Below are positions 1 through 64,000 of a stretch of DNA of 64,000 bases, piece after piece; the stretch's first letter is position 1; the number at the start of each line of letters is the position of its first letter. The DNA is from a virus, in the IMG/VR virus record IMGVR_UViG_3300027749_002876, positions 248,001 through 312,000 of that record; one strand, written 5' to 3'. A program made the translations under genes and the position numbers. Below the pieces are notes generated by a model. The model was not told the DNA's origin, made no database searches, and saw only the letters and a program-made list of their open reading frames with translations.

Positions 1-853
1 TGAACAAACCACCATCAGCATCACGATGGACCTGCTTGATACGCAACATCTTATCACGATCACCATCAATAGTCAGGTCCAGAAAGTGACAACGTGATTG
101 CAATGCTTCTAAGTGATCCTGTAATTTCTTAGACTTCAAGTTGCCGAATTTCAAGTTAGTGATAAAGATAGCACTACCATTGAAGTTGAAAGTATTCGGG
201 ATACCTTCTTCACGCAACAAACGTGAATCACTGTTCCAGCAAATTCTACGTGTCTTACCTGAATCAAGTGCGGCCTTCAAAATGTTCAAACTCAAGTCAT
301 CAGTAAAAACACTATCACAATCATCAAAAATTAACACATTCTTTGTGTCAGAATATTTGTACAGTTGACTATACAAACCCAATGCTGTCATCGCACCTTT
401 CACAATTTGAAAGCGAACTTTCTTACCTGCAAGCTTGTCAAACATACTTGCTTTTTCCATTTGTGTCTCAACACCATAACTTTTGCCGACACCGGGCGGG
501 CCTGAAACAATCATAGCACGGATATCACCATTGATACAAGCACGTGACATTTCATCAAGGACCTCGAAACGAGTAGCAATACGGTCCATTGCTTCTGTTT
601 CAGTTTCTTTCACAACTTCTTTTGCAAATTTTACTGTATTTTCTATCACATTATCTCCATTCAAAAATTCAATTTGATTAATATTATCAACAAGTACCTT
701 AACTGCAGGGATATTGATTGCGAATTGACCGTCATTTTTTACAGTCACATAACTACCTTTTTTACTTGTCTGAAAACCCTTGACTAGTGTAAACTCAGTA
801 TTGACTACTGCTTGTTTACGATAAGAGCCAGAGAGAATGCGAATAGTAGACAT
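1..853 (-). CDS. AAA+ ATPase, 3' end outside window
   Basis: This open frame runs from an ATG at 853 to the window edge without a stop (284 codons visible). Walker A GPPGVGKS lies near residues 118-125 and Walker B VLIFDDCDS near 172-180, followed by an Asn-containing sensor region, so it is an AAA+ ATPase. The first 100 residues form a separate N-terminal domain rich in beta-type sequence. It is not the gp44 clamp loader or MoxR type; the precise role is unknown. It has its own sigma70-type promoter at 885-913. A helicase, chaperone or remodelling function would fit the family, but none can be chosen. Confidence 0.85.
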   Translation of the reverse strand, partial: MSTIRILSGSYRKQAVVNTEFTLVKGFQTSKKGSYVTVKNDGQFAINIPAVKVLVDNINQIEFLNGDNVIENTVKFAKEVVKETETEAMDRIATRFEVLDEMSRACINGDIRAMIVSGPPGVGKSYGVETQMEKASMFDKLAGKKVRFQIVKGAMTALGLYSQLYKYSDTKNVLIFDDCDSVFTDDLSLNILKAALDSGKTRRICWNSDSRLLREEGIPNTFNFNGSAIFITNLKFGNLKSKKLQDHLEALQSRCHFLDLTIDGDRDKMLRIKQVHRDADGGLF

Positions 854-884
854 TTGTTTCCTTTATTTCAGTGTCAATACAAGT

Positions 885-913
885 ATTGTATCACGTTATC
901 CATTTATTGTCAA
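885..913 (-). promoter_or_regulatory. sigma70-type early promoter
   Basis: On the minus strand, -35 TTGACA (908-913) and -10 TACAAT (885-890) are separated by 17 bases. The -35 sits in the shared context ATTTGACAATAAAT found at six other early promoters here. It drives the AAA+ ATPase gene that starts at 853. Confidence 0.8.
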
Positions 914-923
914 ATTTTGTGCC

Positions 924-1301
924 TTATGCGGCCTTACGAAAATACATATAAGGCAAGCCCAATGTATAGCACAAGTACTCATCATCGCTTTGAGTATCCT
1001 CAGCTTCGTGGATCCAGCGCATTGCTGTTGTACGGTCCTTAGCACCAGCATCAACCAATGACTGAATCCGTTGCTCAAAAACAACAGTTGCAGTAGCTTC
1101 TGCCTCTTTGCGGGCCTTATCTTCGGCTTCAATAGCTACACCAAGTCCTTCAAACTCAGCTTCAAACTGTTCCAAAGTCCAAGTTGAAGTGTCAACACCG
1201 CGAGGGCGAACACCGTAAGCGTCCTTGTACATATCCCAGTAAAGTTCCCGGGCTTGTTCCAATTGTGTCAACTCTTCCCAAGATTTAAATTCTGTAGTCA
1301 T
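924..1301 (-). CDS. conserved hypothetical phage protein, 125 aa
   Basis: No function recognised. It is an acidic, mostly helical 125-residue protein. The N-terminal half contains a tryptophan-rich helical stretch (WEELTQLEQARELYWDMYKD) and the centre is rich in Glu/Ala, consistent with a short coiled coil. There is no signal peptide, membrane segment or enzymatic motif. It lies alone behind its own sigma70 promoter (1335-1364), which suggests early, monocistronic expression between the AAA+ ATPase and the recombination genes. The start is ATG with an AGGA-like ribosome site just upstream. Confidence 0.7.
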   Translation of the reverse strand: MTTEFKSWEELTQLEQARELYWDMYKDAYGVRPRGVDTSTWTLEQFEAEFEGLGVAIEAEDKARKEAEATATVVFEQRIQSLVDAGAKDRTTAMRWIHEAEDTQSDDEYLCYTLGLPYMYFRKAA

Positions 1302-1334
1302 TTTGTAGTCCTCTTCTTTACTGTCTAAGATTCT

Positions 1335-1364
1335 ATTATAGCAGAAAGCCCATTTATTGTCAAA
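1335..1364 (-). promoter_or_regulatory. sigma70-type early promoter
   Basis: Minus-strand TTGACA (1359-1364) and TATAAT (1335-1340), 18-base spacer, with the shared ATTTGACAATAAAT context. It drives the 924-1301 gene. Confidence 0.85.
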
Positions 1365-1572
1365 TTTTGGCTATCAAACTAGCATGAATTTCATTCATTT
1401 CCGACTGTTCTACGTAGAAATCGGACCTAGGATCATAGTACTGGCCTTCACTGTTGTCATAATACAACACTCTTCCGGAGAAATTGAACGGGCCTTCTAG
1501 TCCGTTTCTAGGACCATATTTGGTACGCATTTCATCCATCTGATACTTGTCAGCAACAACACGATATCCCAT
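1360..1572 (-). CDS. small hypothetical protein, 70 aa
   Basis: Function not recognised. The protein is aromatic-rich (many Tyr/Phe) and has no membrane segment or metal-binding motif. It sits behind a strong sigma70 promoter and its stop codon overlaps the -35 region of the next promoter downstream, an economical early-gene arrangement. The promoter and leader are nearly identical to those of the 21091-21345 gene about 20 kb away, so the two genes are probably expressed together early in infection. Confidence 0.65.
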   Translation of the reverse strand: MGYRVVADKYQMDEMRTKYGPRNGLEGPFNFSGRVLYYDNSEGQYYDPRSDFYVEQSEMNEIHASLIAKI

Positions 1573-1599
1573 AAATCCCTTTCAACTGAATAAGACTCT

Positions 1600-1628
1600 A
1601 TTATATAGCCAAATCCATTTATTGTCAA
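1600..1628 (-). promoter_or_regulatory. sigma70-type early promoter with conserved leader
   Basis: Minus-strand TTGACA (1623-1628), 17-base spacer and TATAAT (1600-1605), both consensus. The following leader AGAGTCTTATTCAGT is repeated at the promoter at 21373-21401. Confidence 0.9.
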
Positions 1629-1630
1629 AT

Positions 1631-2089
1631 TTAACCTATTGTGATATCTTCCATACCGGCAGCCCTCAAGCGAACAATATGACCTAACATAAAATTCTTA
1701 GATTCTAAGGCCTTCATAATACCAAGCCAACGATTTCTAAGTAATGCAATTTCATTAATCAATACTTCCATATCAATTACTTCATCTTCACCTTCAGCAT
1801 ACTTTTCAGCATCACGGCTTGTCAATGCTCTATTATATGCTTCTAAATACTTTTGAAAATGTTTTCGGCGAATTTTACGTAATTGGATATTGAGATAATT
1901 CAATACGGCTTCTATCTCTTGTAGTTGATTAAATCTATGCTCAGTAACTCCGGGTATTGCGGCAATGTTCTTTTCAACATTGCCATATACCTTTACTTCT
2001 TGTTTAGCTGAAATTAGTTCATTCTCATAATGAGAGATGAAGTCAGGTAACACACCAAGATTTTGGGTGATGCGTGTATACCAATTCAT
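1631..2089 (-). CDS. uvsY: UvsY-like recombination mediator
   Basis: The 152-residue protein matches the T4 UvsY pattern (137 residues in T4). It is helical, with the recognisable run RRKHFQKYLEAYNRALTSRD near residues 75-94, then EVIDMEVLINEIALLRNRW, and it ends in IVRLRAAGMEDITIG. UvsY binds ssDNA and gp32 and loads UvsX onto gp32-covered DNA. The gene order uvsY - small ORF - uvsX, with gp32 close by, places all three partners together. The stop of the upstream small gene abuts its ATG (2089/2090), so translational coupling is likely. Confidence 0.85.
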   Translation of the reverse strand: MNWYTRITQNLGVLPDFISHYENELISAKQEVKVYGNVEKNIAAIPGVTEHRFNQLQEIEAVLNYLNIQLRKIRRKHFQKYLEAYNRALTSRDAEKYAEGEDEVIDMEVLINEIALLRNRWLGIMKALESKNFMLGHIVRLRAAGMEDITIG

Positions 2090-2341
2090 TTAATCCCATT
2101 CTTCGTCTGCGTCATCTTCATCATAATCTTCATACGATTCTTCAGTATCGTTGTGTGCCAAATTCTCTTTAAGAGCAGTTAGTACTTCTTTCTCACCCTT
2201 AAAGGTATTTTTGATATCGTCAGCTTCGTAATTGTTATCAATCAGTAGATTGATTAGTGAATCAGCCGCATCGCTACGGTCATTTAAATCAATATGAGAA
2301 CGCAATGCGTCCCATACTTCTGCAACAAAATCTAAGTTCAT
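2090..2341 (-). CDS. small acidic protein between uvsX and uvsY
   Basis: An 83-residue protein with a helical N-terminal two thirds and an extremely acidic tail (about 15 Asp/Glu in the last 20 residues). Its ATG overlaps the uvsX stop (2338-2341) and its stop touches the uvsY start, so it is translated within the recombination operon. Small acidic proteins at this position occur in T4-like marine phages, but I know of no assigned function. The tail could mimic DNA or contact basic surfaces of UvsX, UvsY or gp32; that is inference. Confidence 0.7.
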   Translation of the reverse strand: MNLDFVAEVWDALRSHIDLNDRSDAADSLINLLIDNNYEADDIKNTFKGEKEVLTALKENLAHNDTEESYEDYDEDDADEEWD

Positions 2342-3405
2342 TCTGTAACATCCTCCTCCGATGATACATTACTTATCTTTGTTGTTGATTTTTGTGAGTA
2401 CTCAATCATAACTTTGTCTAGGCAGCCATCACTATTTGCTTCCCAAGCTTTGCGAAACTTCTTAATGATTTCACCATCAAGTGTTGTGTAAACTAAACTG
2501 TTACCTTCTTTCTTAACAAGTTCAGCCTTCTCAATCATATCTAATAATCCTGAGTAAGGGCTCATGCCTGTTTCATAAGGAATCTTAACTTGAACACTTT
2601 CAAATGGTTTCGCATAGCGAGTTTTCATAATCTTACATGCGGCACGAATACCTCGTACATCACTAATCTTATTACCATCTTCATCTTCTTTAAGTTTCAA
2701 TTTCTTCATAGCAACTACAATACTAGAAGCATAAACGAAACCTTGACCACCTGATATTTTATCATCTGGATCAAACATATCCTGTGAAGCATATGTGTGA
2801 TTAGTAGCTACTAAGCCAATGCCTAGTGAACCGAACATATTAACACAGTTACGAACAAGTGCTGTTAGTGCTTTAGGCTTACGACCCATGTCACCTTTCA
2901 TATCACCTGCTTCAAACTGATTAACGTCTGTGGGTGTTAGTAACATACCTAAACTGTCAACTACGAACAATACCTTAGGACGATCTGTTTCTGGTAGTGT
3001 TTTGTAATCTTTAACAAACATAGAAATAGTTTTTCCTACTTCGTCAATCATTGCCATGTTTAGTTTTAATAGTTTATTTTCTTCTGTAGATACACCAAGT
3101 GCGTGTAGCCATGCTTCGTCAAGGGCATTCTCGGAGTCAACTAAGACTACAAAAATTCCTTGTTCTTGTGCGTGTCTGACGAGGTTTCCTGAACAGATGA
3201 ACGATTTTCCTGCGCCTGACTCTCCGGCAAAGACAGTAACTTTACCAAGAGGTACGCCTTTATTAAAGTCGCCGCTAATGAGATAATTGAGAGCATAGTT
3301 ACCAGTTGAGATCCAGTCAGTAGGATCGTTAAATCCTATTGATAGACCTTCAATACTTTTTGTAATGTCCTTACGGAACTTACTAATGTCAAAGGGTTTT
3401 GCCAT
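2338..3405 (-). CDS. uvsX: UvsX RecA-like recombinase
   Basis: RecA/UvsX-family strand-exchange ATPase, 355 residues (T4 UvsX has 391). Walker A is GESGAGKS near residues 60-67, a Glu-containing strand follows (VVLVDSENALDE), Walker B is VLFVVDSLG near 145-152, and the DNA-binding loop region contains GGQGFVYASS. It forms filaments on ssDNA and drives recombination-dependent replication and repair in T4-like phages. It overlaps the downstream small gene by 4 bases and follows the 63-residue gene without a gap, so 3839-1631 is probably one operon. Confidence 0.95.
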   Translation of the reverse strand: MAKPFDISKFRKDITKSIEGLSIGFNDPTDWISTGNYALNYLISGDFNKGVPLGKVTVFAGESGAGKSFICSGNLVRHAQEQGIFVVLVDSENALDEAWLHALGVSTEENKLLKLNMAMIDEVGKTISMFVKDYKTLPETDRPKVLFVVDSLGMLLTPTDVNQFEAGDMKGDMGRKPKALTALVRNCVNMFGSLGIGLVATNHTYASQDMFDPDDKISGGQGFVYASSIVVAMKKLKLKEDEDGNKISDVRGIRAACKIMKTRYAKPFESVQVKIPYETGMSPYSGLLDMIEKAELVKKEGNSLVYTTLDGEIIKKFRKAWEANSDGCLDKVMIEYSQKSTTKISNVSSEEDVTE

Positions 3406-3597
3406 TTAATTATCCAATTCTAGTGCTAATGCTTCTTTGATTACTTCAAAGAGTTCTTCATCAGTGGTACAGAGAAATTTGTAATTCTTCCAATCATTCT
3501 CTGAATCTCTTCCACCTACTTCAACCATATAACCATTAGTATAACGATTGATTGTAAATGATTCATTTACTTTGCTTAAATTTTCTAGGTATTTCAT
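3406..3597 (-). CDS. small hypothetical protein, 63 aa
   Basis: No recognised family. This is a short mixed alpha/beta protein with the pattern YMVEVGGRDSENDWKNYKF followed by an acidic helix ending in ELDN. The stop directly precedes the uvsX ATG (3405/3406), so it is probably co-translated with uvsX. No signal or membrane segment is present. Confidence 0.6.
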   Translation of the reverse strand: MKYLENLSKVNESFTINRYTNGYMVEVGGRDSENDWKNYKFLCTTDEELFEVIKEALALELDN

Positions 3598-3605
3598 ATT
3601 ATTCC

Positions 3606-3839
3606 TTATTGCTTGTGTATGCCGTTAGTATATACATGTAACGGTTGTTTGTCAAGGTATTCTGGACAATTGTCCGCAATACGCTCAAGTTCGTAATCAT
3701 TTGGAAAATGTCGTAATGCGGTCCTTGCTTTGTCTCTAATAAGACTAGGCACTCTTGGTGTCTTGCCTGGATCGCATAACTCTTCCAACAACTTTTTACT
3801 TTGCTTTAAAGCACGGTATCGTTCGTCTGTTGTGGTCAT
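3606..3839 (-). CDS. BPSL0761-like small protein
   Basis: The 77-residue protein begins MTTTDERYRALKQSKKLLEE and continues with VPSLIRDKARTALRHFPND. This pattern resembles the BPSL0761 family, small proteins widespread in Burkholderiales chromosomes whose role I do not know. If correct, it is a host-type gene inside a phage replication operon and supports a betaproteobacterial host. The ribosome site CCTAAGGA lies upstream, immediately after a GC-rich hairpin (3856-3869) that separates it from gp32. The assignment rests on remembered family consensus only. Confidence 0.55.
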   Translation of the reverse strand: MTTTDERYRALKQSKKLLEELCDPGKTPRVPSLIRDKARTALRHFPNDYELERIADNCPEYLDKQPLHVYTNGIHKQ

Positions 3840-3855
3840 GGAATATTCCTTAGGA

Positions 3856-3869
3856 GGGGCCTGAGCCCC
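3856..3869 (-). promoter_or_regulatory. GC-rich hairpin between gp32 and next gene
   Basis: Perfect 5-bp stem GGGGC / GCCCC with a 4-base loop, without a following U-run. It lies between the gp32 stop and the ribosome-binding site of the 3839 gene. It could be an RNA processing or partial attenuation site that lets gp32 message accumulate separately. Confidence 0.4.
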
Positions 3870-3877
3870 ATTACCTA

Positions 3878-4879
3878 TTAAGACTTGTTTTGTCTAGCAC
3901 GAATCATTGCTAGAATGTCTTGTGCTTTGTCACTTGAAGGCTGTGCTGGCGGAATCTTAATTGATTCTGCGGCTGCCATTGCATCTTCTTCCCACGGCGC
4001 TGTAGAAGGTTCTGCTACGGGTGCAGTTGCGGGTGCTCTAGTTTCAGTAGTAGCTGTTGTTTGAACCGCGGTCGCTCCTGCAGGTGCTTCTAATCCATAT
4101 GGACGATAGTAACTACCCCAACGCTCATTATCAAAAGGTTGACCATCAACTGATGCCTCAAACATTTCTTTAATGATACGTAATTCTGCTTCATTTGGTT
4201 TCTTAGGTAAGAAGTCATTCATGTTAAACAAACCATGTGCTTCAATAGCGGCCTGTTCTGTTTCTGTCAATGGTGATTCTTTACGTGCCCAGTTACTTGT
4301 AGAATAATCTGCGTAACCACCTTTACTTGTTTTCTTAACGTTGAAGTCAAGACCACGCATAAGGTCTGTTGGCAATTCTTCCATTTCAGGATCCATCAAA
4401 CTAGATTTGATGATTGTGAAAATCTGTGGACTAATAACAAATCTGCGAATTGGATTTGCAGGAACTTTGTCATCACCCATTGGGTTCTGACGAACAAAAC
4501 CTTGAAATAGATAACTGCGTTTCTTCCAATACTTGTTTGCCATTTCTTTCAGTGTTTCGTCTTTATACCAAGGACGAACTTCGGCCAGTACTGGGCAAGC
4601 ATCGCCATACATTTCCATACACGGAACTTGTACAACTGTTTGCTTAATGTTAGTATCACCTTTTACTCCATTGAATGGAAGTTTAATAATCTGACGTTCA
4701 ACCCAAAAGAATGTGTTAGAATTATTCGCATCTGGCAAGAAACGAATTGTAGCTGTTGTGCCTTCGTCCATATTCCAGTGTGGATAAATTGAGTTGTCAG
4801 ATTGTGTTCCTGAACCCTTGTTGTTTGATTTGTTGTCTTGTGCCGCGATACGGGCACGAATGTCTGCTAATGATGCCAT
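3878..4879 (-). CDS. 32: gp32-like single-stranded DNA-binding protein
   Basis: The 333-residue protein matches T4 gp32 (301 residues) in organisation. It has a short basic N-terminal B-type region (MASLADIRARIAAQ), an OB-fold core with aromatic-rich strands, and a Cys-rich insertion (VPCMEMYGDACPV near residues 85-97) equivalent to the zinc region. A Thr/Ala/Pro linker leads to a C-terminal tail. It coats ssDNA and recruits UvsY/UvsX and replication proteins. Unlike T4, the tail ends in a basic amphipathic stretch (DILAMIRARQNKS) after the acidic part. It is driven by a sigma70 promoter and possibly an overlapping late promoter. Confidence 0.88.
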   Translation of the reverse strand: MASLADIRARIAAQDNKSNNKGSGTQSDNSIYPHWNMDEGTTATIRFLPDANNSNTFFWVERQIIKLPFNGVKGDTNIKQTVVQVPCMEMYGDACPVLAEVRPWYKDETLKEMANKYWKKRSYLFQGFVRQNPMGDDKVPANPIRRFVISPQIFTIIKSSLMDPEMEELPTDLMRGLDFNVKKTSKGGYADYSTSNWARKESPLTETEQAAIEAHGLFNMNDFLPKKPNEAELRIIKEMFEASVDGQPFDNERWGSYYRPYGLEAPAGATAVQTTATTETRAPATAPVAEPSTAPWEEDAMAAAESIKIPPAQPSSDKAQDILAMIRARQNKS

Positions 4880-4928
4880 GATAATATTTCCTTATAAAAT
4901 TGAGATGGTCTCGTTTTTTAATATTCGC

Positions 4929-4945
4929 TACTTCCCTATGAAGTA
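4929..4945 (-). promoter_or_regulatory. hairpin in gp32 5' leader
   Basis: A 6-bp stem TACTTC / GAAGTA with a 5-base loop lies in the transcribed leader between the promoter (4961-4989) and the gp32 ATG. T4 gp32 represses its own translation through a structured leader, so this hairpin is a candidate operator. No pseudoknot was worked out. Confidence 0.35.
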
Positions 4946-4960
4946 ACTAACATTAGAGAT

Positions 4961-4989
4961 AGTATAGCAAAACTATCTGTTAATGTCAA
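4961..4989 (-). promoter_or_regulatory. sigma70-type promoter of gp32
   Basis: Minus-strand TTGACA (4984-4989), 17-base spacer and TATACT (4961-4966). It lacks the extended ATTTGACAATAAAT context of the other early promoters. A late-type GATAAATA lies immediately upstream at 4993-5000. Confidence 0.85.
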
Positions 4990-4992
4990 TAG

Positions 4993-5000
4993 TATTTATC
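4993..5000 (-). promoter_or_regulatory. late-promoter-like GATAAATA upstream of gp32
   Basis: One mismatch to the T4 late consensus TATAAATA, in the intergenic region and adjacent to the sigma70 promoter. It would allow continued gp32 expression late. Such short AT-rich motifs also occur by chance. Confidence 0.4.
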
Positions 5001-5026
5001 CCTTTTGCGGGTAAACACATTTTTTC

Positions 5027-6271
5027 CTACGGTTTTTTAACCCTTTTAATAGATGAAAGATTTATGATTCTGTTTAACATATCTATACTTTCGTTAGATA
5101 ATTCTAATTGTGGATCGGGCTTTTGTTGAAATAAAGCATTTTTAGCAATTTTTAAGAAATTAGCCATCATTTCAGATGATGGCATAACACCCTGGTCAAG
5201 TTGTAGTTTTATATAAACTGCTTCATCTTGTAAGGTATCTAATATTTGTTTTTTAGTATACGGTGGATTCGCATTACTTAATTCTTGTTTATAGGCACTA
5301 ATGAAATGCTTATATAAAAATGGAATATTTATTTCCATCCATTTATTAAACTGGTCGTTACTCCAATTTAATCTACCTTCTTCGTTTAATTGTAGTGCTT
5401 CTTTTAAGTTATGATTAATATCTTCTGCCTGTATATCAACATTAGGACCAACCAAATTTGGATAATTAACATTTTGATTGCCACCCTGCTGATCACCTTG
5501 CTTATTTGCAAGTGATTTATAAAGTTGTGTTACAGCGTTTAATAAACCACGTATTTCAGTTGCATCATTTTTTGCACCTGCTTGTAAAGTTTTCAATTCG
5601 TTAGCATCTTTTGCAAATTGTTGAAGTTGAGTTGAAGTATCTGCAAGTTGTTGTGATGTTTGTTTTTTATAATCATTGGTGTTATCTCTATAAGTGGAGA
5701 ATCTTTCTTCTTTATCATCCAATTCTTTTTGAGTAGCTTGAAGTTTTTTGTAAACAGCATCATAGTTAACCGTTGCCTTACTATCAATACTGTTTACTAA
5801 ACTTTGTAATTTTTTAACATCACTATTTTCTGCTGAGGGGTTAGAAGCCAAAGCCATAATTTGTGCTTCCATTTCTTTATACTGCTTAGGATCCAAATTT
5901 GGTTTATCTTTTAATTCTTCTAATTGCTTTTGTAGTTTCTCTAATTCATCACCACTTACTTTTGCTTTTTGTCTAGCGTCAGCACCGCCGGCAGTTACTC
6001 TAGCAGTTAATTGTTTAATTCTTTCAACTTCATCTTCATTGGCATCTAATTCTCCCTGAAGAGTTTGAATAGCATTTCGTTGTGTATTGATTAGATTATT
6101 TTGAGAGGCATCAATTTTTTGTTGTTGATTTAACTTATCAGCCATATACAATGATAATGCCTGTTGGCTATCATAACCGGGAAACTTTAACATGGCTCTC
6201 TGCATTAAATCCTGATCTAAAGATAATGCAGGAGTACTTGGTGCTTCTCTCAACAATGCTGATATTTTCAT
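5027..6271 (-). CDS. coiled-coil protein with capsid-targeting-like N-terminus
   Basis: The 414-residue protein has an N-terminus (MKISALLREAPS) resembling the T4 capsid-targeting sequence of internal head proteins: a short amphipathic helix ending in L/I-x-E, followed by a small residue. Residues 45-250 are a long Gln/Lys/Glu-rich coiled coil. The C-terminal third is helical and globular, ending in basic residues. It lies 2 bases from the 558-residue gene and near terL, in the head and packaging region. I infer an internal or scaffold-associated virion protein; no enzymatic motif is visible. Confidence 0.7.
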   Translation of the reverse strand: MKISALLREAPSTPALSLDQDLMQRAMLKFPGYDSQQALSLYMADKLNQQQKIDASQNNLINTQRNAIQTLQGELDANEDEVERIKQLTARVTAGGADARQKAKVSGDELEKLQKQLEELKDKPNLDPKQYKEMEAQIMALASNPSAENSDVKKLQSLVNSIDSKATVNYDAVYKKLQATQKELDDKEERFSTYRDNTNDYKKQTSQQLADTSTQLQQFAKDANELKTLQAGAKNDATEIRGLLNAVTQLYKSLANKQGDQQGGNQNVNYPNLVGPNVDIQAEDINHNLKEALQLNEEGRLNWSNDQFNKWMEINIPFLYKHFISAYKQELSNANPPYTKKQILDTLQDEAVYIKLQLDQGVMPSSEMMANFLKIAKNALFQQKPDPQLELSNESIDMLNRIINLSSIKRVKKP

Positions 6272-6272
6272 A

Positions 6273-7949
6273 TTACTTACTTAATAAACGTCTAATAGTA
6301 TCTAAGTCTTCTTGACCTTCTGTTACAGGTTTTTCTTTATCACTAAATTCAGCACGAATGTTTTGCATTGTTTTTTCACTGGCATGTTTTTGTCCTGCGG
6401 CACGTAGTTTATCCATACCTTTTTTACCGTACTTCTTAATACCAAAAGATGCTTGTAGTGCGCTTTCTTCAATATCATCTTCAATGATATCTGTATCATC
6501 ATTTGGTTTAGCCATGCTAGGTTTACCGTGCTGTGATCCTGCTGGTGCACCTACATCTTTTTGCATCTTTTTCAATAGTTCTTCATCACTGCCATGACCC
6601 AATTTATCTAATACTTTACCGCCAACGGTCTTAACAGCATCTTTGACTTTATCAAACATACCTTCATCCACACCATTTAGTTGGCGTGCTACTTGCTTGA
6701 CCCAACCACTAACATCACTTGACCCAATTTCTTCAACATCACCCACAAAGTCTGCAACATCGGCAATAGCAGCCAATACTTTATCAGGACCGTGCTTCAA
6801 TAATTCAGGGTGTTGACGTATGATGCGGCGAGTTATTGCACTTACAACTGGATCATCAATATCGTCTTCCGATTCTTCTAAATCAAATGCTCTTAAATTC
6901 TTAGCATCTGTTCTTACATTGTGTCCAAGTGTTTCAGCGCCAGGAGCTTCTGTTAAACTATCAGCCCATTCGCTTAACTCACCAACTTCTTTCATCTCTG
7001 CTACTTTCTTTTGTAGCTTGTTCAATATTGGCATTACACTTTCAATACGTGGGTCTAATGTCTCTTGCACAAACAACTCATTCAAATTGTTTTCTTCAGT
7101 TTCGTTTTCCATCAATGATGGTGTCCAGCTTTCAAAGTAAGTATTGTAACCACGATGACCAGTCATTCTACTTAATGTCTCACGTAAACCTTGATAGTGA
7201 TTGATACCTTCATTCACTAGACGTTGTGCAGATTCATTGAACTGACCATTACGTGTAGCACGAACAAACGCACCCATCTTTTGATATTCTTCTACTAAAC
7301 TTGTAACGTGATTCCAACGTTCACCGTGTGGCTTATCACCTTCAGCAATTAGTCGACCATATACTCTAGCAACACCTGGCTTGATAGTTGGAGCTAAGAA
7401 TCTTTCACCCTCTTGGTTCTCTAAAAAGATTTTAGCAATATTACGATAACGTTGCTCACCTTCTTCAATTTGGCGAGTGTGCTGTATTACAATCTTTACA
7501 TTTGGTACAGCATCGTTGTAGCTTGCTTTTTTACCCATTGGGTAATAACCTTCTGATATTCTTTCTTGCTTTTTCATATATTCCCTTTTTGCCATATCGT
7601 GTTTCAAATGGTCAACATTTTTTAACTCAAAACTCAATTGATATTTTTGTGAGAAACGTTTCAATTGATTTAATATTTTATACCAAGATTCATCTTCCCC
7701 ATGACTTTCTTCTTTTTCACTACTTGCTACTTCATCGCTAAAATATATACATAACTTATGTAATCCATCAATAGAGATAGTTACTTTACCGTAATCTTCC
7801 CCGTCTTTGATGAAGTTGAATTGAAATACTTCTGCTTCCTCAGGAGTAGGAATTTCCTTACCTGAGGTATCAAGCATTGTAGGGTCAAACCCTTTACTGT
7901 GTAAAAGGTCAAATAATGAACGGTTTAATGATTCTGTGTTTTTTGGCAT
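6273..7949 (-). CDS. large hypothetical protein next to terminase, 558 aa
   Basis: No family recognised. The protein is acidic and mostly helical. The N-terminal 100 residues look globular (FQFNFIKDGEDYGKVTISID), the centre carries a segment with IAKIFLENQEGERFLAP, and the C-terminal 150 residues contain repeated Lys/Gly/Asp-rich helices. It is placed directly downstream of terL and upstream of the coiled-coil gene, so it is probably a virion or assembly protein. A late-like GATAAATA ends only 4 bases before its ATG and no Shine-Dalgarno sequence is visible, so translation initiation is unusual. Confidence 0.7.
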   Translation of the reverse strand: MPKNTESLNRSLFDLLHSKGFDPTMLDTSGKEIPTPEEAEVFQFNFIKDGEDYGKVTISIDGLHKLCIYFSDEVASSEKEESHGEDESWYKILNQLKRFSQKYQLSFELKNVDHLKHDMAKREYMKKQERISEGYYPMGKKASYNDAVPNVKIVIQHTRQIEEGEQRYRNIAKIFLENQEGERFLAPTIKPGVARVYGRLIAEGDKPHGERWNHVTSLVEEYQKMGAFVRATRNGQFNESAQRLVNEGINHYQGLRETLSRMTGHRGYNTYFESWTPSLMENETEENNLNELFVQETLDPRIESVMPILNKLQKKVAEMKEVGELSEWADSLTEAPGAETLGHNVRTDAKNLRAFDLEESEDDIDDPVVSAITRRIIRQHPELLKHGPDKVLAAIADVADFVGDVEEIGSSDVSGWVKQVARQLNGVDEGMFDKVKDAVKTVGGKVLDKLGHGSDEELLKKMQKDVGAPAGSQHGKPSMAKPNDDTDIIEDDIEESALQASFGIKKYGKKGMDKLRAAGQKHASEKTMQNIRAEFSDKEKPVTEGQEDLDTIRRLLSK

Positions 7950-7953
7950 AATG

Positions 7954-7961
7954 TATTTATC
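7954..7961 (-). promoter_or_regulatory. late-promoter-like GATAAATA abutting a start codon
   Basis: The motif ends 4 bases before the ATG at 7949. A transcript starting at the usual distance would begin within the start codon, so this may be either a coincidence or part of the leaderless-start pattern seen at several genes here. Confidence 0.35.
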
Positions 7962-7970
7962 AAATATTGT

Positions 7971-9518
7971 TTAACCCAGTACCGCATAGAAGGGCAATGG
8001 CATGATGACTTCATCATGGTCACGTATTTGGTTCTCTAAGTCAAAATGATAGTCACTTAATTGCTGTAGCATACGTGTCACTAACAAACTAGCCATAATC
8101 AAGTCATCTGTATCACCAATTTTTGCGGCATAACTACCACCATGTGCAACAAATGCTTTTAATTCACTTATAAGACTACGACTATTTACGGTCATTTTCT
8201 TGCTTTCAACCAATGTTTTGAACTTAGCACAACTTGCTAATTTACTCTTATTAGTAGTATTGAATCCTCTACGTCCTTTACCTGCTTCACTGATAAAGAT
8301 ACCCGGAATATTACTTTCCCCGTATTCATTTAATGAAATGATCGCGGCTTCACCAATTCCATTACATTCAATACTGTAATAGATGTTATTAGGTTCATTG
8401 GTGCATTCTACTATATATTTGCTTATTTGTGCTAATAGTTTAATTTGGCTAGGGATATCTGTTTTATTGTGTTTCCACTCACCCACTTGAGTAGTAGTGT
8501 TTGCTTCAAATATTTGAATAGCAGATGGGTCGCCACCTGTACCAAGACTTGGATCCAATCCTATACAATATATATTACCTTTTGTTGGTTTTTGATACCA
8601 ACGAACTTGTCCTATACGACTTACGGGTTCTATACCTTCCATCATTAACAATGTGTTTGGATTAATCAATGTTTCATCCGCAATAATAAATTCGCAACCA
8701 ATTTCTCGATTGAAACGATCTTCACCTAACTGTGCTTTTATTTCATCAGCCCATTGTTGATCTCGTCCGGGTTGTTCACTCCAATGCGCTCTGTATGCTC
8801 TAAATCCATTAACTCCTACTTCAGTGGTGTTACCAAAATCATCTTCAGTCTTGTTAGCACCTTTCCAGATATAAGCAAACTGATCCTCATCACTGTTTGG
8901 TGTACTTGTAATAATAGCTTTACCACCAGTTGACAATGTTGGTGTAATAGCTGTCCAAAATTCTTTAGCTATACTTGGACGAACGAATGCAAACTCATCT
9001 AAGTATAATAGTGTAATAGACATACCACGACCTGTATTTTCAGTAGTTGTTGCACTAACAATACGACTACCATTCTCAAAGTCTAATGAGCCTTTATTGT
9101 ATGTAGTAACACCTGCTTTAATATGATCGGGGCAGTTTTCATATGCATAACGTATACGTTGCATAATCTCCTGAGCACCTGTATATTTGTGTGCCGCAAC
9201 TAAGATAGTACTGTCTGGAACAAACATTGCATACCAAAGTAAATATCCGGCGGCTGAAGTTGATTTACCACTCTGTCGAGGCATCAAACTAATACTATAA
9301 CGATAGTTGTGATATGTTTCAATCAATCGTTTTTGATAAGCCCAGGGGTGATATACCATACTACCCTTTGTAGGGTGTTGTATCATAAAGAAGTTATCCA
9401 TAAAATATAGATAACCTGTATCTGGGTCACAGCATTTAATAAAATCCTGTAGTTCTTTATCAGTTTTAAAAACTGTTTTAGTGTACGGGTTCTTTACTAA
9501 TGAAGGTGTATTACTCAT
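7971..9518 (-). CDS. 17: terminase large subunit (gp17-like)
   Basis: The 515-residue phage packaging ATPase/nuclease pumps DNA into the prohead and cuts the concatemer. The N-terminal ATPase domain has a Walker A variant MPRQSGKSTSA near residues 77-87 and Walker B with catalytic Glu, LLYLDEFAF near 170-178, followed by the coupling-type ITSTPNS. The C-terminal RNase H-like nuclease domain has IGLDPSLGTGGDPSA near 318-332 and a late acidic DTDDLIMA. Length is a little shorter than T4 gp17 (610). A consensus TATAAATA lies 6 bases before the ATG and no Shine-Dalgarno is seen. Confidence 0.95.
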   Translation of the reverse strand: MSNTPSLVKNPYTKTVFKTDKELQDFIKCCDPDTGYLYFMDNFFMIQHPTKGSMVYHPWAYQKRLIETYHNYRYSISLMPRQSGKSTSAAGYLLWYAMFVPDSTILVAAHKYTGAQEIMQRIRYAYENCPDHIKAGVTTYNKGSLDFENGSRIVSATTTENTGRGMSITLLYLDEFAFVRPSIAKEFWTAITPTLSTGGKAIITSTPNSDEDQFAYIWKGANKTEDDFGNTTEVGVNGFRAYRAHWSEQPGRDQQWADEIKAQLGEDRFNREIGCEFIIADETLINPNTLLMMEGIEPVSRIGQVRWYQKPTKGNIYCIGLDPSLGTGGDPSAIQIFEANTTTQVGEWKHNKTDIPSQIKLLAQISKYIVECTNEPNNIYYSIECNGIGEAAIISLNEYGESNIPGIFISEAGKGRRGFNTTNKSKLASCAKFKTLVESKKMTVNSRSLISELKAFVAHGGSYAAKIGDTDDLIMASLLVTRMLQQLSDYHFDLENQIRDHDEVIMPLPFYAVLG

Positions 9519-9524
9519 AGTGAG

Positions 9525-9532
9525 TATTTATA
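9525..9532 (-). promoter_or_regulatory. late promoter TATAAATA of terL
   Basis: Perfect T4 late consensus directly after the terminator at 9538-9561, with the terL ATG 6 bases downstream. The placement predicts an almost leaderless terL mRNA. Confidence 0.65.
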
Positions 9533-9537
9533 TCCAT

Positions 9538-9561
9538 AAAAAAACGGCTAAGCCGTTTTTT
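9538..9561 (-). terminator. rho-independent terminator after methyltransferase gene
   Basis: AAAACGGCT / AGCCGTTTT stem with essentially no loop spacer, followed on both strands by A/T runs. It separates the methyltransferase transcript from terL. Confidence 0.85.
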
Positions 9562-10249
9562 ATTTAATATCTAACGGTCGTTGTTTTGTAGCTACAATAC
9601 AGTAAAATACTTCTTTTGCATTATAATCTTCACCTTTTTCGTTTTTACCTTCTAGCGTGAATTCTAAATTGTTAAAGATATTAGCATCAAAGCCACATCG
9701 TGACAGTAATGCTGCCAATTGATTTTGACCTAAAATACTATAATGATTTAGGTTCCATTCATGCTTACGGTCACAATCCGGAGCAGGAACTTCAATGTAA
9801 ATCTTTGCACCTTGCTTTAATATACGATTGTATTCCATTAAACTAAAGATAGGATATGGACTATGTTCTAATGCATGGCGTAAGAAAATAAAATCAACAG
9901 ATTCATCATGGTATCCATCTTTTTGTGGTAAAAAACTTAAATCATACTTCTTGATAGTATGACCTTTATCTTCACAGATTTTAATATCACCCGGACTTAA
10001 TGTTACTCCAGTAAGATTAGTATATCCACGTTCTTTCATACCATCTAGAAAATAACCAGGACCACAACCTAAATCTAAGATTTTACTATCTTTTGGTAAA
10101 TTTAATGGATCAATGTATTGTTTAACAACTTGTGCGGTCAGACTCTCGTGTATCTGGCTGTTACCTTCGTCATATATGTGTGCTTGGTACAGGTATTCAT
10201 TGTAGAATTTAAGTTTTATGAGGTCTAGGGTGTTATTAATATCAATCAT
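9560..10249 (-). CDS. class I SAM-dependent methyltransferase
   Basis: The 229-residue protein has the Rossmann methyltransferase motifs: motif I ILDLGCGPGYFLDG near residues 59-72, motif II region around NLTGVTLSPGD, and motif IV-like DFIFLRHALEHS near 118-129, in the Methyltransf_11/23 style. It transfers a methyl group from SAM, but the substrate is not evident. The HALEHSP motif is common in sugar- or lipid-modifying methyltransferases, and there are sugar-nucleotide genes nearby. The ribosome site AGGAATCT precedes the ATG. It is not a DNA methyltransferase, since there is no DPPY/NPPY or PC motif. Confidence 0.85.
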   Translation of the reverse strand: MIDINNTLDLIKLKFYNEYLYQAHIYDEGNSQIHESLTAQVVKQYIDPLNLPKDSKILDLGCGPGYFLDGMKERGYTNLTGVTLSPGDIKICEDKGHTIKKYDLSFLPQKDGYHDESVDFIFLRHALEHSPYPIFSLMEYNRILKQGAKIYIEVPAPDCDRKHEWNLNHYSILGQNQLAALLSRCGFDANIFNNLEFTLEGKNEKGEDYNAKEVFYCIVATKQRPLDIK

Positions 10250-10301
10250 TGAGATTCCTGTAATTTGATATAATTACTTATTCTCAATATAGGTGATGAA
10301 A

Positions 10302-10676
10302 TTATTTTCTTTTGTAACCTTTAAAAGGTTTAACCAAACTTGTAGTATTAGTGTCATCTGGTTCTTGTGATTTACTATAGGGTACAACATTTTTTTTATC
10401 TGTAGGTATAGTTTTAGTAGCTGAAACAAACATATTATGTTCTTCTTCAGTATATGGATGAACAGTGTTATATTTTTCAGCAAAACTGGCATTATCCATT
10501 TCTACTGCATCTTTACTTTTACCATCAGCCATGCTCATAGCCATCATTAAACGGTTTAAATGATATATGCGGTCATAACCGCCTATATCACGGCTTTTAG
10601 AAACACCAGGGGTAGCTTGACTATGATGGTGATGCATTTTGCCTTCACCTTCAGTTACAAATTCAGTTGCTCTCAT
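10302..10676 (-). CDS. putative internal head protein, capsid-targeting-like N-terminus
   Basis: The 124-residue protein starts MRATEFVTEGEGK, very like the neighbouring 10673-11068 protein and like the T4 internal-protein capsid-targeting pattern (helix, I/V-x-E, then G/A). Both neighbours also end in the same basic KGYKRK. A natural HHHH tract follows the N-terminal motif. The middle contains a helical YDRIYHLNRLMMAMSMADG stretch paralogous to the neighbour. I infer a small protein packaged in the prohead, cleaved after EFVTE and possibly injected with DNA. It overlaps the upstream gene by 4 bases. Confidence 0.65.
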   Translation of the reverse strand: MRATEFVTEGEGKMHHHHSQATPGVSKSRDIGGYDRIYHLNRLMMAMSMADGKSKDAVEMDNASFAEKYNTVHPYTEEEHNMFVSATKTIPTDKKNVVPYSKSQEPDDTNTTSLVKPFKGYKRK

Positions 10677-11068
10677 TTTCTTTTATATCCCTTAAATCCT
10701 TTAATCGGGCTTATTTTATCTACATCAGGTGCTTCTTCGCTAGCCATTGAACCAATTTGTTTTGCGTCACTAGGTGGCATACCCATAGAACGTAATGCAT
10801 CATGTATGTAATCTGCTACATGAGGATCATAACTTACTATGATTTCATTTTCACCAAATATTGATTCTTTACCATCAAATTCAGGGACACCATCTTTAGC
10901 ACGTTGTTGAGCTCCTTTAGCACCTGCAATTGCTACACCAAAGCGATATTGTAAATAAGGGTCTTGGTTCTTAAGTGCAGGAATTTTAAAAGCACCGGGT
11001 AATGCCAATCCTACATCACGTGTGATTGATCCTGTTTTACCTTCACTGATAAATTCTTTTGCTCTCAT
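10673..11068 (-). CDS. putative internal head protein, paralogue
   Basis: The 131-residue protein begins MRAKEFISEGKTG and ends KGFKGYKRK, sharing both terminal motifs with the adjacent 10302-10676 protein. The central region (YLQYRFGVAIAGAKG, then VSYDPHVADYIHDALRSMG) is similar in layout to its neighbour, so the pair looks like a tandem duplication. The N-terminus resembles T4 internal-protein targeting sequences cleaved after I-x-E by the prohead protease. The role in the host is unknown. The start follows the stop of the 11070 gene by one base. Confidence 0.65.
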   Translation of the reverse strand: MRAKEFISEGKTGSITRDVGLALPGAFKIPALKNQDPYLQYRFGVAIAGAKGAQQRAKDGVPEFDGKESIFGENEIIVSYDPHVADYIHDALRSMGMPPSDAKQIGSMASEEAPDVDKISPIKGFKGYKRK

Positions 11069-11069
11069 A

Positions 11070-11648
11070 TTAAATACTACTGTTAAAAGTCACTTGAGAT
11101 GCAATAAAATGTGTTATATTTGCATTGGCAATTGGATTAGCTAGAATTCTGATATTTCCACCATTTACATCCATGTTATAGTTAGAAACTGCACTACCTG
11201 AAAAGGTTAGTCCATACCCGGTAAACTTGACAGATGCGTTACTATTTGTAATCTGTGCTGATATTGTAATGTCTTGGCTATCACTATTGGCTGGATTACT
11301 TGAACGAATTTGAAATACACCCTGTGTAAATGCATTAGCTGGATATTCATAGATAACTTGGTTAGCTGTTAATCCAGTAGTATATGTTGAATTTGTGTTG
11401 ACTGTTGTGAGAAATAAATTACTAAAGTTATTATTAATCTTACTAAACGCTGTACGTAATGGATCACCTAATCCGTCATTAGGAGTGGCTCCAATATTAA
11501 TATATTCTTGTGAACCGTAAGGTCCTTCACTGCTAACAAATGATAAGGTGTCAACTACTGGAATGGCTTCAACAACAACAGGTGTATTGACAATAGGTTC
11601 TGGAGTCTCTTTTGGTATCTTGCTTGCTTTGATAACTTTTTGTGTCAT
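11070..11648 (-). CDS. fibre/neck-type structural protein
   Basis: The 192-residue protein has a Pro/Val-rich N-terminus and then the motif INIGATPNDGLGDPLRTAFS with KINNNFSNLF (residues 52-81), a signature of T4-like fibre and neck proteins where it forms a short trimeric coiled region. The rest is beta-rich with Asn/Ser/Thr repeats. It is probably a virion fibre, whisker or head decoration. A late-like GATAAATA at 11670-11677 and ribosome site AGGAAT precede the ATG, so a normal leader is present. Confidence 0.75.
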   Translation of the reverse strand: MTQKVIKASKIPKETPEPIVNTPVVVEAIPVVDTLSFVSSEGPYGSQEYINIGATPNDGLGDPLRTAFSKINNNFSNLFLTTVNTNSTYTTGLTANQVIYEYPANAFTQGVFQIRSSNPANSDSQDITISAQITNSNASVKFTGYGLTFSGSAVSNYNMDVNGGNIRILANPIANANITHFIASQVTFNSSI

Positions 11649-11669
11649 TATAATTCCTAGACTATAATG

Positions 11670-11677
11670 TATTTATC
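11670..11677 (-). promoter_or_regulatory. late-promoter-like GATAAATA
   Basis: It lies about 22 bases upstream of the 11648 ATG, overlapping the end of the upstream lipoprotein gene. The distance leaves room for a leader with an AGGAAT ribosome site. Confidence 0.5.
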
Positions 11678-11936
11678 AAAGGCCAAGCCAATTCTTCTTT
11701 GGGGCTTCAATAACTATAGGGGTTTTGCTACGTTGTATCTCTTGTAAAGCACGTATTGCTTCCATTTTAACTTGATTATCTGAACTCTTTGTCAAGTCAA
11801 TCAGTACACTAATACGTGCGGCTTCGCTCATTGTAGCATCTCTGCTGATAGCTTTCTGTGCTTCTAAGTATAACTCAAAATCATTGTTAGTGGCGCAACC
11901 AGCTAATAATACACTCAATAATATAAAATACTTCAT
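11676..11936 (-). CDS. small lipoprotein, 86 aa
   Basis: A type II signal peptide MKYFILLSVLLAGC with lipobox LLAGC is visible at residues 10-14, so the mature protein is about 73 residues, acylated and probably in the outer membrane. The mature part is helical (AISRDATMSEAARISVLIDL) and ends with a basic, Pro-containing tail. It follows the o-spanin-like lipoprotein gene and could be an accessory lysis or outer-membrane protein. No strong ribosome site is seen, so translation may depend on the upstream gene. Confidence 0.7.
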   Translation of the reverse strand: MKYFILLSVLLAGCATNNDFELYLEAQKAISRDATMSEAARISVLIDLTKSSDNQVKMEAIRALQEIQRSKTPIVIEAPKKNWLGL

Positions 11937-11945
11937 AATATGCTA

Positions 11946-12206
11946 TTATTTTACACTATCAAATATCTTTTTCTGTTCGTTATACCAATCTTGCCATCCA
12001 TCTACTTTAGTTGAACATTCGTAGTATAGTGAATAGTTCTGTACAATTACTTTCAACATGTCTGTAATTGCTACTTTATCACCTTCAATCTTTTTAAGAC
12101 TTTCGCATTTCTTCATCAATTCGGGGGTAGCATTGGGAAACTTTTGTTTAACTGGAACAACGGTTGAGCATCCAGCTAATAATAATACTATTAGAAGATA
12201 CTTCAT
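11946..12206 (-). CDS. putative o-spanin lipoprotein (Rz1-like)
   Basis: The lipoprotein signal MKYLLIVLLLAGC has lipobox LLAGC at residues 9-13. The mature part contains FPNATPELMKKCESL and two further Cys residues, with helical YYECSTKVDGWQDWYNEQKK at the C-terminus. Its ATG overlaps the stop of the upstream membrane coiled-coil gene by 4 bases. This arrangement (inner-membrane coiled-coil protein followed by overlapping lipoprotein) is the classic spanin pair that fuses inner and outer membrane during lysis. A GGGAGATAAG ribosome site is present. Confidence 0.7.
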   Translation of the reverse strand: MKYLLIVLLLAGCSTVVPVKQKFPNATPELMKKCESLKKIEGDKVAITDMLKVIVQNYSLYYECSTKVDGWQDWYNEQKKIFDSVK

Positions 12207-12655
12207 TTCTTATCTCCCATGCTAGCGGCTTTATTTAATGTATCAATTACATCTTTAGGTACTGGGCAGTTTTCAATGTACTTGATAACTTCTTCTTTTT
12301 TGATTACTTCTTTATCAATGTATTGGATAATGTCTTTACCCTTTTCACGGATAACCTTAGTCTTTTCTACTATTTTTTCTTGTATCTCTATGTTCTTATT
12401 AGCTGATTGTGCTTCAGCTTGAGCCATTTTAGCTTCCATCTCTTTGACTTTAAGTTCCCACTCTTTATAGTCGGCTAATCCACCCTCAAGGTATACAGCA
12501 AATACAAGTACAATAATGCTACATATTTGTATAGCAAATTGATATGTTTTGACAAAAGGAATGAATCCTAGGACGAATCCTGCTATTGTGCCCAAAATAC
12601 CTAATATAAATATTATATGTATTGCGGCGTCGGGTAGTAATGATAGGATAAACAT
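12203..12655 (-). CDS. putative i-spanin (Rz-like) membrane protein
   Basis: The 150-residue protein has two hydrophobic segments (about residues 9-34 and 39-57) followed by a long charged coiled coil (60-120) and a C-terminal CPVPKDVIDTLNKAA motif typical of Rz-like proteins. It is the inner-membrane partner of the lipoprotein encoded by the overlapping downstream gene. Two membrane segments rather than one are unusual for a classical i-spanin. A consensus TATAAATA ends 8 bases before the ATG and there is no obvious ribosome site. Holin T lies about 20 kb away at 32062. Confidence 0.65.
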   Translation of the reverse strand: MFILSLLPDAAIHIIFILGILGTIAGFVLGFIPFVKTYQFAIQICSIIVLVFAVYLEGGLADYKEWELKVKEMEAKMAQAEAQSANKNIEIQEKIVEKTKVIREKGKDIIQYIDKEVIKKEEVIKYIENCPVPKDVIDTLNKAASMGDKK

Positions 12656-12663
12656 AGTATTCT

Positions 12664-12671
12664 TATTTATA
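12664..12671 (-). promoter_or_regulatory. late promoter TATAAATA of the spanin operon
   Basis: Perfect late consensus 8 bases before the 12655 ATG. It would give a leader of about 3 bases. Confidence 0.6.
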
Positions 12672-12673
12672 CT

Positions 12674-13741
12674 TTAGAAAAACAATTTTACTTTATCCGC
12701 TATATATTCTACTTCTTGATCGGTTAACTCAGGATACATGGGCAAACTTAATACTCCCCTACTTAACATTACGCTTATAGCCATTAAATCAGGTCTACTA
12801 ATATTCCTATCTTGTGCTAACGGTAAATCACCTAGTACATATTCATAATGAATCTTGCTATCTATTCCATGTTCTTTTAGATGTGACTGTAATCTATTTC
12901 TATCATCCATATACATTACAAACTTCTGATGTGCGTGCGGGTCCTTTGTATCAGATAAACAACGTAATGGTAGTTCTTTAAACTTATCACACCAATACTT
13001 AGCTATTTCACTTCTACGATTCTGCCATTCATCTATGTACTTTGCTCTAACTAATATCTGAGCACAATCTTGTTCACTCATTTTACTATTAGTGCCTACA
13101 TCATGGAATGCAGGCTTATTGTTATCTCTATATGTTGATGCAAACAAATATAAATGTTCATCATTCGTTACAATAGCACCACCATTACCTGAACTAGGTA
13201 AGTTCTTTGTAGGATCAAAGCTGATAGACATACCACTACCTACATCCCCATTACACACTAACCAATGTTGTGCTCCATCTACAATTACTGCATTTGCGCT
13301 AGCATACCCTGCAATAGGCCATGGCTTACGACCACCATATCCCATGACACACGTATATCCTTTTAAACTATTCTCTACTTCAATGACACCGTTCTTGTCT
13401 GTATCAACTAAGTCTACATCCCATCCCGCACTTAATAATGAATTTAGTGTTGCTGGGTAAGTTAAGTTAGGTATACGAATCTTAGGATTATTTTTGAATG
13501 TTTCTAAATGTTTATGTTTCTTATACCTAGCAATAATCTCTAATGCTTGTGTACCACTATGAACTGTGATAGCATATTGTGTTTTAGTACGATTCTTAAG
13601 CCATTCTTCAAACGAACGTGTATAATGCCCACTCACAAGCTGTCCGTCTTTAAGGGCACGGTCTGTGGCATCTAATAACTCATCTCTTAGATTACCGTAC
13701 TGTCTTTTTAGACCAAAATGTGCTATTACTAAGCCACTCAT
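12674..13741 (-). CDS. DegT/DnrJ/EryC1-family sugar aminotransferase
   Basis: PLP-dependent aminotransferase of the DegT/DnrJ/EryC1/StrS family, 355 residues from the ATG at 13741. An upstream TTG at 13753 is less likely because it sits further inside the epimerase gene. Residues TVHSGTQALEI (about 54-64) form the phosphate-binding region, VDGAQHW contains the cofactor Asp, and FDPTKNLPSSGNGG (about 175-188) holds the Schiff-base Lys and Gly-rich loop. The family makes amino-sugar nucleotides for surface glycans. It overlaps the epimerase gene, suggesting a two-step sugar-nucleotide pathway. Confidence 0.88.
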   Translation of the reverse strand: MSGLVIAHFGLKRQYGNLRDELLDATDRALKDGQLVSGHYTRSFEEWLKNRTKTQYAITVHSGTQALEIIARYKKHKHLETFKNNPKIRIPNLTYPATLNSLLSAGWDVDLVDTDKNGVIEVENSLKGYTCVMGYGGRKPWPIAGYASANAVIVDGAQHWLVCNGDVGSGMSISFDPTKNLPSSGNGGAIVTNDEHLYLFASTYRDNNKPAFHDVGTNSKMSEQDCAQILVRAKYIDEWQNRRSEIAKYWCDKFKELPLRCLSDTKDPHAHQKFVMYMDDRNRLQSHLKEHGIDSKIHYEYVLGDLPLAQDRNISRPDLMAISVMLSRGVLSLPMYPELTDQEVEYIADKVKLFF

Positions 13742-14669
13742 AATATTTTTCAAATCCTTCTTCTACATCAGTTTTAGGATCATATCCAAAGTCTTTGCGA
13801 GCGGCATCAATGTTCAATGCCCCACGACTTGGAAAATCTTTATCTTTATCTTTAACTACTAATGTTCCACCACCTGCTAGTTTCAATGCTAATTGTGCGG
13901 CTTCTAACAATGTACGACTGTGGCTCTTAGTAATGTTATATGTCTTGTTCTCTGTGTTATCACTTAATGCGGCTGCAACAATTCCATCTGCGGCATCTTC
14001 AACATAGGTAAAGTCTAATGTTTCATTAGCACCATTTACATTCAATGTACCGCCACGCATTGCAGTTAACATAAACTTAGCGATAACACGATCCTCAACA
14101 TCTAGTGGTCCATATACAGCACTTGGACGAATGATAGTATGAACAAGATTGGTCTTGCGTGTGTAATCTTTGACTAACCATTCACCTGCAAGTTTCATAA
14201 TACCATATTGTCCTTGTGGTTTACAGATAGCATCTTCTGTTACATCGTCAGTAAAGTCACCATACACCATTGAACTACTGATATAAATGAATTTACGTAC
14301 ATCATACTTATCGCTAGCTTCCAGCAAGTTGAGCAACCCTTCACTCATAACACGACTTCCCCAAGCGGGATTACTATTAACTACTTTTTGTCTTGGGAAG
14401 CTAGCCATGTGAATTACAATCTCTGGTTGCTCTACATTGAATATGTGGTCAACTGATTTAGCATCACAAATGTCTCTATCGTAGATATAACTATCTACTG
14501 CTATTTTCTTTCTACGTTCAGTCATCAAATAATTAATTTCATCTTGTGGGATTATACCATAGTTTGTTTTAGTATCCATGATAGATACTAGATGACCCTT
14601 GTCTTGCAATCGTTTAACTACATTGTGTCCAATGAGTCCCAATCCTCCCGTTACTAATATATTACTCAT
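13692..14669 (-). CDS. NAD-dependent sugar epimerase/dehydratase
   Basis: Extended short-chain dehydrogenase, 325 residues. The N-terminal NAD-binding motif is VTGGLGLIGHN (residues 6-16), Asp-containing MDTKTN follows strand 2, and the catalytic Ser/Tyr/Lys are in SSSMVYG and YGIMKLAGE (about 131-137 and 151-159). It resembles UDP-glucose 4-epimerase and related enzymes acting on nucleotide sugars. The 3' end overlaps the aminotransferase gene by about 50 bases and the 5' end overlaps the 14662 gene, so the three are co-expressed. Product identity cannot be fixed from sequence alone. Confidence 0.9.
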   Translation of the reverse strand: MSNILVTGGLGLIGHNVVKRLQDKGHLVSIMDTKTNYGIIPQDEINYLMTERRKKIAVDSYIYDRDICDAKSVDHIFNVEQPEIVIHMASFPRQKVVNSNPAWGSRVMSEGLLNLLEASDKYDVRKFIYISSSMVYGDFTDDVTEDAICKPQGQYGIMKLAGEWLVKDYTRKTNLVHTIIRPSAVYGPLDVEDRVIAKFMLTAMRGGTLNVNGANETLDFTYVEDAADGIVAAALSDNTENKTYNITKSHSRTLLEAAQLALKLAGGGTLVVKDKDKDFPSRGALNIDAARKDFGYDPKTDVEEGFEKYYEWLSNSTFWSKKTVR

Positions 14670-14991
14670 ATTTTAACTTCCAAAATGTTAATTGTTTATG
14701 TGTTAGATATGCTCTAATTTGATATATGTGACCATAACTGTATAGGTCATGGTTACGATGCCAACTAGGTATAGGATTAGAGTTTTCCATTATCCACTTA
14801 CCTTGTTCTGTTTGTTGCCATTCATATATAGGTTGTGCCACCATTAAATCAGGATCTTCAACATCACCCATTCTAATAGTATGAACTACTTGAGTGATAG
14901 ATACTGATTCTTCACCTGTATCAGATATTTGTACCTGATACTTAGGTCTAAGTTCAATATCAGACTGCCATTGTTGCTTTGATAGGGCCAT
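14662..14991 (-). CDS. hypothetical protein, 109 aa, within ThyA-epimerase operon
   Basis: Function not recognised. A Trp/Gln-rich protein with PIYEWQQTEQGKWIMEN in the centre and a His-rich stretch PSWHRNHDLYSYGHIYQIRA. It resembles conserved small phage proteins of unknown function. Its start lies 31 bases inside thyA and its stop overlaps the epimerase start, so it is read in a compact operon. No membrane or signal segment is seen. Confidence 0.65.
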   Translation of the reverse strand: MALSKQQWQSDIELRPKYQVQISDTGEESVSITQVVHTIRMGDVEDPDLMVAQPIYEWQQTEQGKWIMENSNPIPSWHRNHDLYSYGHIYQIRAYLTHKQLTFWKLKYE

Positions 14992-15859
14992 GACTTTGAT
15001 AATTCTCTAAATGTATATCTTGCATTGTCATCTCAAAGATGTTATTCTTTTCTGCGTTTAACATTAATGTAGGCAATGGATAAGGTTCACGTGTTAATTG
15101 TTCTTTAACTTGTTCAATATGATTTTTATAGATATGTGTATCACCTGTGCTGATTATAAGTTCTCCTACTTTCAAACCACAGTGATGTGCCAATAGATGT
15201 ATAAGTAATGCATAACTAGCAATATTAAAGGGGAGGCCTAAAAAAACATCCACGGATCTCTGATACATATGGCAAGATAGTTCACGATTTTTGTTAACAT
15301 AGAATTGACTCATAACGTGACAAGGGGGCAATGCCATTTGGTCTAGCTCGCTCACGTTCCAAGCACTTAGTATGTGCCTGCGCCCATTAGGATCTTCAGT
15401 TAATCCTTTAATGAGATTTGCCAATTGGTCTACTTCAATCTTGTCAACTGCGAGGCGTGTGCCACCTTTGTGTGCCGGGCCCATGTCTTTTTCTATGCGG
15501 TACTTATTCCAGTGACGCCATTGTACTCCGTAGATACGACCAATATCACCTTCAAATTTTGCTTTGTGTTTCCAATAGGGTGACAATGCATTTGGTGTCC
15601 ATATCGTAACGGTATCTTCTCTAGTACCATGGGTAATCTCTGCCAATCTACGCTCATCACTACTGCCTTCAATAAACCAAAGTAGTTCACCGACACAAGC
15701 TTTCCATGCAAGTTTTTTAGTAGTGACTGCGGGAAAGCCCCTACGCAAATCAAAGCGAAGGTGGCGTCCAAAAACACTATGTGTGCCAACACCAGTTCTG
15801 TCATCTTTAACTTCTCCGTTGTCTAGTATATCTTGTAATAATTCTTTATATTGTTTCAT
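14960..15859 (-). CDS. thyA: thymidylate synthase
   Basis: ThyA converts dUMP to dTMP using methylene-tetrahydrofolate, supplying thymidine for phage DNA. The 299-residue protein starts MKQYKELLQDIL as in bacterial ThyA, which fixes the start. The folate/dUMP sites include DDRTGVGT, the catalytic Cys is in LPPCHVMSQFYV (about residues 182-193), and the conserved YQRSVDVFLGLPFNIASY follows. The gene has an extended -10 promoter (TGATATAAT at 15865-15873) whose predicted start point falls on the ATG, and no ribosome site, so the mRNA may be leaderless. Confidence 0.97.
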   Translation of the reverse strand: MKQYKELLQDILDNGEVKDDRTGVGTHSVFGRHLRFDLRRGFPAVTTKKLAWKACVGELLWFIEGSSDERRLAEITHGTREDTVTIWTPNALSPYWKHKAKFEGDIGRIYGVQWRHWNKYRIEKDMGPAHKGGTRLAVDKIEVDQLANLIKGLTEDPNGRRHILSAWNVSELDQMALPPCHVMSQFYVNKNRELSCHMYQRSVDVFLGLPFNIASYALLIHLLAHHCGLKVGELIISTGDTHIYKNHIEQVKEQLTREPYPLPTLMLNAEKNNIFEMTMQDIHLENYQSHGPIKATMAV

Positions 15860-15864
15860 AATTT

Positions 15865-15873
15865 ATTATATCA
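15865..15873 (-). promoter_or_regulatory. extended -10 promoter of thyA
   Basis: TGATATAAT on the minus strand with 5 bases to the ATG. No good -35 is present, which extended -10 promoters do not need. Confidence 0.5.
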
Positions 15874-15883
15874 TAATATAAGG

Positions 15884-15907
15884 AAAGCCCCAACGAATCA
15901 GGGCTTT
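15884..15907. terminator. hairpin after 15912 gene
   Basis: AAAGCCC / GGGCTTT stem with a 10-base loop between the 15912 gene end and thyA. The U-run is good in the plus direction and poor in the minus direction, so it may be a weak or bidirectional terminator. Confidence 0.5.
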
Positions 15908-15911
15908 TTAA

Positions 15912-16208
15912 TTAAAGTTTACCTAATAGTCTATCAGTCTCTGGTTGTACTGTGTCAGCAATACTTTGAACATTAAGTACAAATTCTACGCTAACTATTA
16001 GTTCATCCAGTTCATCTAACTTACGACTAACTGCATCTTCAATTTGATCGGGATCCAATCCTTGTTGTAAAAACTTCGCAATGTTAATTGTTTGTTGCTT
16101 TTTACCTTTAAGTTTGATAATTAACTTTTTGATAAATTCAACAGGAATTTTATTCTTCTCAACATCTTCAAGTATGTGTTCCCACTTATCGATAAATTCT
16201 GGTGACAT
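15912..16208 (-). CDS. conserved hypothetical phage protein, 98 aa
   Basis: Small all-helical protein with basic (KKLIIKLKGKKQQ) and acidic (DELDELIVSVEF) segments, ending in DRLLGKL. Proteins with this layout occur beside the 16208-16876 type protein in T4-like marine phages, but I know of no function. Its ATG overlaps the stop of that gene by one base, so the two are translationally coupled and may act together. Confidence 0.6.
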   Translation of the reverse strand: MSPEFIDKWEHILEDVEKNKIPVEFIKKLIIKLKGKKQQTINIAKFLQQGLDPDQIEDAVSRKLDELDELIVSVEFVLNVQSIADTVQPETDRLLGKL

Positions 16209-16876
16209 TAGACACTAACTTTAGTTTTCTTTGTTGTAGTTTTCTTTGGTTTAGTTACTTCAGCAGTAACGCCTTCAAGTAGTGCGGCTTCTTTATGTAA
16301 ACGTGCAGATTCTGCCATCAAACCTTTAGCTTCAATATCCATCTTAGCTGCCTGTTGACGTAAGTTTTGTGCAATAGCCTGATCACCTAACGCATCACCT
16401 GAGGCTTGTAGACCTGTTGGTACTGTTGCATCTTTAGCACCACGCATCTTACGTGCTACTGTAGCAGGATCTTGTATGCCACGTGACTTGTCTAATTCAG
16501 CCATTCTTTTAACAGCATCCTCACCCAATTTCATTTCATCTAGTATCTTGTTAAGTTCATCTAAACGAATTAATTGATTTGGTGAAGGTGTCATCAAAAT
16601 TTGACTTGTCTGAACCTTTTTCAATTGACCTTCTAAATGCAATACTTGTAAAATGGGTTTGCCATCTTTAGTATAGGTTCTGTTTAATGCATCGGCTAAA
16701 TGCTCACTATTCTGACCGATATCACTCTCAATACATTGAATCAATGGATCGTGTATATGCTGATTGATTGTCTCAGTATAAGTGACTAAACACATATGTG
16801 CTTCACCTGGTACTTCTCTAAATACTACTGCAACTTTTCTATCACCGTGTTTACCAACATGTCGTGTAAAACTCAT
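16208..16876 (-). CDS. conserved hypothetical phage protein, 222 aa
   Basis: The N-terminal 80 residues form a beta-rich domain starting MSFTRHVGKHGDRKVAVVF. A helical region follows with repeated Ala/Lys/Glu stretches and a strongly basic tail TKPKKTTTKKTK that could bind nucleic acid. It resembles a conserved T4-like marine phage family without known role. Ribosome site AGAGGAG is strong. The leader holds an AT-rich inverted repeat and a possible weak sigma70 promoter. Confidence 0.65.
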   Translation of the reverse strand: MSFTRHVGKHGDRKVAVVFREVPGEAHMCLVTYTETINQHIHDPLIQCIESDIGQNSEHLADALNRTYTKDGKPILQVLHLEGQLKKVQTSQILMTPSPNQLIRLDELNKILDEMKLGEDAVKRMAELDKSRGIQDPATVARKMRGAKDATVPTGLQASGDALGDQAIAQNLRQQAAKMDIEAKGLMAESARLHKEAALLEGVTAEVTKPKKTTTKKTKVSV

Positions 16877-16891
16877 AGTGTGTTCTCCTCT

Positions 16892-16935
16892 TATATAAGC
16901 TAAACATATTTAATGTGAATTAAACATGTTAAATT
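16892..16935 (-). promoter_or_regulatory. AT-rich inverted-repeat leader
   Basis: The region upstream of the 16876 gene contains imperfect inverted copies of AAACATATTTAA / TTAAACATGTT and a possible TTCACA-TATAAG promoter with 18-base spacing. It could bind a regulator; support is weak. Confidence 0.3.
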
Positions 16936-16939
16936 TTTT

Positions 16940-17185
16940 TTATGACCACTTAAGTTCATAAAACGTAGCATCCTTAGGGTTTTCGAATGCTATGTTACCC
17001 AAATTGTATTCTACTAGAAAAATTTGACTGACTGGTACAATACAAAATCTACCCTTGATATTATCTAATACCCATTGCTTTGAATTCATCGTCAATGGTG
17101 TATCACTTAATATAAAATGTTTTGGATAAAATTCTACTTCTCTTTTACCAAACCAAATATAGGGATCAATCTCATAGTCTATCAT
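16940..17185 (-). CDS. small hypothetical protein, 81 aa
   Basis: Not recognised. Aromatic-rich, probably beta-structured (YIWFGKREVEFYPKHFILSD), with no membrane segment. Its ATG overlaps the stop of the upstream 17182-17613 gene by 4 bases, making it the last cistron of the operon that begins at 19572. Confidence 0.6.
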   Translation of the reverse strand: MIDYEIDPYIWFGKREVEFYPKHFILSDTPLTMNSKQWVLDNIKGRFCIVPVSQIFLVEYNLGNIAFENPKDATFYELKWS

Positions 17186-17613
17186 TTTGTCAATGTATCT
17201 AATACTTTATACTTTTCATATGCTTCAACTACTGCAGGAGTTGAGTTATCATTGGTGGGAACAACTTGCATCCACAATCCTTGACCTAACCTTGCCGGAT
17301 GATTATACTGATAATGATGACCATCTTTGCGGCCTGCATTATCAAATACTCTAGGTTGATGAATCCTACCTGAGTAGTATAATCTCGTAGCTAATGCTTT
17401 TACATCAGTCAAATCATAATCACCCAATTCACTCAATTTAGAACGTCTTGGATAGGGATTACCCTCTGCGTAATATTGTTCTACTACTTGCATAAAAGTA
17501 TCATATGTAGGACATAATGTACGTGTTACAATGAACATAACCTCATCCTCGGACACTTCATTATGCATAAGACTAAGTAAGCAACCACCGAGGCTTGTAC
17601 CAATATACATCAT
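17182..17613 (-). CDS. conserved hypothetical protein, 143 aa
   Basis: No function recognised. The protein has an N-terminal hydrophobic stretch MMYIGTSLGGCLLSLM, too short and with acidic residues just after it to be a convincing signal, then a mixed alpha/beta region including YYAEGNPYPRRSKLSEL and a His/Tyr-rich GRKDGHHYQYNHPA segment. Both ends overlap neighbouring genes by 4 bases (ATGA), so it is co-translated with them. Confidence 0.6.
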   Translation of the reverse strand: MMYIGTSLGGCLLSLMHNEVSEDEVMFIVTRTLCPTYDTFMQVVEQYYAEGNPYPRRSKLSELGDYDLTDVKALATRLYYSGRIHQPRVFDNAGRKDGHHYQYNHPARLGQGLWMQVVPTNDNSTPAVVEAYEKYKVLDTLTK

Positions 17614-17984
17614 ACAATCAATTTCCTATCTTGTTTAAGATAATCACTATAAACTTTTTTACCATTACTTCTAATCCATTCTACAATGGGTTGTGGATCA
17701 ATTTCAAATACTTCTTTCAGTTCATCATAAGCCATTGTACTATTAAACTCATAAATCTCATACATACGTTGACTGTTTACTTTTGCACGTAGTAGCATCA
17801 TTTGTAATGGAATACCTATTGGCTGACTGGGGATTCGTTCTTCTTTAAGAATGGCAACAACTTTTTGTTTTTCCCATTCATTGTACTTATCCATATGCAA
17901 GTCAACATCATGTAGACTTTCAAGACCCAGCATATCCCACATTGCTAAGTAATGTTTAGTTTTCTTCTTTCTTGAGTATGACAT
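17610..17984 (-). CDS. hypothetical protein, 124 aa
   Basis: Basic N-terminus MSYSRKKKTKHYLAMW followed by a helical acidic/basic protein with IVEWIRSNGKKVYSDYLKQD at the end. No family recognised. It overlaps the 17956 gene by 29 bases and the 17182 gene by 4, in a tightly packed operon downstream of the VWA protein gene. Confidence 0.6.
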   Translation of the reverse strand: MSYSRKKKTKHYLAMWDMLGLESLHDVDLHMDKYNEWEKQKVVAILKEERIPSQPIGIPLQMMLLRAKVNSQRMYEIYEFNSTMAYDELKEVFEIDPQPIVEWIRSNGKKVYSDYLKQDRKLIV

Positions 17985-18204
17985 ATAACATTTCTGCTTT
18001 GTTAATTATGTTTGCTAATGAAGGTTCTGTTTCTGCTAACTTAAGAATTTCTTTCCACTCATACCATTTAGTGATATAGTGCTTATTGGGATCCTCTTGT
18101 ACTAATGTTCTATCGGACGATCCACTCTTACGTGAGTAGACCGTCTTACCACCATCCGGGCTTTCGTAAATGATTATTTCTTCACAAGATTTAATCATCG
18201 ACAT
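17956..18204 (-). CDS. hypothetical protein, 82 aa
   Basis: Begins MSMIKSCEEIIIYESPDGGKT, a beta-hairpin-like pattern, then helical WYEWKEILKLAETEP and a Lys/Glu-rich tail. No function recognised. Its start overlaps the end of the 36-residue membrane peptide gene (18191-18301). Confidence 0.6.
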   Translation of the reverse strand: MSMIKSCEEIIIYESPDGGKTVYSRKSGSSDRTLVQEDPNKHYITKWYEWKEILKLAETEPSLANIINKAEMLYVILKKEEN

Positions 18205-18301
18205 CTTTTATCATTCCCAAAAATCTAGTTAAGGCAATAACAAAGAGCCAAAGCAAACCCAATATAAGTATTGAAATTATAATGTAGTCAAGATAGCTCA
18301 T
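18191..18301 (-). CDS. 36-residue single-span membrane peptide
   Basis: A short ORF below normal gene-calling limits. The peptide has one hydrophobic helix of about 22 residues (residues 6-27, rich in Ile, Leu, Trp, Phe) and a short charged C-terminus ending KDVDD. The ATG overlaps the stop of the VWA protein gene (TAATG) and the stop overlaps the next gene start, so it exactly fills the gap and is likely translated by coupling. The role is unknown; it could be a membrane anchor or regulator for its operon partners. Confidence 0.6.
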   Translation of the reverse strand: MSYLDYIIISILILGLLWLFVIALTRFLGMIKDVDD

Positions 18302-19572
18302 TATTTTTCATCATAGATAGCATAAGTCCCGAATGGGGGATTGGGATTCTTATCACCATGAATGATCCATGTTGTGTCACAATAATCACTATCACCCCAA
18401 CTACCACAGGGGTAGCCATCAGTGAATACAATCAATCGTTTAGGTACATTGCCAATATCTTTCAAGTAAGTAAAGATACAATCAAAGTCAGTACCACCAC
18501 CACCTTGAGGCTCATATGTATCAATCGTGTCCATATTCTCACTGTTAAAATCTTGTGGATTATAAATTTCAGTATCAAAACAGAATACATGAATCTTATA
18601 GCCATCAAACGCATCCATCATGCCACTGATTTCACCTAAGAATTGTTGTGCTTGTTTGTTACTAATACTACCTGACATGTCAATAGATACGACAACATCA
18701 ATTTCTTCTCCCGGTGTCATGCCGGGCATAATAGCATCCATATGCCAACCTCTACGTGAGGGACGCATCCAACTATAATCAGTACGAATAGCACTTGTCA
18801 AATTAGTTTGAATCAGTTCACGCCAAGGCATAACTGGGTTAGTATGTTGGCGAATCAATCTTTCAACACCTAGTGGTAACTGACCTGCTTCAGCACTACT
18901 TGCGGCATTGATAATAGCTTGTTTAACTTCTTGGCGAACACGCTCACGTTCTTCAGCACTCATTGAGGGACGTTTACCTTTACCTTCACCATTACCTTCA
19001 TTATCACCATCACCGTCACCATCCATGTGATCGTCAATCATCTGGTCAAGCAAATCTTCAATAGAGATTTTTTGAACATTCTTCATCAAATCATCATAGA
19101 TAGCTTCTGCCGCTTTACCATCATACTTTTGCTCATATAAGCAAGGCACTGATGTAATAAACTGACCCACTTTGTGACGTTTCAAATCTGCATTAACAGC
19201 ATAGTCATCAGCAATGTTCCAGATTTCGGGATCACGATTGTCACGGCGGCCCATGTGATCGTATACTACGTGTAACACTTCATGGCCAACTAGAAATTCA
19301 ACTTCCTTAGGCTTCAACATCATAATGAAGCGACTATTGTAATAGAACTTCTGACCATCAGTTGCCGCTGTACTACACCATAGATCGGCATTAATCAATT
19401 GCATACGTGTAGCAAGATTGCCAAAAAAACTATGACGTAACAATAGACCAATACGTGCTGTTACCAAACGCTCACGTGCTAGTGCATCAATTTTACTATC
19501 TGTAGGTCCTACTAGATTTTCAAATTTCTTACTGCGGCTACGTTTCTTTGTGGGATTTAATACTTCACTCAT
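18301..19572 (-). CDS. VWA-domain protein with metallopeptidase-like N-terminal domain
   Basis: The 423-residue protein resembles the DUF2201/VWA-like metallopeptidase family. Residues about 87-120 contain HEVLHVVYDHMG (HExxH, possible zinc site) and an Asn/Asp-rich continuation. A Gly/Asp/Glu-rich linker lies at about 185-205. The C-terminal VWA domain has the metal-ion adhesion motif DMSGS near 300, GGGTDF near 353 and a late FTDGYP. Such proteins pair with MoxR-family AAA+ ATPases, and the MoxR gene is directly upstream. The pair may remodel or insert metal into a target complex. It has its own sigma70 promoter. Confidence 0.85.
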   Translation of the reverse strand: MSEVLNPTKKRSRSKKFENLVGPTDSKIDALARERLVTARIGLLLRHSFFGNLATRMQLINADLWCSTAATDGQKFYYNSRFIMMLKPKEVEFLVGHEVLHVVYDHMGRRDNRDPEIWNIADDYAVNADLKRHKVGQFITSVPCLYEQKYDGKAAEAIYDDLMKNVQKISIEDLLDQMIDDHMDGDGDGDNEGNGEGKGKRPSMSAEERERVRQEVKQAIINAASSAEAGQLPLGVERLIRQHTNPVMPWRELIQTNLTSAIRTDYSWMRPSRRGWHMDAIMPGMTPGEEIDVVVSIDMSGSISNKQAQQFLGEISGMMDAFDGYKIHVFCFDTEIYNPQDFNSENMDTIDTYEPQGGGGTDFDCIFTYLKDIGNVPKRLIVFTDGYPCGSWGDSDYCDTTWIIHGDKNPNPPFGTYAIYDEK

Positions 19573-19598
19573 AATGATCCTTTAGTGTTTATGTGTCT

Positions 19599-19627
19599 AT
19601 TATAGCACATTGTGTATTTACTGTCAA
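19599..19627 (-). promoter_or_regulatory. sigma70-type early promoter
   Basis: TTGACA (19622-19627), 17-base spacer and TATAAT (19599-19604) on the minus strand. The shared context differs by one base here. It overlaps the stop of the 50-residue ORF and drives the VWA protein gene. Confidence 0.85.
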
Positions 19628-19776
19628 ATTGACAAGCCACGATATCCTGCATCAAATGCAATACGTGCGTAATCCTGTGCGGATTCAATACTATACAAGG
19701 CCATTCCTTGGTCCTTTGTCATTCCTTTTGCCCGGGCACTTTGACCCAATGAATAAAAATAAACTTTTGCTTTCAT
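19624..19776 (-). CDS. 50-residue hypothetical protein
   Basis: A short ORF in the gap between the MoxR and VWA genes. The peptide MKAKVYFYSLGQSARAKGMT continues with a helical IESAQDYARIAFDAGYRG stretch. An AAGG-type ribosome site lies upstream. Codon use matches the neighbours and the frame fills the gap. Function unknown. Confidence 0.6.
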   Translation of the reverse strand: MKAKVYFYSLGQSARAKGMTKDQGMALYSIESAQDYARIAFDAGYRGLSI

Positions 19777-19829
19777 ATATACCTTTATTAAAAAAGATGA
19801 GTATGTTCACACCATACTCATCTATAAAA

Positions 19830-20933
19830 TCACTCGCCAGCTTGTACGATATACTTGCCGTATTTCTTGTGGAAGTCATCAAAGTGTTTCAATTGACTTG
19901 GCTCAATCGGCAACTTGTATGTCTTAAGTGCAATCTTTGCGCCCATCACAACCAACTCAGTTTCAAAGTTAGTCATAATATAGTTAAAGAAGTTGTCAGC
20001 CATTTCGTGGAATTTCTTACTGTCAACTTTCTTATTCTCAAGTGCATCACGCAATTCATAGCACATTGAAATTGTAAGAGAGTACATTGCCGAAATTTCT
20101 TTGACTGACAAGTCTTTTACTTTACCAGAAAGAATTTCACTTGGCTCGGGCATACGACCTGCAATTTTGCGGTGTGCGGCAAACTTAACAGCAAGACCTT
20201 CACCAACAGCACCACTAATCAAATTGAACAATGTATCACTATCAGTATCATCCTCATCATTCAACAAGTCACTAACGAAACACCAGCTACGGGGTGTAGC
20301 GAATGCTCTACTTGATGATTTGCCATCAAACTCATACAAATCTTGTTTAGCGAATGACAGATAACCCACAACGTCTTTGTGAATACCTTTGTTAACTGCC
20401 CATGTCTGCCATGATGTAAAATCGGCTCGCATTTCTAAGTGTAAGAAACGATTAGCGAGGGGCATCGGCATACGATATGTAACACCTTTATCACTATCAC
20501 GATTACCTGCCGCAACAATCACAACGTTATCGGGAAGTACATACTTACCAACTCTGCGATTCAAAATCAACTGATAACCGGCCGCTTGAACTGCGGGGCT
20601 AGCACTATTCATTTCATCTAAAAACAATACCACGATCGGGTATTGACTTGCTAGTCCCTCATCAGGCAAATCAACTGGTGATGCCCAATCCATTTTATTA
20701 ATATCACGATTGAAGTATGGGATACCACGAATATCAGTGGGTTCCATTTGTGCCATACGCAAGTCAATCATATGACCACCTAGTTCTGCCGTAACTTCTG
20801 CTACAACTTCACTTTTGCCGATGCCGGGAGGTCCCCATAAGAATAAGGGACGTTTTGCCTTGAAAGCTTTAAGAATAGCTTTGCGGGCTTGTACTGACGT
20901 AATTGTCAGATTGTCTGATACTGATGATGCCAT
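19830..20933 (-). CDS. MoxR-family AAA+ ATPase
   Basis: The 367-residue protein has Walker A GPPGIGKS near residues 34-41, Walker B VVLFLDEMNSA near 100-110 and sensor 1 VAAGNRD near 136-142, followed by the helical lid domain of MoxR ATPases. These work with VWA-domain partners as chaperones or remodelers; the partner gene follows immediately (18301-19572). Expression is from two tandem sigma70 promoters (20967-20995 and 21044-21072), implying strong early production. The C-terminal part (FHKKYGKYIVQAGE) is basic. Confidence 0.9.
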   Translation of the reverse strand: MASSVSDNLTITSVQARKAILKAFKAKRPLFLWGPPGIGKSEVVAEVTAELGGHMIDLRMAQMEPTDIRGIPYFNRDINKMDWASPVDLPDEGLASQYPIVVLFLDEMNSASPAVQAAGYQLILNRRVGKYVLPDNVVIVAAGNRDSDKGVTYRMPMPLANRFLHLEMRADFTSWQTWAVNKGIHKDVVGYLSFAKQDLYEFDGKSSSRAFATPRSWCFVSDLLNDEDDTDSDTLFNLISGAVGEGLAVKFAAHRKIAGRMPEPSEILSGKVKDLSVKEISAMYSLTISMCYELRDALENKKVDSKKFHEMADNFFNYIMTNFETELVVMGAKIALKTYKLPIEPSQLKHFDDFHKKYGKYIVQAGE

Positions 20934-20966
20934 TAAATGCTCCTGTTAAAAATATAAGATGATGTA

Positions 20967-20995
20967 ATTGTACACTATAACTGATTTATTGTCAA
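20967..20995 (-). promoter_or_regulatory. sigma70-type early promoter, proximal
   Basis: TTGACA (20990-20995), 17-base spacer and TACAAT (20967-20972), with the ATTTGACAATAAAT context. It is the nearer of two promoters for the MoxR gene. Confidence 0.8.
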
Positions 20996-21043
20996 ATCAA
21001 CTGACCCAATGTATGTTTATATACATAGGAATAGTATTTGTAA

Positions 21044-21072
21044 ATTATAGCAGACATTGGATTTATTGTCAA
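21044..21072 (-). promoter_or_regulatory. sigma70-type early promoter, distal
   Basis: TTGACA (21067-21072), 17-base spacer and TATAAT (21044-21049) with the shared context. Nothing coding is seen between it and the proximal promoter. Confidence 0.85.
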
Positions 21073-21090
21073 ATTTGTGTTGTTGTGTTT

Positions 21091-21345
21091 TTACAACACT
21101 TGTGTAGATGAAAAGTTATTGATTCTGGCAATTTGCTCAATATGAGAATCAATAATAGATTGTTCTGTAGTTAATGATAATTCTCTAAAATAGAGAGTTT
21201 TACCTAATAATACTTTACCTTTATTATTTGTTTTTGTATAATCACTTGCAGAGATTAATAAACAAATTTCTTCATCACTATAGGGCCGTTTCTTCACTGA
21301 GACTCTGAAGTACAAAGTACTAACTGCATTTGCATTGAATTTCAT
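21091..21345 (-). CDS. small hypothetical protein, 84 aa
   Basis: Not recognised. Mixed beta/alpha sequence with YFRVSVKKRPYSDEEICLL and a C-terminal helix. It is transcribed from its own early promoter, whose sequence and leader closely copy those of the 1360-1572 gene. No membrane or signal segment. Confidence 0.6.
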   Translation of the reverse strand: MKFNANAVSTLYFRVSVKKRPYSDEEICLLISASDYTKTNNKGKVLLGKTLYFRELSLTTEQSIIDSHIEQIARINNFSSTQVL

Positions 21346-21372
21346 AGATACCTTTTGACTGAATAAGACTCT

Positions 21373-21401
21373 ATTATATACCCAATTTGATTTATTGTCA
21401 A
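21373..21401 (-). promoter_or_regulatory. sigma70-type early promoter with conserved leader
   Basis: TTGACA (21396-21401), 17-base spacer and TATAAT (21373-21378). The leader AGAGTCTTATTCAGT matches the one at 1600. Confidence 0.9.
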
Positions 21402-21402
21402 A

Positions 21403-21657
21403 TTACTTCATTAGATTGGCCATCAATACTAGTTTTTCTAAGTGATTGATTGCTGTATTGATATCGGCTACTTTGTCATCAAGCATTTCGTATTTGCCCG
21501 TTCTACGCAGATTGACTTCTAGTTTGCTTAATTCAGTTACCATTTTGTCAATGTTTTTGTGCATACGATGTAAGTCTGGATTGTAGCCAATGCCATTCAT
21601 TTGACTATTTAAGTCACTACTTACTTTATTCCAATCTATTGCCCGTTCTATTTTCAT
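21403..21657 (-). CDS. small helical hypothetical protein, 84 aa
   Basis: All-helical protein with heptad-like hydrophobic spacing (MHKNIDKMVTELSKLEVNLR), probably a short coiled coil. No family recognised. Its stop is adjacent to the -35 of the downstream promoter. Upstream lies a terminator that isolates it from the adhesin array. Confidence 0.6.
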   Translation of the reverse strand: MKIERAIDWNKVSSDLNSQMNGIGYNPDLHRMHKNIDKMVTELSKLEVNLRRTGKYEMLDDKVADINTAINHLEKLVLMANLMK

Positions 21658-21693
21658 AAAATGATTGTAACATAGTATGGATATTTAGTCAAC

Positions 21694-21720
21694 AAAAAAG
21701 GCACCTAAGTGCCTTTTATT
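21694..21720 (-). terminator. rho-independent terminator after adhesin operon
   Basis: AAAAGGCAC / GTGCCTTTT stem with a 4-base loop and T-run on both strands, downstream of the 21735-22685 gene. It probably ends the transcript that starts near 25059. Confidence 0.85.
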
Positions 21721-21734
21721 TTGAGTTAGTGAGA

Positions 21735-22685
21735 TTATGCGTAACCGTAACTTGCGGCTGCTAGACTGTATCTAGCAGTACCTACTCCTGTAGTATCAGT
21801 TGCTGCCACACCTGTATTACTTACTAAGTTGGTTATTGCTGTTAGTCCCGAATTAGTTGATCCATATCCAAATATAGCAGTATCAACACCATAACTAGCG
21901 GCTGCTAGATCAGTTCTAGCAGTACCAACACCTGTTGTATCAGTTGCTACTATACCTGTATTGCTTACTTTGTTTGTTACTGACATATATGCAGAGGTAA
22001 CATCAAGCCCATAACCAAATATAGCTTGACCACTAGAACCATATCCTGCGGCTGCAAGTCCAATTCTGGCAGTACCAACACCGGTAGTATCCCCGGCAAC
22101 TACTCCTGTGTTGGACACTAAGTTGGTAATTGAATAATATCCTATACCAGATCGGTTTCCATATCCAAAAATAGCTTTATCTGTTCCGTACCCTGCGGCC
22201 GCAAGAAATCGTCTGATAGTACCGACACCTGTTGTATCTGTAGCTACCACACCTGTGTTTGATACTAGGTTAGTAAGTGAATATGTAGTGGCGTTTGCAT
22301 ATCCATAACCAAATATAGCTTTGTCAGTGCCATAACCGGCGGCTGCTAAACCAGCTCTAGCAGTACCTACTCCTGTAGTATCAGTTGCTACTACACCGGT
22401 GTTTGATACTAGGTTGGTTGCTGCCGTGTAACTAGTGCTTCCACCATAACCAAATAAGGCTTTATTTGTGCCATAACCTGCTGCCGCTAACTCATATCTA
22501 GCAGTACCAACACCTGTTGTATCAGTTGCTACTACACCGGTGTTTGATACTAGGTTGGTTATTGATACTCCGGGATTACTTCCTGCAGTACCATATCCAA
22601 ATATAGCTTTTTGTGAGGGAGGGGGAGGTAGAGTGATTGAGTAACCACCACTGAATGTTACCCCTGAAAAAACCATGTCTGCCAT
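21735..22685 (-). CDS. six-repeat Kelch-like beta-propeller adhesin, copy 1
   Basis: The 316-residue protein has an N-terminal leader MADMVFSGVTFSGGYS plus a Pro-rich linker, then six tandem repeats of about 48 residues. Each repeat begins KAIFGYG, carries a variable loop of 6-12 residues, then TNLVSNTGVVATDTTGVG and TAR..LAAAGYG. The spacing of Arg, small residues and the Gly-ended strand resembles Kelch repeats, and six copies fit a six-bladed propeller with one variable face. A secreted or virion-attached receptor-binding protein is likely; the fold is inferred. Five paralogues lie in this window. Confidence 0.75.
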   Translation of the reverse strand: MADMVFSGVTFSGGYSITLPPPPSQKAIFGYGTAGSNPGVSITNLVSNTGVVATDTTGVGTARYELAAAGYGTNKALFGYGGSTSYTAATNLVSNTGVVATDTTGVGTARAGLAAAGYGTDKAIFGYGYANATTYSLTNLVSNTGVVATDTTGVGTIRRFLAAAGYGTDKAIFGYGNRSGIGYYSITNLVSNTGVVAGDTTGVGTARIGLAAAGYGSSGQAIFGYGLDVTSAYMSVTNKVSNTGIVATDTTGVGTARTDLAAASYGVDTAIFGYGSTNSGLTAITNLVSNTGVAATDTTGVGTARYSLAAASYGYA

Positions 22686-22716
22686 AATATATTATCCTTT
22701 TGTTTTGTTTGTGAGA

Positions 22717-23649
22717 TTACGAACCAAATGTTGCGGCTGCAATGTAATTTCTAGCATAACCTACTCCTGTAGTATCAGTAGATACTACACCTGTATTTGA
22801 TACTAAATTGGTTATTGAAAGTGGACTACCGTTAGTGCCATAGCCAAATATAGCTTGTCCGGAGCTTCCATAGCCTGCAGCCGCCAAAGCATATCTAGTA
22901 GTACCAACACCAGTAGTATCTGTGGCAACTACGCCTGAATTAGAAACTTTATTGGTCATTGATAGTCCTGATCCAGTCCCTCCATATCCAAATATAGCTT
23001 TATCAGTTCCATAAGTTGCGGCAGCAAGATAACCTCTAGCAGTACCAACACCTGCAGTATCAGTAGCAACTACACCTGTATTTGATACTAGATTGGTTAT
23101 TGATACATCAGAAAAACCACTATCAAATCCATATCCAAAAATAGCTTTATCAGTTCCATAACCTGCGGCTGCTAATGCACCTCTAGCAGTACCTACACCT
23201 GTTGTATCTGTAGCAACTACCCCTGAATTAGAAACTTTATTGGTCATTGATATAGTATCAGATGTATACCCATATCCAAATATAGCCTTATCTGTGCCAT
23301 AACCTGCGGCAGCAAGATAACCTCTAGCAGTACCAACACCTGCAGTATCAGTAGCAACTACACCCGTGTTGCTTACTAGATTGGTTATAGATGAAGATAT
23401 ACCACTAACCAATCCATATCCAAATATTGCCTTGTCAGTGCCATAACTTGCGGCTGCCAACAAATTTCTAGCAGTACCTACACCTGAGGTATCATTAGCA
23501 ACTACACCGGTGCTTGATACAATGTTGGTTATTGATACTGCGCCGGATGAACCTGATCCATATCCAAAAATAGCTCTAATATTTGGGGGAGGTGCTGTAA
23601 TTGCAAATCCACCACTGAAATTTACACCTGAAAAAACTATGTCTGCCAT
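22717..23649 (-). CDS. six-repeat Kelch-like adhesin, copy 2
   Basis: 310 residues with leader MADIVFSGVNFSGGFA, PPP linker and six repeats. The repeat scaffold is nearly unchanged from copy 1, while loops after GYG differ (SGSSGAVS, LVSGISS, YTSDTIS, FDSGFSDVS, GTGSGLS, TNGSPLS). The loops cluster at one position of each repeat, as expected for a binding face. The AAAGGAT-type ribosome site and short spacer are the same as for copy 1, indicating tandem duplication of a whole gene cassette. Confidence 0.75.
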   Translation of the reverse strand: MADIVFSGVNFSGGFAITAPPPNIRAIFGYGSGSSGAVSITNIVSSTGVVANDTSGVGTARNLLAAASYGTDKAIFGYGLVSGISSSITNLVSNTGVVATDTAGVGTARGYLAAAGYGTDKAIFGYGYTSDTISMTNKVSNSGVVATDTTGVGTARGALAAAGYGTDKAIFGYGFDSGFSDVSITNLVSNTGVVATDTAGVGTARGYLAAATYGTDKAIFGYGGTGSGLSMTNKVSNSGVVATDTTGVGTTRYALAAAGYGSSGQAIFGYGTNGSPLSITNLVSNTGVVSTDTTGVGYARNYIAAATFGS

Positions 23650-23680
23650 ACTATGTTATCCTTTTGTTTTGTTTGTGAGA

Positions 23681-24637
23681 CTATCTACTGTAACTTGAGG
23701 CTGCTAGTTCTTGTCTAGCAGTACCGACACCAGTTGTATCCGTAGCAACTACACCCGTATTTGATACCAGGTTAGTGATTGCTGTTACTGTAGCAGATCC
23801 ATCATTTACACTACCATATCCAAAAATAGCTTTATCTGCACCGTATCCTGCGGCAGCCGGGTTTGCTCTTACGGTACCTACACCTGTAGTATCAGTAGCT
23901 ACTACACCTGTGTTACTTACTAAGTTGGTCACATTTGTAACAGGATATCCTACTCCATATCCAAATATAGCTTTATCAGTGCCATAAGTTGCGGCTCCTA
24001 ACTGACTTCTAGCGGTTCCAACTCCCGTAGTGTCTGTAGCAACTACACCCGTATTTGATACTAAGTTGGTCATTGATACTCGGGTAAAACCATTATCGGC
24101 TCCATATCCAAAAATAGCTTTGTCAGTTCCATAACCAGTGGCCGCAAGAGCTTGTCTAGCAGTACCAACACCTGTAGTATCTGTAGCAACAACACCTGTA
24201 TTTGACACTAGGTTGGTTATTGAGTACACGGTACTGCTTGTAGCACCATACCCAAATATAGCTTGTCCAGAGCTACCATATCCTGCGGCTGCTATATAAC
24301 TCCTAGCAGTACCTACACCTGTTGTATCACTAGCAACTACACCGGTGTTTGATACTAGATTGGTTACTGATTGATATACATTAGTATTATTCCTTCCATA
24401 ACCAAATATAGCTTTATCTGTACCATATACAGTGGCTGCTAGATTTACCCTAGTAGTGCCAACACCTGCAGTATCAGTAGCGACAACGCCTGTATTTGAT
24501 ACTAGGTTAGTTATTGATACATAAAGATTAGTGACAGTTGAACCATATCCAAATATTGCCTTAGCTGAGGGTGGAGGAGGTGTAATGCTAATCCCAGTAC
24601 CAATTGTTATTCCTGATCCAAATATTATATCTGCCAT
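23681..24637 (-). CDS. six-repeat Kelch-like adhesin, copy 3
   Basis: 318 residues with six repeats, but a more diverged leader MADIIFGSGITIGTG. Loops are longer on average than in copy 2 (for example STVTNLYVS and SVNDGSATVTA). The repeats keep invariant GVVATDTTGVG cores, so purifying selection or gene conversion keeps the scaffold while loops vary. It is translated from a separate ribosome site in the same operon as copies 1 and 2. Confidence 0.75.
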   Translation of the reverse strand: MADIIFGSGITIGTGISITPPPPSAKAIFGYGSTVTNLYVSITNLVSNTGVVATDTAGVGTTRVNLAATVYGTDKAIFGYGRNNTNVYQSVTNLVSNTGVVASDTTGVGTARSYIAAAGYGSSGQAIFGYGATSSTVYSITNLVSNTGVVATDTTGVGTARQALAATGYGTDKAIFGYGADNGFTRVSMTNLVSNTGVVATDTTGVGTARSQLGAATYGTDKAIFGYGVGYPVTNVTNLVSNTGVVATDTTGVGTVRANPAAAGYGADKAIFGYGSVNDGSATVTAITNLVSNTGVVATDTTGVGTARQELAASSYSR

Positions 24638-24665
24638 ACTATCCTTTTATGTTATTTTTTATATA

Positions 24666-25031
24666 CTACACTTCAAGCCAAGATGTTGTATCTTCATCCC
24701 ATTTATACATTTTATCATCTGTTGGCATTGGTACTGGTGAGTCCCACAAGCATTTAGTTTCATTTAATGTCCATGAATTGTAAGGCTTTGGTGGTATGAA
24801 TGCGTCAAGTGTTTCATCATAAGTGTACCCAATACCAGCATAGTTTTTGCGATACGGTGTACCACTGTTTGAATGAACACCACCATAAGTGTTGTAACTT
24901 GTGCGCTTGCAGATTTGACCGCGGACTTCACCGTAATGTTGTTCCCAATCAATATTGTTTTCCCCTTCATCTTTACCTACTATAACTTCAGTAACAATAT
25001 TATTTTCATTTAAAAATGCGTAATGTGCCAT
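24666..25031 (-). CDS. tail-fibre-associated type protein, 121 aa
   Basis: Begins MAHYAFLNENNIVTEVIVGKD, a start typical of a small protein family often found near fibre genes in T4-like marine phages. The remainder is aromatic-rich (YNTYGGVHSNSGTPYRKNY and a Trp/Pro-rich C-terminus ending WLEV), without signal peptide. A late-like CATAAATA at 25059-25066 and a GGAAAA ribosome site make it the first cistron of the copy 3-2-1 adhesin operon. It may be a fibre tip or attachment component; this is positional inference. Confidence 0.65.
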   Translation of the reverse strand: MAHYAFLNENNIVTEVIVGKDEGENNIDWEQHYGEVRGQICKRTSYNTYGGVHSNSGTPYRKNYAGIGYTYDETLDAFIPPKPYNSWTLNETKCLWDSPVPMPTDDKMYKWDEDTTSWLEV

Positions 25032-25058
25032 GTTTTTTCCTTTTTTAATTATTAATAC

Positions 25059-25066
25059 TATTTATG
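25059..25066 (-). promoter_or_regulatory. late-promoter-like CATAAATA
   Basis: It lies 28 bases upstream of the 25031 ATG with a normal leader and ribosome site. It probably drives the adhesin operon down to the terminator at 21694. Confidence 0.5.
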
Positions 25067-25072
25067 CTAAAT

Positions 25073-27283
25073 TTAGAAGGTAATAGTTCCTGTACCGGCA
25101 GTAAATCTATACACTCTGTAGCCAGAACGAGATGGTTGGTCATAAGTTAAACCACTACCAATTGTTAGGGCAGGGTAACTGGTTGGATAAGCAATAATAA
25201 CTACTCCTGATCCACCGTTCCATCCAACGCTACCGGCATTAGAAGTTCTAGATCCGCCTCCGCCGTTGCCTGAATTTGCTGTAGCATCTCCACTAACAGT
25301 ATTAGACCAATAAGCCTGACCCCCTGCCGAATATGCAACATCTGAACCAGTAATGCCTTGTAAGGCGGCGCCTCCTCCGGTACCGCCTCCGGTTACACCG
25401 GTATCTATATCAGTTTTAGATTGACCAACTCCATTAGAACCACCTCCACCGGATCCTATCCAACCTCTATAGACACCTACATTAGTTGATGTACCTCCAT
25501 TAAATCCTTGACCGGATGTTGCTGTTCCACCTGCCATAGCTCCCGGAGTGTTGGTTGAACCATAAGAAGCTCCGCCTCCAGAACCACCACTACCACCGGG
25601 GTTAGTTAAGCCTGCCCCATATCCTCCACCGATTGCGGTATATCCAGTTAAAACTGAGTTAGTTCCGGCGCCAGCATTACCAGAGGTTTGTTGTCCTGCA
25701 CTTCCTCCTGCGCCCACGGTGACTGTATAGGAACCACTGAATGAAGCTGTAGCATAACCACCACCTACCATACCACCAGCACCTCCACCACCACCAGAAC
25801 CACCGCCTCCACCTGCTACCACAAGATATTCAGAAAGAGTTGAAGGTGCTTCTGTAGTAATACTATTACTTGGTGCACTTGGACTACTCGTACCAACGCT
25901 ATTTGTTGCTGTAACTGTAAATGTATAACTAGTAGAACCAGTTAAACCAGTCATATTAATAGTACCACTACCTGCTTGGCTTAATGTACCGGTGATTCCA
26001 CCTGGACTACTTGTTGCTGTATAACTTGTAATTGTAGCACCGCCGTTGCTTGCTGGTTGAGTAAATGAAACTGTAGCTGTAGTTGCACCAGTAGCTGTTG
26101 CTGTACCTATTGTTGGAGCTCCGGATACTGTAGGTGCTGCAACAGTAATTGTTCCTGTACCCGCAGTAAATGTATATATTGTGTTTCCACCTGAAGTTGT
26201 TTTAGTATATGTTAGTCCTACACTAATTGATGATAAGTCAGCATAACTAGATGGATAGGAAATGATAACAATACCAGAGCCACCGTTAACTGTTTGTCGT
26301 TGTGGTGATACACCGCCGGCGCCTCCACCTGTATTTGTAGTTCCGTCTGTAGCTGATGCGGCTCCTGCTCCTCCACCTTGCCCACCAGTACCTCCGCCAC
26401 CTAAACCGCCAATACCCTTAAGTGTATTCCATGTTGTGTAATCTGCACCTGCACCACCACCACCTGCATAGTATGTAGATGTTCCGGTAATACTTGAAGC
26501 AAGACCTACACCTCCATTACCTGCTTGCCCTGCTGTTAAGTTGGCACCAACTGCGCCGGCGCCACCGCCTCCACCGCCTCCGCGATAACTGCCATTTTGA
26601 GAATCACCGCCGTTATTACCTTGACCAACTGTGCCAGTACCGCCATAATCAAAATATCCGCCAGCTCCTCCACCCGAACCACCATTCAAGCCATTAGAAT
26701 CAGCATAAGCACCACCGCCACCTAATGAAGTAATTGATGAGAACACGCTATCACCTCCATTTGCAGTTCCAACTCCACCTGCACCAACCGTTACTGTAAA
26801 TGTACCACTGACAGAAAATCCTGAAGCTGTTCTGTACCCGCCGGCTCCGCCTCCTCCGCCATGATATGCACCAGCACATCCGCCGCCACCTGCGACTACA
26901 AGGTAATTAACAGATGATGGTGCTGACGGTGCTGATGTAGTAATACTATTACTTGCACTACTTGCATTACTTGTTCCTATTGCATTGGTTGCTGTAACTG
27001 TAAATGTATAACTAGTAGAACCAGTTAAACCACTAACAGTAATAGTACCACTACCTGCTTGACTTAATGTACCGGTGATTCCACCGGGACTGCTTGTAGC
27101 TGTATAACTTGTTATAGTTGAGCCGCCATTACTTGCAGGTTGAGTAAATGCCACTGTGGCTGTAGTTGAACCAGTAGACGTTGCAGTACCTATTGTAGGT
27201 GCACCCGGTACTGAGGGTGGTGGAGGTGTAATACTAACTCCACCTGAAATTGATATTCCGCCTGTAAATACGATATCCGCCAT
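25073..27283 (-). CDS. large Fn3/glycine-rich fibre protein
   Basis: 736 residues from the ATG at 27283. The upstream in-frame ATG at 27331 lies inside the porin terminator, so I reject it. The start MADIVFTGGISISGG matches the leaders of the Kelch-like proteins. Two tandem units follow: a fibronectin type III-like domain (VPGAPTIGTATSTGSTTATV, about residues 24-118) and a long Gly-rich domain beginning NYLVVAGGGG, then a second copy of both. Gly-rich sandwich domains form receptor-binding tips in T-even adhesins, so this is probably a tail fibre or adhesin. A GGAAG ribosome site is present. Confidence 0.8.
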   Translation of the reverse strand: MADIVFTGGISISGGVSITPPPPSVPGAPTIGTATSTGSTTATVAFTQPASNGGSTITSYTATSSPGGITGTLSQAGSGTITVSGLTGSTSYTFTVTATNAIGTSNASSASNSITTSAPSAPSSVNYLVVAGGGGCAGAYHGGGGGAGGYRTASGFSVSGTFTVTVGAGGVGTANGGDSVFSSITSLGGGGAYADSNGLNGGSGGGAGGYFDYGGTGTVGQGNNGGDSQNGSYRGGGGGGGAGAVGANLTAGQAGNGGVGLASSITGTSTYYAGGGGAGADYTTWNTLKGIGGLGGGGTGGQGGGAGAASATDGTTNTGGGAGGVSPQRQTVNGGSGIVIISYPSSYADLSSISVGLTYTKTTSGGNTIYTFTAGTGTITVAAPTVSGAPTIGTATATGATTATVSFTQPASNGGATITSYTATSSPGGITGTLSQAGSGTINMTGLTGSTSYTFTVTATNSVGTSSPSAPSNSITTEAPSTLSEYLVVAGGGGGSGGGGGAGGMVGGGYATASFSGSYTVTVGAGGSAGQQTSGNAGAGTNSVLTGYTAIGGGYGAGLTNPGGSGGSGGGASYGSTNTPGAMAGGTATSGQGFNGGTSTNVGVYRGWIGSGGGGSNGVGQSKTDIDTGVTGGGTGGGAALQGITGSDVAYSAGGQAYWSNTVSGDATANSGNGGGGSRTSNAGSVGWNGGSGVVIIAYPTSYPALTIGSGLTYDQPSRSGYRVYRFTAGTGTITF

Positions 27284-27303
27284 GATATATTCTTCCTTTA
27301 TAG

Positions 27304-27311
27304 TATTTAGC
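27304..27311 (-). promoter_or_regulatory. late-promoter-like GCTAAATA
   Basis: It lies just downstream of the porin terminator and about 20 bases upstream of the 27283 ATG. Two mismatches to consensus. Confidence 0.4.
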
Positions 27312-27320
27312 AAAAAACAA

Positions 27321-27343
27321 AAAAGGCTCAAAAAGAGCCTTTT
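27321..27343 (-). terminator. rho-independent terminator of porin gene
   Basis: AAAAGGCTC / GAGCCTTTT stem with a 5-base loop and T-rich tail on the minus strand. Confidence 0.9.
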
Positions 27344-27362
27344 TATTCAATCTCAATGGAGA

Positions 27363-28247
27363 TTAGAAGCGATGTGTTACACCAACTCCAACTTGTTTTA
27401 CGTCATTTGTTGTGCCTTTAGCGTCAACATTACGATAGTTGACACCTAAACTAGTACGCTTACTGAAGTTATAATCAGCACCCATTGCATAAGCTTTTAC
27501 ATCAGTATTTGTTTTACCATAACTAGCTTTTGCTGTGATTGCACCAAATTGCTGGCTTGCACCAATCAAATCACCAGTACGTGCTACGGCACCTTTGTCA
27601 TCACTATGTGTGTAAAATACTTGTGTATTGCCTAATTTTGCGCTACCAGCATACACTGTGCTTTTCTCAACACCTTGAGTATATTGTGCAACTGTTGCGT
27701 TAATACCAAACAATTTTGCACTTGCACTATAGCTAGTTGCTTCTGTACCTACACCATTTTGTGTGCGGTCATAAGTTGCAGTTACACCCTTCATTGGTGT
27801 TAATGCAAAGAATGTACCATTGCTGATACGCAGACCACGCAAGTTATGTACATCACCTGCAACACTACCATACAATGTGCCAAAAGCGTCATTGTTAGTG
27901 ATTGCTAAAAAGTGACTGTGTAGATTGCGACCCAAGTCAACACTACCAATACTATTTACTAAGCCGATTGTTGATTGACGATCACCTAGTTTAGTTGCGG
28001 CGCCACCTGTTGGATCATTAGCTGCCAAACTTGTATCTAATACTACACGAGCCTTCAAACCTGCACCAATGTTTTCTGTAGCAGAAAGTGTGATGTTGCT
28101 TGTTGGGTCAGTAGCTAGACTTGTTTTGCTAATAGCACCAGTTTTAGTATTGTCAACAAATTCGCTGATTTTACCATTTAAACTAACTTGTGCTGTAGCA
28201 ACCATTGTTGTTGCTGCCAATAATGTCGCTATTGCGATTTTCTTCAT
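27363..28247 (-). CDS. phage-encoded Gram-negative porin
   Basis: The 294-residue protein has a cleavable signal peptide MKKIAIATLLAATTMVATAQ, then VSLNGKISEFVDN, a beta-barrel of alternating strands and a C-terminal ...VGVGVTHRF ending in Phe, the BAM recognition signature of outer-membrane porins. Motifs LGDRQSTIGLVNSIGSVDLGR and RTSLGVNYRNVD are typical of betaproteobacterial trimeric porins (Porin_4 type), though it is shorter than the usual 350-400 residues. Expression of an own porin could replace the host receptor, changing permeability or superinfection. It lies alone between a late-type promoter and a terminator. Confidence 0.9.
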   Translation of the reverse strand: MKKIAIATLLAATTMVATAQVSLNGKISEFVDNTKTGAISKTSLATDPTSNITLSATENIGAGLKARVVLDTSLAANDPTGGAATKLGDRQSTIGLVNSIGSVDLGRNLHSHFLAITNNDAFGTLYGSVAGDVHNLRGLRISNGTFFALTPMKGVTATYDRTQNGVGTEATSYSASAKLFGINATVAQYTQGVEKSTVYAGSAKLGNTQVFYTHSDDKGAVARTGDLIGASQQFGAITAKASYGKTNTDVKAYAMGADYNFSKRTSLGVNYRNVDAKGTTNDVKQVGVGVTHRF

Positions 28248-28269
28248 AAGATTTTCCTTTAAAAATAAA

Positions 28270-28283
28270 CCTGATTTCTCAGG
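28270..28283 (-). promoter_or_regulatory. GNRA hairpin in porin leader
   Basis: CCTGA-GAAA-TCAGG hairpin just after the predicted transcription start and before the ribosome site AAAGGAAA. It could stabilise the message. Confidence 0.4.
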
Positions 28284-28292
28284 CTAGACTAA

Positions 28293-28300
28293 TATTTATG
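28293..28300 (-). promoter_or_regulatory. late-promoter-like CATAAATA of porin gene
   Basis: It lies about 45 bases upstream of the porin ATG, leaving a leader with a hairpin and a ribosome site. Confidence 0.5.
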
Positions 28301-28361
28301 TTGTTTTTTATTGTTGATATAAAATAGTTGTTTGCGTAATAACAACGAGTTTAACGTGGAT

Positions 28362-28381
28362 AAAGGCTCTTTCGAGCCTTT
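28362..28381. terminator. terminator hairpin after adhesin copy 4
   Basis: AAAGGCTC-GAAA-GAGCCTTT on the minus strand (tetraloop GAAA). The T-run is better on the plus strand, so it may act in both directions. Confidence 0.7.
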
Positions 28382-28399
28382 GTTTTTGTGGTTGTTTGA

Positions 28400-29341
28400 T
28401 TATGCGTAACCGTAACTTGCGGCTGCTAGTCCACTTCTAGCAGTACCGACACCTGTAGTATCTGTAGCAACTACCCCGGTGTTTGATACTAGGTTGGTCA
28501 ACGATAGATAACTTTCTCTACCCCCGTATCCAAATATAGCAGTATCAACTCCATAGCCAGCGGCTGCTAGATAAGTTCTACCAGTACCGACAGCGGTAGT
28601 ATCTGTAGCAACAACTCCTGTGTTTGATACTAGGTTGGTCATTCCGTAATACGGGCTACCACCAGCTCCTAAACCAAATCCAAAGATAGCTTTATCGGTG
28701 CCAAAAGTTGCGGCGGCTAACGCATATCTGGCCTGCCCTACACCTGTTGTATCTGTAGCAACTACACCTGTATTTGATACTTTATTGGTTACTGATGTAG
28801 TGGTAGGCGTAGCAGAGTATCCATATCCAAAAATAGCTTTATCGGTACCATAACCTGCGGCTGCAGGGTTACTCCTAGCAGTGCCAACACCGGCTGTGTC
28901 GTTAGCAACTACACCTGTGTTACTTACTAGATTGGTTATTGCTGTTCTAACCCAGCTACCATTATTGTATATACCATAACCAAAGATGGCTTTATCTGTT
29001 CCATAGCCTGCGGCTGCTAGTCCACTTCTAGCAGTACCGACACCTGTAGTATCTGTAGCAACTACACCGGTATTTGATACTTTGTTGGTTATTGCGGTCT
29101 GTGGAGTACCATATCCATATATAGCTTTATCACTACCGTAGCCTGCGGCAGCTGGTTCGCTTCTAGCTGTACCAACACCTGTAGTATCTGCGGCAACTAC
29201 CCCTGTGTTACTTACTAGATTGGTCATTGATAAAGAAGGACCATTAGTACCATATCCAAATATTGCCTTACTTGTTGGGGGAGGAGGTTGTGGTGTTACA
29301 CTCAATCCACCCGTAAATGTTAGTCCACCTGTAAAATCCAT
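28400..29341 (-). CDS. six-repeat Kelch-like adhesin, copy 4
   Basis: 313 residues. The leader is shortened to MDFTGGLTFTGGLS, lacking the MADxVFS start, but six repeats are present. One repeat has GYGTPQ followed directly by TAITN, the shortest loop, and another has the GFG variant. Loops differ from the other copies. The gene follows copy 5 in a two-gene operon starting at the late-like promoter 30336-30343 and ends at the terminator at 28362-28381. Confidence 0.75.
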   Translation of the reverse strand: MDFTGGLTFTGGLSVTPQPPPPTSKAIFGYGTNGPSLSMTNLVSNTGVVAADTTGVGTARSEPAAAGYGSDKAIYGYGTPQTAITNKVSNTGVVATDTTGVGTARSGLAAAGYGTDKAIFGYGIYNNGSWVRTAITNLVSNTGVVANDTAGVGTARSNPAAAGYGTDKAIFGYGYSATPTTTSVTNKVSNTGVVATDTTGVGQARYALAAATFGTDKAIFGFGLGAGGSPYYGMTNLVSNTGVVATDTTAVGTGRTYLAAAGYGVDTAIFGYGGRESYLSLTNLVSNTGVVATDTTGVGTARSGLAAASYGYA

Positions 29342-29372
29342 AATATATTATCCTTTTGTTTTGTACTTCATA

Positions 29373-30317
29373 TTAAGTTGATCCGTAACTTGCGGCGGCT
29401 AGATGATACCTAGCAGTACCCACACCGGTTGTATTTGTAGCTACTACACCAGTATTTGATACCAGGTTGGTTATGGATGTGACATTAATCACACTACTAT
29501 ATCCATATCCAAATATAGCTTTATCATTATTATAAGTTGCGGCAGCTAATCCAAGCCTTGCAGTACCAACTCCAGTTGTATCCGTAGCAACAACACCAGT
29601 GTTTGATACTAGATTAGTTACTGCTGTATAACTAACGCCACCATTAAGAAAGCCGTAGCCAAATATGGCTTTATCAGTTCCATAACCTACGGCTGCTAGC
29701 TCACCTCTAGCAGTACCAACACCGGTAACATCATTGGCTACTACACCCGTATTTGATACTAGGTTAGTTAGTGAATAAGTTACGCTAGATTGAGTAGTAC
29801 CATAACCAAATATAGCAGTACCAGTTCCATAAGTTGCGGCTGCCAATCCAACTCTAGCTGTACCAACACCTGTAACATCATTTCCAACAACACCCGTATT
29901 TGATACTAGGTTGGTCATTGAATAAACGCCACCACCACCATAACCAAAAATAGCTTTATCTGTACCATAACCAGTGGCCGCAAGATTATTTCTAACAGTA
30001 CCAACACCAGTTGTATCTGTAGCAACAACACCTGTATTTGACACTAGATTAGTTATTGATACAGTACTTGCTCCAGTATATCCATATCCAAATATAGCTT
30101 TGTCGTTTCCATAGCCTGCGGCTGCTAGATAGTATCTAGCAGTGCCAACACCGGTAGTATCACCTGCAACTACACCTGTATTTGATACTTTGTTAGTCAT
30201 TGATACTGAGGGTGTACCTCCATATCCAAAAATAGCATATGTACTATATGAGGGTGGAGGTAGAGTTACTGAGTAACCACCACTAAATGTTACACCTGAA
30301 AAAACCATATCTGCCAT
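29373..30317 (-). CDS. six-repeat Kelch-like adhesin, copy 5
   Basis: 314 residues with leader MADMVFSGVTFSGGYS identical to copy 1 over the first 16 residues. It has six repeats with loop variants such as GGTPSVS, YTGASTVS and YSSVINVTS. The GVVGNDVTGVG and GVVANDVTGVG variants in repeats 3-4 show a short block of linked changes, consistent with recombination or gene conversion between copies. A strong AAAGGAGATAT ribosome site and a late-like promoter precede it. Confidence 0.75.
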   Translation of the reverse strand: MADMVFSGVTFSGGYSVTLPPPSYSTYAIFGYGGTPSVSMTNKVSNTGVVAGDTTGVGTARYYLAAAGYGNDKAIFGYGYTGASTVSITNLVSNTGVVATDTTGVGTVRNNLAATGYGTDKAIFGYGGGGVYSMTNLVSNTGVVGNDVTGVGTARVGLAAATYGTGTAIFGYGTTQSSVTYSLTNLVSNTGVVANDVTGVGTARGELAAVGYGTDKAIFGYGFLNGGVSYTAVTNLVSNTGVVATDTTGVGTARLGLAAATYNNDKAIFGYGYSSVINVTSITNLVSNTGVVATNTTGVGTARYHLAAASYGST

Positions 30318-30335
30318 AATATATCTCCTTTAATG

Positions 30336-30343
30336 TATTTATC
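30336..30343 (-). promoter_or_regulatory. late-promoter-like GATAAATA
   Basis: It lies 18 bases upstream of the copy 5 ATG, with the ribosome site AAAGGAG between. The same GATAAATACATTAAAGG block precedes copy 6 at 40491. Confidence 0.55.
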
Positions 30344-30352
30344 AGAAAAGAA

Positions 30353-30375
30353 AAAAGGCTCAAAAAGAGCCTTTT
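30353..30375 (-). terminator. rho-independent terminator of 30393 gene
   Basis: AAAAGGCTC / GAGCCTTTT stem, 5-base loop and T-rich tail on the minus strand. It is almost identical to the porin terminator. Confidence 0.9.
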
Positions 30376-30392
30376 ATAGTAGCATATATTGA

Positions 30393-31292
30393 TTACGCTA
30401 CGAATGGAGTGTATTCAATACCAGTTGTTGCTAGTCCAACTAAACCAATAGTTGTTTCAAAACTAGCTAATTCACTAGCAATAACTAATACATCAGCTTG
30501 ACTATACTTGTTAGTAGTCATCCAGTTTGTCAATGCAGTTACATCAGCTAATGTAGCAGTTGTACCCATTACATTTTTGTAAACGTGCTTGATAAATGTC
30601 TCATCGCTAACACCACCGGCATCAGTTTTGTAAGTGTCAGTAGCTAATAATGCTGTAGCTAACTGTTTGTTTGTCCAACCTGAATCAGCTAAATAGATAC
30701 CAATACCTTCATAAGCTTTGGTAACATCAGCAACTCCTAATGCGGCAGCTAGTAATGCGTATACATCACCTGCACGACCTGTAGCATCATAAGCAATAGC
30801 TTTGTCTGTGAACACAACACGTTCGTGGTCAGCAAGTTTGATTTCTAAATTACTAACTAATGTGCTGGCTAATGTTACCGCACTTGTAGTTTTAGTTGTA
30901 GTGAACTCTGTACTTGCACCGCCTGCTACATAAGTGTCAATACCAGTTGTACCAGTAACATCAACTACTACATCAACTGTGCCATCGCCAACACGACCTG
31001 TACCTACTACACCAAATGTAGCAATCTTACCTAATGTACCAACAGTAGCAACTGTAACGATTAAGTTGTTAGCAACTGTACCGCCTAATGCTGTACCAGC
31101 AAGAGTGATGGTATCACCAGCTAAGTAGCCGTGACCTGCACTTGCGGCTAATGAATCTAATACAACGGAATATACTCCGTTAGTTTTTGTAACATCAAAT
31201 GCGGCTTCAACACCTGCGCCACCTGTTAATCCAGTGATGTTTTGATAGGTAGTGTTTACCGGTTTGTCTTTGATTGTAATTGTAGTTGTCAT
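30393..31292 (-). CDS. secreted/structural-type protein with DUF4214-like tail
   Basis: 299 residues from the ATG at 31292, preferred over an earlier ATG at 31322 because of the GGAAATTT ribosome site. The first 160 residues are Gly/Thr/Val-rich beta sequence. The C-terminal part contains DETFIKHVYKNVMG, then WMTTNKYSQADVLVIASELASF, resembling the DUF4214 domain of secreted and S-layer proteins. There is no signal peptide. It is expressed from a probable sigma70 promoter at 31325-31354, unlike the late-type neighbours. Role unknown; a virion surface or fibre protein is plausible. Confidence 0.65.
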   Translation of the reverse strand: MTTTITIKDKPVNTTYQNITGLTGGAGVEAAFDVTKTNGVYSVVLDSLAASAGHGYLAGDTITLAGTALGGTVANNLIVTVATVGTLGKIATFGVVGTGRVGDGTVDVVVDVTGTTGIDTYVAGGASTEFTTTKTTSAVTLASTLVSNLEIKLADHERVVFTDKAIAYDATGRAGDVYALLAAALGVADVTKAYEGIGIYLADSGWTNKQLATALLATDTYKTDAGGVSDETFIKHVYKNVMGTTATLADVTALTNWMTTNKYSQADVLVIASELASFETTIGLVGLATTGIEYTPFVA

Positions 31293-31324
31293 AAATTTCC
31301 TTTTTATATAAAAATAACTCAATA

Positions 31325-31354
31325 AGTATATAGCGTTTCTACTAGTACTGTCAA
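31325..31354 (-). promoter_or_regulatory. sigma70-type promoter
   Basis: TTGACA (31349-31354), 18-base spacer and TATACT (31325-31330) on the minus strand, between the racemase and 30393 genes. Confidence 0.65.
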
Positions 31355-31384
31355 TACTAATATTTTACGTAGGTGTGATTAGGA

Positions 31385-32065
31385 TCACATGTTGGCATGA
31401 AATATAGCTACTTTAACCAAACTATCTATGCTATTGACTAAAGGAATACTGTTTTGTTCTGTTTCTTTAACCGCTAGTGGTAATTCTGTACAACCTAGTA
31501 CTACTGCACTTGCCCCACGAACAATCAAACTATCTACCACCGGCATCAACATATTATGTGAGTTAACCATATCTCCTGCCTTAATTAAATCTATAGCAGG
31601 TTGTACTATGTTATTCATTTCTTCTATACTAGGAACAATACAATCCCAATCAGTTAAACGATTTTGATATAAGCCTAATTCAATTGTAGCTTGTGTTCCC
31701 ATTATACCTATTGTACCAGTAACATTTATATCACGTAATGAATTAGCTACACTATCTACAATGTGTAAAATAGGAACTTTAAATTTAACTAATTCATCAT
31801 ACCAGTAATGCGCTGTATTGCAAGGTATGACAATTATAGTACATCCAAGTGATTTCAATACTTGTATACCTTGTAGTAAGTATGGTAGTGGTCTGTCATC
31901 ACCATTACGTATACTTGTACTACGATCAGGTGTACGTGGTTCATTCCATAACACGAATGGAATATGTTCTTGGTCACAACTTGCAGGTGTTTGTTGTATA
32001 AGTCTGTTTATAAATTCAGCACTGGCTGCTGGACCCATTCCACCTAGTATACCTAAACGTTTCAT
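31385..32065 (-). CDS. aspartate/glutamate racemase family protein
   Basis: The 226-residue protein begins MKRLGILGGMGPAASAEF. The two catalytic Cys are in IPCNTAHYW (about residues 80-88) and VLGCTELPLA (about 187-196), as in cofactor-independent Asp/Glu racemases. It interconverts L- and D-aspartate or glutamate in the cytoplasm. D-Glu feeds cell wall synthesis. Its ATG overlaps the stop of the holin gene, and a symporter and a periplasmic amino-acid-binding protein lie upstream, so it belongs to an acidic amino-acid cluster. The phage role is inferred, not known. Confidence 0.9.
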   Translation of the reverse strand: MKRLGILGGMGPAASAEFINRLIQQTPASCDQEHIPFVLWNEPRTPDRSTSIRNGDDRPLPYLLQGIQVLKSLGCTIIVIPCNTAHYWYDELVKFKVPILHIVDSVANSLRDINVTGTIGIMGTQATIELGLYQNRLTDWDCIVPSIEEMNNIVQPAIDLIKAGDMVNSHNMLMPVVDSLIVRGASAVVLGCTELPLAVKETEQNSIPLVNSIDSLVKVAIFHANM

Positions 32066-32670
32066 TTTTTATTAAACAATAAACTAGAAGCGATTATCAT
32101 CGCTGTTTGTGCGGCTTCTACATCTGTGGGCTGTTCTTTCCAACCTACACTAATCTGTCCAATGAACACGCCGGGTTCAGCTGGTACGCTAATACGACAC
32201 ATATAGTTTACACCGTATTCTTTGTATACAAAGCCAATAAGACTTTGTGGTTTTGAATATGGACTACAAGGAATCTTACCTGACATTAAACCAATGACAT
32301 CATTGTTGTTGTCATAGTTTTTACTAAATAATCCAACTTCTAACCCGTCATTTCTTTTATCTCTACCACCATTGCGTGTAGCTAAGTAAACAACTTTTCG
32401 TGTGTTAATTAATGTGTTGACTTCAAGAAAGGCAACCATTTCTACTTCAGTATTTTTTAATAAGAAATTGTATGCCTCATCATACTTACCGTTCATTTTA
32501 GGTAATGCTTGCTGGGCACGATAACTTGCTAAAAAGGCATCTTTTTCCGTATAAACTATCCAACCACCAAAGCCTAGTATACAGAGAAACACAACGGTAA
32601 ATAGGCGAAATGGACTTTCGCCTATATAGGTTAATAAACTAAAGAGAAAATCTTTAAGTTTGTCCACCAA
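32062..32670 (-). CDS. t: holin T-like protein
   Basis: The 202-residue protein has the layout of T4 holin T (218 residues): cytoplasmic amphipathic N-terminus, one membrane segment at about 22-40, and a soluble periplasmic domain. After the membrane segment comes YTEKDAFLASYRAQQ, and the C-terminus has VNYMCRISVPAEPGVFIGQI followed by a helical AAQTAMIIASSLLF, matching the T4 pattern. Holin T forms holes that release endolysin, and its periplasmic domain receives lysis-inhibition signals in T4. It is embedded between racemase and symporter genes. Confidence 0.8.
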   Translation of the reverse strand: MVDKLKDFLFSLLTYIGESPFRLFTVVFLCILGFGGWIVYTEKDAFLASYRAQQALPKMNGKYDEAYNFLLKNTEVEMVAFLEVNTLINTRKVVYLATRNGGRDKRNDGLEVGLFSKNYDNNNDVIGLMSGKIPCSPYSKPQSLIGFVYKEYGVNYMCRISVPAEPGVFIGQISVGWKEQPTDVEAAQTAMIIASSLLFNKK

Positions 32671-33928
32671 TAGCTACCTCTTTGTCACAGACAAAAGCTG
32701 TTACTGCTACGTTACCATGTACGTGACTTGCTGTGCGGATCATATCCATTAATGGATCAACCGCAATTAGTAATACTAATACAGCCTCACTTGGTAGTTT
32801 TAGTAAGTCACAAACAACTGCTACTGTAGCAACTGTAAGAATACCAGTTGTTCCTGCACTTGCTAATCCAGCTAAGATACTACCAAATAACACAACTAAT
32901 AAACCAGTTACTCCCATAGGTGCACCGTAGATGTTGGCAATAAACACTGTAGCAATTGCGTAGTATACAATACTACCAATACGGTTAACTGTGAAACTTA
33001 GTGGTACGGTTAGTTCTACACCAGTTCTATCAAAATGTAATTTGTGTAGTGATTCTTGTGCATAGGGTATACATGCTAGACTACTACGTGAACTAACAGC
33101 AACAATCAATGTTTCTTTAGTCTCACGAATAACAGTCATTAGGCTCAATCCTGAACGTTGCCAAATAACAATAGTGCCAGCAATAACAACAAGTAATCCA
33201 CCAATGGCCTGTTGCATGATAAACTCAACCATGGTTAAGAAAATACCAACTCCAACCTTACCAACTTGGCTACTAATCATTGCCAATAATGCAAACGGTA
33301 GAAAGTAGTTTAAGAATTTAAAAATACTGATACTAGCCTGTTGTACGCTCTTTAGTATATCCACTAGCATTTCTTGACCAGTCGTTTTTAAGTTACCTAA
33401 TGCAATACCAAAGATTAAACAGAAGATAACAATCTTTAAGCTTTCGCCGGCGGCTAGTGTATTAAAAATATTTTCTGGAATAAACTTCTGTGCCATCTGC
33501 ATTGGGTCAACGTGTGGTGCAACAGGCATTGGTTCTTTTAGAGTAATGTTGAGATCGCTTCCAGATTCTTTATCGTTAACAATTGCACCAAGTTGTGCTT
33601 GTTTTGCAGGAGTCATTTCGCTGCCGGTCAATGCAACAGTACCAACACCAATTACTGCAGCCAAGAACATACTACCAACAAAACCAATGATAATTTTGCG
33701 TATCATTGCGGCACTGCCTTCTTTTTGTAGTAAACTGATAACACCAACCAAAATAGTTGCAAGTAAGAAAGGTATTACCACAACTTTAAGCAAGCTGATG
33801 TAAATTCCACCAACACTTTCAAAATTCATACTTTGTGCAGGTGCATATACTCCTGCCAATACTCCAAGTATAATTGAACTTAAAATAGTCCACGGACTAG
33901 ATAAGAAGTTTTTTAAATTAAATTTCAT
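32654..33928 (-). CDS. dicarboxylate/amino-acid:cation symporter (DAACS)
   Basis: 424-residue SLC1/GltP-type transporter with about eight membrane segments, the Ser-rich SSRSSLACIPYA of hairpin 1 (about residues 278-289), hairpin 2 ASAGTTGILT and DMIRTASHVHGN in the last segment. It would import glutamate, aspartate or dicarboxylates with H+ or Na+. The usual NMDGT motif is replaced by NRIGS and the RTxxNVxGD end is altered, so ion coupling or substrate may differ. It overlaps the holin gene by 17 bases. Phage-borne transporters of this class are rare. Confidence 0.9.
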   Translation of the reverse strand: MKFNLKNFLSSPWTILSSIILGVLAGVYAPAQSMNFESVGGIYISLLKVVVIPFLLATILVGVISLLQKEGSAAMIRKIIIGFVGSMFLAAVIGVGTVALTGSEMTPAKQAQLGAIVNDKESGSDLNITLKEPMPVAPHVDPMQMAQKFIPENIFNTLAAGESLKIVIFCLIFGIALGNLKTTGQEMLVDILKSVQQASISIFKFLNYFLPFALLAMISSQVGKVGVGIFLTMVEFIMQQAIGGLLVVIAGTIVIWQRSGLSLMTVIRETKETLIVAVSSRSSLACIPYAQESLHKLHFDRTGVELTVPLSFTVNRIGSIVYYAIATVFIANIYGAPMGVTGLLVVLFGSILAGLASAGTTGILTVATVAVVCDLLKLPSEAVLVLLIAVDPLMDMIRTASHVHGNVAVTAFVCDKEVAIGGQT

Positions 33929-33940
33929 TTTATTTCCTAA

Positions 33941-34759
33941 TTATTTCTTTTCAGCTTTGTATCGTTCCATTAACTTTTTAGTGTCAATGTTGTTGTATTC
34001 ATTTTTAATAACGTAATTAATAATGCTTAACAATTGCAGTGATTTAGGATTTACTGCGATAGCAATATTATCAACACTGTCACTGATTGTGATACTCTTT
34101 GTGCTAATTGCGGCTTCTGGTTTTTCAAAAGCGATTTTCTTAATCTCAAATTCATCACGATAAGCGGCTGCGATATCACCACGTGTAACTTTGTCAATAA
34201 TCACATCCCATTTATCTTCCGGGAGAAATACAGCATTAGGGAAATTAGTACGTGCAAATGTGTCATAGCTTGAGTTGCGAATGAAACTTATTTTACCATT
34301 GAAATTTCTAATCACTTGATATACTTCACGACCCTGACTGTTTTGGCTTAACCATAAACGATTGATAACTAAACTTTGTCTAAGTTTAATATAAGGATCA
34401 CTGAATCTAACTACTTGTAGTCTGGGCCCAGTTACAGATAATTTACTAACTGCAACGTCGGCACGACCATCTCTTACTTGCTCAACGACTTCGGCAAAAC
34501 TTTCTGCATCTCGTCTAAACTGTACTGGAACTCCAAGCATTACGCCAATTCTCCGTGCAATTTCAACGTCAAGACCATGTATATCATCCTCGCCCCCACT
34601 GAAGAAGGGAGGGTTATCTTTTTTGGTCATTGCCACAATAAGAACGTTTGCTTTCTTAATTGCGGCAATATCATTGGGTAGTGGTACGGTACTAGTTGGT
34701 AATTGTGCGTGGACAACTGAACTAAACAATACACATAATAATAGTAGTAGTTTTTTCAT
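33941..34759 (-). CDS. periplasmic amino-acid-binding protein, SBP family 3
   Basis: 272 residues with signal peptide MKKLLLLLCVLFSSVVHA cleaved after AHA-like residues. The mature part has the SBP_bac_3 pattern: PPFFSGGEDDIHGLDVEIAR (about 52-71), then ADVAVSKLSVTGPR and VVRFSDPYIK. Such proteins capture glutamate, aspartate or similar amino acids for ABC importers, but no ABC genes are here. It could sequester amino acids, feed a host ABC system or assist the neighbouring symporter. A CATAAATA ends 7 bases before the ATG with no ribosome site. Confidence 0.88.
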   Translation of the reverse strand: MKKLLLLLCVLFSSVVHAQLPTSTVPLPNDIAAIKKANVLIVAMTKKDNPPFFSGGEDDIHGLDVEIARRIGVMLGVPVQFRRDAESFAEVVEQVRDGRADVAVSKLSVTGPRLQVVRFSDPYIKLRQSLVINRLWLSQNSQGREVYQVIRNFNGKISFIRNSSYDTFARTNFPNAVFLPEDKWDVIIDKVTRGDIAAAYRDEFEIKKIAFEKPEAAISTKSITISDSVDNIAIAVNPKSLQLLSIINYVIKNEYNNIDTKKLMERYKAEKK

Positions 34760-34766
34760 AGTGTTG

Positions 34767-34774
34767 TATTTATG
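34767..34774 (-). promoter_or_regulatory. late-promoter-like CATAAATA abutting SBP start
   Basis: Ends 7 bases before the ATG at 34759, giving a predicted leader of about 2 bases. One mismatch to the late consensus. Confidence 0.45.
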
Positions 34775-34801
34775 CTATGAAAATACTAACTTAGCTAAAA
34801 T

Positions 34802-35422
34802 CTACTTATTTGCTAACGGATTGTCCATAGCTTTTTGTATTTTGTTATCAACTTCTCTTTTTAGTGTCTCTACTTCACGGTTAATTTCTCTACGTGCCGC
34901 AGTAAATTCACTGTTAATTTCTTTACGGGTTGATTCCATATCCTTGCGAATTGTGTTAGCTTCGTTTCTAGCTCTTTCTAAGTCTTCACGAACGGCCTTA
35001 CGCATATCACGCATTTCGCTTTCAGTTTCACGCTGTGCGTTCTTAACACTACGTTCTACTTGTTCTGTGACAGTTTCATTACGGCGAATATCATTCTTTA
35101 AGTCAGTTTTGATATCACGGGTGTAATCAGCACCTTTTTGACTGTTTTCCTCAATGACAGCTAATCGCTTATCAAATCCACTCAAGTCTGGTGCACTGTA
35201 TTCAGCTATCTTTTTCTTCATACCCACATAGTCTTTATACACTTCAAAGGCTCCGTATAATCCACCTAGCGTAGATGACACGATTGTGGCTGCTACCATA
35301 AGTTTAGCTGGGGTAAATTCATACCCACCAATACTGATAACAGTATCTTTACTAGCATACTTTTTTGCGGCTGCTTCAAGTTCATCAACTTTTGCGTTTA
35401 CGTCTTTTATTTCTTCTGTCAT
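34802..35422 (-). CDS. membrane-anchored coiled-coil protein, 206 aa
   Basis: A short charged N-terminus is followed by one hydrophobic segment at about 35-55 (PAKLMVAATIVSSTLGGLYG) and then a very long Arg/Glu-rich coiled coil to the C-terminus. A TM-then-coil organisation suggests a periplasmic or membrane-linked rod. No family is recognised. The strong ribosome site TAGGAGAAAAA precedes the ATG. It is followed by genes for secreted proteins, so it might help assemble or anchor them. Confidence 0.65.
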   Translation of the reverse strand: MTEEIKDVNAKVDELEAAAKKYASKDTVISIGGYEFTPAKLMVAATIVSSTLGGLYGAFEVYKDYVGMKKKIAEYSAPDLSGFDKRLAVIEENSQKGADYTRDIKTDLKNDIRRNETVTEQVERSVKNAQRETESEMRDMRKAVREDLERARNEANTIRKDMESTRKEINSEFTAARREINREVETLKREVDNKIQKAMDNPLANK

Positions 35423-35437
35423 TTTTTTCTCCTAAGT

Positions 35438-35626
35438 TTAATTCCAGCCCTGTGGCCATTTTGAATTGTTTGTTTTTTGGTCAGCCAACATTCTGATCCA
35501 TTCTTTACGCACAGCAAGATCATGCTTCATACGTTCTAATTGATCTAGTGAGTTATCACTATAAAAGATATAGTAAAATGGAATACCAAATCCAAAACCC
35601 AACATAAAATAAGCAATGTAGTCCAT
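35438..35626 (-). CDS. small membrane protein, 62 aa
   Basis: An N-terminal hydrophobic segment YIAYFMLGFGFGIPFYYIFY (residues 3-22) is followed by an acidic/basic helical tail LDQLERMKHDLAVRKEWIRM. A TAGGAAAT ribosome site is present. It lies between the 823-residue secreted protein gene and the coiled-coil membrane protein gene. Function unknown. Confidence 0.6.
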   Translation of the reverse strand: MDYIAYFMLGFGFGIPFYYIFYSDNSLDQLERMKHDLAVRKEWIRMLADQKTNNSKWPQGWN

Positions 35627-35627
35627 A

Positions 35628-38099
35628 TTAATTTCCTAACTTATATTGTTGGTTAACCATTTCTTGATGTTTGGTATCACTACCACCAGTCAACCCACGT
35701 AGTAATCTAACATTGTCAACTGTTTGTTGATTCTTATATACTTCTTTTATTTCATAAAATGATGCATCTTTTAAAACAAAAGAATAAGCATTGAATCCAG
35801 TAGGTACACTAGCTATTAATGCAATGTCAATATTACCTGCTAATTCATTTGGCAACACATTTCTATTCACTGAGCTTGTGGGTTGAGTTATATTGTTTTG
35901 CATTAACTCAAATCGTTGTTGCATTATTATTTCTGATAATGGATTACCTGCTTTACCTATTCCACTAAAACTAGACATTTGATACTGATGTGTTTCAACT
36001 TCATATTGTATTGAATCTAATTTAGGTTGATATATTGGTGCTTGCTGTGGTAACATTGACACAGTACCAGAACTAGACAGTACTACAGGATTATAAGCAA
36101 ACAAATTACGGGTAACTACTATACCGGTGCCACTATTAGATTGTTGCTGAGTTTCAACCTCTAGTGTGGTAGGTGGTTTTAATATAACAACTTGTGTTGA
36201 TTGCGTTTCTTGTTGTAGTACTGGAGGGATATACACAAACTGCGGAGTTTGTATTACATTGATAGAATGTGATAATGCTTGTTGTGAATCCTGTTGTTGT
36301 ACTTGAGGACCTGCTCTACTTCCCTGTTGTTGTGTTTGCATACTATTTTGCGTAGTTTGTTGTTGATTAAATTGTGTTGATGATTGTATACTCGTTTGTG
36401 TTGATTGACTAGCAAATGTAGCGGATGTAGTTGCGCTACTAGCACTCATATCTTGGTTCATACTAACTAAAGCGTTACTAGTAGCTTGTGAACTTTGCAT
36501 TGTATTTTCTAATGTTTTTGCGGCATTAGATACTGCGACATTTTGTGTAGCTTTATCTTTATCTTGTGAAGATTTAACGACACTCATTGCTAACTTACTA
36601 GGGCCAGCGCCGCCACCTGATTGTTGTTGATTTGATGATCCGGATGCTTGAGTTTGTGCTGGACCACCTGCAGGTCCGGGTGATCCTGTTGGTGCAGGTT
36701 GTGATGGATCTGATTGTGCCACTGCTGTTTGCTGATTTGAATCTTGTGGTGGACTTGATTGTTGCTGTTGTTGCTGTTGCGATTGTTGTTGAGTTTGTTC
36801 TGGTTGTGTATTACCCTGATTTTGATCTAGTTGTCCAGTATTAGCAGACATTGAGGTTCCACCTGAGGATACAATAGCACCTGAGGCACTAGCAACTGTT
36901 GATCCTAATAACATATTCTTAGCAAACGCAACAGCATATCCAGAACACGATGCATTATACAATGGATTAGATACACACGGATCTGCTGTATAGACTAAAC
37001 TTGCTGAAAAATTACCTACAGATGATCCTGTACCTGAAGTGTTGCCAGTAAGGCTTACTCTGCCTAACGATATTTGATTCAAACTAGTTGGCAACAAATA
37101 CTGTCCACTTACTGATCCACTAGTTCCATCACCGGATAATGTATTACTTTTTGAATATATTGTTTGATTATTACTATTAGTAAGTCGTGCCGTAGCACTT
37201 ACTTGGGCTGGAATATTCATATACCAACTACAAGAACCATCTTGGTTAGTAGCTGTACAACCGTACCAACTTTGTCCTACATTGTAATCAAAACCATAAT
37301 TAAAGCCGTGTACAGTAGCACCAATACCGCCGTTCTTTAATGCTGTATTGATAGCAAATGATTGATTTACAGCACTACCCCATACATTACTATTGAAAAG
37401 ATTGTCACCGGTCGCAACTGTACTAAACTTAGGACAAGTTGTACTATAAGCAGGATTGAGGGCACATGGATCAACACGATATTTTAAACTGAAGCTGACA
37501 TTATAAATTTCAGGACCATAGTTTCCAGCCCAGAAGTTTGTATCTCTACCTACAAATCCTACTTGTGCGTTAGTATAATTTGATGCGGCAACTGGGTTAG
37601 CAAATGTTTCACTGAAGTTAAAGTTAGTCCAGTTATATTTTCTATTGGTTTGGTTTGTATAATCATAGTTAGCCATTAGACCCGAACTGCCATATAACTT
37701 AACATAAGCGGCTAGGTAATCTTGTTGGCCGTTATCCCACCCATTGCCGTTCTTGGCTGTAAACCCAAAGTTGAATCCACTAAGTTGTACACCATTACCG
37801 CCGGCAGCCAATGCTTTGTTTATGTTAACCACTTGATTTAAATCTACTTGGCCATAAGAATAGTTAATATATCCTCCGGGTCTAACACTGGGGTTTGGCC
37901 CGCAATTGCCTGCACCACCGGCACCAAAACATACTTGATTAACATAGACGCCATTATTCCAAGTGCTGGTTGTATCCGTAGCAGAATTACCGTAATTTAT
38001 TAAATTACCGGTAGTACTATCTACTTGACTATTACTTGAAAGCGTTATGAATGAGAACGCCAAGCAAAGCGCCAAAGCCAACTTTCTTGTAAGTGTCAT
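35628..38099 (-). CDS. large secreted protein with Gln-rich region, 823 aa
   Basis: A Sec signal peptide (LALALCLAFSFITLSSNS, cleavage near residue 26) is followed by two repeated beta-rich domains. Each contains GFNFGF/GFNYGFDYNVG and ends in a Cys pair segment (DPCALNPAYSTTC and DPCVSNPLYNASC), so the domain is duplicated, with a third short Cys segment. The middle (about 410-650) is a Gln/Ser/Thr-rich low-complexity tract. The C-terminus is more globular. It is secreted to the periplasm or beyond. The start overlaps the Asn-rich gene by 68 bases and has a GGAAG ribosome site. Function unknown. Confidence 0.75.
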   Translation of the reverse strand: MTLTRKLALALCLAFSFITLSSNSQVDSTTGNLINYGNSATDTTSTWNNGVYVNQVCFGAGGAGNCGPNPSVRPGGYINYSYGQVDLNQVVNINKALAAGGNGVQLSGFNFGFTAKNGNGWDNGQQDYLAAYVKLYGSSGLMANYDYTNQTNRKYNWTNFNFSETFANPVAASNYTNAQVGFVGRDTNFWAGNYGPEIYNVSFSLKYRVDPCALNPAYSTTCPKFSTVATGDNLFNSNVWGSAVNQSFAINTALKNGGIGATVHGFNYGFDYNVGQSWYGCTATNQDGSCSWYMNIPAQVSATARLTNSNNQTIYSKSNTLSGDGTSGSVSGQYLLPTSLNQISLGRVSLTGNTSGTGSSVGNFSASLVYTADPCVSNPLYNASCSGYAVAFAKNMLLGSTVASASGAIVSSGGTSMSANTGQLDQNQGNTQPEQTQQQSQQQQQQQSSPPQDSNQQTAVAQSDPSQPAPTGSPGPAGGPAQTQASGSSNQQQSGGGAGPSKLAMSVVKSSQDKDKATQNVAVSNAAKTLENTMQSSQATSNALVSMNQDMSASSATTSATFASQSTQTSIQSSTQFNQQQTTQNSMQTQQQGSRAGPQVQQQDSQQALSHSINVIQTPQFVYIPPVLQQETQSTQVVILKPPTTLEVETQQQSNSGTGIVVTRNLFAYNPVVLSSSGTVSMLPQQAPIYQPKLDSIQYEVETHQYQMSSFSGIGKAGNPLSEIIMQQRFELMQNNITQPTSSVNRNVLPNELAGNIDIALIASVPTGFNAYSFVLKDASFYEIKEVYKNQQTVDNVRLLRGLTGGSDTKHQEMVNQQYKLGN

Positions 38100-39423
38100 C
38101 TATTTCTTCCTTTTGAAGTTTTGGTAACTTATCTGGATTTGCTTCCCAAGCTGCCTTAGCTTGTTCACCGATCTTACCTTCGTATGGGCAAGGGGTACCT
38201 GCAGCCAACATAGCATCAAATACTCTTCGGTCTTGACACATGGTAGCAACAGCGGCTACTTTCATACCCATGTCATATAGTGTTTTAGATAACTTTAATC
38301 GTTCACAATTTAAATCACGACTAGTACTACCTGCACCAACACCAAATATTTGTGTTTGAATACTACCACTTGTACCAGTACTACATAAATCAGCATTACC
38401 ACCACTCATCATTGCTGGAGCCACCGCAGTTGGTGGAGGTTGAATAACTTTCTGTGTGACCACACTTTCGTTTTTATTAATATTAGTCACTTCACCGCTG
38501 TTAATGTTTTGATTGACATTAGCATTTTGATTAACATTAGTGCTTGTACTAGTATTGTTGTTGTTATTTGTCATAGTACCGTTGTTGGTATTTTGATTAA
38601 TGTTAGTCATTGTACCACTATTGATGTTAGTGTTTGTGTTACTTGTTGTAGCCGTAGTGTTATTGATATTACGGTTAGTCATATCACCGGTATTAACATT
38701 GTTATTAGTATTTGTACTTGTGCTAGTGTTAACATTGTTGTTATTGTTAGTCATTGTACCATATTGATAATTTGTGTTAGTACTTGTGCTAACGTTATTG
38801 TTGTTATTAGTATTAGTGCTTGTGCTAACATTATTGTTATTGTAAGTCATTGTACCACTATTAATATTGTTATTTGTATTAACTGATGTACTTGCTGATG
38901 TACTGTTATTATTATTGTTAAACGTTTGAGTTCCGCTGTTTACATTATTGTTAGTATTAACATTGGTGCTCGAACTAGTGCTGGTATTAACATTGTTATT
39001 GTTGTTGGTCATAGTACCAGTATTAACGTTGTTATTGTTAAACGTTTGTGTTCCACTGTTGACGTTGTTATTATTGTTTGTATAGGTAACACTACCACTC
39101 ATAACGTTGTTATTGTTATTGTTGTTGGTCATTGTGCCACTGTTAACATTGTTATTGTTGTTGGTGTTAGTTGTGCCACCTGTTAAGTTGGTATTATTGT
39201 TATTAGTAATAGTTCCGCTGTTAACATTGTTAGTGTTAACTGTACTTACACTATTACTGGTACTGTTAGTATCAACCAAAGATTTACTATCATAAGTACC
39301 CTGATTAATAACCGTACTTGTTCCGGTAGTTGTTCCACCAGTAGAACCTGATGTAGTAGTAGTTTGTGCTTGCGTAGTGAATGCCATACCCAGCATGGCA
39401 ACTATAGCGAGAATCTTTTTCAT
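38032..39423 (-). CDS. Asn/Thr/Ser-rich repetitive secreted protein
   Basis: 463 residues from the ATG at 39423; the earlier ATG at 39435 is inside the GAGG ribosome region. The signal peptide MKKILAIVAMLGMAFTTQAQ is followed by about 290 residues of degenerate repeats such as NNNNVNSGTMTNNNN, alternating Asn-runs with V-N-S/T-G-T-M-T units. This is like curli-type or prion-like amyloid repeats. The C-terminal domain (about 340-463) has a Cys-containing conserved region MGMKVAAVATMCQDRRVFDAM and AAGTPCPYEGKIG. I suggest an extracellular fibre- or amyloid-forming protein; this is inference. It is coupled to the 823-residue gene. Confidence 0.75.
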   Translation of the reverse strand: MKKILAIVAMLGMAFTTQAQTTTTSGSTGGTTTGTSTVINQGTYDSKSLVDTNSTSNSVSTVNTNNVNSGTITNNNNTNLTGGTTNTNNNNNVNSGTMTNNNNNNNVMSGSVTYTNNNNNVNSGTQTFNNNNVNTGTMTNNNNNVNTSTSSSTNVNTNNNVNSGTQTFNNNNNSTSASTSVNTNNNINSGTMTYNNNNVSTSTNTNNNNNVSTSTNTNYQYGTMTNNNNNVNTSTSTNTNNNVNTGDMTNRNINNTTATTSNTNTNINSGTMTNINQNTNNGTMTNNNNNTSTSTNVNQNANVNQNINSGEVTNINKNESVVTQKVIQPPPTAVAPAMMSGGNADLCSTGTSGSIQTQIFGVGAGSTSRDLNCERLKLSKTLYDMGMKVAAVATMCQDRRVFDAMLAAGTPCPYEGKIGEQAKAAWEANPDKLPKLQKEEIDDTYKKVGFGALLGVLIHNAFK

Positions 39424-39448
39424 TTTTATTATCATCCTCTAGAGATAA

Positions 39449-39456
39449 TATTTATT
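39449..39456 (-). promoter_or_regulatory. late-promoter-like AATAAATA
   Basis: It lies 25 bases before the 39423 ATG with a GAGG ribosome site between. One mismatch to the late consensus. Confidence 0.45.
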
Positions 39457-39494
39457 TGTTTTTTAGTTGAGAAATATCAAGCTTTATTAAATAG

Positions 39495-39515
39495 GAAAGG
39501 CTCTTAGAGCCTTTC
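39495..39515. terminator. terminator hairpin after adhesin copy 6
   Basis: GAAAGGCTC / GAGCCTTTC stem with a 3-base loop. Same GGCTC/GAGCC core as four other terminators in the window; the T-run is modest. Confidence 0.6.
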
Positions 39516-39532
39516 GTTTTGACTTTGATAAA

Positions 39533-40471
39533 TTATATACTATAATTTGAGGCGGCTAGTGCATATCTAGCAGTACCAACACCAGTAACGTCATTAGCAA
39601 CTACACCGGTGTTTGATACTAGGTTAGTTATTGCTGTTACACTTGCAGGTGAAAGTATCCTTCCATATCCAAATATTGCAGTATCTAAACCATAACCTGC
39701 GGCTGCTAGAATATATCTAGCGGTACCAACACCAGATGTATTAGTTGCAACTACACCTGTATTTGATACTTTATTGGTTATTGAAACATTTGGATTTCCA
39801 CCATAACCAAAAATAGCTTTATCTGTGCCATAAGTTGCGGCTGCTAATTGAGTTCTGGCAGTACCAACACCTGCAGTATCAGTAGCAACTACACCGGTAT
39901 TACTTACTAGATTGGTTATTGAAACTGGACCAACTGCGCCGTCTTCTCCAAATCCAAAAATTGCTTTATCTGTACCATAACCTGCGGCTGCTAGTGCATA
40001 TCTAGCAGTACCAACACCGGAAACGTCGGTGGAGACTACACCTGTGTTACTTACTAGGTTAGTTACTGCTGAGTAGGAGTAGGTATATCCATATCCAAAT
40101 ATAGCTTTATCAGTACCATAACCTGCCGCTCCTAGTTGACTTCTAGCAGTCCCTACTCCCGTAGTATCTGTAGCAACTACCCCTGTATTACTTACTAAAT
40201 TGGTCATTGATACAAGTCCGGAGTTGTTAAATCCATATCCAAATAGTGCTTTATCAGTACCATAGCCCGCTGCCGCTAGTTCATCTCTAGCAGTACCGAC
40301 TCCTGTTGTATCGGTTGCAACAACCCCAGTGTTACTTACTAGATTAGTTATTGATATATATGATGGGCTGGAATATCCATATCCAAAGATTGCTTTATAA
40401 GAGGGTGGGGGAGGTGCTGTAATTGCAAATCCACCACTGAAATTTACACCTGAAAAAATTATGTCTGCCAT
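39533..40471 (-). CDS. six-repeat Kelch-like adhesin, copy 6
   Basis: 312 residues, separated by about 9 kb from copy 5. The leader MADIIFSGVNFSGGFA and Pro-rich linker match copy 2, including the downstream sequence AITAPPP. Six repeats are present with a GFGEDGAVGPVS variant. The loop sets do not match any other copy. It sits directly downstream of the tmRNA terminator, with late-like GATAAATA at 40491-40498. Its distance from the array and matching leader suggest transposition-like duplication or recombination within the genome. Confidence 0.75.
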   Translation of the reverse strand: MADIIFSGVNFSGGFAITAPPPPSYKAIFGYGYSSPSYISITNLVSNTGVVATDTTGVGTARDELAAAGYGTDKALFGYGFNNSGLVSMTNLVSNTGVVATDTTGVGTARSQLGAAGYGTDKAIFGYGYTYSYSAVTNLVSNTGVVSTDVSGVGTARYALAAAGYGTDKAIFGFGEDGAVGPVSITNLVSNTGVVATDTAGVGTARTQLAAATYGTDKAIFGYGGNPNVSITNKVSNTGVVATNTSGVGTARYILAAAGYGLDTAIFGYGRILSPASVTAITNLVSNTGVVANDVTGVGTARYALAASNYSI

Positions 40472-40490
40472 ACTATATTATCCTTTAATG

Positions 40491-40498
40491 TATTTATC
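40491..40498 (-). promoter_or_regulatory. late-promoter-like GATAAATA
   Basis: It lies 19 bases before the 40471 ATG, immediately after the tmRNA terminator's T-run. Confidence 0.5.
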
Positions 40499-40502
40499 AA
40501 AA

Positions 40503-40528
40503 AGAATAGGCTCCGAAGAGCCTATTCT
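40503..40528 (-). terminator. strong terminator ending the tmRNA transcript
   Basis: 11-bp perfect stem AGAATAGGCTC / GAGCCTATTCT with a C(UUCG)G tetraloop on the minus strand, followed by TTTTT. It is among the strongest terminators in the window and follows the coding piece of the tmRNA. Confidence 0.95.
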
Positions 40529-40539
40529 GCTATTTTCTG

Positions 40540-40709
40540 TTACGAGGGATAACTCCCCTAGCTGCCTTTATCAGGCCGCAATGCTAAACTGTGAGTCGTT
40601 TGCGGTTACTTTTTTTGCTTCTACGACCGGGTTGCCCCAATCCTACGGCTTCTGCTTTGCCGAGCTGTCCACTCTGTTACTTGTTGCCCTGTCGAAACTT
40701 TTCAGGCCC
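40540..40709 (-). ncRNA. ssrA: tmRNA coding piece
   Basis: Starts GGGCCTG with the conserved TTTCGACAGGG of the tRNA-like domain, then a hairpin with GCAA loop (40625-40642) just upstream of the tag (PK1 position), the tag frame, helix 5 with stop codons in its loop (40561-40579), and a GGG/CCC hairpin near 40544-40558. The 3' boundary is estimated. Confidence 0.85.
40571..40603 (-). other. tmRNA tag reading frame, ANDSQFSIAA
   Basis: Resume codon GCA (40601-40603), then AAC GAC TCA CAG TTT AGC ATT GCG GCC, then TGA (40571-40573) and TAA (40568-40570). With the charged Ala, the added tag is AANDSQFSIAA. It keeps the AND start and hydrophobic-AA end of typical tags used by ClpXP, but the middle differs from the common betaproteobacterial tag ANDERFALAA. 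Confidence 0.9.
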
Positions 40710-40710
40710 A

Positions 40711-40791
40711 TCATAAAAAGAATATTAAAAAAACCAAAATAATAACACTCAATATTCCACATGTATATTGATATTTTACTTCAGGATCCAT
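40711..40791 (-). CDS. 26-residue membrane microprotein inside the tmRNA intervening segment
   Basis: The ORF starts at ATG 40791 with an excellent ribosome site AAGGAG five bases upstream, overlapping the base after the encoded CCA, and stops 2 bases before the coding piece. The peptide starts MDPEVKYQYTCG and continues as a single hydrophobic segment of Ile/Leu/Val/Phe, ending FFL. It would be translated only from the unprocessed precursor. A real microprotein or chance cannot be separated by eye, but the fit between the two tmRNA pieces is striking. Confidence 0.5.
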   Translation of the reverse strand: MDPEVKYQYTCGILSVIILVFLIFFL

Positions 40792-40803
40792 ATTGTCTCC
40801 TTA

Positions 40804-40870
40804 TGGTGGACCTGGGGAGATTCGCACTCCCGTCCAGAACACCTTTCCCGTTACTTCATACAGCAATAAC
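40804..40870 (-). ncRNA. ssrA: tmRNA acceptor piece
   Basis: The 3' end GGTCCACCA and a T-arm GGGAG-TGCGAAT-CTCCC are present, with an upstream GGAC like the one before the T-arm of E. coli tmRNA. The T-loop has G where U55 is usual. The CCA is encoded (40804-40806). The 5' limit is estimated; it begins after the stop of the 1447-residue gene. Confidence 0.85.
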
Positions 40871-40871
40871 T

Positions 40872-43800
40872 TCAATTGTATTTAGCATTGAAATACTTTT
40901 TTAACCAAGGCCAATCATAACTTAGACGCAATTTGCCTAACTCACCATTGACTTGTTCAACATATTCTACAGCATGTTTTGCACCATCGATACTATATTG
41001 GGCATAGTCACCCTCACCCACAGTTGACCATATCTTTAATCGTTGTTTGCTATCAGGACTATCATCTAGTTTTAACTTGATAACTTCACGGAAACTGGTA
41101 CGCCATGTACTAAATTCATCAGTGTTATATCGTGCTACACCCGAATTAATCTCTACAACTTCATGCTCATTGTCTAATGTAAAGTCCAAACCTTTACCCA
41201 TATTACTTAACGTAATCTGTTTATGGTATGCAATCATAGCTTGGTGACCATACACTAATCCATTTACAGGGTTACTTGCGTAGAAGATATAATGTTTAGG
41301 TATCTGTAATCTATCTGGTTGCCATGTAAAATCAAATTTACTATTGATACGTAACTTAGCAAACACTGTAAACATCCAAGGTGTTTCACTAGCTGTTGCG
41401 GCTGCATGATAAGCCTGAACACGACCATTTACACCATCAACACGAACAACACGATTAGGCAATCCTTTAGTCACGTTTAGTAAGTGTTCATAGTTCTCAT
41501 CAGCTCCAACTTCACCGTTGCTAAGGAAAACTATATCCAGTGGCTTAGACTGTATTAGTTTATCAGCTTTACTGATGTATGGATAATCATACAACTCTTT
41601 CTTAACATATTCTTTAGCTTCTTTCGGCACAATAATACGTGTGCCACCGGTAGTAGTAATTAATATGTTTTTAGATTCTTTAGACCATAAACTTATTGGT
41701 TCATTGTCAACAACTTTTATTTCTTTGTTGTCTTCCGTGACAAACGTAGCATAAGGCCAATTAAAATCAGTATTAGTAATAGAGACATGTGTATCGCTTT
41801 CAGTTATAAAGTTTGGAGCAGGTAAACGCTTTACTCTTTGATGTTGGTTAAAGTTAATTTTCTCAATTTTTTCTAAATTATCTAATTCTTCTATCAGCAT
41901 ACGTAATTTATTGACATTGATAAAGAATGTATCACCAAACTTTTGCAAGTTACTAGGGAATACATGCAATTGTTCCAGTGAAAACGGATCACATATGTAT
42001 GTAAAATCAAAATTAGTATAGTCACATATAGAACTACATACCCAAACATAATGTTCTTTTTTAATACCTAACTCATACAACATATTTTTTAATGTAGTTA
42101 GGTAATCATTATCATATTTAATAACTTCAACATTCTTTTTAGTTTTATTTTCTAATAATGATGTAATATTATCAGTAGTATCATTACCGTAATCAATCAA
42201 ATAAACGTCATACAAGCAGTTACTAGCGACCGCTCGCTTTGTTTTTACAAAGTTAAGATTACTTAAATGTTCTATAATTTTAATATGTTTAGTATCTTCT
42301 ATGAATGTTTCTTTATTGACCATAAAGGTAGTTCCCCAATGGCTCCATTGTGTTCCAAATATATGAACCATTTTCATTTGCCATGGGCTAGGATAATAGT
42401 CAAATGTAAAATTTGTATAATCTAATTCACTATTCAGTATCCAACATACTTCAGTTTCAGACTTGTTAAGACAACGATTAATAGTATCAACCCAGCTATT
42501 TAAATAACGTGTTTTTTGTATTTTTGGATAGCGTTGTTTTAATTCTTCGAATCTTTGTTGGCTTTCATTGTTGTTCTTATCAACAAAAAACATTGATAGG
42601 TTACTGTCGATTTCCACTGTTTGTTCTTCAACATAGTTAAATTCTCTATGACCCATAGTGTATAATGGTCCGTTAACATAATAAGTTTGTGTGTTCTTAC
42701 TATATTCGTTACCAAATACATTTATGTGCCTAAAGTTTTCACTATTTGGTCTCCAGTTAAAATCAAATTTATCATAATTTAAGTCAGGGTTGATGACCCA
42801 AAATACTTCATCCGGATGTTCTGCAATCAAATCCTCAAGTGTTGTTTTAAGTTTATAACGATTAACTGTATTACGGTTTGTAGTAATTGTAGTTTCTGTT
42901 CGTTCCATCAACACAACTTCAGTTGCGCCTGGCACAGTGTATCTAGGACCATTATCTGCCCACTGGTAAATTTGAGGAGGACTATGTGGATTAGGTCTCC
43001 AACTAAAATCAAATGTATTGTAATCGTCTACATTACTCACATGCCAATTTTTTAATTCTGGTTTAGTAATAGCAACAATGCTTTTAACATATTTTCGTTC
43101 TGATGCCCCATAAGTCCAATATTCTACTGTAGGTTCTACTGTAGCGTCATTCCATTTGTTACCAAAAACATATACATATGGTGGACTTTTGGGATCAGGT
43201 CTCCATGAATAATCAAAATTGTCAACAGGTATTACTACTAGCCACTTGTTCATATCAGGTAATGTAGTTGCTACTACATCATCCATATATTTAAATTCAG
43301 TAGCACCTGGACAAGTGTAAGTGATAGTAGGTTCACGTACAGCATCGTTATATTTGTTACCCCATACATAGATATACGCAGGTTCACGCGGATCAGGTCT
43401 CCAGCTAAAATCAAATGAAGATTTATCAACTGGTATAAGAGTTTCCCATCTATTAAGCTGTGGCTTTACATCAACTATACCTACATATTTGCGTTCTGTT
43501 GCACCTGGTACATGATATTCTAATGTAGGTTCTACTTCTGCCGGAACATATTTGTTTCCCCATGTATATATGTAGGGTTTTTCAGTCTCATCGGGATGCC
43601 AACTAAGTTGGTCTTCTACTACAGCCTGATGTATAACCCAATTATCCTTTGTAGGCAGTGCTTTTGCTCTGGTTGCGTCAATATATTTTACAGCACTGTT
43701 CTCATTTACACCGTCTGCATAATATACAGGGCCGCCCGTCTTTTGCCATTGTGTTCCAAATTTATATATGTATGGTATATCTTCGATATCAGGATGCCAA

Positions 43801-45215
43801 CTAAAATCAAACTCGGATGTGTCAATACTATCCGGTGTGAACCAACTTGCCATGATATTATGTTCGGGCATTATCCAATTTTTCATATTAGGTAATGCTT
43901 TTGCTTTGACCTCATCAACATATTTTACATGACTATATTCATTTGCACCTTCAGAATAATAAATAGGTCCGCCTATCTTTTGCCATTGTGTTCCAAACTG
44001 ATACTTATATGGTCTATCTTCAATGCCGGGGTGCCAACTAAAATCAAATTCAGATACATCCACACCATCAGGGATAGACCAATTAGTCATGTTTGATAAT
44101 GCTTTAGCTACAGGGTAATCAATATATTTTACATCTGTTGCATTGTTGACAACATAGCGAGGACCACCTGCTTTACTCCATTGGTCGGGGAATTGATATA
44201 TAAAATCAGGTTCATTTGGTTTTGGTTCCCAACTATAATCAAAAGTAGATGCATCAATATATGAAGGTACTATCCAATTATCTTTAAACTGTTTACGTGT
44301 TAATCGGTATTCATCTATATATTTGTATTGTGTTGCACCTTCAACAGTGTATGTTGCAGAAATCTTATCTTCTGCTTTAGTCCATTGATTACCCCATGCA
44401 TAGATAAATGCGGGTTCACGTGGATCTGGTCTCCAACTAAAGTCAAATTCATTTTTGTCTATATCATCAGCAATGACCCAACGATCCCATTTGGGTTCTA
44501 GTGCTACTTCATCTGTCATATATTTTATAATAGAAGAACCTTCAGTATGATATTCCAATACACTTTTAACTTCTACTGGGAAGAATTTGCAACCCCAATG
44601 ATAAATGAATGCAGGTTCACGTGGATCTGGTCTCCAACTAAAGTCAAATTTGTTCTTGTCTATATCATCAGTAATAACCCAACGATCCCATTTGGGTTCT
44701 AGTGCTACTTCATCTGTCATATATTTTATATTGATAGCACCGGGCACACGATATTCTATTACATTTTTAACTTCTACTGGGAAGAATTTGCAACCCCAAT
44801 GATAAATGAATGGCGGATCAGTTGGATCAGGATGCCATGAAAAATCAAATTTAGTTTCATCAATTAAATCATGTAAGATCCATCTATCATTTTTTTCGTT
44901 GTGTCTAAGTACTGGTTGTACATCAGCACGATAAATTGTTAATGGTAATTTATTATCAGCATTACACAACCATGTGCCGCTGTCTTTCTGATGTTGACTT
45001 GGCCAAATATTATCATGTTCATATGCCCATACATCTTCATCCGGCAAGAATTCAAAATCAAAATCCCAATCAAAATTTCGATAATCACAGTACTCGTTGA
45101 TTATCCAAAAATGTTCTGTTGTGGCTTGTTTTCTGGCCTCGGCTAGATTACGTGCTTGTTTTTCTCTGGGGTGGGCGTTTGGTTTATTACCAAAATAAAA
45201 TACATCTCTTAGCAT
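40872..45215 (-). CDS. 1447-residue repeat protein with glycosyltransferase-like C-terminus
   Basis: About 15 tandem repeats of roughly 70-90 residues carry a core such as FDFSWRPDPREPAFIYHWG, each preceded by a W-V/I-x-x motif and followed by a beta-type segment with an EYxxxGAT-x-x-KY signature. The last repeat is part of a C-terminal module (KPLDIVFLSNGEVGADENYE, TPWMFTVFAKLRINSKFDF) that resembles the whole 57248-58201 protein, itself DxD-containing and glycosyltransferase-like. No ribosome site precedes the ATG. It heads the modification island but is transcribed opposite to the first radical SAM genes. Function unknown; I infer a multi-domain glycan-modifying or binding protein. Confidence 0.7.
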   Translation of the reverse strand: MLRDVFYFGNKPNAHPREKQARNLAEARKQATTEHFWIINEYCDYRNFDWDFDFEFLPDEDVWAYEHDNIWPSQHQKDSGTWLCNADNKLPLTIYRADVQPVLRHNEKNDRWILHDLIDETKFDFSWHPDPTDPPFIYHWGCKFFPVEVKNVIEYRVPGAINIKYMTDEVALEPKWDRWVITDDIDKNKFDFSWRPDPREPAFIYHWGCKFFPVEVKSVLEYHTEGSSIIKYMTDEVALEPKWDRWVIADDIDKNEFDFSWRPDPREPAFIYAWGNQWTKAEDKISATYTVEGATQYKYIDEYRLTRKQFKDNWIVPSYIDASTFDYSWEPKPNEPDFIYQFPDQWSKAGGPRYVVNNATDVKYIDYPVAKALSNMTNWSIPDGVDVSEFDFSWHPGIEDRPYKYQFGTQWQKIGGPIYYSEGANEYSHVKYVDEVKAKALPNMKNWIMPEHNIMASWFTPDSIDTSEFDFSWHPDIEDIPYIYKFGTQWQKTGGPVYYADGVNENSAVKYIDATRAKALPTKDNWVIHQAVVEDQLSWHPDETEKPYIYTWGNKYVPAEVEPTLEYHVPGATERKYVGIVDVKPQLNRWETLIPVDKSSFDFSWRPDPREPAYIYVWGNKYNDAVREPTITYTCPGATEFKYMDDVVATTLPDMNKWLVVIPVDNFDYSWRPDPKSPPYVYVFGNKWNDATVEPTVEYWTYGASERKYVKSIVAITKPELKNWHVSNVDDYNTFDFSWRPNPHSPPQIYQWADNGPRYTVPGATEVVLMERTETTITTNRNTVNRYKLKTTLEDLIAEHPDEVFWVINPDLNYDKFDFNWRPNSENFRHINVFGNEYSKNTQTYYVNGPLYTMGHREFNYVEEQTVEIDSNLSMFFVDKNNNESQQRFEELKQRYPKIQKTRYLNSWVDTINRCLNKSETEVCWILNSELDYTNFTFDYYPSPWQMKMVHIFGTQWSHWGTTFMVNKETFIEDTKHIKIIEHLSNLNFVKTKRAVASNCLYDVYLIDYGNDTTDNITSLLENKTKKNVEVIKYDNDYLTTLKNMLYELGIKKEHYVWVCSSICDYTNFDFTYICDPFSLEQLHVFPSNLQKFGDTFFINVNKLRMLIEELDNLEKIEKINFNQHQRVKRLPAPNFITESDTHVSITNTDFNWPYATFVTEDNKEIKVVDNEPISLWSKESKNILITTTGGTRIIVPKEAKEYVKKELYDYPYISKADKLIQSKPLDIVFLSNGEVGADENYEHLLNVTKGLPNRVVRVDGVNGRVQAYHAAATASETPWMFTVFAKLRINSKFDFTWQPDRLQIPKHYIFYASNPVNGLVYGHQAMIAYHKQITLSNMGKGLDFTLDNEHEVVEINSGVARYNTDEFSTWRTSFREVIKLKLDDSPDSKQRLKIWSTVGEGDYAQYSIDGAKHAVEYVEQVNGELGKLRLSYDWPWLKKYFNAKYN
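40879..40886 (-). promoter_or_regulatory. late-promoter-like GCTAAATA upstream of tmRNA
   Basis: Same sequence as the motif before the Fn3 protein gene. The predicted start point near 40873 coincides with the stop of the 1447-residue gene and the start of the acceptor piece. Confidence 0.45.
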
Positions 45216-45287
45216 TATTATACTTATGAAAGTACAGGTATGTTGTAAAGTTTTTAAATTGATAATAAATGTTATATATTTTGTTGA

Positions 45288-45295
45288 TATAAATA
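45288..45295 (+). promoter_or_regulatory. late promoter TATAAATA of plus-strand radical SAM operon
   Basis: Perfect consensus, 42 bases before the ATG at 45338. The predicted transcript starts near 45301, which excludes the earlier ATG at 45302 as a translation start. Confidence 0.7.
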
Positions 45296-45337
45296 GTTCG
45301 TATGCCTAAAAAGCATTTATCAATAACAGGAACACGC

Positions 45338-46396
45338 ATGAGCAGAACACAATTTGAATTTACACCAGGAAAACCAATTAGAACATACGGAGCCAATGGC
45401 TCATGGAGAGATTGGAGCACCGATGAACTTGTGGGGGCAAAATTAAATTATCTATCAGGTTGGAAATGTGGTGCAGGCGTTGATAGCTTATTCATCGATA
45501 TGGATGGTGGTGTATGGACAGCTAGTTGTCGTGTAGGTGGCAAATTAGGTAGTGTTTGGGATGACTTTTCAGTTCCGGAAGATTGGATTGATTGTACTAA
45601 AAATGTATGTAGTTGCGGTGCTGACTTGTTTATCCCAAAAACTAGTCTTGTTGAATTCAAGCCATTACTACGAAAAGGACAAGAATTGCCAACTCAGGGT
45701 GAAATGTTAAATGAACAACTAACTGAGTTTGTAGGTATGGAACGAACACACGCTAGTACTCAAAAACAAATATATTGGGAAATAGGTCGTAGATGTAATT
45801 ATGATTGTAGTTATTGCTGGCCTTGGATACATAACAATACTGACCCACACAAGCCATTGGAAGATTTAATGAGAGCTACTCATTTGATTGAGAAAAAATT
45901 CACCAAAGGTGAAAGCGTTAACTTCATTATTAGTGGTGGTGAACCCACTGTTAATAAAGATTTCTTAGATTGGTTACGTTATTTAAATGCATGCGGACAT
46001 CATGTGAGCTTGCATAGTAATGGTAGTCGATTGCCTGACTATTACAAAGAAGTTATACATTACGGTGATTTGAACTTGAGTGTTCATTATGAGTTCTATA
46101 ACAGAGAAAAGTTTGTTAAAGTGGTTGAGGCTATTGCAAAAGAAAAATCAGAACACGGTGGTTGTGGTCACTTAGAAGTTAAGTTTATGATGGCTCCGCA
46201 CAACCGTGATGAGACATTGAGCTTAGAAGCTGAATTAAAAGAATTACCTCACTTTGTAGATTACTGCACCTGGGCTATTGTTCCTATACGAGGAGACATG
46301 AATAACAAAATCAGTTCACCTGATACCGGTTCAGGCAGTGAAGTTATGGAAGGCTACACTAAGGAAGATTACATTTTATTCGGAGATCGTAAATAA
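45338..46396 (+). CDS. radical SAM enzyme with N-terminal Cys-rich (SPASM-like) domain
   Basis: 352 residues from ATG 45338, chosen for the ribosome site AGGAACACGC and the upstream promoter. The N-terminal 100 residues carry WKCGAGVDSLFIDMDGGVW, SCRVGGKLG and CTKNVCSCG, a Cys-rich region resembling the C-terminal part of the 56304-57254 protein. The radical SAM cluster CxxxCxxC is CNYDCSYC at about residues 153-160, then SGGEPT. The domain order is reversed relative to the homologue. It forms a [4Fe-4S]-SAM radical; substrate unknown. First gene of the plus-strand operon. Confidence 0.85.
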   Translation: MSRTQFEFTPGKPIRTYGANGSWRDWSTDELVGAKLNYLSGWKCGAGVDSLFIDMDGGVWTASCRVGGKLGSVWDDFSVPEDWIDCTKNVCSCGADLFIPKTSLVEFKPLLRKGQELPTQGEMLNEQLTEFVGMERTHASTQKQIYWEIGRRCNYDCSYCWPWIHNNTDPHKPLEDLMRATHLIEKKFTKGESVNFIISGGEPTVNKDFLDWLRYLNACGHHVSLHSNGSRLPDYYKEVIHYGDLNLSVHYEFYNREKFVKVVEAIAKEKSEHGGCGHLEVKFMMAPHNRDETLSLEAELKELPHFVDYCTWAIVPIRGDMNNKISSPDTGSGSEVMEGYTKEDYILFGDRK

Positions 46397-46397
46397 T

Positions 46398-48320
46398 ATG
46401 GAAAAAGACGAATGGATGGTAGAAACGTTAATACCAAGAAACACCGGTATACGCAAGAAGCCTAACATACAAGCTGTAACATATTTTAATGCTACTAGAA
46501 AAACTAAATTAGTACTAGCTGTAATGGGGTGCTGGGCTATTTGGATGCCACCATATAACTTAGGAAGACTAGCTTCATTAACTAGATCATCCGGATATGC
46601 AACAAAATGTTTTGATTTCAATGTTCAAAGTTATCACGACTTTAGAGAAATGTATCCTGGTTCTGATTTAGAGGATGCTTGGGGTACAGGTAATTGGTGG
46701 TGGTGGAAAGAACGTTATTTTGACAAAATACATGAAAGAAACATTCCACTACTAGAAAAATATGTGGATGAAATATTAGCAGAAGATCCGGATATTGTAG
46801 GATTAAGTTTATACTTTACTAACAGATTGCCGTCAGAGTGGGTAGCTAATGAAATTAAAAGACGTAGACCAAGTGTACTAATTATATTTGGTGGACCTGA
46901 ATGCCATTCAGAAGATTACGTTCCGCCCGAATCGGTCGACCACTGGTTTACGGGAGAATCTGAACAATTACTATTAGATTTTTTAGAGAAATACGAAACG
47001 GGTGAGAAGATTACTGAACGTCATTTGGGCAGTTTATATAGTTCTACTAGAATTGATATTGATAGTTTACCCTTCCCCGACTATTCTGATTTTGACTTTT
47101 CTAAGTATTTAGGACATTTATCAATTAATACTGAAATCAGCAGAGGGTGTATTGCTAAATGTAGCTTTTGTTCCGAAACATATTATTGGAAATATAGAGA
47201 TAGAGAAGCACATTCAATATTAGATGAGATAGAGCACCAAGTAAAAACCAACGAAATTGTTGCTGTTTCATTTGTTGATAGTTTAGTCAATGGCAATCTA
47301 AAAAGTCTCAAAGGTTTTGCTGAAGGATTAATTGATCGTAAATTAAACATTAGATGGTGGGGATATGCCAGATGTGATGGACGTATGGATGGTGCTTACT
47401 TTGATTTGCTTCGTGCTAGCGGTTGTGACGGATTCAGTTACGGAGTAGAAAGCGGTAGCCAAAAAGTATTAGACTTAATGCAGAAAAAAGTTAAAGTATC
47501 TGATATTAATGAAAATCTATATCATTCAGGTAGAGTGGGAATGACAGCTAATGCTAATTGGATTATCGGTGCGCCCGGAGAAGATATTGAGGCATTAGCG
47601 CATAGTATGAACCTTATTTGGAATCATAGAAATAATATACATTCAATTAGTCCAGGCAATGGTTTAGGTGACACGTTGGGTACTGACTATGATAATAGAG
47701 AAAAATACAACATAAACCCTCGTAACAAACCTTTCTTAGGACATTGGTACTCATTAGACTGGACTAATACTCAATTAAACAGATACATTAGAATGAAACT
47801 ATTTGTTATTCTTTTAAAGATAGCAAAAGATCATGGAGTGATTGTTAATCTTAATGGTGACAAAGGTATAACCTCACATTACGATTTAAAATTTGATGAT
47901 GACAATTATATTGTTGATAATATTGAATATGAGAATTTTGAATACCATCTATTAAAAACTGGTTACGGTTTTTTTGCTGACACCGTTGTGAATGAAGTAT
48001 TTTCTTTGTTCAGAATATTGTGGAGAATTAAAGGTGGTTTTGAAATTACGCTAAACTTTGAGCAAGAGGTTGATGTTGAGGCATTTGGTGGATTATTAAC
48101 TCATACACCACATACTTATAATGCAACACATTATTTCAAAATAGATAAAGAGGGTAATTTTCAATCTAATAATACATATGAGTTTTTTTATGAACCAGAA
48201 TCTTGGGATAGAATTGAGAATAAGAGTTTTAAATATGAAGGTAATGTTTCAGGTTATTGGGGTGAAGTAAAGATTGCTCCTGTGAAACGTCACATATGGA
48301 TAGAGAACAATATAAATTAA
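46398..48320 (+). CDS. B12-binding-domain radical SAM protein
   Basis: 640 residues from the ATG at 46398; an upstream in-frame ATG at 46338 would overlap the previous gene and gives an unlikely N-terminus. Residues about 40-210 form a cobalamin-binding Rossmann domain with DIVGLSLYFTNRL and VLIIFGGPECH. The radical SAM cluster CIAKCSFC is at about 251-258, followed by SYGVESGSQKVLDLM, typical of this class. Such enzymes methylate or rearrange inert carbons, often in natural product or RiPP maturation. It follows the first radical SAM gene without space. Confidence 0.88.
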   Translation: MEKDEWMVETLIPRNTGIRKKPNIQAVTYFNATRKTKLVLAVMGCWAIWMPPYNLGRLASLTRSSGYATKCFDFNVQSYHDFREMYPGSDLEDAWGTGNWWWWKERYFDKIHERNIPLLEKYVDEILAEDPDIVGLSLYFTNRLPSEWVANEIKRRRPSVLIIFGGPECHSEDYVPPESVDHWFTGESEQLLLDFLEKYETGEKITERHLGSLYSSTRIDIDSLPFPDYSDFDFSKYLGHLSINTEISRGCIAKCSFCSETYYWKYRDREAHSILDEIEHQVKTNEIVAVSFVDSLVNGNLKSLKGFAEGLIDRKLNIRWWGYARCDGRMDGAYFDLLRASGCDGFSYGVESGSQKVLDLMQKKVKVSDINENLYHSGRVGMTANANWIIGAPGEDIEALAHSMNLIWNHRNNIHSISPGNGLGDTLGTDYDNREKYNINPRNKPFLGHWYSLDWTNTQLNRYIRMKLFVILLKIAKDHGVIVNLNGDKGITSHYDLKFDDDNYIVDNIEYENFEYHLLKTGYGFFADTVVNEVFSLFRILWRIKGGFEITLNFEQEVDVEAFGGLLTHTPHTYNATHYFKIDKEGNFQSNNTYEFFYEPESWDRIENKSFKYEGNVSGYWGEVKIAPVKRHIWIENNIN

Positions 48321-48330
48321 GGTATATTAA

Positions 48331-49716
48331 ATGAATAACACTAAAACGTTTTGCAACATGGCATGGGATTATCCTATGTTCTTTATGTTTAAAAATGCAG
48401 TAGGTTACTGCTGTAGAACACCTAGAATAGATATTGATAATGAATTACTAGAGGAGATGAAAGAGGACTTTTGGTCTAATCATCCTAGCTTTGTCAATAG
48501 AAGAAAAGAATTAATCAATGGTATAAAAAGTAAAGATTGTGATACCTGTTGGCAATTAGAAGATGCTGGATTTAAAAGCTCTAGGAATGATGACCACTTC
48601 AATATGTTTATGAAGAAAAATTATCCCAATTTTAATGAAAAATTAGACCAGCGTTTATTTAAATTCTTTCCAGGCATTGAACGTAGTAACTATTCAAATG
48701 TAATTGAAATTGTATTGAATAACACATGTGATGCAAAATGTACATATTGTAGTGAACATTATAGTACTCAATGGGTAACTGAAAAAAAGAAGTTTGGTGG
48801 AATAAGTCCGTATTATACTGACATGAATGACAGAAATCCTAGAGCAGAAGAACTGTTCTGGTCATGGTATGAAAACAAAGTATTACATACTAATAAACGT
48901 TTTGGATTCATTGGTGGTGAACCGTTAATTATTGATGCATTATATGAATGTTTTGATAAATTAATTGAAATACATGAAAGAAAACAACTATCAATTCAGT
49001 CTGATGCGGATAAAATGGAACTATGTATTACTAGTAATATGAATACACCTCCTGCATATTTTGAAAAGTTTATGGGGTATGTGAAAAAACTAGAAAAACA
49101 TTTCAGAATTATCATTCAAGTAAGCGGTGAAAACGTAGGTGACGATTTAGAATATATACGACACGGTGTTAAATGGAAACGTTGGTCTAGAAATGTTGAA
49201 TATTTATTAGACAATACTAACATTACGCTAAACTTTTTACCATGCTTAAGCTTGTTAACTATTCCTAGATTTAACGAATACATACAATATGTAAACAAGT
49301 TAAACAAAAAATACGGAGTAATGAAAATACATCAAAACATTGTTACATGGCCAGTAGAACAAAGTCCTATGATAGCTCCTAAAGAATTTTCCCAGTACTT
49401 TGATCCATGCATTGACAGTGTGAATGAAATTCTTGCCGGAGAAATTAAGGATCGATTTATACGAGGTGAATATGAAAACCTATTATTGTGGCTTACAAAA
49501 ACACGTGAAGCTATTATAAGCAATCCAAGTGCAAGTGAACCTGTTGAGAATGCTAAAAAGTTTTATTCTTTTTTTAATGAGTTAGATCGTAGAAGAAATA
49601 CTAGTGTATTGAAAATATTTCCTGAAATAAAAGAATTTTATGACACAGGTAAACAGTTATATGAAGGCACAGTACAACCACGCATTATACCAATTGTAGC
49701 TGTGACAAATGAATAA
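48331..49716 (+). CDS. twitch/SPASM-type radical SAM protein, 461 aa
   Basis: The N-terminal Cys-rich part (FCNMAWDYPMF near residues 7-17, then GYCCRTPR and CDTCWQLED near 69-77) is a twitch- or SPASM-like auxiliary cluster domain placed before the radical SAM core, the reverse of canonical SPASM enzymes. The core has CDAKCTYC at 133-140 and GFIGGEPLI. The next two genes are homologous in layout. The products probably modify peptides or proteins, the usual role of SPASM-type enzymes, but the target is not visible. An AAGG ribosome site is present. Confidence 0.85.
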   Translation: MNNTKTFCNMAWDYPMFFMFKNAVGYCCRTPRIDIDNELLEEMKEDFWSNHPSFVNRRKELINGIKSKDCDTCWQLEDAGFKSSRNDDHFNMFMKKNYPNFNEKLDQRLFKFFPGIERSNYSNVIEIVLNNTCDAKCTYCSEHYSTQWVTEKKKFGGISPYYTDMNDRNPRAEELFWSWYENKVLHTNKRFGFIGGEPLIIDALYECFDKLIEIHERKQLSIQSDADKMELCITSNMNTPPAYFEKFMGYVKKLEKHFRIIIQVSGENVGDDLEYIRHGVKWKRWSRNVEYLLDNTNITLNFLPCLSLLTIPRFNEYIQYVNKLNKKYGVMKIHQNIVTWPVEQSPMIAPKEFSQYFDPCIDSVNEILAGEIKDRFIRGEYENLLLWLTKTREAIISNPSASEPVENAKKFYSFFNELDRRRNTSVLKIFPEIKEFYDTGKQLYEGTVQPRIIPIVAVTNE

Positions 49717-50938
49717 CAATTTACCAAATAGTGCAACATTGTGTACACAATTATGGAATCATGCTGTTGTTGATATAGATAAGAAAAAAATCAGAGCATG
49801 TTGTAAAACTCCTTCTATACAATTAACAGATAATGATATTGCTACATACAAGCAAGATGCTTTTATTAATTTACCAGTAATACGTGAAGCAAGAAAAGAA
49901 ATGCTTGACGGTGAGAAGCCAGCTATGTGCCGCACCTGCTGGGATTTAGAAGCCAAAGGAAATTTTAGTTTTAGAACTGGGAATTTTGCTTGGCAAAACT
50001 ATTTTAAAGATTTAAATTACAGTGATTATACATTATCAAATCATCCAAATGATTTAGATATACAGTTGGATAACTATTGTGATTTAAAGTGTTTATATTG
50101 CAATGAAGAATTTAGTAGCCAATGGCAAGCAGAGAAACAAAAGTTTGGTGATATACAGTCTTTTATCCCTATACAAACAGCACATGATGACTTTGTTAAA
50201 ATTTTCTTTACATGGTTTAACACAGTAAAAGATAACTTTGAACGTATTGCTTTTTTAGGCGGGGAGCCATTAATCAGTCCTCGTTTCTATGAGTTACTTG
50301 ATATGATTCTTGAAGCGTACAATAATAAATTCCCCGATGAATTGGTGATTAATATCATAACTAATCTGAATACTACATCAAAATACTTAGAAAAATTTAT
50401 TGACACTATCAATCGTTATAAAGATAAAGTTAAGTTTAACATAAACATTTCACAAGAAGCATATGGGCAGCAAGCTGAAGCTATTAGACATGGTTTAGAT
50501 TTTAACAGATTTATGTTTAATTTTAATGAGTTAGCCAAAATTAAAGGGATTGTATTAAGCACTATAACTACTGTCAATGTATTGAGCCTAAGTACATTGT
50601 ATAAGTATTTAAAATTTGTGACTGAGATTGAAAAAGAACACAATGTTCACGTTATCATTTATCCAAACTTAGTGAGCTTTCCAGAACATTTACAAGTTTC
50701 ATTAATGGATAAACAGTTGGGTAAAGAATATATTGATTTGGCTATTGAAGCTTTATCCGAAAAAAATCACCAGGGGTACATTGACTTCTTAAATACATTA
50801 TACGATAAGTTTGTCTTTGAAGAAATCAGAGATACAGATAACCACAATTCTCTTATAAAAGAACTAGAAACTCTGTCTGTTAGACGAAACGTAAATTATA
50901 AGGAAATATTTAATGAGTACAAATACATCTGGGGATAA
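49709..50938 (+). CDS. twitch-type radical SAM protein, 409 aa
   Basis: Paralogue of the 48331 gene product. The N-terminal Cys motif is RACCKTPSIQL with CRTCWDLEA, and the radical SAM cluster is CDLKCLYC at about 124-131, followed by FLGGEPLISPRFYE. The gene overlaps the upstream stop by 8 bases. Sequence differs from its neighbours over most of its length, so the duplication is old and the three enzymes may act in sequence on one substrate. Confidence 0.85.
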   Translation: MNNNLPNSATLCTQLWNHAVVDIDKKKIRACCKTPSIQLTDNDIATYKQDAFINLPVIREARKEMLDGEKPAMCRTCWDLEAKGNFSFRTGNFAWQNYFKDLNYSDYTLSNHPNDLDIQLDNYCDLKCLYCNEEFSSQWQAEKQKFGDIQSFIPIQTAHDDFVKIFFTWFNTVKDNFERIAFLGGEPLISPRFYELLDMILEAYNNKFPDELVINIITNLNTTSKYLEKFIDTINRYKDKVKFNINISQEAYGQQAEAIRHGLDFNRFMFNFNELAKIKGIVLSTITTVNVLSLSTLYKYLKFVTEIEKEHNVHVIIYPNLVSFPEHLQVSLMDKQLGKEYIDLAIEALSEKNHQGYIDFLNTLYDKFVFEEIRDTDNHNSLIKELETLSVRRNVNYKEIFNEYKYIWG

Positions 50939-52508
50939 CTCAGTTTGGGATTCACTGACACATGAACATGCTGAGTCAGGAAAAGTGTACAACGAAACAC
51001 TCGAGGTTATAACACCACCATTACAAAACTACATGGATGAACCTACCTTCCCTGCACAAGTTGATCCAGCTAACGTATCTTGTAAATTCAAATGGGATTA
51101 TCCTATTGTTAACTTGATGAGCGGTCATAGTAGAACATGTTGCCGTGTACCAAAACAAGTTATAACTCAACAAGACCTTGATATGTATGGCATAGATGCT
51201 ATTCAAAATTTACCATACGAACAAGATAGACGTAGAGAAAAGATTTTAGGTATTACACATGTTGATTGTGAATCTTGTGTAAGATTAGAATGGAATGGTG
51301 CTATTAGCCCTCGTAGTAATATGCAAGGGTTTGTTAATGAGTGGTTAATTACCCATCATAATGCATATCCACATAAAGTAAAAAATGTACAGAAATGGCA
51401 CGTTGACCATATGCCAACAAATGCCAATGACTTACCCTTCAATCATCCATTACTAAGAGCAGATCATCCTGATATGTTAGAAATTATCTTGGGTAATCAT
51501 TGTGATTTGAAATGTACATATTGTAGTATTCATTACAGCACTCAATGGCAAACTGAATTAATTAAGTTTGGTGATATCAAAAAAGAAGATATTGACCATC
51601 ATTTTCCGGCAGCGCCTGAAAAATTAGAACCTGTATTCTGGGAATGGTTCTATGATGTTGGTCGTCATTCTAGTAAAGTTATTAACATTCTAGGTGGCGA
51701 GCCTACATATATGCCAAAGTTTTATGATGTTATGGAAAAGTTAACAGCGGCTTACAAAGACTTAGGTAAGAAAGATAGACATGTTGAATTAGGTATATTA
51801 TCTAACATGAACACTAAACAACCACAAATGGATCGTTTTTTAAATCTATTACCTGAACTTACTAAGTATCTATTTTTAAGATTACAACCTAGCATTGAAG
51901 CTGTTGGTAAGAAAGCAGAATATATTAGATATGGTTTAGATTGGAATCGATTTGAAGGTAACATCAAAAGAATATTAGGAGAACGATCTAAGTATGGATT
52001 AACTCCTGACAACTTTGGCATGGGATTTCAAATGGCTTTGAATAGCTTTAGTATTTCAAGTTTACCAGACTTTATTCATTGGTCTAATGAATTGATTAAT
52101 GAGTTTGACTTTGAAATTGGATTGATGAAAAATGTGGTTAGTTTTCCTAGACACCATAATCCACACGTACTTACTCCTGACTTTGGTACTTACCTTGAAC
52201 AAGCACGTGATTATATTGAAATATATGCCGAGCGCAATGATAGACAAATCAGAAGATTATCAGCATTGCATCATGGTGTCCCCCCTCATGGTAGTTGGGT
52301 GAGCTATAATGTAGATTTATTAAACAGTTTAGTAGATTCTGTCAGTAGTGATTATCGCAGTGAATATGATGTTGAAAGCCGTGGCCATTGGTATCATTTT
52401 GTAGAATCTATGAAGCATAGAAGAAATATTGATGTATTAGAATATTATCCTGAAATGACAGAATTTTATAATTTGTGCAAGAAACATGCACAACATGGTG
52501 ATAAATAA
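50913..52508 (+). CDS. twitch-type radical SAM protein, 531 aa
   Basis: Third member of the plus-strand set, longer because of an N-terminal extension of about 60 residues and a central insertion. Cys motifs SRTCCRVPK and CESCVRLEW precede the radical SAM CDLKCTYC at 197-204, then INILGGEPTYMP. The start overlaps the upstream gene by 26 bases. The extension suggests a different partner or substrate recognition from the other two. Confidence 0.85.
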   Translation: MSTNTSGDNSVWDSLTHEHAESGKVYNETLEVITPPLQNYMDEPTFPAQVDPANVSCKFKWDYPIVNLMSGHSRTCCRVPKQVITQQDLDMYGIDAIQNLPYEQDRRREKILGITHVDCESCVRLEWNGAISPRSNMQGFVNEWLITHHNAYPHKVKNVQKWHVDHMPTNANDLPFNHPLLRADHPDMLEIILGNHCDLKCTYCSIHYSTQWQTELIKFGDIKKEDIDHHFPAAPEKLEPVFWEWFYDVGRHSSKVINILGGEPTYMPKFYDVMEKLTAAYKDLGKKDRHVELGILSNMNTKQPQMDRFLNLLPELTKYLFLRLQPSIEAVGKKAEYIRYGLDWNRFEGNIKRILGERSKYGLTPDNFGMGFQMALNSFSISSLPDFIHWSNELINEFDFEIGLMKNVVSFPRHHNPHVLTPDFGTYLEQARDYIEIYAERNDRQIRRLSALHHGVPPHGSWVSYNVDLLNSLVDSVSSDYRSEYDVESRGHWYHFVESMKHRRNIDVLEYYPEMTEFYNLCKKHAQHGDK

Positions 52509-52512
52509 AAAA

Positions 52513-53187
52513 ATGAATATTACATTTACGTTAGATCCAAACAATAGATCGATATACTATATCAATTTAGAAGTAAGCCCTGAAATACTCGAAGAACTCA
52601 AGCAGGAAAATTGGGTACCTATTACTCCTACTCATTTAGATGAATATTATACAAAACGTCATCGTCTAGATGATGGATACGGAATAAAAGGTTTATTAGT
52701 ACGTAAAGTATACACTTTTATGAGGTCTTCTGAATTTAAAAAAACTATGTTAGACTTGATATGGAAAGATATGACATTTCAACATAAATGGGGTCCTCGT
52801 CTTAACTATGAAAAAATTAACAATTGTACCATTGTTGAATTTGGTTTTGATAAAGATTGTCCTGGATTTAGTACAGACCTTCATTTAGAAAATCGTTGTC
52901 AAATTGCATTTGGTAAGATTTTTTTTGTACCTGAGGATGCGGAAAATAAAAGCTCATATTTTTATAGAACAATAAATCGTGATGATCCTTTAAGAGTCCC
53001 TGTAGGTATGGGACTAGGTTGGCTATGTGTCAATACACATGAAGGTTGGCATGAAGGTTATAACGCTAGTGAGGAAGATAGATATTCATCTAGTATAAAT
53101 TTTACATTTGATATATTTAACAACGGCCATGTAAAAAGCGATGACGCCACTATTAAATATATACGTGGCGAAGCTGCTTCTATTTAA
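52513..53187 (+). CDS. putative 2OG-Fe(II) oxygenase-like protein
   Basis: 224 residues from the ATG at 52513, which directly follows the upstream stop; an earlier ATG at 52486 lies within the upstream gene. A beta-rich core contains FSTDLHLENRCQIAFG (possible H-x-D/E-type metal site) and later CVNTHEGWHEG plus DRYSSSINFTF, spaced like the second His and the Arg that bind 2-oxoglutarate. It would hydroxylate or oxidise a substrate, fitting the radical SAM island. The metal triad was judged by eye, so confidence is moderate. The stop codon overlaps the opposing operon's stop. Confidence 0.55.
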   Translation: MNITFTLDPNNRSIYYINLEVSPEILEELKQENWVPITPTHLDEYYTKRHRLDDGYGIKGLLVRKVYTFMRSSEFKKTMLDLIWKDMTFQHKWGPRLNYEKINNCTIVEFGFDKDCPGFSTDLHLENRCQIAFGKIFFVPEDAENKSSYFYRTINRDDPLRVPVGMGLGWLCVNTHEGWHEGYNASEEDRYSSSINFTFDIFNNGHVKSDDATIKYIRGEAASI

Positions 53188-54371
53188 TAATTTATTAATT
53201 TCCATAATTCAGGCAAATAGTCTTTCATATCTGTTTGTCTATAGTCATCGTGTAATTTTAAAAAGTTAATTAACTTAATTCTATATTCTTCTGCATTAGA
53301 ATATTCATATCCATCATCATTTGGTAGATTAATGAAATTAATGATAAATTCTTTGTGACCGGTGTCAGGAGATTTTAAATTATACTTACTAAAATCTATC
53401 TTATCTATTTTTTCTACTAATTTATTTTTTAATCTTGATGGTAAGTTTTTAAGACATAACATTTGTGGATCATGTATTAGATTTGCAAACATAATAAAAC
53501 AACCATACTTACTTAATTCATCTAATATTTCTTCTAAGTTTAAAATATTTAAAATACTAGCAGTTGGATAAATACCAACAAAGAAAGGGTGTGGTAATAC
53601 AGCATATTTTTTGATGTTATCATCTATTTTATTCCATTTTGCTGGCCAACGTTGATATTCAAATCTAGTACCAATATCATCTATACTCAAAAACAAATTT
53701 ATTCTTTTAAATTGTTTAAGTAATTCTATTAGTTCATCAGTATATACTGTACCATTTGTATTCAGTGTTAAACTAATATTTTTAGCTAAATTTTTATCTA
53801 CTAAAAATTTAATGTAATCCAATACTTCATCATTGATTAATGGTTCACCGCCGTATATTAATAGATATTCAAGATTGACTGACATATCATGCAATGCTTG
53901 TAATCGTTCACCTTCAAATTTATCTAATGATACCGTTTCATAGTAATCAGCTGGTATCAACGGTATATTTAATTTATTAAATTGTGTTTGCCATAAACTA
54001 CTTAGATAAGGACTACATATGCGACAAGCCAAATTACATTTATTAGATAGTTTTAAACTAAGGTAATTTACAACAGGCTTATCAATTCTATACCTGTTGT
54101 TATATTGATTTTGTTGACGTAAACTAAAAACTCCGGCTTCTTCTTCAGTCCAACATCTTATACATTCTTCTGGTTTCTCCCCTGCTAAGAATTTCTTTCG
54201 TAATGTATTAACATCTTCACTATTCCAAATAGTATCTAATCTATCTTCAAGTATATTATACATCCCGATCTGATCGGGTTTTTTAATTACTTTACGTATT
54301 TTACAGCATACTTGACATGAGCCTTCTGGACTTATTTCCAAACTGTTAAAGGGCATTGAACAAAAACTCAT
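53184..54371 (-). CDS. twitch-type radical SAM protein, 395 aa
   Basis: The N-terminal Cys-rich domain (MSFCSMPFNSLEISPEGSCQ, VCCKI, CIRCWTEEEAG) is followed by the radical SAM cluster CNLACRIC at residues 112-119 and LIYGGEPLINDEVLDYI. It is homologous in domain order to the plus-strand enzymes although encoded on the other strand, in the converging operon from 60398. Its ATG overlaps the stop of the next gene (54368) by 4 bases. Confidence 0.87.
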   Translation of the reverse strand: MSFCSMPFNSLEISPEGSCQVCCKIRKVIKKPDQIGMYNILEDRLDTIWNSEDVNTLRKKFLAGEKPEECIRCWTEEEAGVFSLRQQNQYNNRYRIDKPVVNYLSLKLSNKCNLACRICSPYLSSLWQTQFNKLNIPLIPADYYETVSLDKFEGERLQALHDMSVNLEYLLIYGGEPLINDEVLDYIKFLVDKNLAKNISLTLNTNGTVYTDELIELLKQFKRINLFLSIDDIGTRFEYQRWPAKWNKIDDNIKKYAVLPHPFFVGIYPTASILNILNLEEILDELSKYGCFIMFANLIHDPQMLCLKNLPSRLKNKLVEKIDKIDFSKYNLKSPDTGHKEFIINFINLPNDDGYEYSNAEEYRIKLINFLKLHDDYRQTDMKDYLPELWKLINY

Positions 54372-55594
54372 TCTAATAAACCTTTCAGTTCAGGGAACAA
54401 TTCAATTGTATTTTCTTTTCTAATACCATCTAATAATTTAGTTTCTATTTTTAAATTATCAATTTCAGTTTGTGTATCGTCTGAATACATATACTTTATA
54501 ACCTTATGTATTTCATTTATAGTAACATCAGTAAGAGTATATGATTCACATTTTTTAGCATATTCTAGCCAATGCTGTTCTACTAATTCTTTTTTATCTT
54601 TAGGTAAAGATGTAAGATTGTACATTACTGGGTCTGTTAGTATGTTATAATAGATGTTATCAATATGAATTATACCTTCATCAGCTAAAAACAAATGCAT
54701 TTTAGGTAAATGAAACGCATTCAATATGCTAATGGTAGGACATAATTGTAAATAGATATCTGGACAATTTTGTTTAATTGTTCTTAGATTAGATAAGATA
54801 TTATCCCATGTACTGCCATTGCGTATGATGCTGGCTTGTTCCCAACCAGCATCTAAACTTAGTGATAGTCGGACTTTCTTAAATAAATTCCAATAATCAG
54901 TTACCACATTTTTATCTTTAAATGTTAGGCGTGTACAATTTGTATTGTAACGCAATACCAAATCAAATTTCTTATGCTCAACTAGAATATCTAATATTTC
55001 GTAATGTTCTGCCAATAGTAATGGCTCTCCACCACAAAAATATATTTCTTCAATACTATCTAAATTGTTTTTGAAAAACTCAAAAAAATCATTCTTTTCA
55101 TCAAACGCTTTTTGCAATACAGGAACTTTTCTTTTCAAACTAGATACTGTTTCTTCTGCTATGCTACTACTATTGATATGGTCACATGTTCTGCATTTTA
55201 AATTACAGAGATTACTAAATCTTACGTCCCATGTGGCTATTTTATTTCCAACAAGATTGTTATTTTCATCAAATTCTAGTTTTTTAAATGCATCACCATA
55301 ATTTCTGTTACTAAACCATCTATAACTATGAGCACCATATGTTTGTTCAGGCAATGAACAACGATTACAGGACTCTGGTAATTTAGGTCCATTAATCATT
55401 TGTTGTTGCATTTCTGTTAGTTTGACATTAGAATTAGAATATATGTCAGACATTTTTTGAGTTTTTGTATCACCTAATATATAATTTTGATTGATACAAC
55501 ATGGGATGGCTCTTCCGTCTGTCCAAACACAAGCATGAATAAAAGGAAGAACACAAAAATGGTTAGAATTAAGTAAATGTTCTTTATCAATCAT
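54368..55594 (-). CDS. twitch-type radical SAM protein, 408 aa
   Basis: Cys-rich N-terminus HFCVLPFIHACVWTDGRAIP, CCINQNY and CNRCSLPEQTYG, then the radical SAM cluster CNLKCRTC at 130-137 and FCGGEPLLLAEHYEIL. The central region is Asn/Lys-rich. It is coupled by a 4-base overlap to the sulfotransferase gene upstream. It differs from the 53184 protein in most positions outside the motifs. Confidence 0.87.
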   Translation of the reverse strand: MIDKEHLLNSNHFCVLPFIHACVWTDGRAIPCCINQNYILGDTKTQKMSDIYSNSNVKLTEMQQQMINGPKLPESCNRCSLPEQTYGAHSYRWFSNRNYGDAFKKLEFDENNNLVGNKIATWDVRFSNLCNLKCRTCDHINSSSIAEETVSSLKRKVPVLQKAFDEKNDFFEFFKNNLDSIEEIYFCGGEPLLLAEHYEILDILVEHKKFDLVLRYNTNCTRLTFKDKNVVTDYWNLFKKVRLSLSLDAGWEQASIIRNGSTWDNILSNLRTIKQNCPDIYLQLCPTISILNAFHLPKMHLFLADEGIIHIDNIYYNILTDPVMYNLTSLPKDKKELVEQHWLEYAKKCESYTLTDVTINEIHKVIKYMYSDDTQTEIDNLKIETKLLDGIRKENTIELFPELKGLLE

Positions 55595-56307
55595 GTTGGT
55601 TGTTTGCTTATTAAAATATTTATATAGTCTTGTACTTCTTTGGCATTCTCTATCATTTCATAAGGGTTATCGGGTAATTGTTTTTCTAAACGAATATTAG
55701 TAATAATTGGAATTAAAAAATATCTAGTCAAATCATAAACAGCACGTTCATATCTTACAGTAAAGGTAGTATCCAGTTTATATTCCATAATTAATTTATC
55801 AAAATTTATAATTCTATTGTATAACCATGACATATTTGGAAAAAGTTTGGTAGGTATATGAATAGGATTATCATGTGTGCCGTGAAGTGAATTCCATTTA
55901 TTAGTAGAAAGACCAAATACATAACTTACCAAGTGATTTTCTATATTTTCTCTTTTTATAATTAGAAATTTAAAATTTAATGCATGTAGCTCATTTAATA
56001 TCTTTGTTGTAAAAGGTATATTATCTTCAGTTAAAAATAATTTTATTACCAATGATTGATCTTGATTACCAGTTTTTAAAAGGTTAAGTACATAATCAAT
56101 CTGCACTTCATGGGAATCGTATTTTGTAAAATCAGAAGGTATTGCACGTAATAAACGATTGTCATATTGTTCTATACAATAGGGATGTCCAACCGTAAAA
56201 GGCTCTGCTAAATTTTTCATGCCTGATCCTATTGATCTAGCTATCAATTCTGAAACATACTGACTACCAGATCTGGGTAGACCTATCAGACAAATTCTAG
56301 TAGTCAT
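55591..56307 (-). CDS. sulfotransferase-like protein
   Basis: The 238-residue protein has the P-loop-like PAPS-binding start ICLIGLPRSGSQYVSELIAR (residues 5-24) and a later LDTTFTVRYERAVYD, with Arg/Ser positions of the 3'-phosphate site. It resembles sulfotransferases that move sulfate from PAPS to sugars, lipids or Tyr. It is embedded among radical SAM genes with 4-base overlaps on both sides, so a role in the same modification pathway is likely. The exact acceptor is unknown. Confidence 0.75.
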   Translation of the reverse strand: MTTRICLIGLPRSGSQYVSELIARSIGSGMKNLAEPFTVGHPYCIEQYDNRLLRAIPSDFTKYDSHEVQIDYVLNLLKTGNQDQSLVIKLFLTEDNIPFTTKILNELHALNFKFLIIKRENIENHLVSYVFGLSTNKWNSLHGTHDNPIHIPTKLFPNMSWLYNRIINFDKLIMEYKLDTTFTVRYERAVYDLTRYFLIPIITNIRLEKQLPDNPYEMIENAKEVQDYINILISKQPT

Positions 56308-57254
56308 GCTACCTTTGTACTCATTATGTCAAAATTGCAATGGCACATTGTTTTATCACATAGTATTGGATCTTTTGGTACTTCAAAATTCTCAAAAATA
56401 TTCCCAATCTTGTCACCCACTCTACACCATCCTCTATATACATCACCTCTTAGGTCCACAATGATTTGCTCTACACCTGCATAACATTTCCAGCCACTCC
56501 AGTCATTTGTTTTTTGGCTAATAAATCTATGTGCGCTTGATACAATCTCAGTACCATCTTCTTGTACCATCTTCATTGCACCACGATAATAATCAAATGA
56601 TTTGGTGTACTTAATATGTTTAACAATCAATTCATGTTGTTTATCAAATATCTTTTTCTGAAACTCATCGTAGTCATACAATGTATCACCAAAGTCATGT
56701 ATCAATGGTTGTAATGCCATACTGATATTACCTATACCTTTAACTTTGTTTGCTATAGCATAACAAAAGTCAAATTTTTCAGGACTCATCATAATGTTAA
56801 CATGAGTTCTAACATCATTATTGATTAATTTAACTACTTGAACAAAGTGGTCAGCATCAGCAAACTCAGGATGAAAACTTAAACATACGTGGTCAAAGTA
56901 TTGTTTGTTATCTTCCCACCAACGTAACGTTCTACTACCATTACTGATTAATCCAACTTTAGCTCCCAACTCAGTGCAATGTTTGCATATCTCTATAAAA
57001 TGTTTGTATAATGTTACTTCACCACCAGTTAATTCAAAATAAACTTTACGCGGAGCAACTTGTTCTACTACACGTGAAATAAATTCTTTAACTAAATCAA
57101 TTTCAGGCCATTTAATACTACCTGAGTGTAAATTATCCGGACAATAACTACATTCAAAATTACAAGTGTTGCCTAAACACCAGTTAACTACAAACCATTC
57201 TTCATGCTCCGGAGTACTATGTGCTAATTTAATATATTTGTGTTCCATTACCAT
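56304..57254 (-). CDS. radical SAM protein with C-terminal Cys-rich domain
   Basis: 316 residues. The radical SAM cluster CNFECSYC is at 31-38, followed by LTGGEVTLYKHF. The C-terminal 65 residues contain GWKCYAGVEQIIVDL, GWCRVGDKIG and CDKTMCHC, resembling the N-terminal domain of the 45338 protein. This is the canonical order, radical SAM then auxiliary cluster. The gene overlaps the glycosyltransferase-like gene upstream by 7 bases and the sulfotransferase gene downstream by 4. Confidence 0.88.
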   Translation of the reverse strand: MVMEHKYIKLAHSTPEHEEWFVVNWCLGNTCNFECSYCPDNLHSGSIKWPEIDLVKEFISRVVEQVAPRKVYFELTGGEVTLYKHFIEICKHCTELGAKVGLISNGSRTLRWWEDNKQYFDHVCLSFHPEFADADHFVQVVKLINNDVRTHVNIMMSPEKFDFCYAIANKVKGIGNISMALQPLIHDFGDTLYDYDEFQKKIFDKQHELIVKHIKYTKSFDYYRGAMKMVQEDGTEIVSSAHRFISQKTNDWSGWKCYAGVEQIIVDLRGDVYRGWCRVGDKIGNIFENFEVPKDPILCDKTMCHCNFDIMSTKVA

Positions 57255-58201
57255 CCTTCTATTTTTCTAATAACATCCATCTCTTTAACTAACGGACCGA
57301 TGTTATATTTATCAGCTAGATAATGTCGTTTGAAGAACTTGCTTTGTTCTACATCATGCATACACATTGGTAAACCTAACTTATCATGCAATGCTTCACC
57401 TAACAAGTTTGCTTCTTTTTGTGGATCTCTATGTGAGTGTTCTTCCCATAATACAGTATAGTTATCAAACCATTGTACGTTGGCAGGATCCCATTCAGTT
57501 AACATAGTCATGTATGTGCCTAATCGTGCACCATAGATAGCCCACTCACCGTTCTCTACATCACGACCGATGTTGTGCCAAATTGTTAAGTTGTTTAAAT
57601 TACGACTAGCAACAGTTTCTTTAAATTCATCAATCGTAGGTCTTGCACCACGATTTAAACTCATCTTAACACCTTCACGAAAACCTGCACGCCAAGCTTG
57701 AAAGGGTGTATGATTGGGATATGTTGTACTGTAACAATCATACATAGACCAATATAAGTTATCCTTACTATCTAAGCAAAAGTCAGCAATACGTGATACA
57801 TCTCCATCTTTCTGATTCTCATGTGTTTGCATATTCATTACATAAGTCTTTGTCCAACTACTCATGCCACCATTACCATAACGTAGTCCATTGATACTAT
57901 TAGTTGCCTTCCAACGATATTGTGCTAAATGATAACTAGGGTCTTTATTGGTGAAATCAAATTGCATGTTGAAGAACCTTTCTTCAGGCATATTATCACC
58001 GTCAATTAAAATAAAACGTTCAGTGTCACTTGCCATTGCAGCCGCTTTATGCGCGGCATCACTACCTTTTATATTATCTACTCGTTTAGCCCAAGGAACC
58101 ATGTTCTTAATCTTAAGCCAAAATTCTTCTTTCTGCGGCTCGTCATAACTAAGATAGATGCAATCTAAATCGGCTACATCAATGATATCATTCGAGTTCA
58201 T
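57248..58201 (-). CDS. glycosyltransferase-like protein (related to 1447-aa protein C-terminus)
   Basis: 317 residues with an alpha/beta start (DLDCIYLSYDEPQKEEFW), a VDNIKGSDAAHKAA motif and FILIDGDNMPEERFF (about 85-99) containing a DxD-type nucleotide-sugar motif. The following FNMQFDFTNKDPSYHLAQY corresponds to the FDFSWRPDP repeat core of the 1447-residue protein. I infer a GT-A-like fold. Catalysis is not proven. It is part of the minus-strand modification operon, just before the radical SAM gene at 56304. Confidence 0.7.
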   Translation of the reverse strand: MNSNDIIDVADLDCIYLSYDEPQKEEFWLKIKNMVPWAKRVDNIKGSDAAHKAAAMASDTERFILIDGDNMPEERFFNMQFDFTNKDPSYHLAQYRWKATNSINGLRYGNGGMSSWTKTYVMNMQTHENQKDGDVSRIADFCLDSKDNLYWSMYDCYSTTYPNHTPFQAWRAGFREGVKMSLNRGARPTIDEFKETVASRNLNNLTIWHNIGRDVENGEWAIYGARLGTYMTMLTEWDPANVQWFDNYTVLWEEHSHRDPQKEANLLGEALHDKLGLPMCMHDVEQSKFFKRHYLADKYNIGPLVKEMDVIRKIEGW

Positions 58202-58547
58202 ATATGTTTAATTTCCATTTTGTTGTTTTACCGTCATATGAGCTATCAGCTATAATGCTTATATCTTCTGCAATGCAATCTACCCCATCATCACTATTGG
58301 GCATTAACTTATATACAACTGATTTAGGACCAGCTGTTGATAGTCTACCATCAATAACTCTTATGTCTGGTCTTGCGGCAGCAAAAGTTTGTGCATCAAT
58401 TACAATGTAATTGCCAGTCATTGATTTATCACCGGTATAACATACTACCGCCCCGTTTTCATCATAATATAATCTAAATTCGGGTGGTTCCATTTTAGGT
58501 TGTTCCCATATAACTATATATTCTACTTGGGTATTTTCTATGCTCAT
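58188..58547 (-). CDS. hypothetical protein, 119 aa
   Basis: Not recognised. Beta-rich with an N-terminal segment MSIENTQVEYIVIWEQPKME and later YNENGAVVCY-like strands (YYDENGAVVCYTGDKSM). No enzymatic motif, signal or membrane segment. It overlaps the genes on both sides (58188-58201 and 58544-58547), so it is translated as part of the glycosyltransferase set and may be an accessory subunit. Confidence 0.6.
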   Translation of the reverse strand: MSIENTQVEYIVIWEQPKMEPPEFRLYYDENGAVVCYTGDKSMTGNYIVIDAQTFAAARPDIRVIDGRLSTAGPKSVVYKLMPNSDDGVDCIAEDISIIADSSYDGKTTKWKLNIYELE

Positions 58548-59299
58548 TTCATACTTTCTAATATTTTATCACTAAAATTCTTTATATGATAGTGAAAAGG
58601 ATATCGTTGTGGGACAGTTTGAATTCTAATATGATCCGGTAAACATTCATATACAAATGTATCAGTCCAATTTTCAGTTGGTGTTTCATTAATATATTGT
58701 TTCATATGCACCATTGACATATCAGTAAACGTTGGCATCATAGTGTTTTCCACACCCATAATATGACAAGCAATAGCGTATGCCCAATCAGTTGTTGCTA
58801 ACTCTTGTGCATTGCATCTTAATGACGATTTGTAATGTACCCAATTTTCAAACACATCTCTTACAATAGCAAAAAATTGTTTTGCAGTATCAGATTTTTT
58901 AAAATATGTAATTGCATTATATGCATCAGGTAAATTATTATCATCTATAAATCTACGATATACTCTATTGTCTGATATGTCTTGTTTGTAATTTCTAATT
59001 ATACTTGATACTACTATGTCTCTATGTGATAACACATCCCACCAATAGTCAATGTTTTTAGGAATGTACATATCTGCTTCTAGTTTAATTGTATACTCGT
59101 ATGGACTAGCATCATATACTTGCCAATCATTTTGTAATTTCCAATTAGTGTCAGGTGCTTGATCACCATATGGCAACATGTCTGTAGTTACTATAGTTAC
59201 ATTAGCATTGGGCATTACTCTTTTAATACTTTTTTCTAACACATTAGCACATTTAACATAGTCATCACCTTGCGCCATAATCACAAAGCCTTTGTTCAT
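58544..59299 (-). CDS. glycosyltransferase-like protein, 251 aa
   Basis: Begins MNKGFVIMAQGDDYVKCANV and continues with a GT-A-like Rossmann pattern. The segment YTIKLEADMYIPKN (about 90-103) has an acidic ExD-type motif at the position where nucleotide-sugar-Mn binding is expected. A Trp/His-rich middle (NIDYWWDVLSHRDIV) follows. It resembles GT8-type or related enzymes. It is in the minus-strand operon with two similar proteins, suggesting glycan assembly. Confidence 0.65.
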   Translation of the reverse strand: MNKGFVIMAQGDDYVKCANVLEKSIKRVMPNANVTIVTTDMLPYGDQAPDTNWKLQNDWQVYDASPYEYTIKLEADMYIPKNIDYWWDVLSHRDIVVSSIIRNYKQDISDNRVYRRFIDDNNLPDAYNAITYFKKSDTAKQFFAIVRDVFENWVHYKSSLRCNAQELATTDWAYAIACHIMGVENTMMPTFTDMSMVHMKQYINETPTENWTDTFVYECLPDHIRIQTVPQRYPFHYHIKNFSDKILESMK

Positions 59300-60096
59300 A
59301 CTAACTCCATAAAGTTTTCTTTATTCATAACGTGGCAGTCCATATCTTTAACAATAATATATTCTTTACGAATTTTTCCTCGTTGCCAATTATCAAACAT
59401 CACCGTATATTCAGTATTAAAACTATCATCACTATTTTTATAAACCATAGTATTCTTGCCTATGTGAACTAAATTCCAAGGAATTAAATCTTCTACTGAA
59501 AGAGTATTGCCATTAGTAATACGTGTTGCAAGAGTGATAGCATAGTCATTGCGATAAGGGGAAGGAATAAATCCATGTAAATTTGCATAATGTTCATAAT
59601 TACGTTGAACCATACCCATTGAGTTAAATATCTGTTCTGCTCGTTTAGTTTTATTAAATCTAATAACTGTGGCCCATAATGTTTTAAATCCATATGGATT
59701 TAACATCTCTATTTGGGGGGTATTATACATTAGGAAATGTGTATCTTCGTGACAACAAAAATCAGTAGGTAACTCAAATGTCTTTAACAGTTTAGTTGAA
59801 TTAACTAAGTAGTCTGTATCTATTAATAATGTTTCATCATATGGAGTTAATTCAAATACCCGATATCTACCCTTATTAATCCATGTTTCTCGATCTCGTT
59901 TGTTACTTGTATCCGCAGTAGCGATAATAGTATTATCAAACACATAATCAATATTTTCAGGTATGGAAGTAGTATCTGTTATAATTGATACCGGTAAGTT
60001 TAAAAAGTGATTAATGCGTTTAGCTGTTGCAACAGCCATATCATAGTAGTTGAATTTAGTAGAGTTAAACGCAAATAGTATTACACCTTTGCTCAT
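59296..60096 (-). CDS. glycosyltransferase-like protein, 266 aa
   Basis: MSKGVILFAFNSTKFNYYDM at the start, then LTPYDETLLIDTDYLVNS (about 84-101) with a clear DTD (DxD) motif after a hydrophobic strand, as in GT8/GT-A enzymes. A His-containing DFCCHEDTHFL and a later segment could contribute to the donor site. It would transfer a sugar to an unknown acceptor. It overlaps the neighbouring genes by 4 bases on both sides. Confidence 0.72.
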   Translation of the reverse strand: MSKGVILFAFNSTKFNYYDMAVATAKRINHFLNLPVSIITDTTSIPENIDYVFDNTIIATADTSNKRDRETWINKGRYRVFELTPYDETLLIDTDYLVNSTKLLKTFELPTDFCCHEDTHFLMYNTPQIEMLNPYGFKTLWATVIRFNKTKRAEQIFNSMGMVQRNYEHYANLHGFIPSPYRNDYAITLATRITNGNTLSVEDLIPWNLVHIGKNTMVYKNSDDSFNTEYTVMFDNWQRGKIRKEYIIVKDMDCHVMNKENFMELV

Positions 60097-60398
60097 CGTT
60101 TTTTCTCTAGTTCAACCCACTCAGTGTACCATTCTTCCATAGTTGCTTTATAAACTATATTGAGTTTATTCAATAATGATTTTCTGTTTATTTTAACTGG
60201 GTTATTAAAATTATCCACTAGAATAATCTCATCTTCATTAGAAGATGCTAGGAAGTTGATTGTTGATAGATTAGCACTCCATAAGCCATTTTGTTCAGCT
60301 ACGATAAGTTTACTTTCGTATTTGTCCTTTAAATATGCTTTTGCGCTATTATGATTGAAGCGGGCTTTGGCTTCGGTTATTAAAGTCTTGGTATCCAT
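60093..60398 (-). CDS. hypothetical protein, 101 aa, first gene of minus-strand island operon
   Basis: Basic, partly helical protein (MDTKTLITEAKARFNHNSAK with continuing KAYLKDKYESKL), with a beta strand region IILVDNFNNPVKINRK. It is not recognised. The N-terminal pattern LITEA resembles the short L/I-x-E motif of capsid-targeting sequences, but the resemblance is weak. The ribosome site TAGGAG is strong and a late-like TCTAAATA lies just upstream. Confidence 0.6.
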   Translation of the reverse strand: MDTKTLITEAKARFNHNSAKAYLKDKYESKLIVAEQNGLWSANLSTINFLASSNEDEIILVDNFNNPVKINRKSLLNKLNIVYKATMEEWYTEWVELEKKR

Positions 60399-60413
60399 GT
60401 AATCTCCTAAGAG

Positions 60414-60421
60414 TATTTAGA
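60414..60421 (-). promoter_or_regulatory. late-promoter-like TCTAAATA
   Basis: It lies 15 bases before the 60398 ATG with TAGGAG between. Two mismatches to consensus, so this is a tentative promoter for the island operon. Confidence 0.35.
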
Positions 60422-60445
60422 TGGATACAAAGACTTGTGAAAAAA

Positions 60446-61396
60446 TTATGAACCGGTAACTGATCCAGATAAAGTAATTGCACCCCAAGTGTTAGCCAAA
60501 GTATTGGCTTCTGGGGCTACTGCTGTAAGTGTCACCGTAGAACCAGAACCTACTGTTAACCCATCTGGAACTTCATCCCAAACTGTATATAACGTAATAA
60601 CAGAACCAGCATCACCATTAACACCTTGAGTGCCATTTGATTTAGCAACAACACGAATGAATGAGTTAACATACGCTGTGGCACCACCTGCTAATTGCGT
60701 GAATACATCAACATTACTATTGGTCATTGCAAAGTAACCACTGTTGGTACTGATAGTAGGTGCACCACCACCTCCACCGATTTTAGTAATACCATTATAT
60801 GATGTAGATGCAATTGTAATTGTACCTGAAGTTGGTGCGGACATTACAACAGTACCTACATTACTTGCCAAACCATTGAATAGTGTGTTGCCGGCTCCGG
60901 ATGTTGAAGTGTGCGTAGGTACGATTTTTAATTGTCCACCTGCGTTAAAGAAATAACGTGCGGCGTCTCCATTGGCAAAAGTTACAGTCTGCGTGAAAGT
61001 AAGAGCATTAAGCCAGCTACTACCATATGAAACAGCATTAGAACCAGTTGCACCTTGTGTTGCGGCATTCAATCTACTGTTATAAATTGTTGGTAGATTA
61101 GTTGATACAGCAGAAATATAAGTAATAGTTCCACCAGTAACTGGAGCAGATACACTACTAATTGATGTGCCTTGATGTGCGGCTGCGCTTGCTGTTTTGT
61201 TAATAAGATTAGCCCATTTACTTGCAGTAACACTATCACCTACTGCGACAGTTGCTTCAGCAGTTTGACCATAACCCGCAGATGTTCCACCAGTCGACCA
61301 AACAGTGTTTAGTGTACCAGAAGCTGTATTTGGGTTTGTACCTACTAGACCATTATAATCTGCGGCTTGTATTGATCCGTATTGTGCGTAAGTCAT
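60446..61396 (-). CDS. virion structural/fibre-type protein, 316 aa
   Basis: Begins MTYAQYGSIQAADYNGLVG, a start common to structural proteins of T4-like marine phages. The sequence is Gly/Ser/Thr-rich with beta character and a central IGGGGGAPTISTNSG. It lacks signal peptides and motifs of enzymes. The AAGGAC ribosome site is present. It precedes the minus-strand island operon and follows the 61406 fibre gene, so it probably belongs to the late structural block. Confidence 0.65.
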   Translation of the reverse strand: MTYAQYGSIQAADYNGLVGTNPNTASGTLNTVWSTGGTSAGYGQTAEATVAVGDSVTASKWANLINKTASAAAHQGTSISSVSAPVTGGTITYISAVSTNLPTIYNSRLNAATQGATGSNAVSYGSSWLNALTFTQTVTFANGDAARYFFNAGGQLKIVPTHTSTSGAGNTLFNGLASNVGTVVMSAPTSGTITIASTSYNGITKIGGGGGAPTISTNSGYFAMTNSNVDVFTQLAGGATAYVNSFIRVVAKSNGTQGVNGDAGSVITLYTVWDEVPDGLTVGSGSTVTLTAVAPEANTLANTWGAITLSGSVTGS

Positions 61397-61405
61397 TTAT
61401 TGTCC

Positions 61406-62641
61406 TTAATTAATTTTAACGAAGGCTTCTACTGTGCCCACATCATCTGTTGTTTTATTCTCTAATGCACGACCAATTACATTGAATGATGTTGCCTCCC
61501 CTGCCAATGCGGCTCGGGCAATTCCTTTTCCTGCACTTACTAATCGTTCACCTTTTTTAACTTTACCAGTTACTTTAACTTTAACTCGTCCACCGACTGC
61601 AATCGGAGGATGTGTTGCGTCATTACCGGCGGCTGAATTCATTAAGTATGCCGCTGTTGCTGATACAACTCCAAATACGTCTTCTGATAAATCATACTGG
61701 ACTGCGGTAATCTCTTTATCTCCGCCCATTTCAACAACAGTACCAGCATCATAATATGCGTCTGCTTCAAATCTTTCTGCCAAGTCAGCATATGTTGCAT
61801 TCAATCTTGAACCTGAACTTAGTGACCAGTTACCTGTAATAGTACCTGCTGTGATATTTGCACCAGTAGTTAATGTAGTACCATTAAATGTAGCAGTACC
61901 TCCGCCTACAGTACCGTTAAATGTTGGTAGATAATTTGCTACTGTAGCATTAGAATAAGTGCCGCCAAAATTGATTGCGTTACCATTGGCATAATAATAA
62001 TTATCTGTTCTAATACCAATGTTACCGCCACCTGTAATAACTAAATTACCACCTGTAATCCACATACTTGTACCAGCAATCCCATTGGCAGTACCTGCAC
62101 CATTTTGAGTTAGTACACCAGTTAACGTTACTGCGGTTGATTGTGAACCTGCATTAATACTTTGAGTAAACAATGATCCAATATTACCAGTACCAATGTT
62201 GGCAGTTCCTGAACTGATATTAGCAGTAGAACTAACTGAAATATTAGTGAAAACACCGTTTGCACCAGTTACATTATTAACGGCAGTGATATTATTTGCT
62301 GCCAAATTTCCAGTAACTTGAACTGAACCAAAAGTGGTAGTTGAATTTGCTGAACTTACTGCTAGTGAAACCCATGCATTTGCGTTTGATAATCCGTCTG
62401 TTGGGCAAACATACAAAGTATTAGCATTTGTGTTATACCATAATTGACCAGTTAATGGATTTGCAGGTGGCGTAGAATTTGAGAAGTTTTCTAATTGATG
62501 TACGAAATTTGTGTCTAATTGCTGACCATAACCAGCATAGTTTCTTCCTGGAAGACCAACTGATGTACTGGTCGTATTTATGGTTCCGTCAGCGATGGTT
62601 GTCAGTATAGTTCCATCACTTTTTACAATTGTATATGCCAT
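61406..62641 (-). CDS. tail-fibre protein with autoproteolytic-like C-terminal domain
   Basis: 411 residues. The N-terminal part has QLENFSNSTPPANPLTGQLW with YNTNANTLYV, a fibre attachment type motif. The middle is Gly/Thr/Asn-rich beta sequence. The C-terminal 130 residues start YADLAERFEADAYYDAGTVV and resemble the Peptidase_G2-like (intramolecular chaperone/autoproteolytic) domain of phage fibres. It probably forms a trimeric tail fibre. A late-like GATAAATA at 62667-62674 and ribosome site GGAG precede the ATG. Confidence 0.75.
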   Translation of the reverse strand: MAYTIVKSDGTILTTIADGTINTTSTSVGLPGRNYAGYGQQLDTNFVHQLENFSNSTPPANPLTGQLWYNTNANTLYVCPTDGLSNANAWVSLAVSSANSTTTFGSVQVTGNLAANNITAVNNVTGANGVFTNISVSSTANISSGTANIGTGNIGSLFTQSINAGSQSTAVTLTGVLTQNGAGTANGIAGTSMWITGGNLVITGGGNIGIRTDNYYYANGNAINFGGTYSNATVANYLPTFNGTVGGGTATFNGTTLTTGANITAGTITGNWSLSSGSRLNATYADLAERFEADAYYDAGTVVEMGGDKEITAVQYDLSEDVFGVVSATAAYLMNSAAGNDATHPPIAVGGRVKVKVTGKVKKGERLVSAGKGIARAALAGEATSFNVIGRALENKTTDDVGTVEAFVKIN

Positions 62642-62666
62642 CTTGAATTACTCCGGGGTTCTATTT

Positions 62667-62674
62667 TATTTATC
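62667..62674 (-). promoter_or_regulatory. late-promoter-like GATAAATA
   Basis: It lies 26 bases before the 62641 ATG, adjacent to the stop of the upstream structural gene, with a GGAG ribosome site between. Confidence 0.5.
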
Positions 62675-63295
62675 TTAAATTGTCACTAAGTTTGTTAGTG
62701 CTTGTATTCTAACTGTATAATCTATTTGAATCTGTCTATTTAAACTCTTTTGGACTGGGTGAAAAATAACATGTGTTAACAATCTTGTTACCACATTGCC
62801 GTTAGTATCAGTTCCGTAATTTGCCAATAAACCTAATTCGTCAAAAATATAGCTAGAATCAGTTTGTGTGCTATTATCAAATGCTGCCTGACCTGACGGC
62901 TCGCCGTAGTCTAGTAAACATTGTACTAAAATGTCTGTATACACACGGCCTGTCGTGTGCGATACAGTCATTTTATTTCTTGTAGGGTCTAGATTAAAAA
63001 CACTGGTATCATCTACGATTTTAGCGTAGGTTTGATTGTATAGTGCCGCATTCTGCCCTGTTGTATTTGGGGGTAGATAAGTGATAACTCCGGTTTCGTC
63101 AACTGACGCACCACCGTTACCAAATGCCATTTGATAGATTTCTCCGTAACCACGACTGCTTAATGTGTCAGCAATCGCTTCTGACATATTTTCGTAGTTA
63201 ATAGCATTATGCTTATCAACAAAAACTTCGCCGTTGTTAGGGTCATATACCTTTAAAAAACCCTCTACTTTATATGATAGTGTTATTACTGACAT
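62675..63295 (-). CDS. virion structural protein, 206 aa
   Basis: Starts MSVITLSYKVEGFLKVYDPN and is mostly beta, with EAIADTLSSRGYGEIYQMAFGN in the first third and RLLTHVIFHPVQKSLNRQ near the end. It resembles T4-like baseplate or tail structural proteins of marine phages but I cannot name it. Its ATG overlaps the stop of the small 51-residue gene (TAATG), so the two are coupled. Confidence 0.65.
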   Translation of the reverse strand: MSVITLSYKVEGFLKVYDPNNGEVFVDKHNAINYENMSEAIADTLSSRGYGEIYQMAFGNGGASVDETGVITYLPPNTTGQNAALYNQTYAKIVDDTSVFNLDPTRNKMTVSHTTGRVYTDILVQCLLDYGEPSGQAAFDNSTQTDSSYIFDELGLLANYGTDTNGNVVTRLLTHVIFHPVQKSLNRQIQIDYTVRIQALTNLVTI

Positions 63296-63450
63296 TAGTT
63301 ATCACCCCGTGTTTGAACCAATACTTCTTCAGTATTTGGATCTGTAATTTTTAGAAAAGATGAGAAATAAAACCCTCCGGACTCATTAGGTTTAACTTCT
63401 GCTCTAACCTCAGTTTGAGCATTTTCTGTATTTTCTTGTTTATTATTCAT
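63295..63450 (-). CDS. 51-residue structural operon protein
   Basis: A short ORF. The peptide MNNKQENTENAQTEVRAEVK is hydrophilic, then GGFYFSSFLKITDPNTEEVL, ending QTRGDN. The KVTDP-like strand resembles the start of the neighbouring 62675 protein (FLKVYDPNNGEVF), suggesting a shared domain or duplication. A GATAAATA element ends 5 bases before the ATG, which would make the message leaderless. Function unknown; probably a small virion part. Confidence 0.65.
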   Translation of the reverse strand: MNNKQENTENAQTEVRAEVKPNESGGFYFSSFLKITDPNTEEVLVQTRGDN

Positions 63451-63455
63451 TTACT

Positions 63456-63463
63456 TATTTATC
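63456..63463 (-). promoter_or_regulatory. late-promoter-like GATAAATA abutting start
   Basis: The predicted transcription start coincides with the A of the ATG at 63450. One mismatch to consensus. Confidence 0.4.
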
Positions 63464-63465
63464 TT

Positions 63466-64000
63466 TCAGGGAACATCGGCATTTAAGAAATTAGCAGGAT
63501 ATGTTGTGCTAATCTGTAAAGGATCACCGTCTACTAGGTTATAGTTGAACGAATTCCAACTAAATCCGTTATAAACATCAGGTAACACATTTGACGATAA
63601 TATCCCGTAAACTGTCGTAAATTTAGGAATATATGTTAGTTTTCCGGTACCATTTGCACCACGTTGCAATCCAGATAAAGTATTCTCATCAAAATTGACA
63701 GTGGTGTAACGTATTTGCTCACCGTTAATATAAATTAAATTACCCAATATTACTGTTACAGTTAAATTATTCCCTACAATAATTGAAGGACTAGTTGGAT
63801 CTATATCTATTACTAATACTGGAGCTGTATTCTCTATTACAATACGATATTCTGCAGGATCAACTAACAAACTTGAGGTATTATTATATACAATAACTTC
63901 TGAAATTGTATTCTTATCACCATTGAGTCCTATACTCATTGTATCATCAACTACTACAGGAGCAGTTTCATTTTGTACAATAGACGCTGTAACTCTGGAT
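63466..64000 (-). CDS. virion structural protein, 5' end outside window
   Basis: The frame is open across the window edge (no stop back to 64000), so the ATG at 63939 is probably internal and 178 codons are visible. It contains repeated beta-type units: a block with NETAPVVVDD and NGDKNTISEVIVYNN is followed by another with ENTAPVLVIDIDPTSPSIIV, and then INGEQIRYTTVNFDENTLSG and LQRGANGTG, typical of T4-like baseplate or fibre proteins. The exact identity is not recognised. Confidence 0.65.
   Translation of the reverse strand, partial: SRVTASIVQNETAPVVVDDTMSIGLNGDKNTISEVIVYNNTSSLLVDPAEYRIVIENTAPVLVIDIDPTSPSIIVGNNLTVTVILGNLIYINGEQIRYTTVNFDENTLSGLQRGANGTGKLTYIPKFTTVYGILSSNVLPDVYNGFSWNSFNYNLVDGDPLQISTTYPANFLNADVP

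Follow-up and report, generated by a model that had tools for sequence, protein, structure and literature searches.

A phage permuted tmRNA gene whose spacer probably holds a nested micro-gene

That some phages encode a tmRNA is established; what the RNA does for them is not. The locus described here raises a narrower question, namely whether the spacer (IVS) of a permuted phage tmRNA gene can itself be a gene. The locus lies on the minus strand of a 64,000-nt stretch of DNA (the window), which is part of a 524,565-bp IMG/VR virus record holding one permuted tmRNA. Other genes of the window include those for a UvsX-like recombinase and a terminase large subunit. A preliminary description of the DNA had recognized the tmRNA but had not noticed a micro-ORF in its IVS. 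Here, we consider it likely that this is a late phage permuted tmRNA gene whose one precursor doubles as the mRNA of a nested micro-gene.

The permuted tmRNA gene and its genome setting

The preliminary description had proposed a phage-encoded, permuted two-piece tmRNA, and this was borne out by covariance matches, ARAGORN, and sequence anatomy. In the covariance-model search that it had suggested, minus-strand positions 40905-40503 matched RF04321 at 98.9 bits (gathering threshold, 47) and RF01850 at 95.4 bits (gathering threshold, 84) using cmscan. The ARAGORN run, likewise suggested there, independently called a permuted tmRNA at 40480-40896 with the tag ANDSQFSIAA and tandem stop codons. 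The gene has the permuted order, in which the acceptor 3' end comes first and is followed by the IVS and then by the acceptor 5' strand with the coding piece (Table 1). On reading the sequence, GGGCCTG pairs with CAGGTCC in a 7-bp acceptor stem that includes G3-U70. These elements, together with the T-arm, the CAGGTCC-A-CCA end, the AND...IAA tag frame, and the UUCG terminator, had all been named beforehand and are present on the minus strand. The tag frame ends in a hydrophobic-AA degron followed by two stops. The 364-nt precursor folded 4.1 standard deviations better than dinucleotide shuffles (z, -4.1), none of 100 shuffles being as good. The same tmRNA gene, with the same tag, is also present on a near-identical viral contig (L002/L236). 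The tmRNA anatomy is established by computation. By analogy with known permuted tmRNAs, the IVS would be missing from the mature molecule. The suggestion, made from the tag, that the phage redirects tagged proteins found no support; the AND...AA layout is as in bacteria, including IAA endings.

Table 1. Features of the permuted tmRNA locus (positions in the window)
Feature	Position	Strand	Basis or remark
Upstream gene, 1447 aa, function not assigned	40872..45215	-	Followed by a permuted tmRNA in many related phages (synteny)
T4-like late-promoter motif CTAAATAC, shortly ahead of the tmRNA gene	40878..40885	-	Motif TAAATA(C/T)
5' piece of precursor, 3' half of tRNA-like domain	40804..40866	-	ARAGORN, RF04321/RF01850; 5' end approximate
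T-arm GGGAG-TGCGAAT-CTCCC	40831-40815	-	Sequence reading
Acceptor strand CAGGTCC, A, CCA	40814-40808, 40807, 40806-40804	-	Sequence reading
IVS, 94 nt	40710..40803	-	Bounded by encoded CCA and first G of acceptor stem
IVS closing stem, 5' arm UAAGGAGA	40796..40803	-	Fold; contains the Shine-Dalgarno
Shine-Dalgarno AAGGAG of micro-ORF	40797..40802	-	AAGG(A/G) kept in viral relatives
IVS micro-ORF MDPEVKYQYTCGILSVIILVFLIFFL, 26 codons + TGA	40711..40791	-	TGA at 40713-40711, one nt ahead of coding piece
IVS closing stem, 3' arm UCUUUUUA	40714..40721	-	Fold, covariation
Acceptor 5' strand GGGCCTG, start of coding piece	40703..40709	-	Expected RNase P site before G1
Conserved tRNA-like-domain motif TTTCGACAGGG	40687..40697	-	Includes TTTCGAC, 40697-40691
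Tag frame ANDSQFSIAA (40603-40574), then TGA TAA	40568..40603	-	ARAGORN
Terminator hairpin GAATAGGCTC-TTCG-GAGCCTATTC (40527-40504) and T run	40499..40527	-	Sequence reading, fold

The T4-like late-promoter motif TAAATA(C/T) is found 5-46 nt upstream of many genes of the window, with several copies directly after a terminator. By count alone, TAAATAC is not enriched in the window, and it is informative through its position next to gene starts. With 0.018 expected per gene, the motif precedes 15 of 19 kin tmRNAs and, among other viral permuted tmRNAs, 39 of 84. Because it precedes both this tmRNA and those of relatives, the gene would be expressed late and as a unit of its own. Further late-promoter-like motifs occur on the minus strand at 40490-40497, 30335-30342, 9524-9531, 7953-7960, and elsewhere, several of them right after terminator hairpins. 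No SmpB was detected in the 524,565-bp record with Pfam PF01668, an absence for which a divergent SmpB or an incomplete record could account.

The 1447-aa gene upstream of the tmRNA has 51 relatives in IMG/VR, and in about half of them a permuted tmRNA follows at a short distance; the tags differ, and some are of the alpha type. The downstream tmRNA is beta-like in some relatives and alpha-like in others, as if it had been replaced. The tag ANDELYSLAA at loci L011, L025, L027, and L052 stands versus VAANDNNVDLALAA at L004, L007, and L010. At 45302-55594, a run of several different radical SAM domain proteins is encoded on both strands, adjoining the tmRNA region.

The micro-ORF of the IVS and its closing stem

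The 94-nt IVS starts with UAAGGAGACAAUAUG, in which a Shine-Dalgarno directly 3' of the CCA is followed by a start codon. This is the layout of the proposed nested micro-gene, with Shine-Dalgarno and start codon no more than about 15 nt from the CCA and an ORF that fills the IVS. The encoded peptide contains a single strongly hydrophobic segment and is predicted to be a one-helix, single-pass membrane peptide. When ten IVS peptides were compared with Pfam, none had a match over the gathering cutoff. The window peptide had no PHROGs match at an E value below 0.05, and the best PHROGs match among the ten (E, 0.005) was to a 43-aa family without an assigned function.

The same layout with other peptides was seen repeatedly in the IVSs of viral permuted tmRNAs. 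By three tests, the IVS ORFs are coding. Among 46 non-redundant, tmRNA-verified IVSs with a Shine-Dalgarno and ATG, the frame was open to the IVS end in 44, whereas 9.1 were expected from dinucleotide shuffles (P about 2e-31). Pairwise pN/pS in frame 0 was 0.23-0.42 in the five best-sampled families, versus mostly 0.7-4.5 in the other frames. Tree-based changes on codon positions 1/2/3 numbered 200/112/302 over all families (P about 7e-20). The 3' arm of the closing stem was left out of both the pN/pS and the codon-position counts. For the family of the window, the corresponding counts were 11/7/20, a modest signal (P of 0.03) from 9-10 distinct sequences. Purifying selection acts at the protein level across families and is strong in several and modest in the window family.

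The two ends of the IVS pair in a closing stem that, in the fold, adjoins the acceptor stem. In 50 non-redundant IVSs, pairing over ten positions reached 93.6%, compared with 78.3% when the arms were swapped (maximum, 82.2%; 0 of 1,000 as good). Exchanges among GC, AU, UA, UG, and CG were observed at several positions, and the stem covaries. The ribosome-binding site is thus conserved along with the stem, and the folded precursor should not be translated.

Distribution and content of IVS ORFs

More than 100 permuted tmRNAs were found in IMG/VR, where hundreds of viral contigs carry such genes. Two anatomy-based scans of this collection returned 102 loci and at least 120 loci, and ARAGORN confirmed 169 extracted segments as tmRNA, with 96 distinct peptides. 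An ORF of this kind was present in 135 of the 139 distinct viral IVSs having a Shine-Dalgarno and ATG. The peptides, of 19-56 residues, fall into about 27 families, a count that is approximate given that single linkage joins several short hydrophobic families; 11 families are membrane-like and one is Cys-rich and Zn-ribbon-like. In an anatomy-neutral sample (the T-arm set), 13 of 79 distinct viral IVSs carried an ORF and the majority did not. Because most phage IVSs have none, the ORF is dispensable for tmRNA function.

The same IVS family is paired with many different tags, and relatives with the same 1447-aa gene differ in IVS content. The slot is constant and its content exchanged. In many families the ORF terminates within one nt of the coding piece. 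A stop codon within the IVS is lacking in nine of the 27 families (52 distinct sequences); most of the nine run in frame as far as the final GAU codon ahead of the RNase P site. The MFENWHW family is an example of one without a stop.

Several loci have peculiarities of their own. The IVS of L109 (6265-6783) is 215 nt long and apparently holds two successive membrane-peptide ORFs. At L015, L024, L033, L144, and L288, a family of the form ~PxN(L/Y)(F/Y)YTEREW..GWG is found, in some cases with no clear start codon or Shine-Dalgarno. About one-third of the verified tmRNAs with an IVS ORF, belonging to few families, have very long tags of 19-32 residues (for example, at L189, L190, L230, L270, L121, and L223; ANADTFDFSAMSFTGNTVSGKSKVALAA and AKTSTGEVTVSAKNIKFRTLAAKGQSLAV are such tags); the commonest tag length is 10. 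Candidate tRNA genes in the IVSs of L004 and L159 were rejected, as ARAGORN gave tRNA-like folds only with the IVS alone and their arms were poor. In L159, spacer and acceptor ends seem to have been duplicated in tandem.

IMG/VR was also scanned for peptide motifs. The motif YTALCPxCF, without any tmRNA constraint, occurred at 36 loci, of which 35 were in tmRNA IVSs and one was unrelated. The motif of the window peptide occurred at five loci, all in tmRNA IVSs. The two families tested are confined to the tmRNA IVS.

The anatomy pattern (gap, 55-85) was also run over the genomes of 84,980 bacterial and archaeal species, where it had 10 matches, none of them a tmRNA. A bacterial IVS with an ORF would not have escaped this pattern, since several bacterial IVSs share the flanks WAAG and UGAUGGGG. 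Bacterial permuted IVSs were short hairpins of a few tens of nucleotides with no ORF in a small sample, about seven permuted tmRNAs of one order obtained by running RF04321 over 200 genomes; most RF04321 matches in this order were one-piece tmRNAs with weak scores. Among 50,697 phage records, neither DNA similarity to the window tmRNA nor a member of two IVS peptide families was found. The IVS ORF was absent from all seven cultured-phage permuted tmRNAs inspected. Permuted tmRNAs not annotated as such, none with an IVS ORF, were seen in Xanthomonas phages X1 and Rb1, Stenotrophomonas phage vB_Sm_QDWS359, and the Ruegeria/Roseobacter/Rhodobacter phages V10, DSS3P8, and RcXuper (loci L396, L397, L398, L430, L431, and L432). 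In vB_Sm_QDWS359, the start of the permuted tmRNA overlaps a hypothetical CDS.

Possible roles and relation to known systems

For a nested micro-gene, one late transcript would give two products, the tmRNA and a peptide. Two cuts in the precursor, one at the end of the CCA and one at the RNase P site, would yield the tRNA-like 5' piece and the coding piece. The mature tmRNA would be charged with alanine, as its G3-U70 pair suggests, and would presumably work with SmpB of the host because none was found in the phage record. Stalled ribosomes would then be rescued by addition of ANDSQFSIAA while virions are being produced. As an mRNA, the spacer would offer, right behind the CCA, a ribosome-binding site, followed by the 26-codon ORF of the membrane peptide. 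The ribosome-binding site is paired into the closing stem, so the peptide would probably be made on the nascent precursor before this stem forms, or once the stem has been opened. Translation, its timing, and any function of the peptide are proposed here from the sequences.

Any coupling of the micro-gene to ribosome rescue is speculative. One rather doubtful extension would make the excised spacer a dedicated micro-protein slot whose synthesis is mechanically tied to rescue, with one RNA acting both as the mRNA, non-stop or stop-edge, and as the tmRNA that keeps it in check. If this were true, the amount of peptide made late in infection would report or set how much rescue the infected cell is capable of.

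The alternative that survives best, although we regard it as unlikely, is a regulatory leader in which translation of the IVS ORF matters and its peptide does not. A ribosome would part the closing and acceptor stems and so tune tmRNA maturation by translation status. This would suit the placement of the Shine-Dalgarno in a covarying stem next to the acceptor stem, as well as ORF ends so close to the coding piece in many families. However, a leader would need no 27 different conserved peptides, and those observed are conserved (pN/pS as above) yet very diverse between families, including the Cys-rich one.

Slightly less probable still is a feedback like that of ArfA, a non-stop mRNA repressed by trans-translation (PMC10107115). 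Here, processing would remove or crowd the stop, ribosomes would stall at the 3' end of the excised IVS, and the phage's own tmRNA would tag the peptide, which would accumulate only when rescue is overwhelmed. In about one-third of families, which lack an IVS stop and mostly end in frame on the last GAU, the excised piece would be a non-stop mRNA, and such feedback is suggested for those families. It is not directly applicable to the window copy, because a UGA stands one nt before the cut; most families likewise carry a stop within the IVS.

We give very little credence to the tmRNA being a remnant without function, or a decoy that would block trans-translation in the host instead of performing it. 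In favor of this are the lack of an SmpB match in the phage record and the tag-less tmRNA of phage DS6A, which according to PMC11915505 inhibits the endogenous tmRNA. Here, by contrast, the tag frame with tandem stops and the acceptor stem with G3-U70 are intact, the covariance matches are significant, and synteny extends to intact copies in many relatives. Least probable of all, and one that the codon statistics have all but refuted, is an ordinary permuted tmRNA with a chance frame in a non-coding, AT-rich spacer: most phage IVSs do lack an ORF, and the AAG..CTT stem and UGAU/GGG flank, which supply part of the Shine-Dalgarno and the stop, also occur in bacterial permuted tmRNAs, but 44 of 46 frames open against 9.1, the codon-position bias, and peptide families found only in IVSs speak against it.

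The nested micro-gene is therefore retained as the likely reading. A spacer that is seemingly kept minimal in bacteria would serve as a site for conserved micro-genes in many phages, and the IVS-confined peptide families point to a dual-function precursor RNA. The micro-genes offer targets for asking what phages gain from their tmRNAs. They also mark a blind spot, as gene callers and tmRNA finders both miss IVS ORFs.

The RNA itself is of an already known kind, whereas the nested micro-gene is undescribed in the literature searched. The preliminary description held that no permuted tmRNA had been described in a T4-like phage, which is incorrect: two-piece tmRNAs were published in 2022 for the T4-like phage Melnitz and the Pelagibacter phage Mosig, and two-piece forms make up 53 of 133 unique phage tmRNA structures (PMC9004378). 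No description of an IVS ORF was found in the searchable full-text literature, a scope that covers neither subscription papers nor preprints. A 2025 survey comprises 97,179 tmRNA sequences, 79 of them from phages, and its excerpts mention no IVS ORF (PMC11915505).

With the betaproteobacterial type (RF04321/RF01850), the window tmRNA shares gene order, acceptor stem with G3-U70, T-arm, TTTCGAC, tag frame, and terminator; it differs in its 94-nt, ORF-bearing IVS, the sampled bacterial IVSs being short and ORF-less. The tmRNAs of Melnitz and Mosig are likewise permuted, T4-like, and equipped with a tag frame, but the Mosig IVS is short and has no ORF. The Melnitz gene was grouped with alphaproteobacterial/SAR11 tmRNAs in PMC9004378, which describes a riboswitch and no nested gene. 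Huge phages also have a rescue RNA of their own; according to excerpts of PMC7162821, they carry tmRNA and SmpB, whereas no SmpB was detected in this record, and neither a permuted form nor an IVS ORF is described in those passages. The logic of ArfA could be shared only by stop-less IVS families; by its description it is set apart as a separate host gene that becomes non-stop by other means, while the window copy has a stop codon. The closest parallels in placement, mentioned in excerpts of PMC11915505, are homing endonucleases in tmRNA group I introns, a tRNA-Ala in one permuted IVS, and a repeat in another; the endonucleases and the tRNA-Ala are likewise extra genes in a part removed from the mature tmRNA. 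Unlike the cases in those excerpts, the IVS ORFs described here bring many peptide families to one position, with one Shine-Dalgarno geometry and a masking stem.
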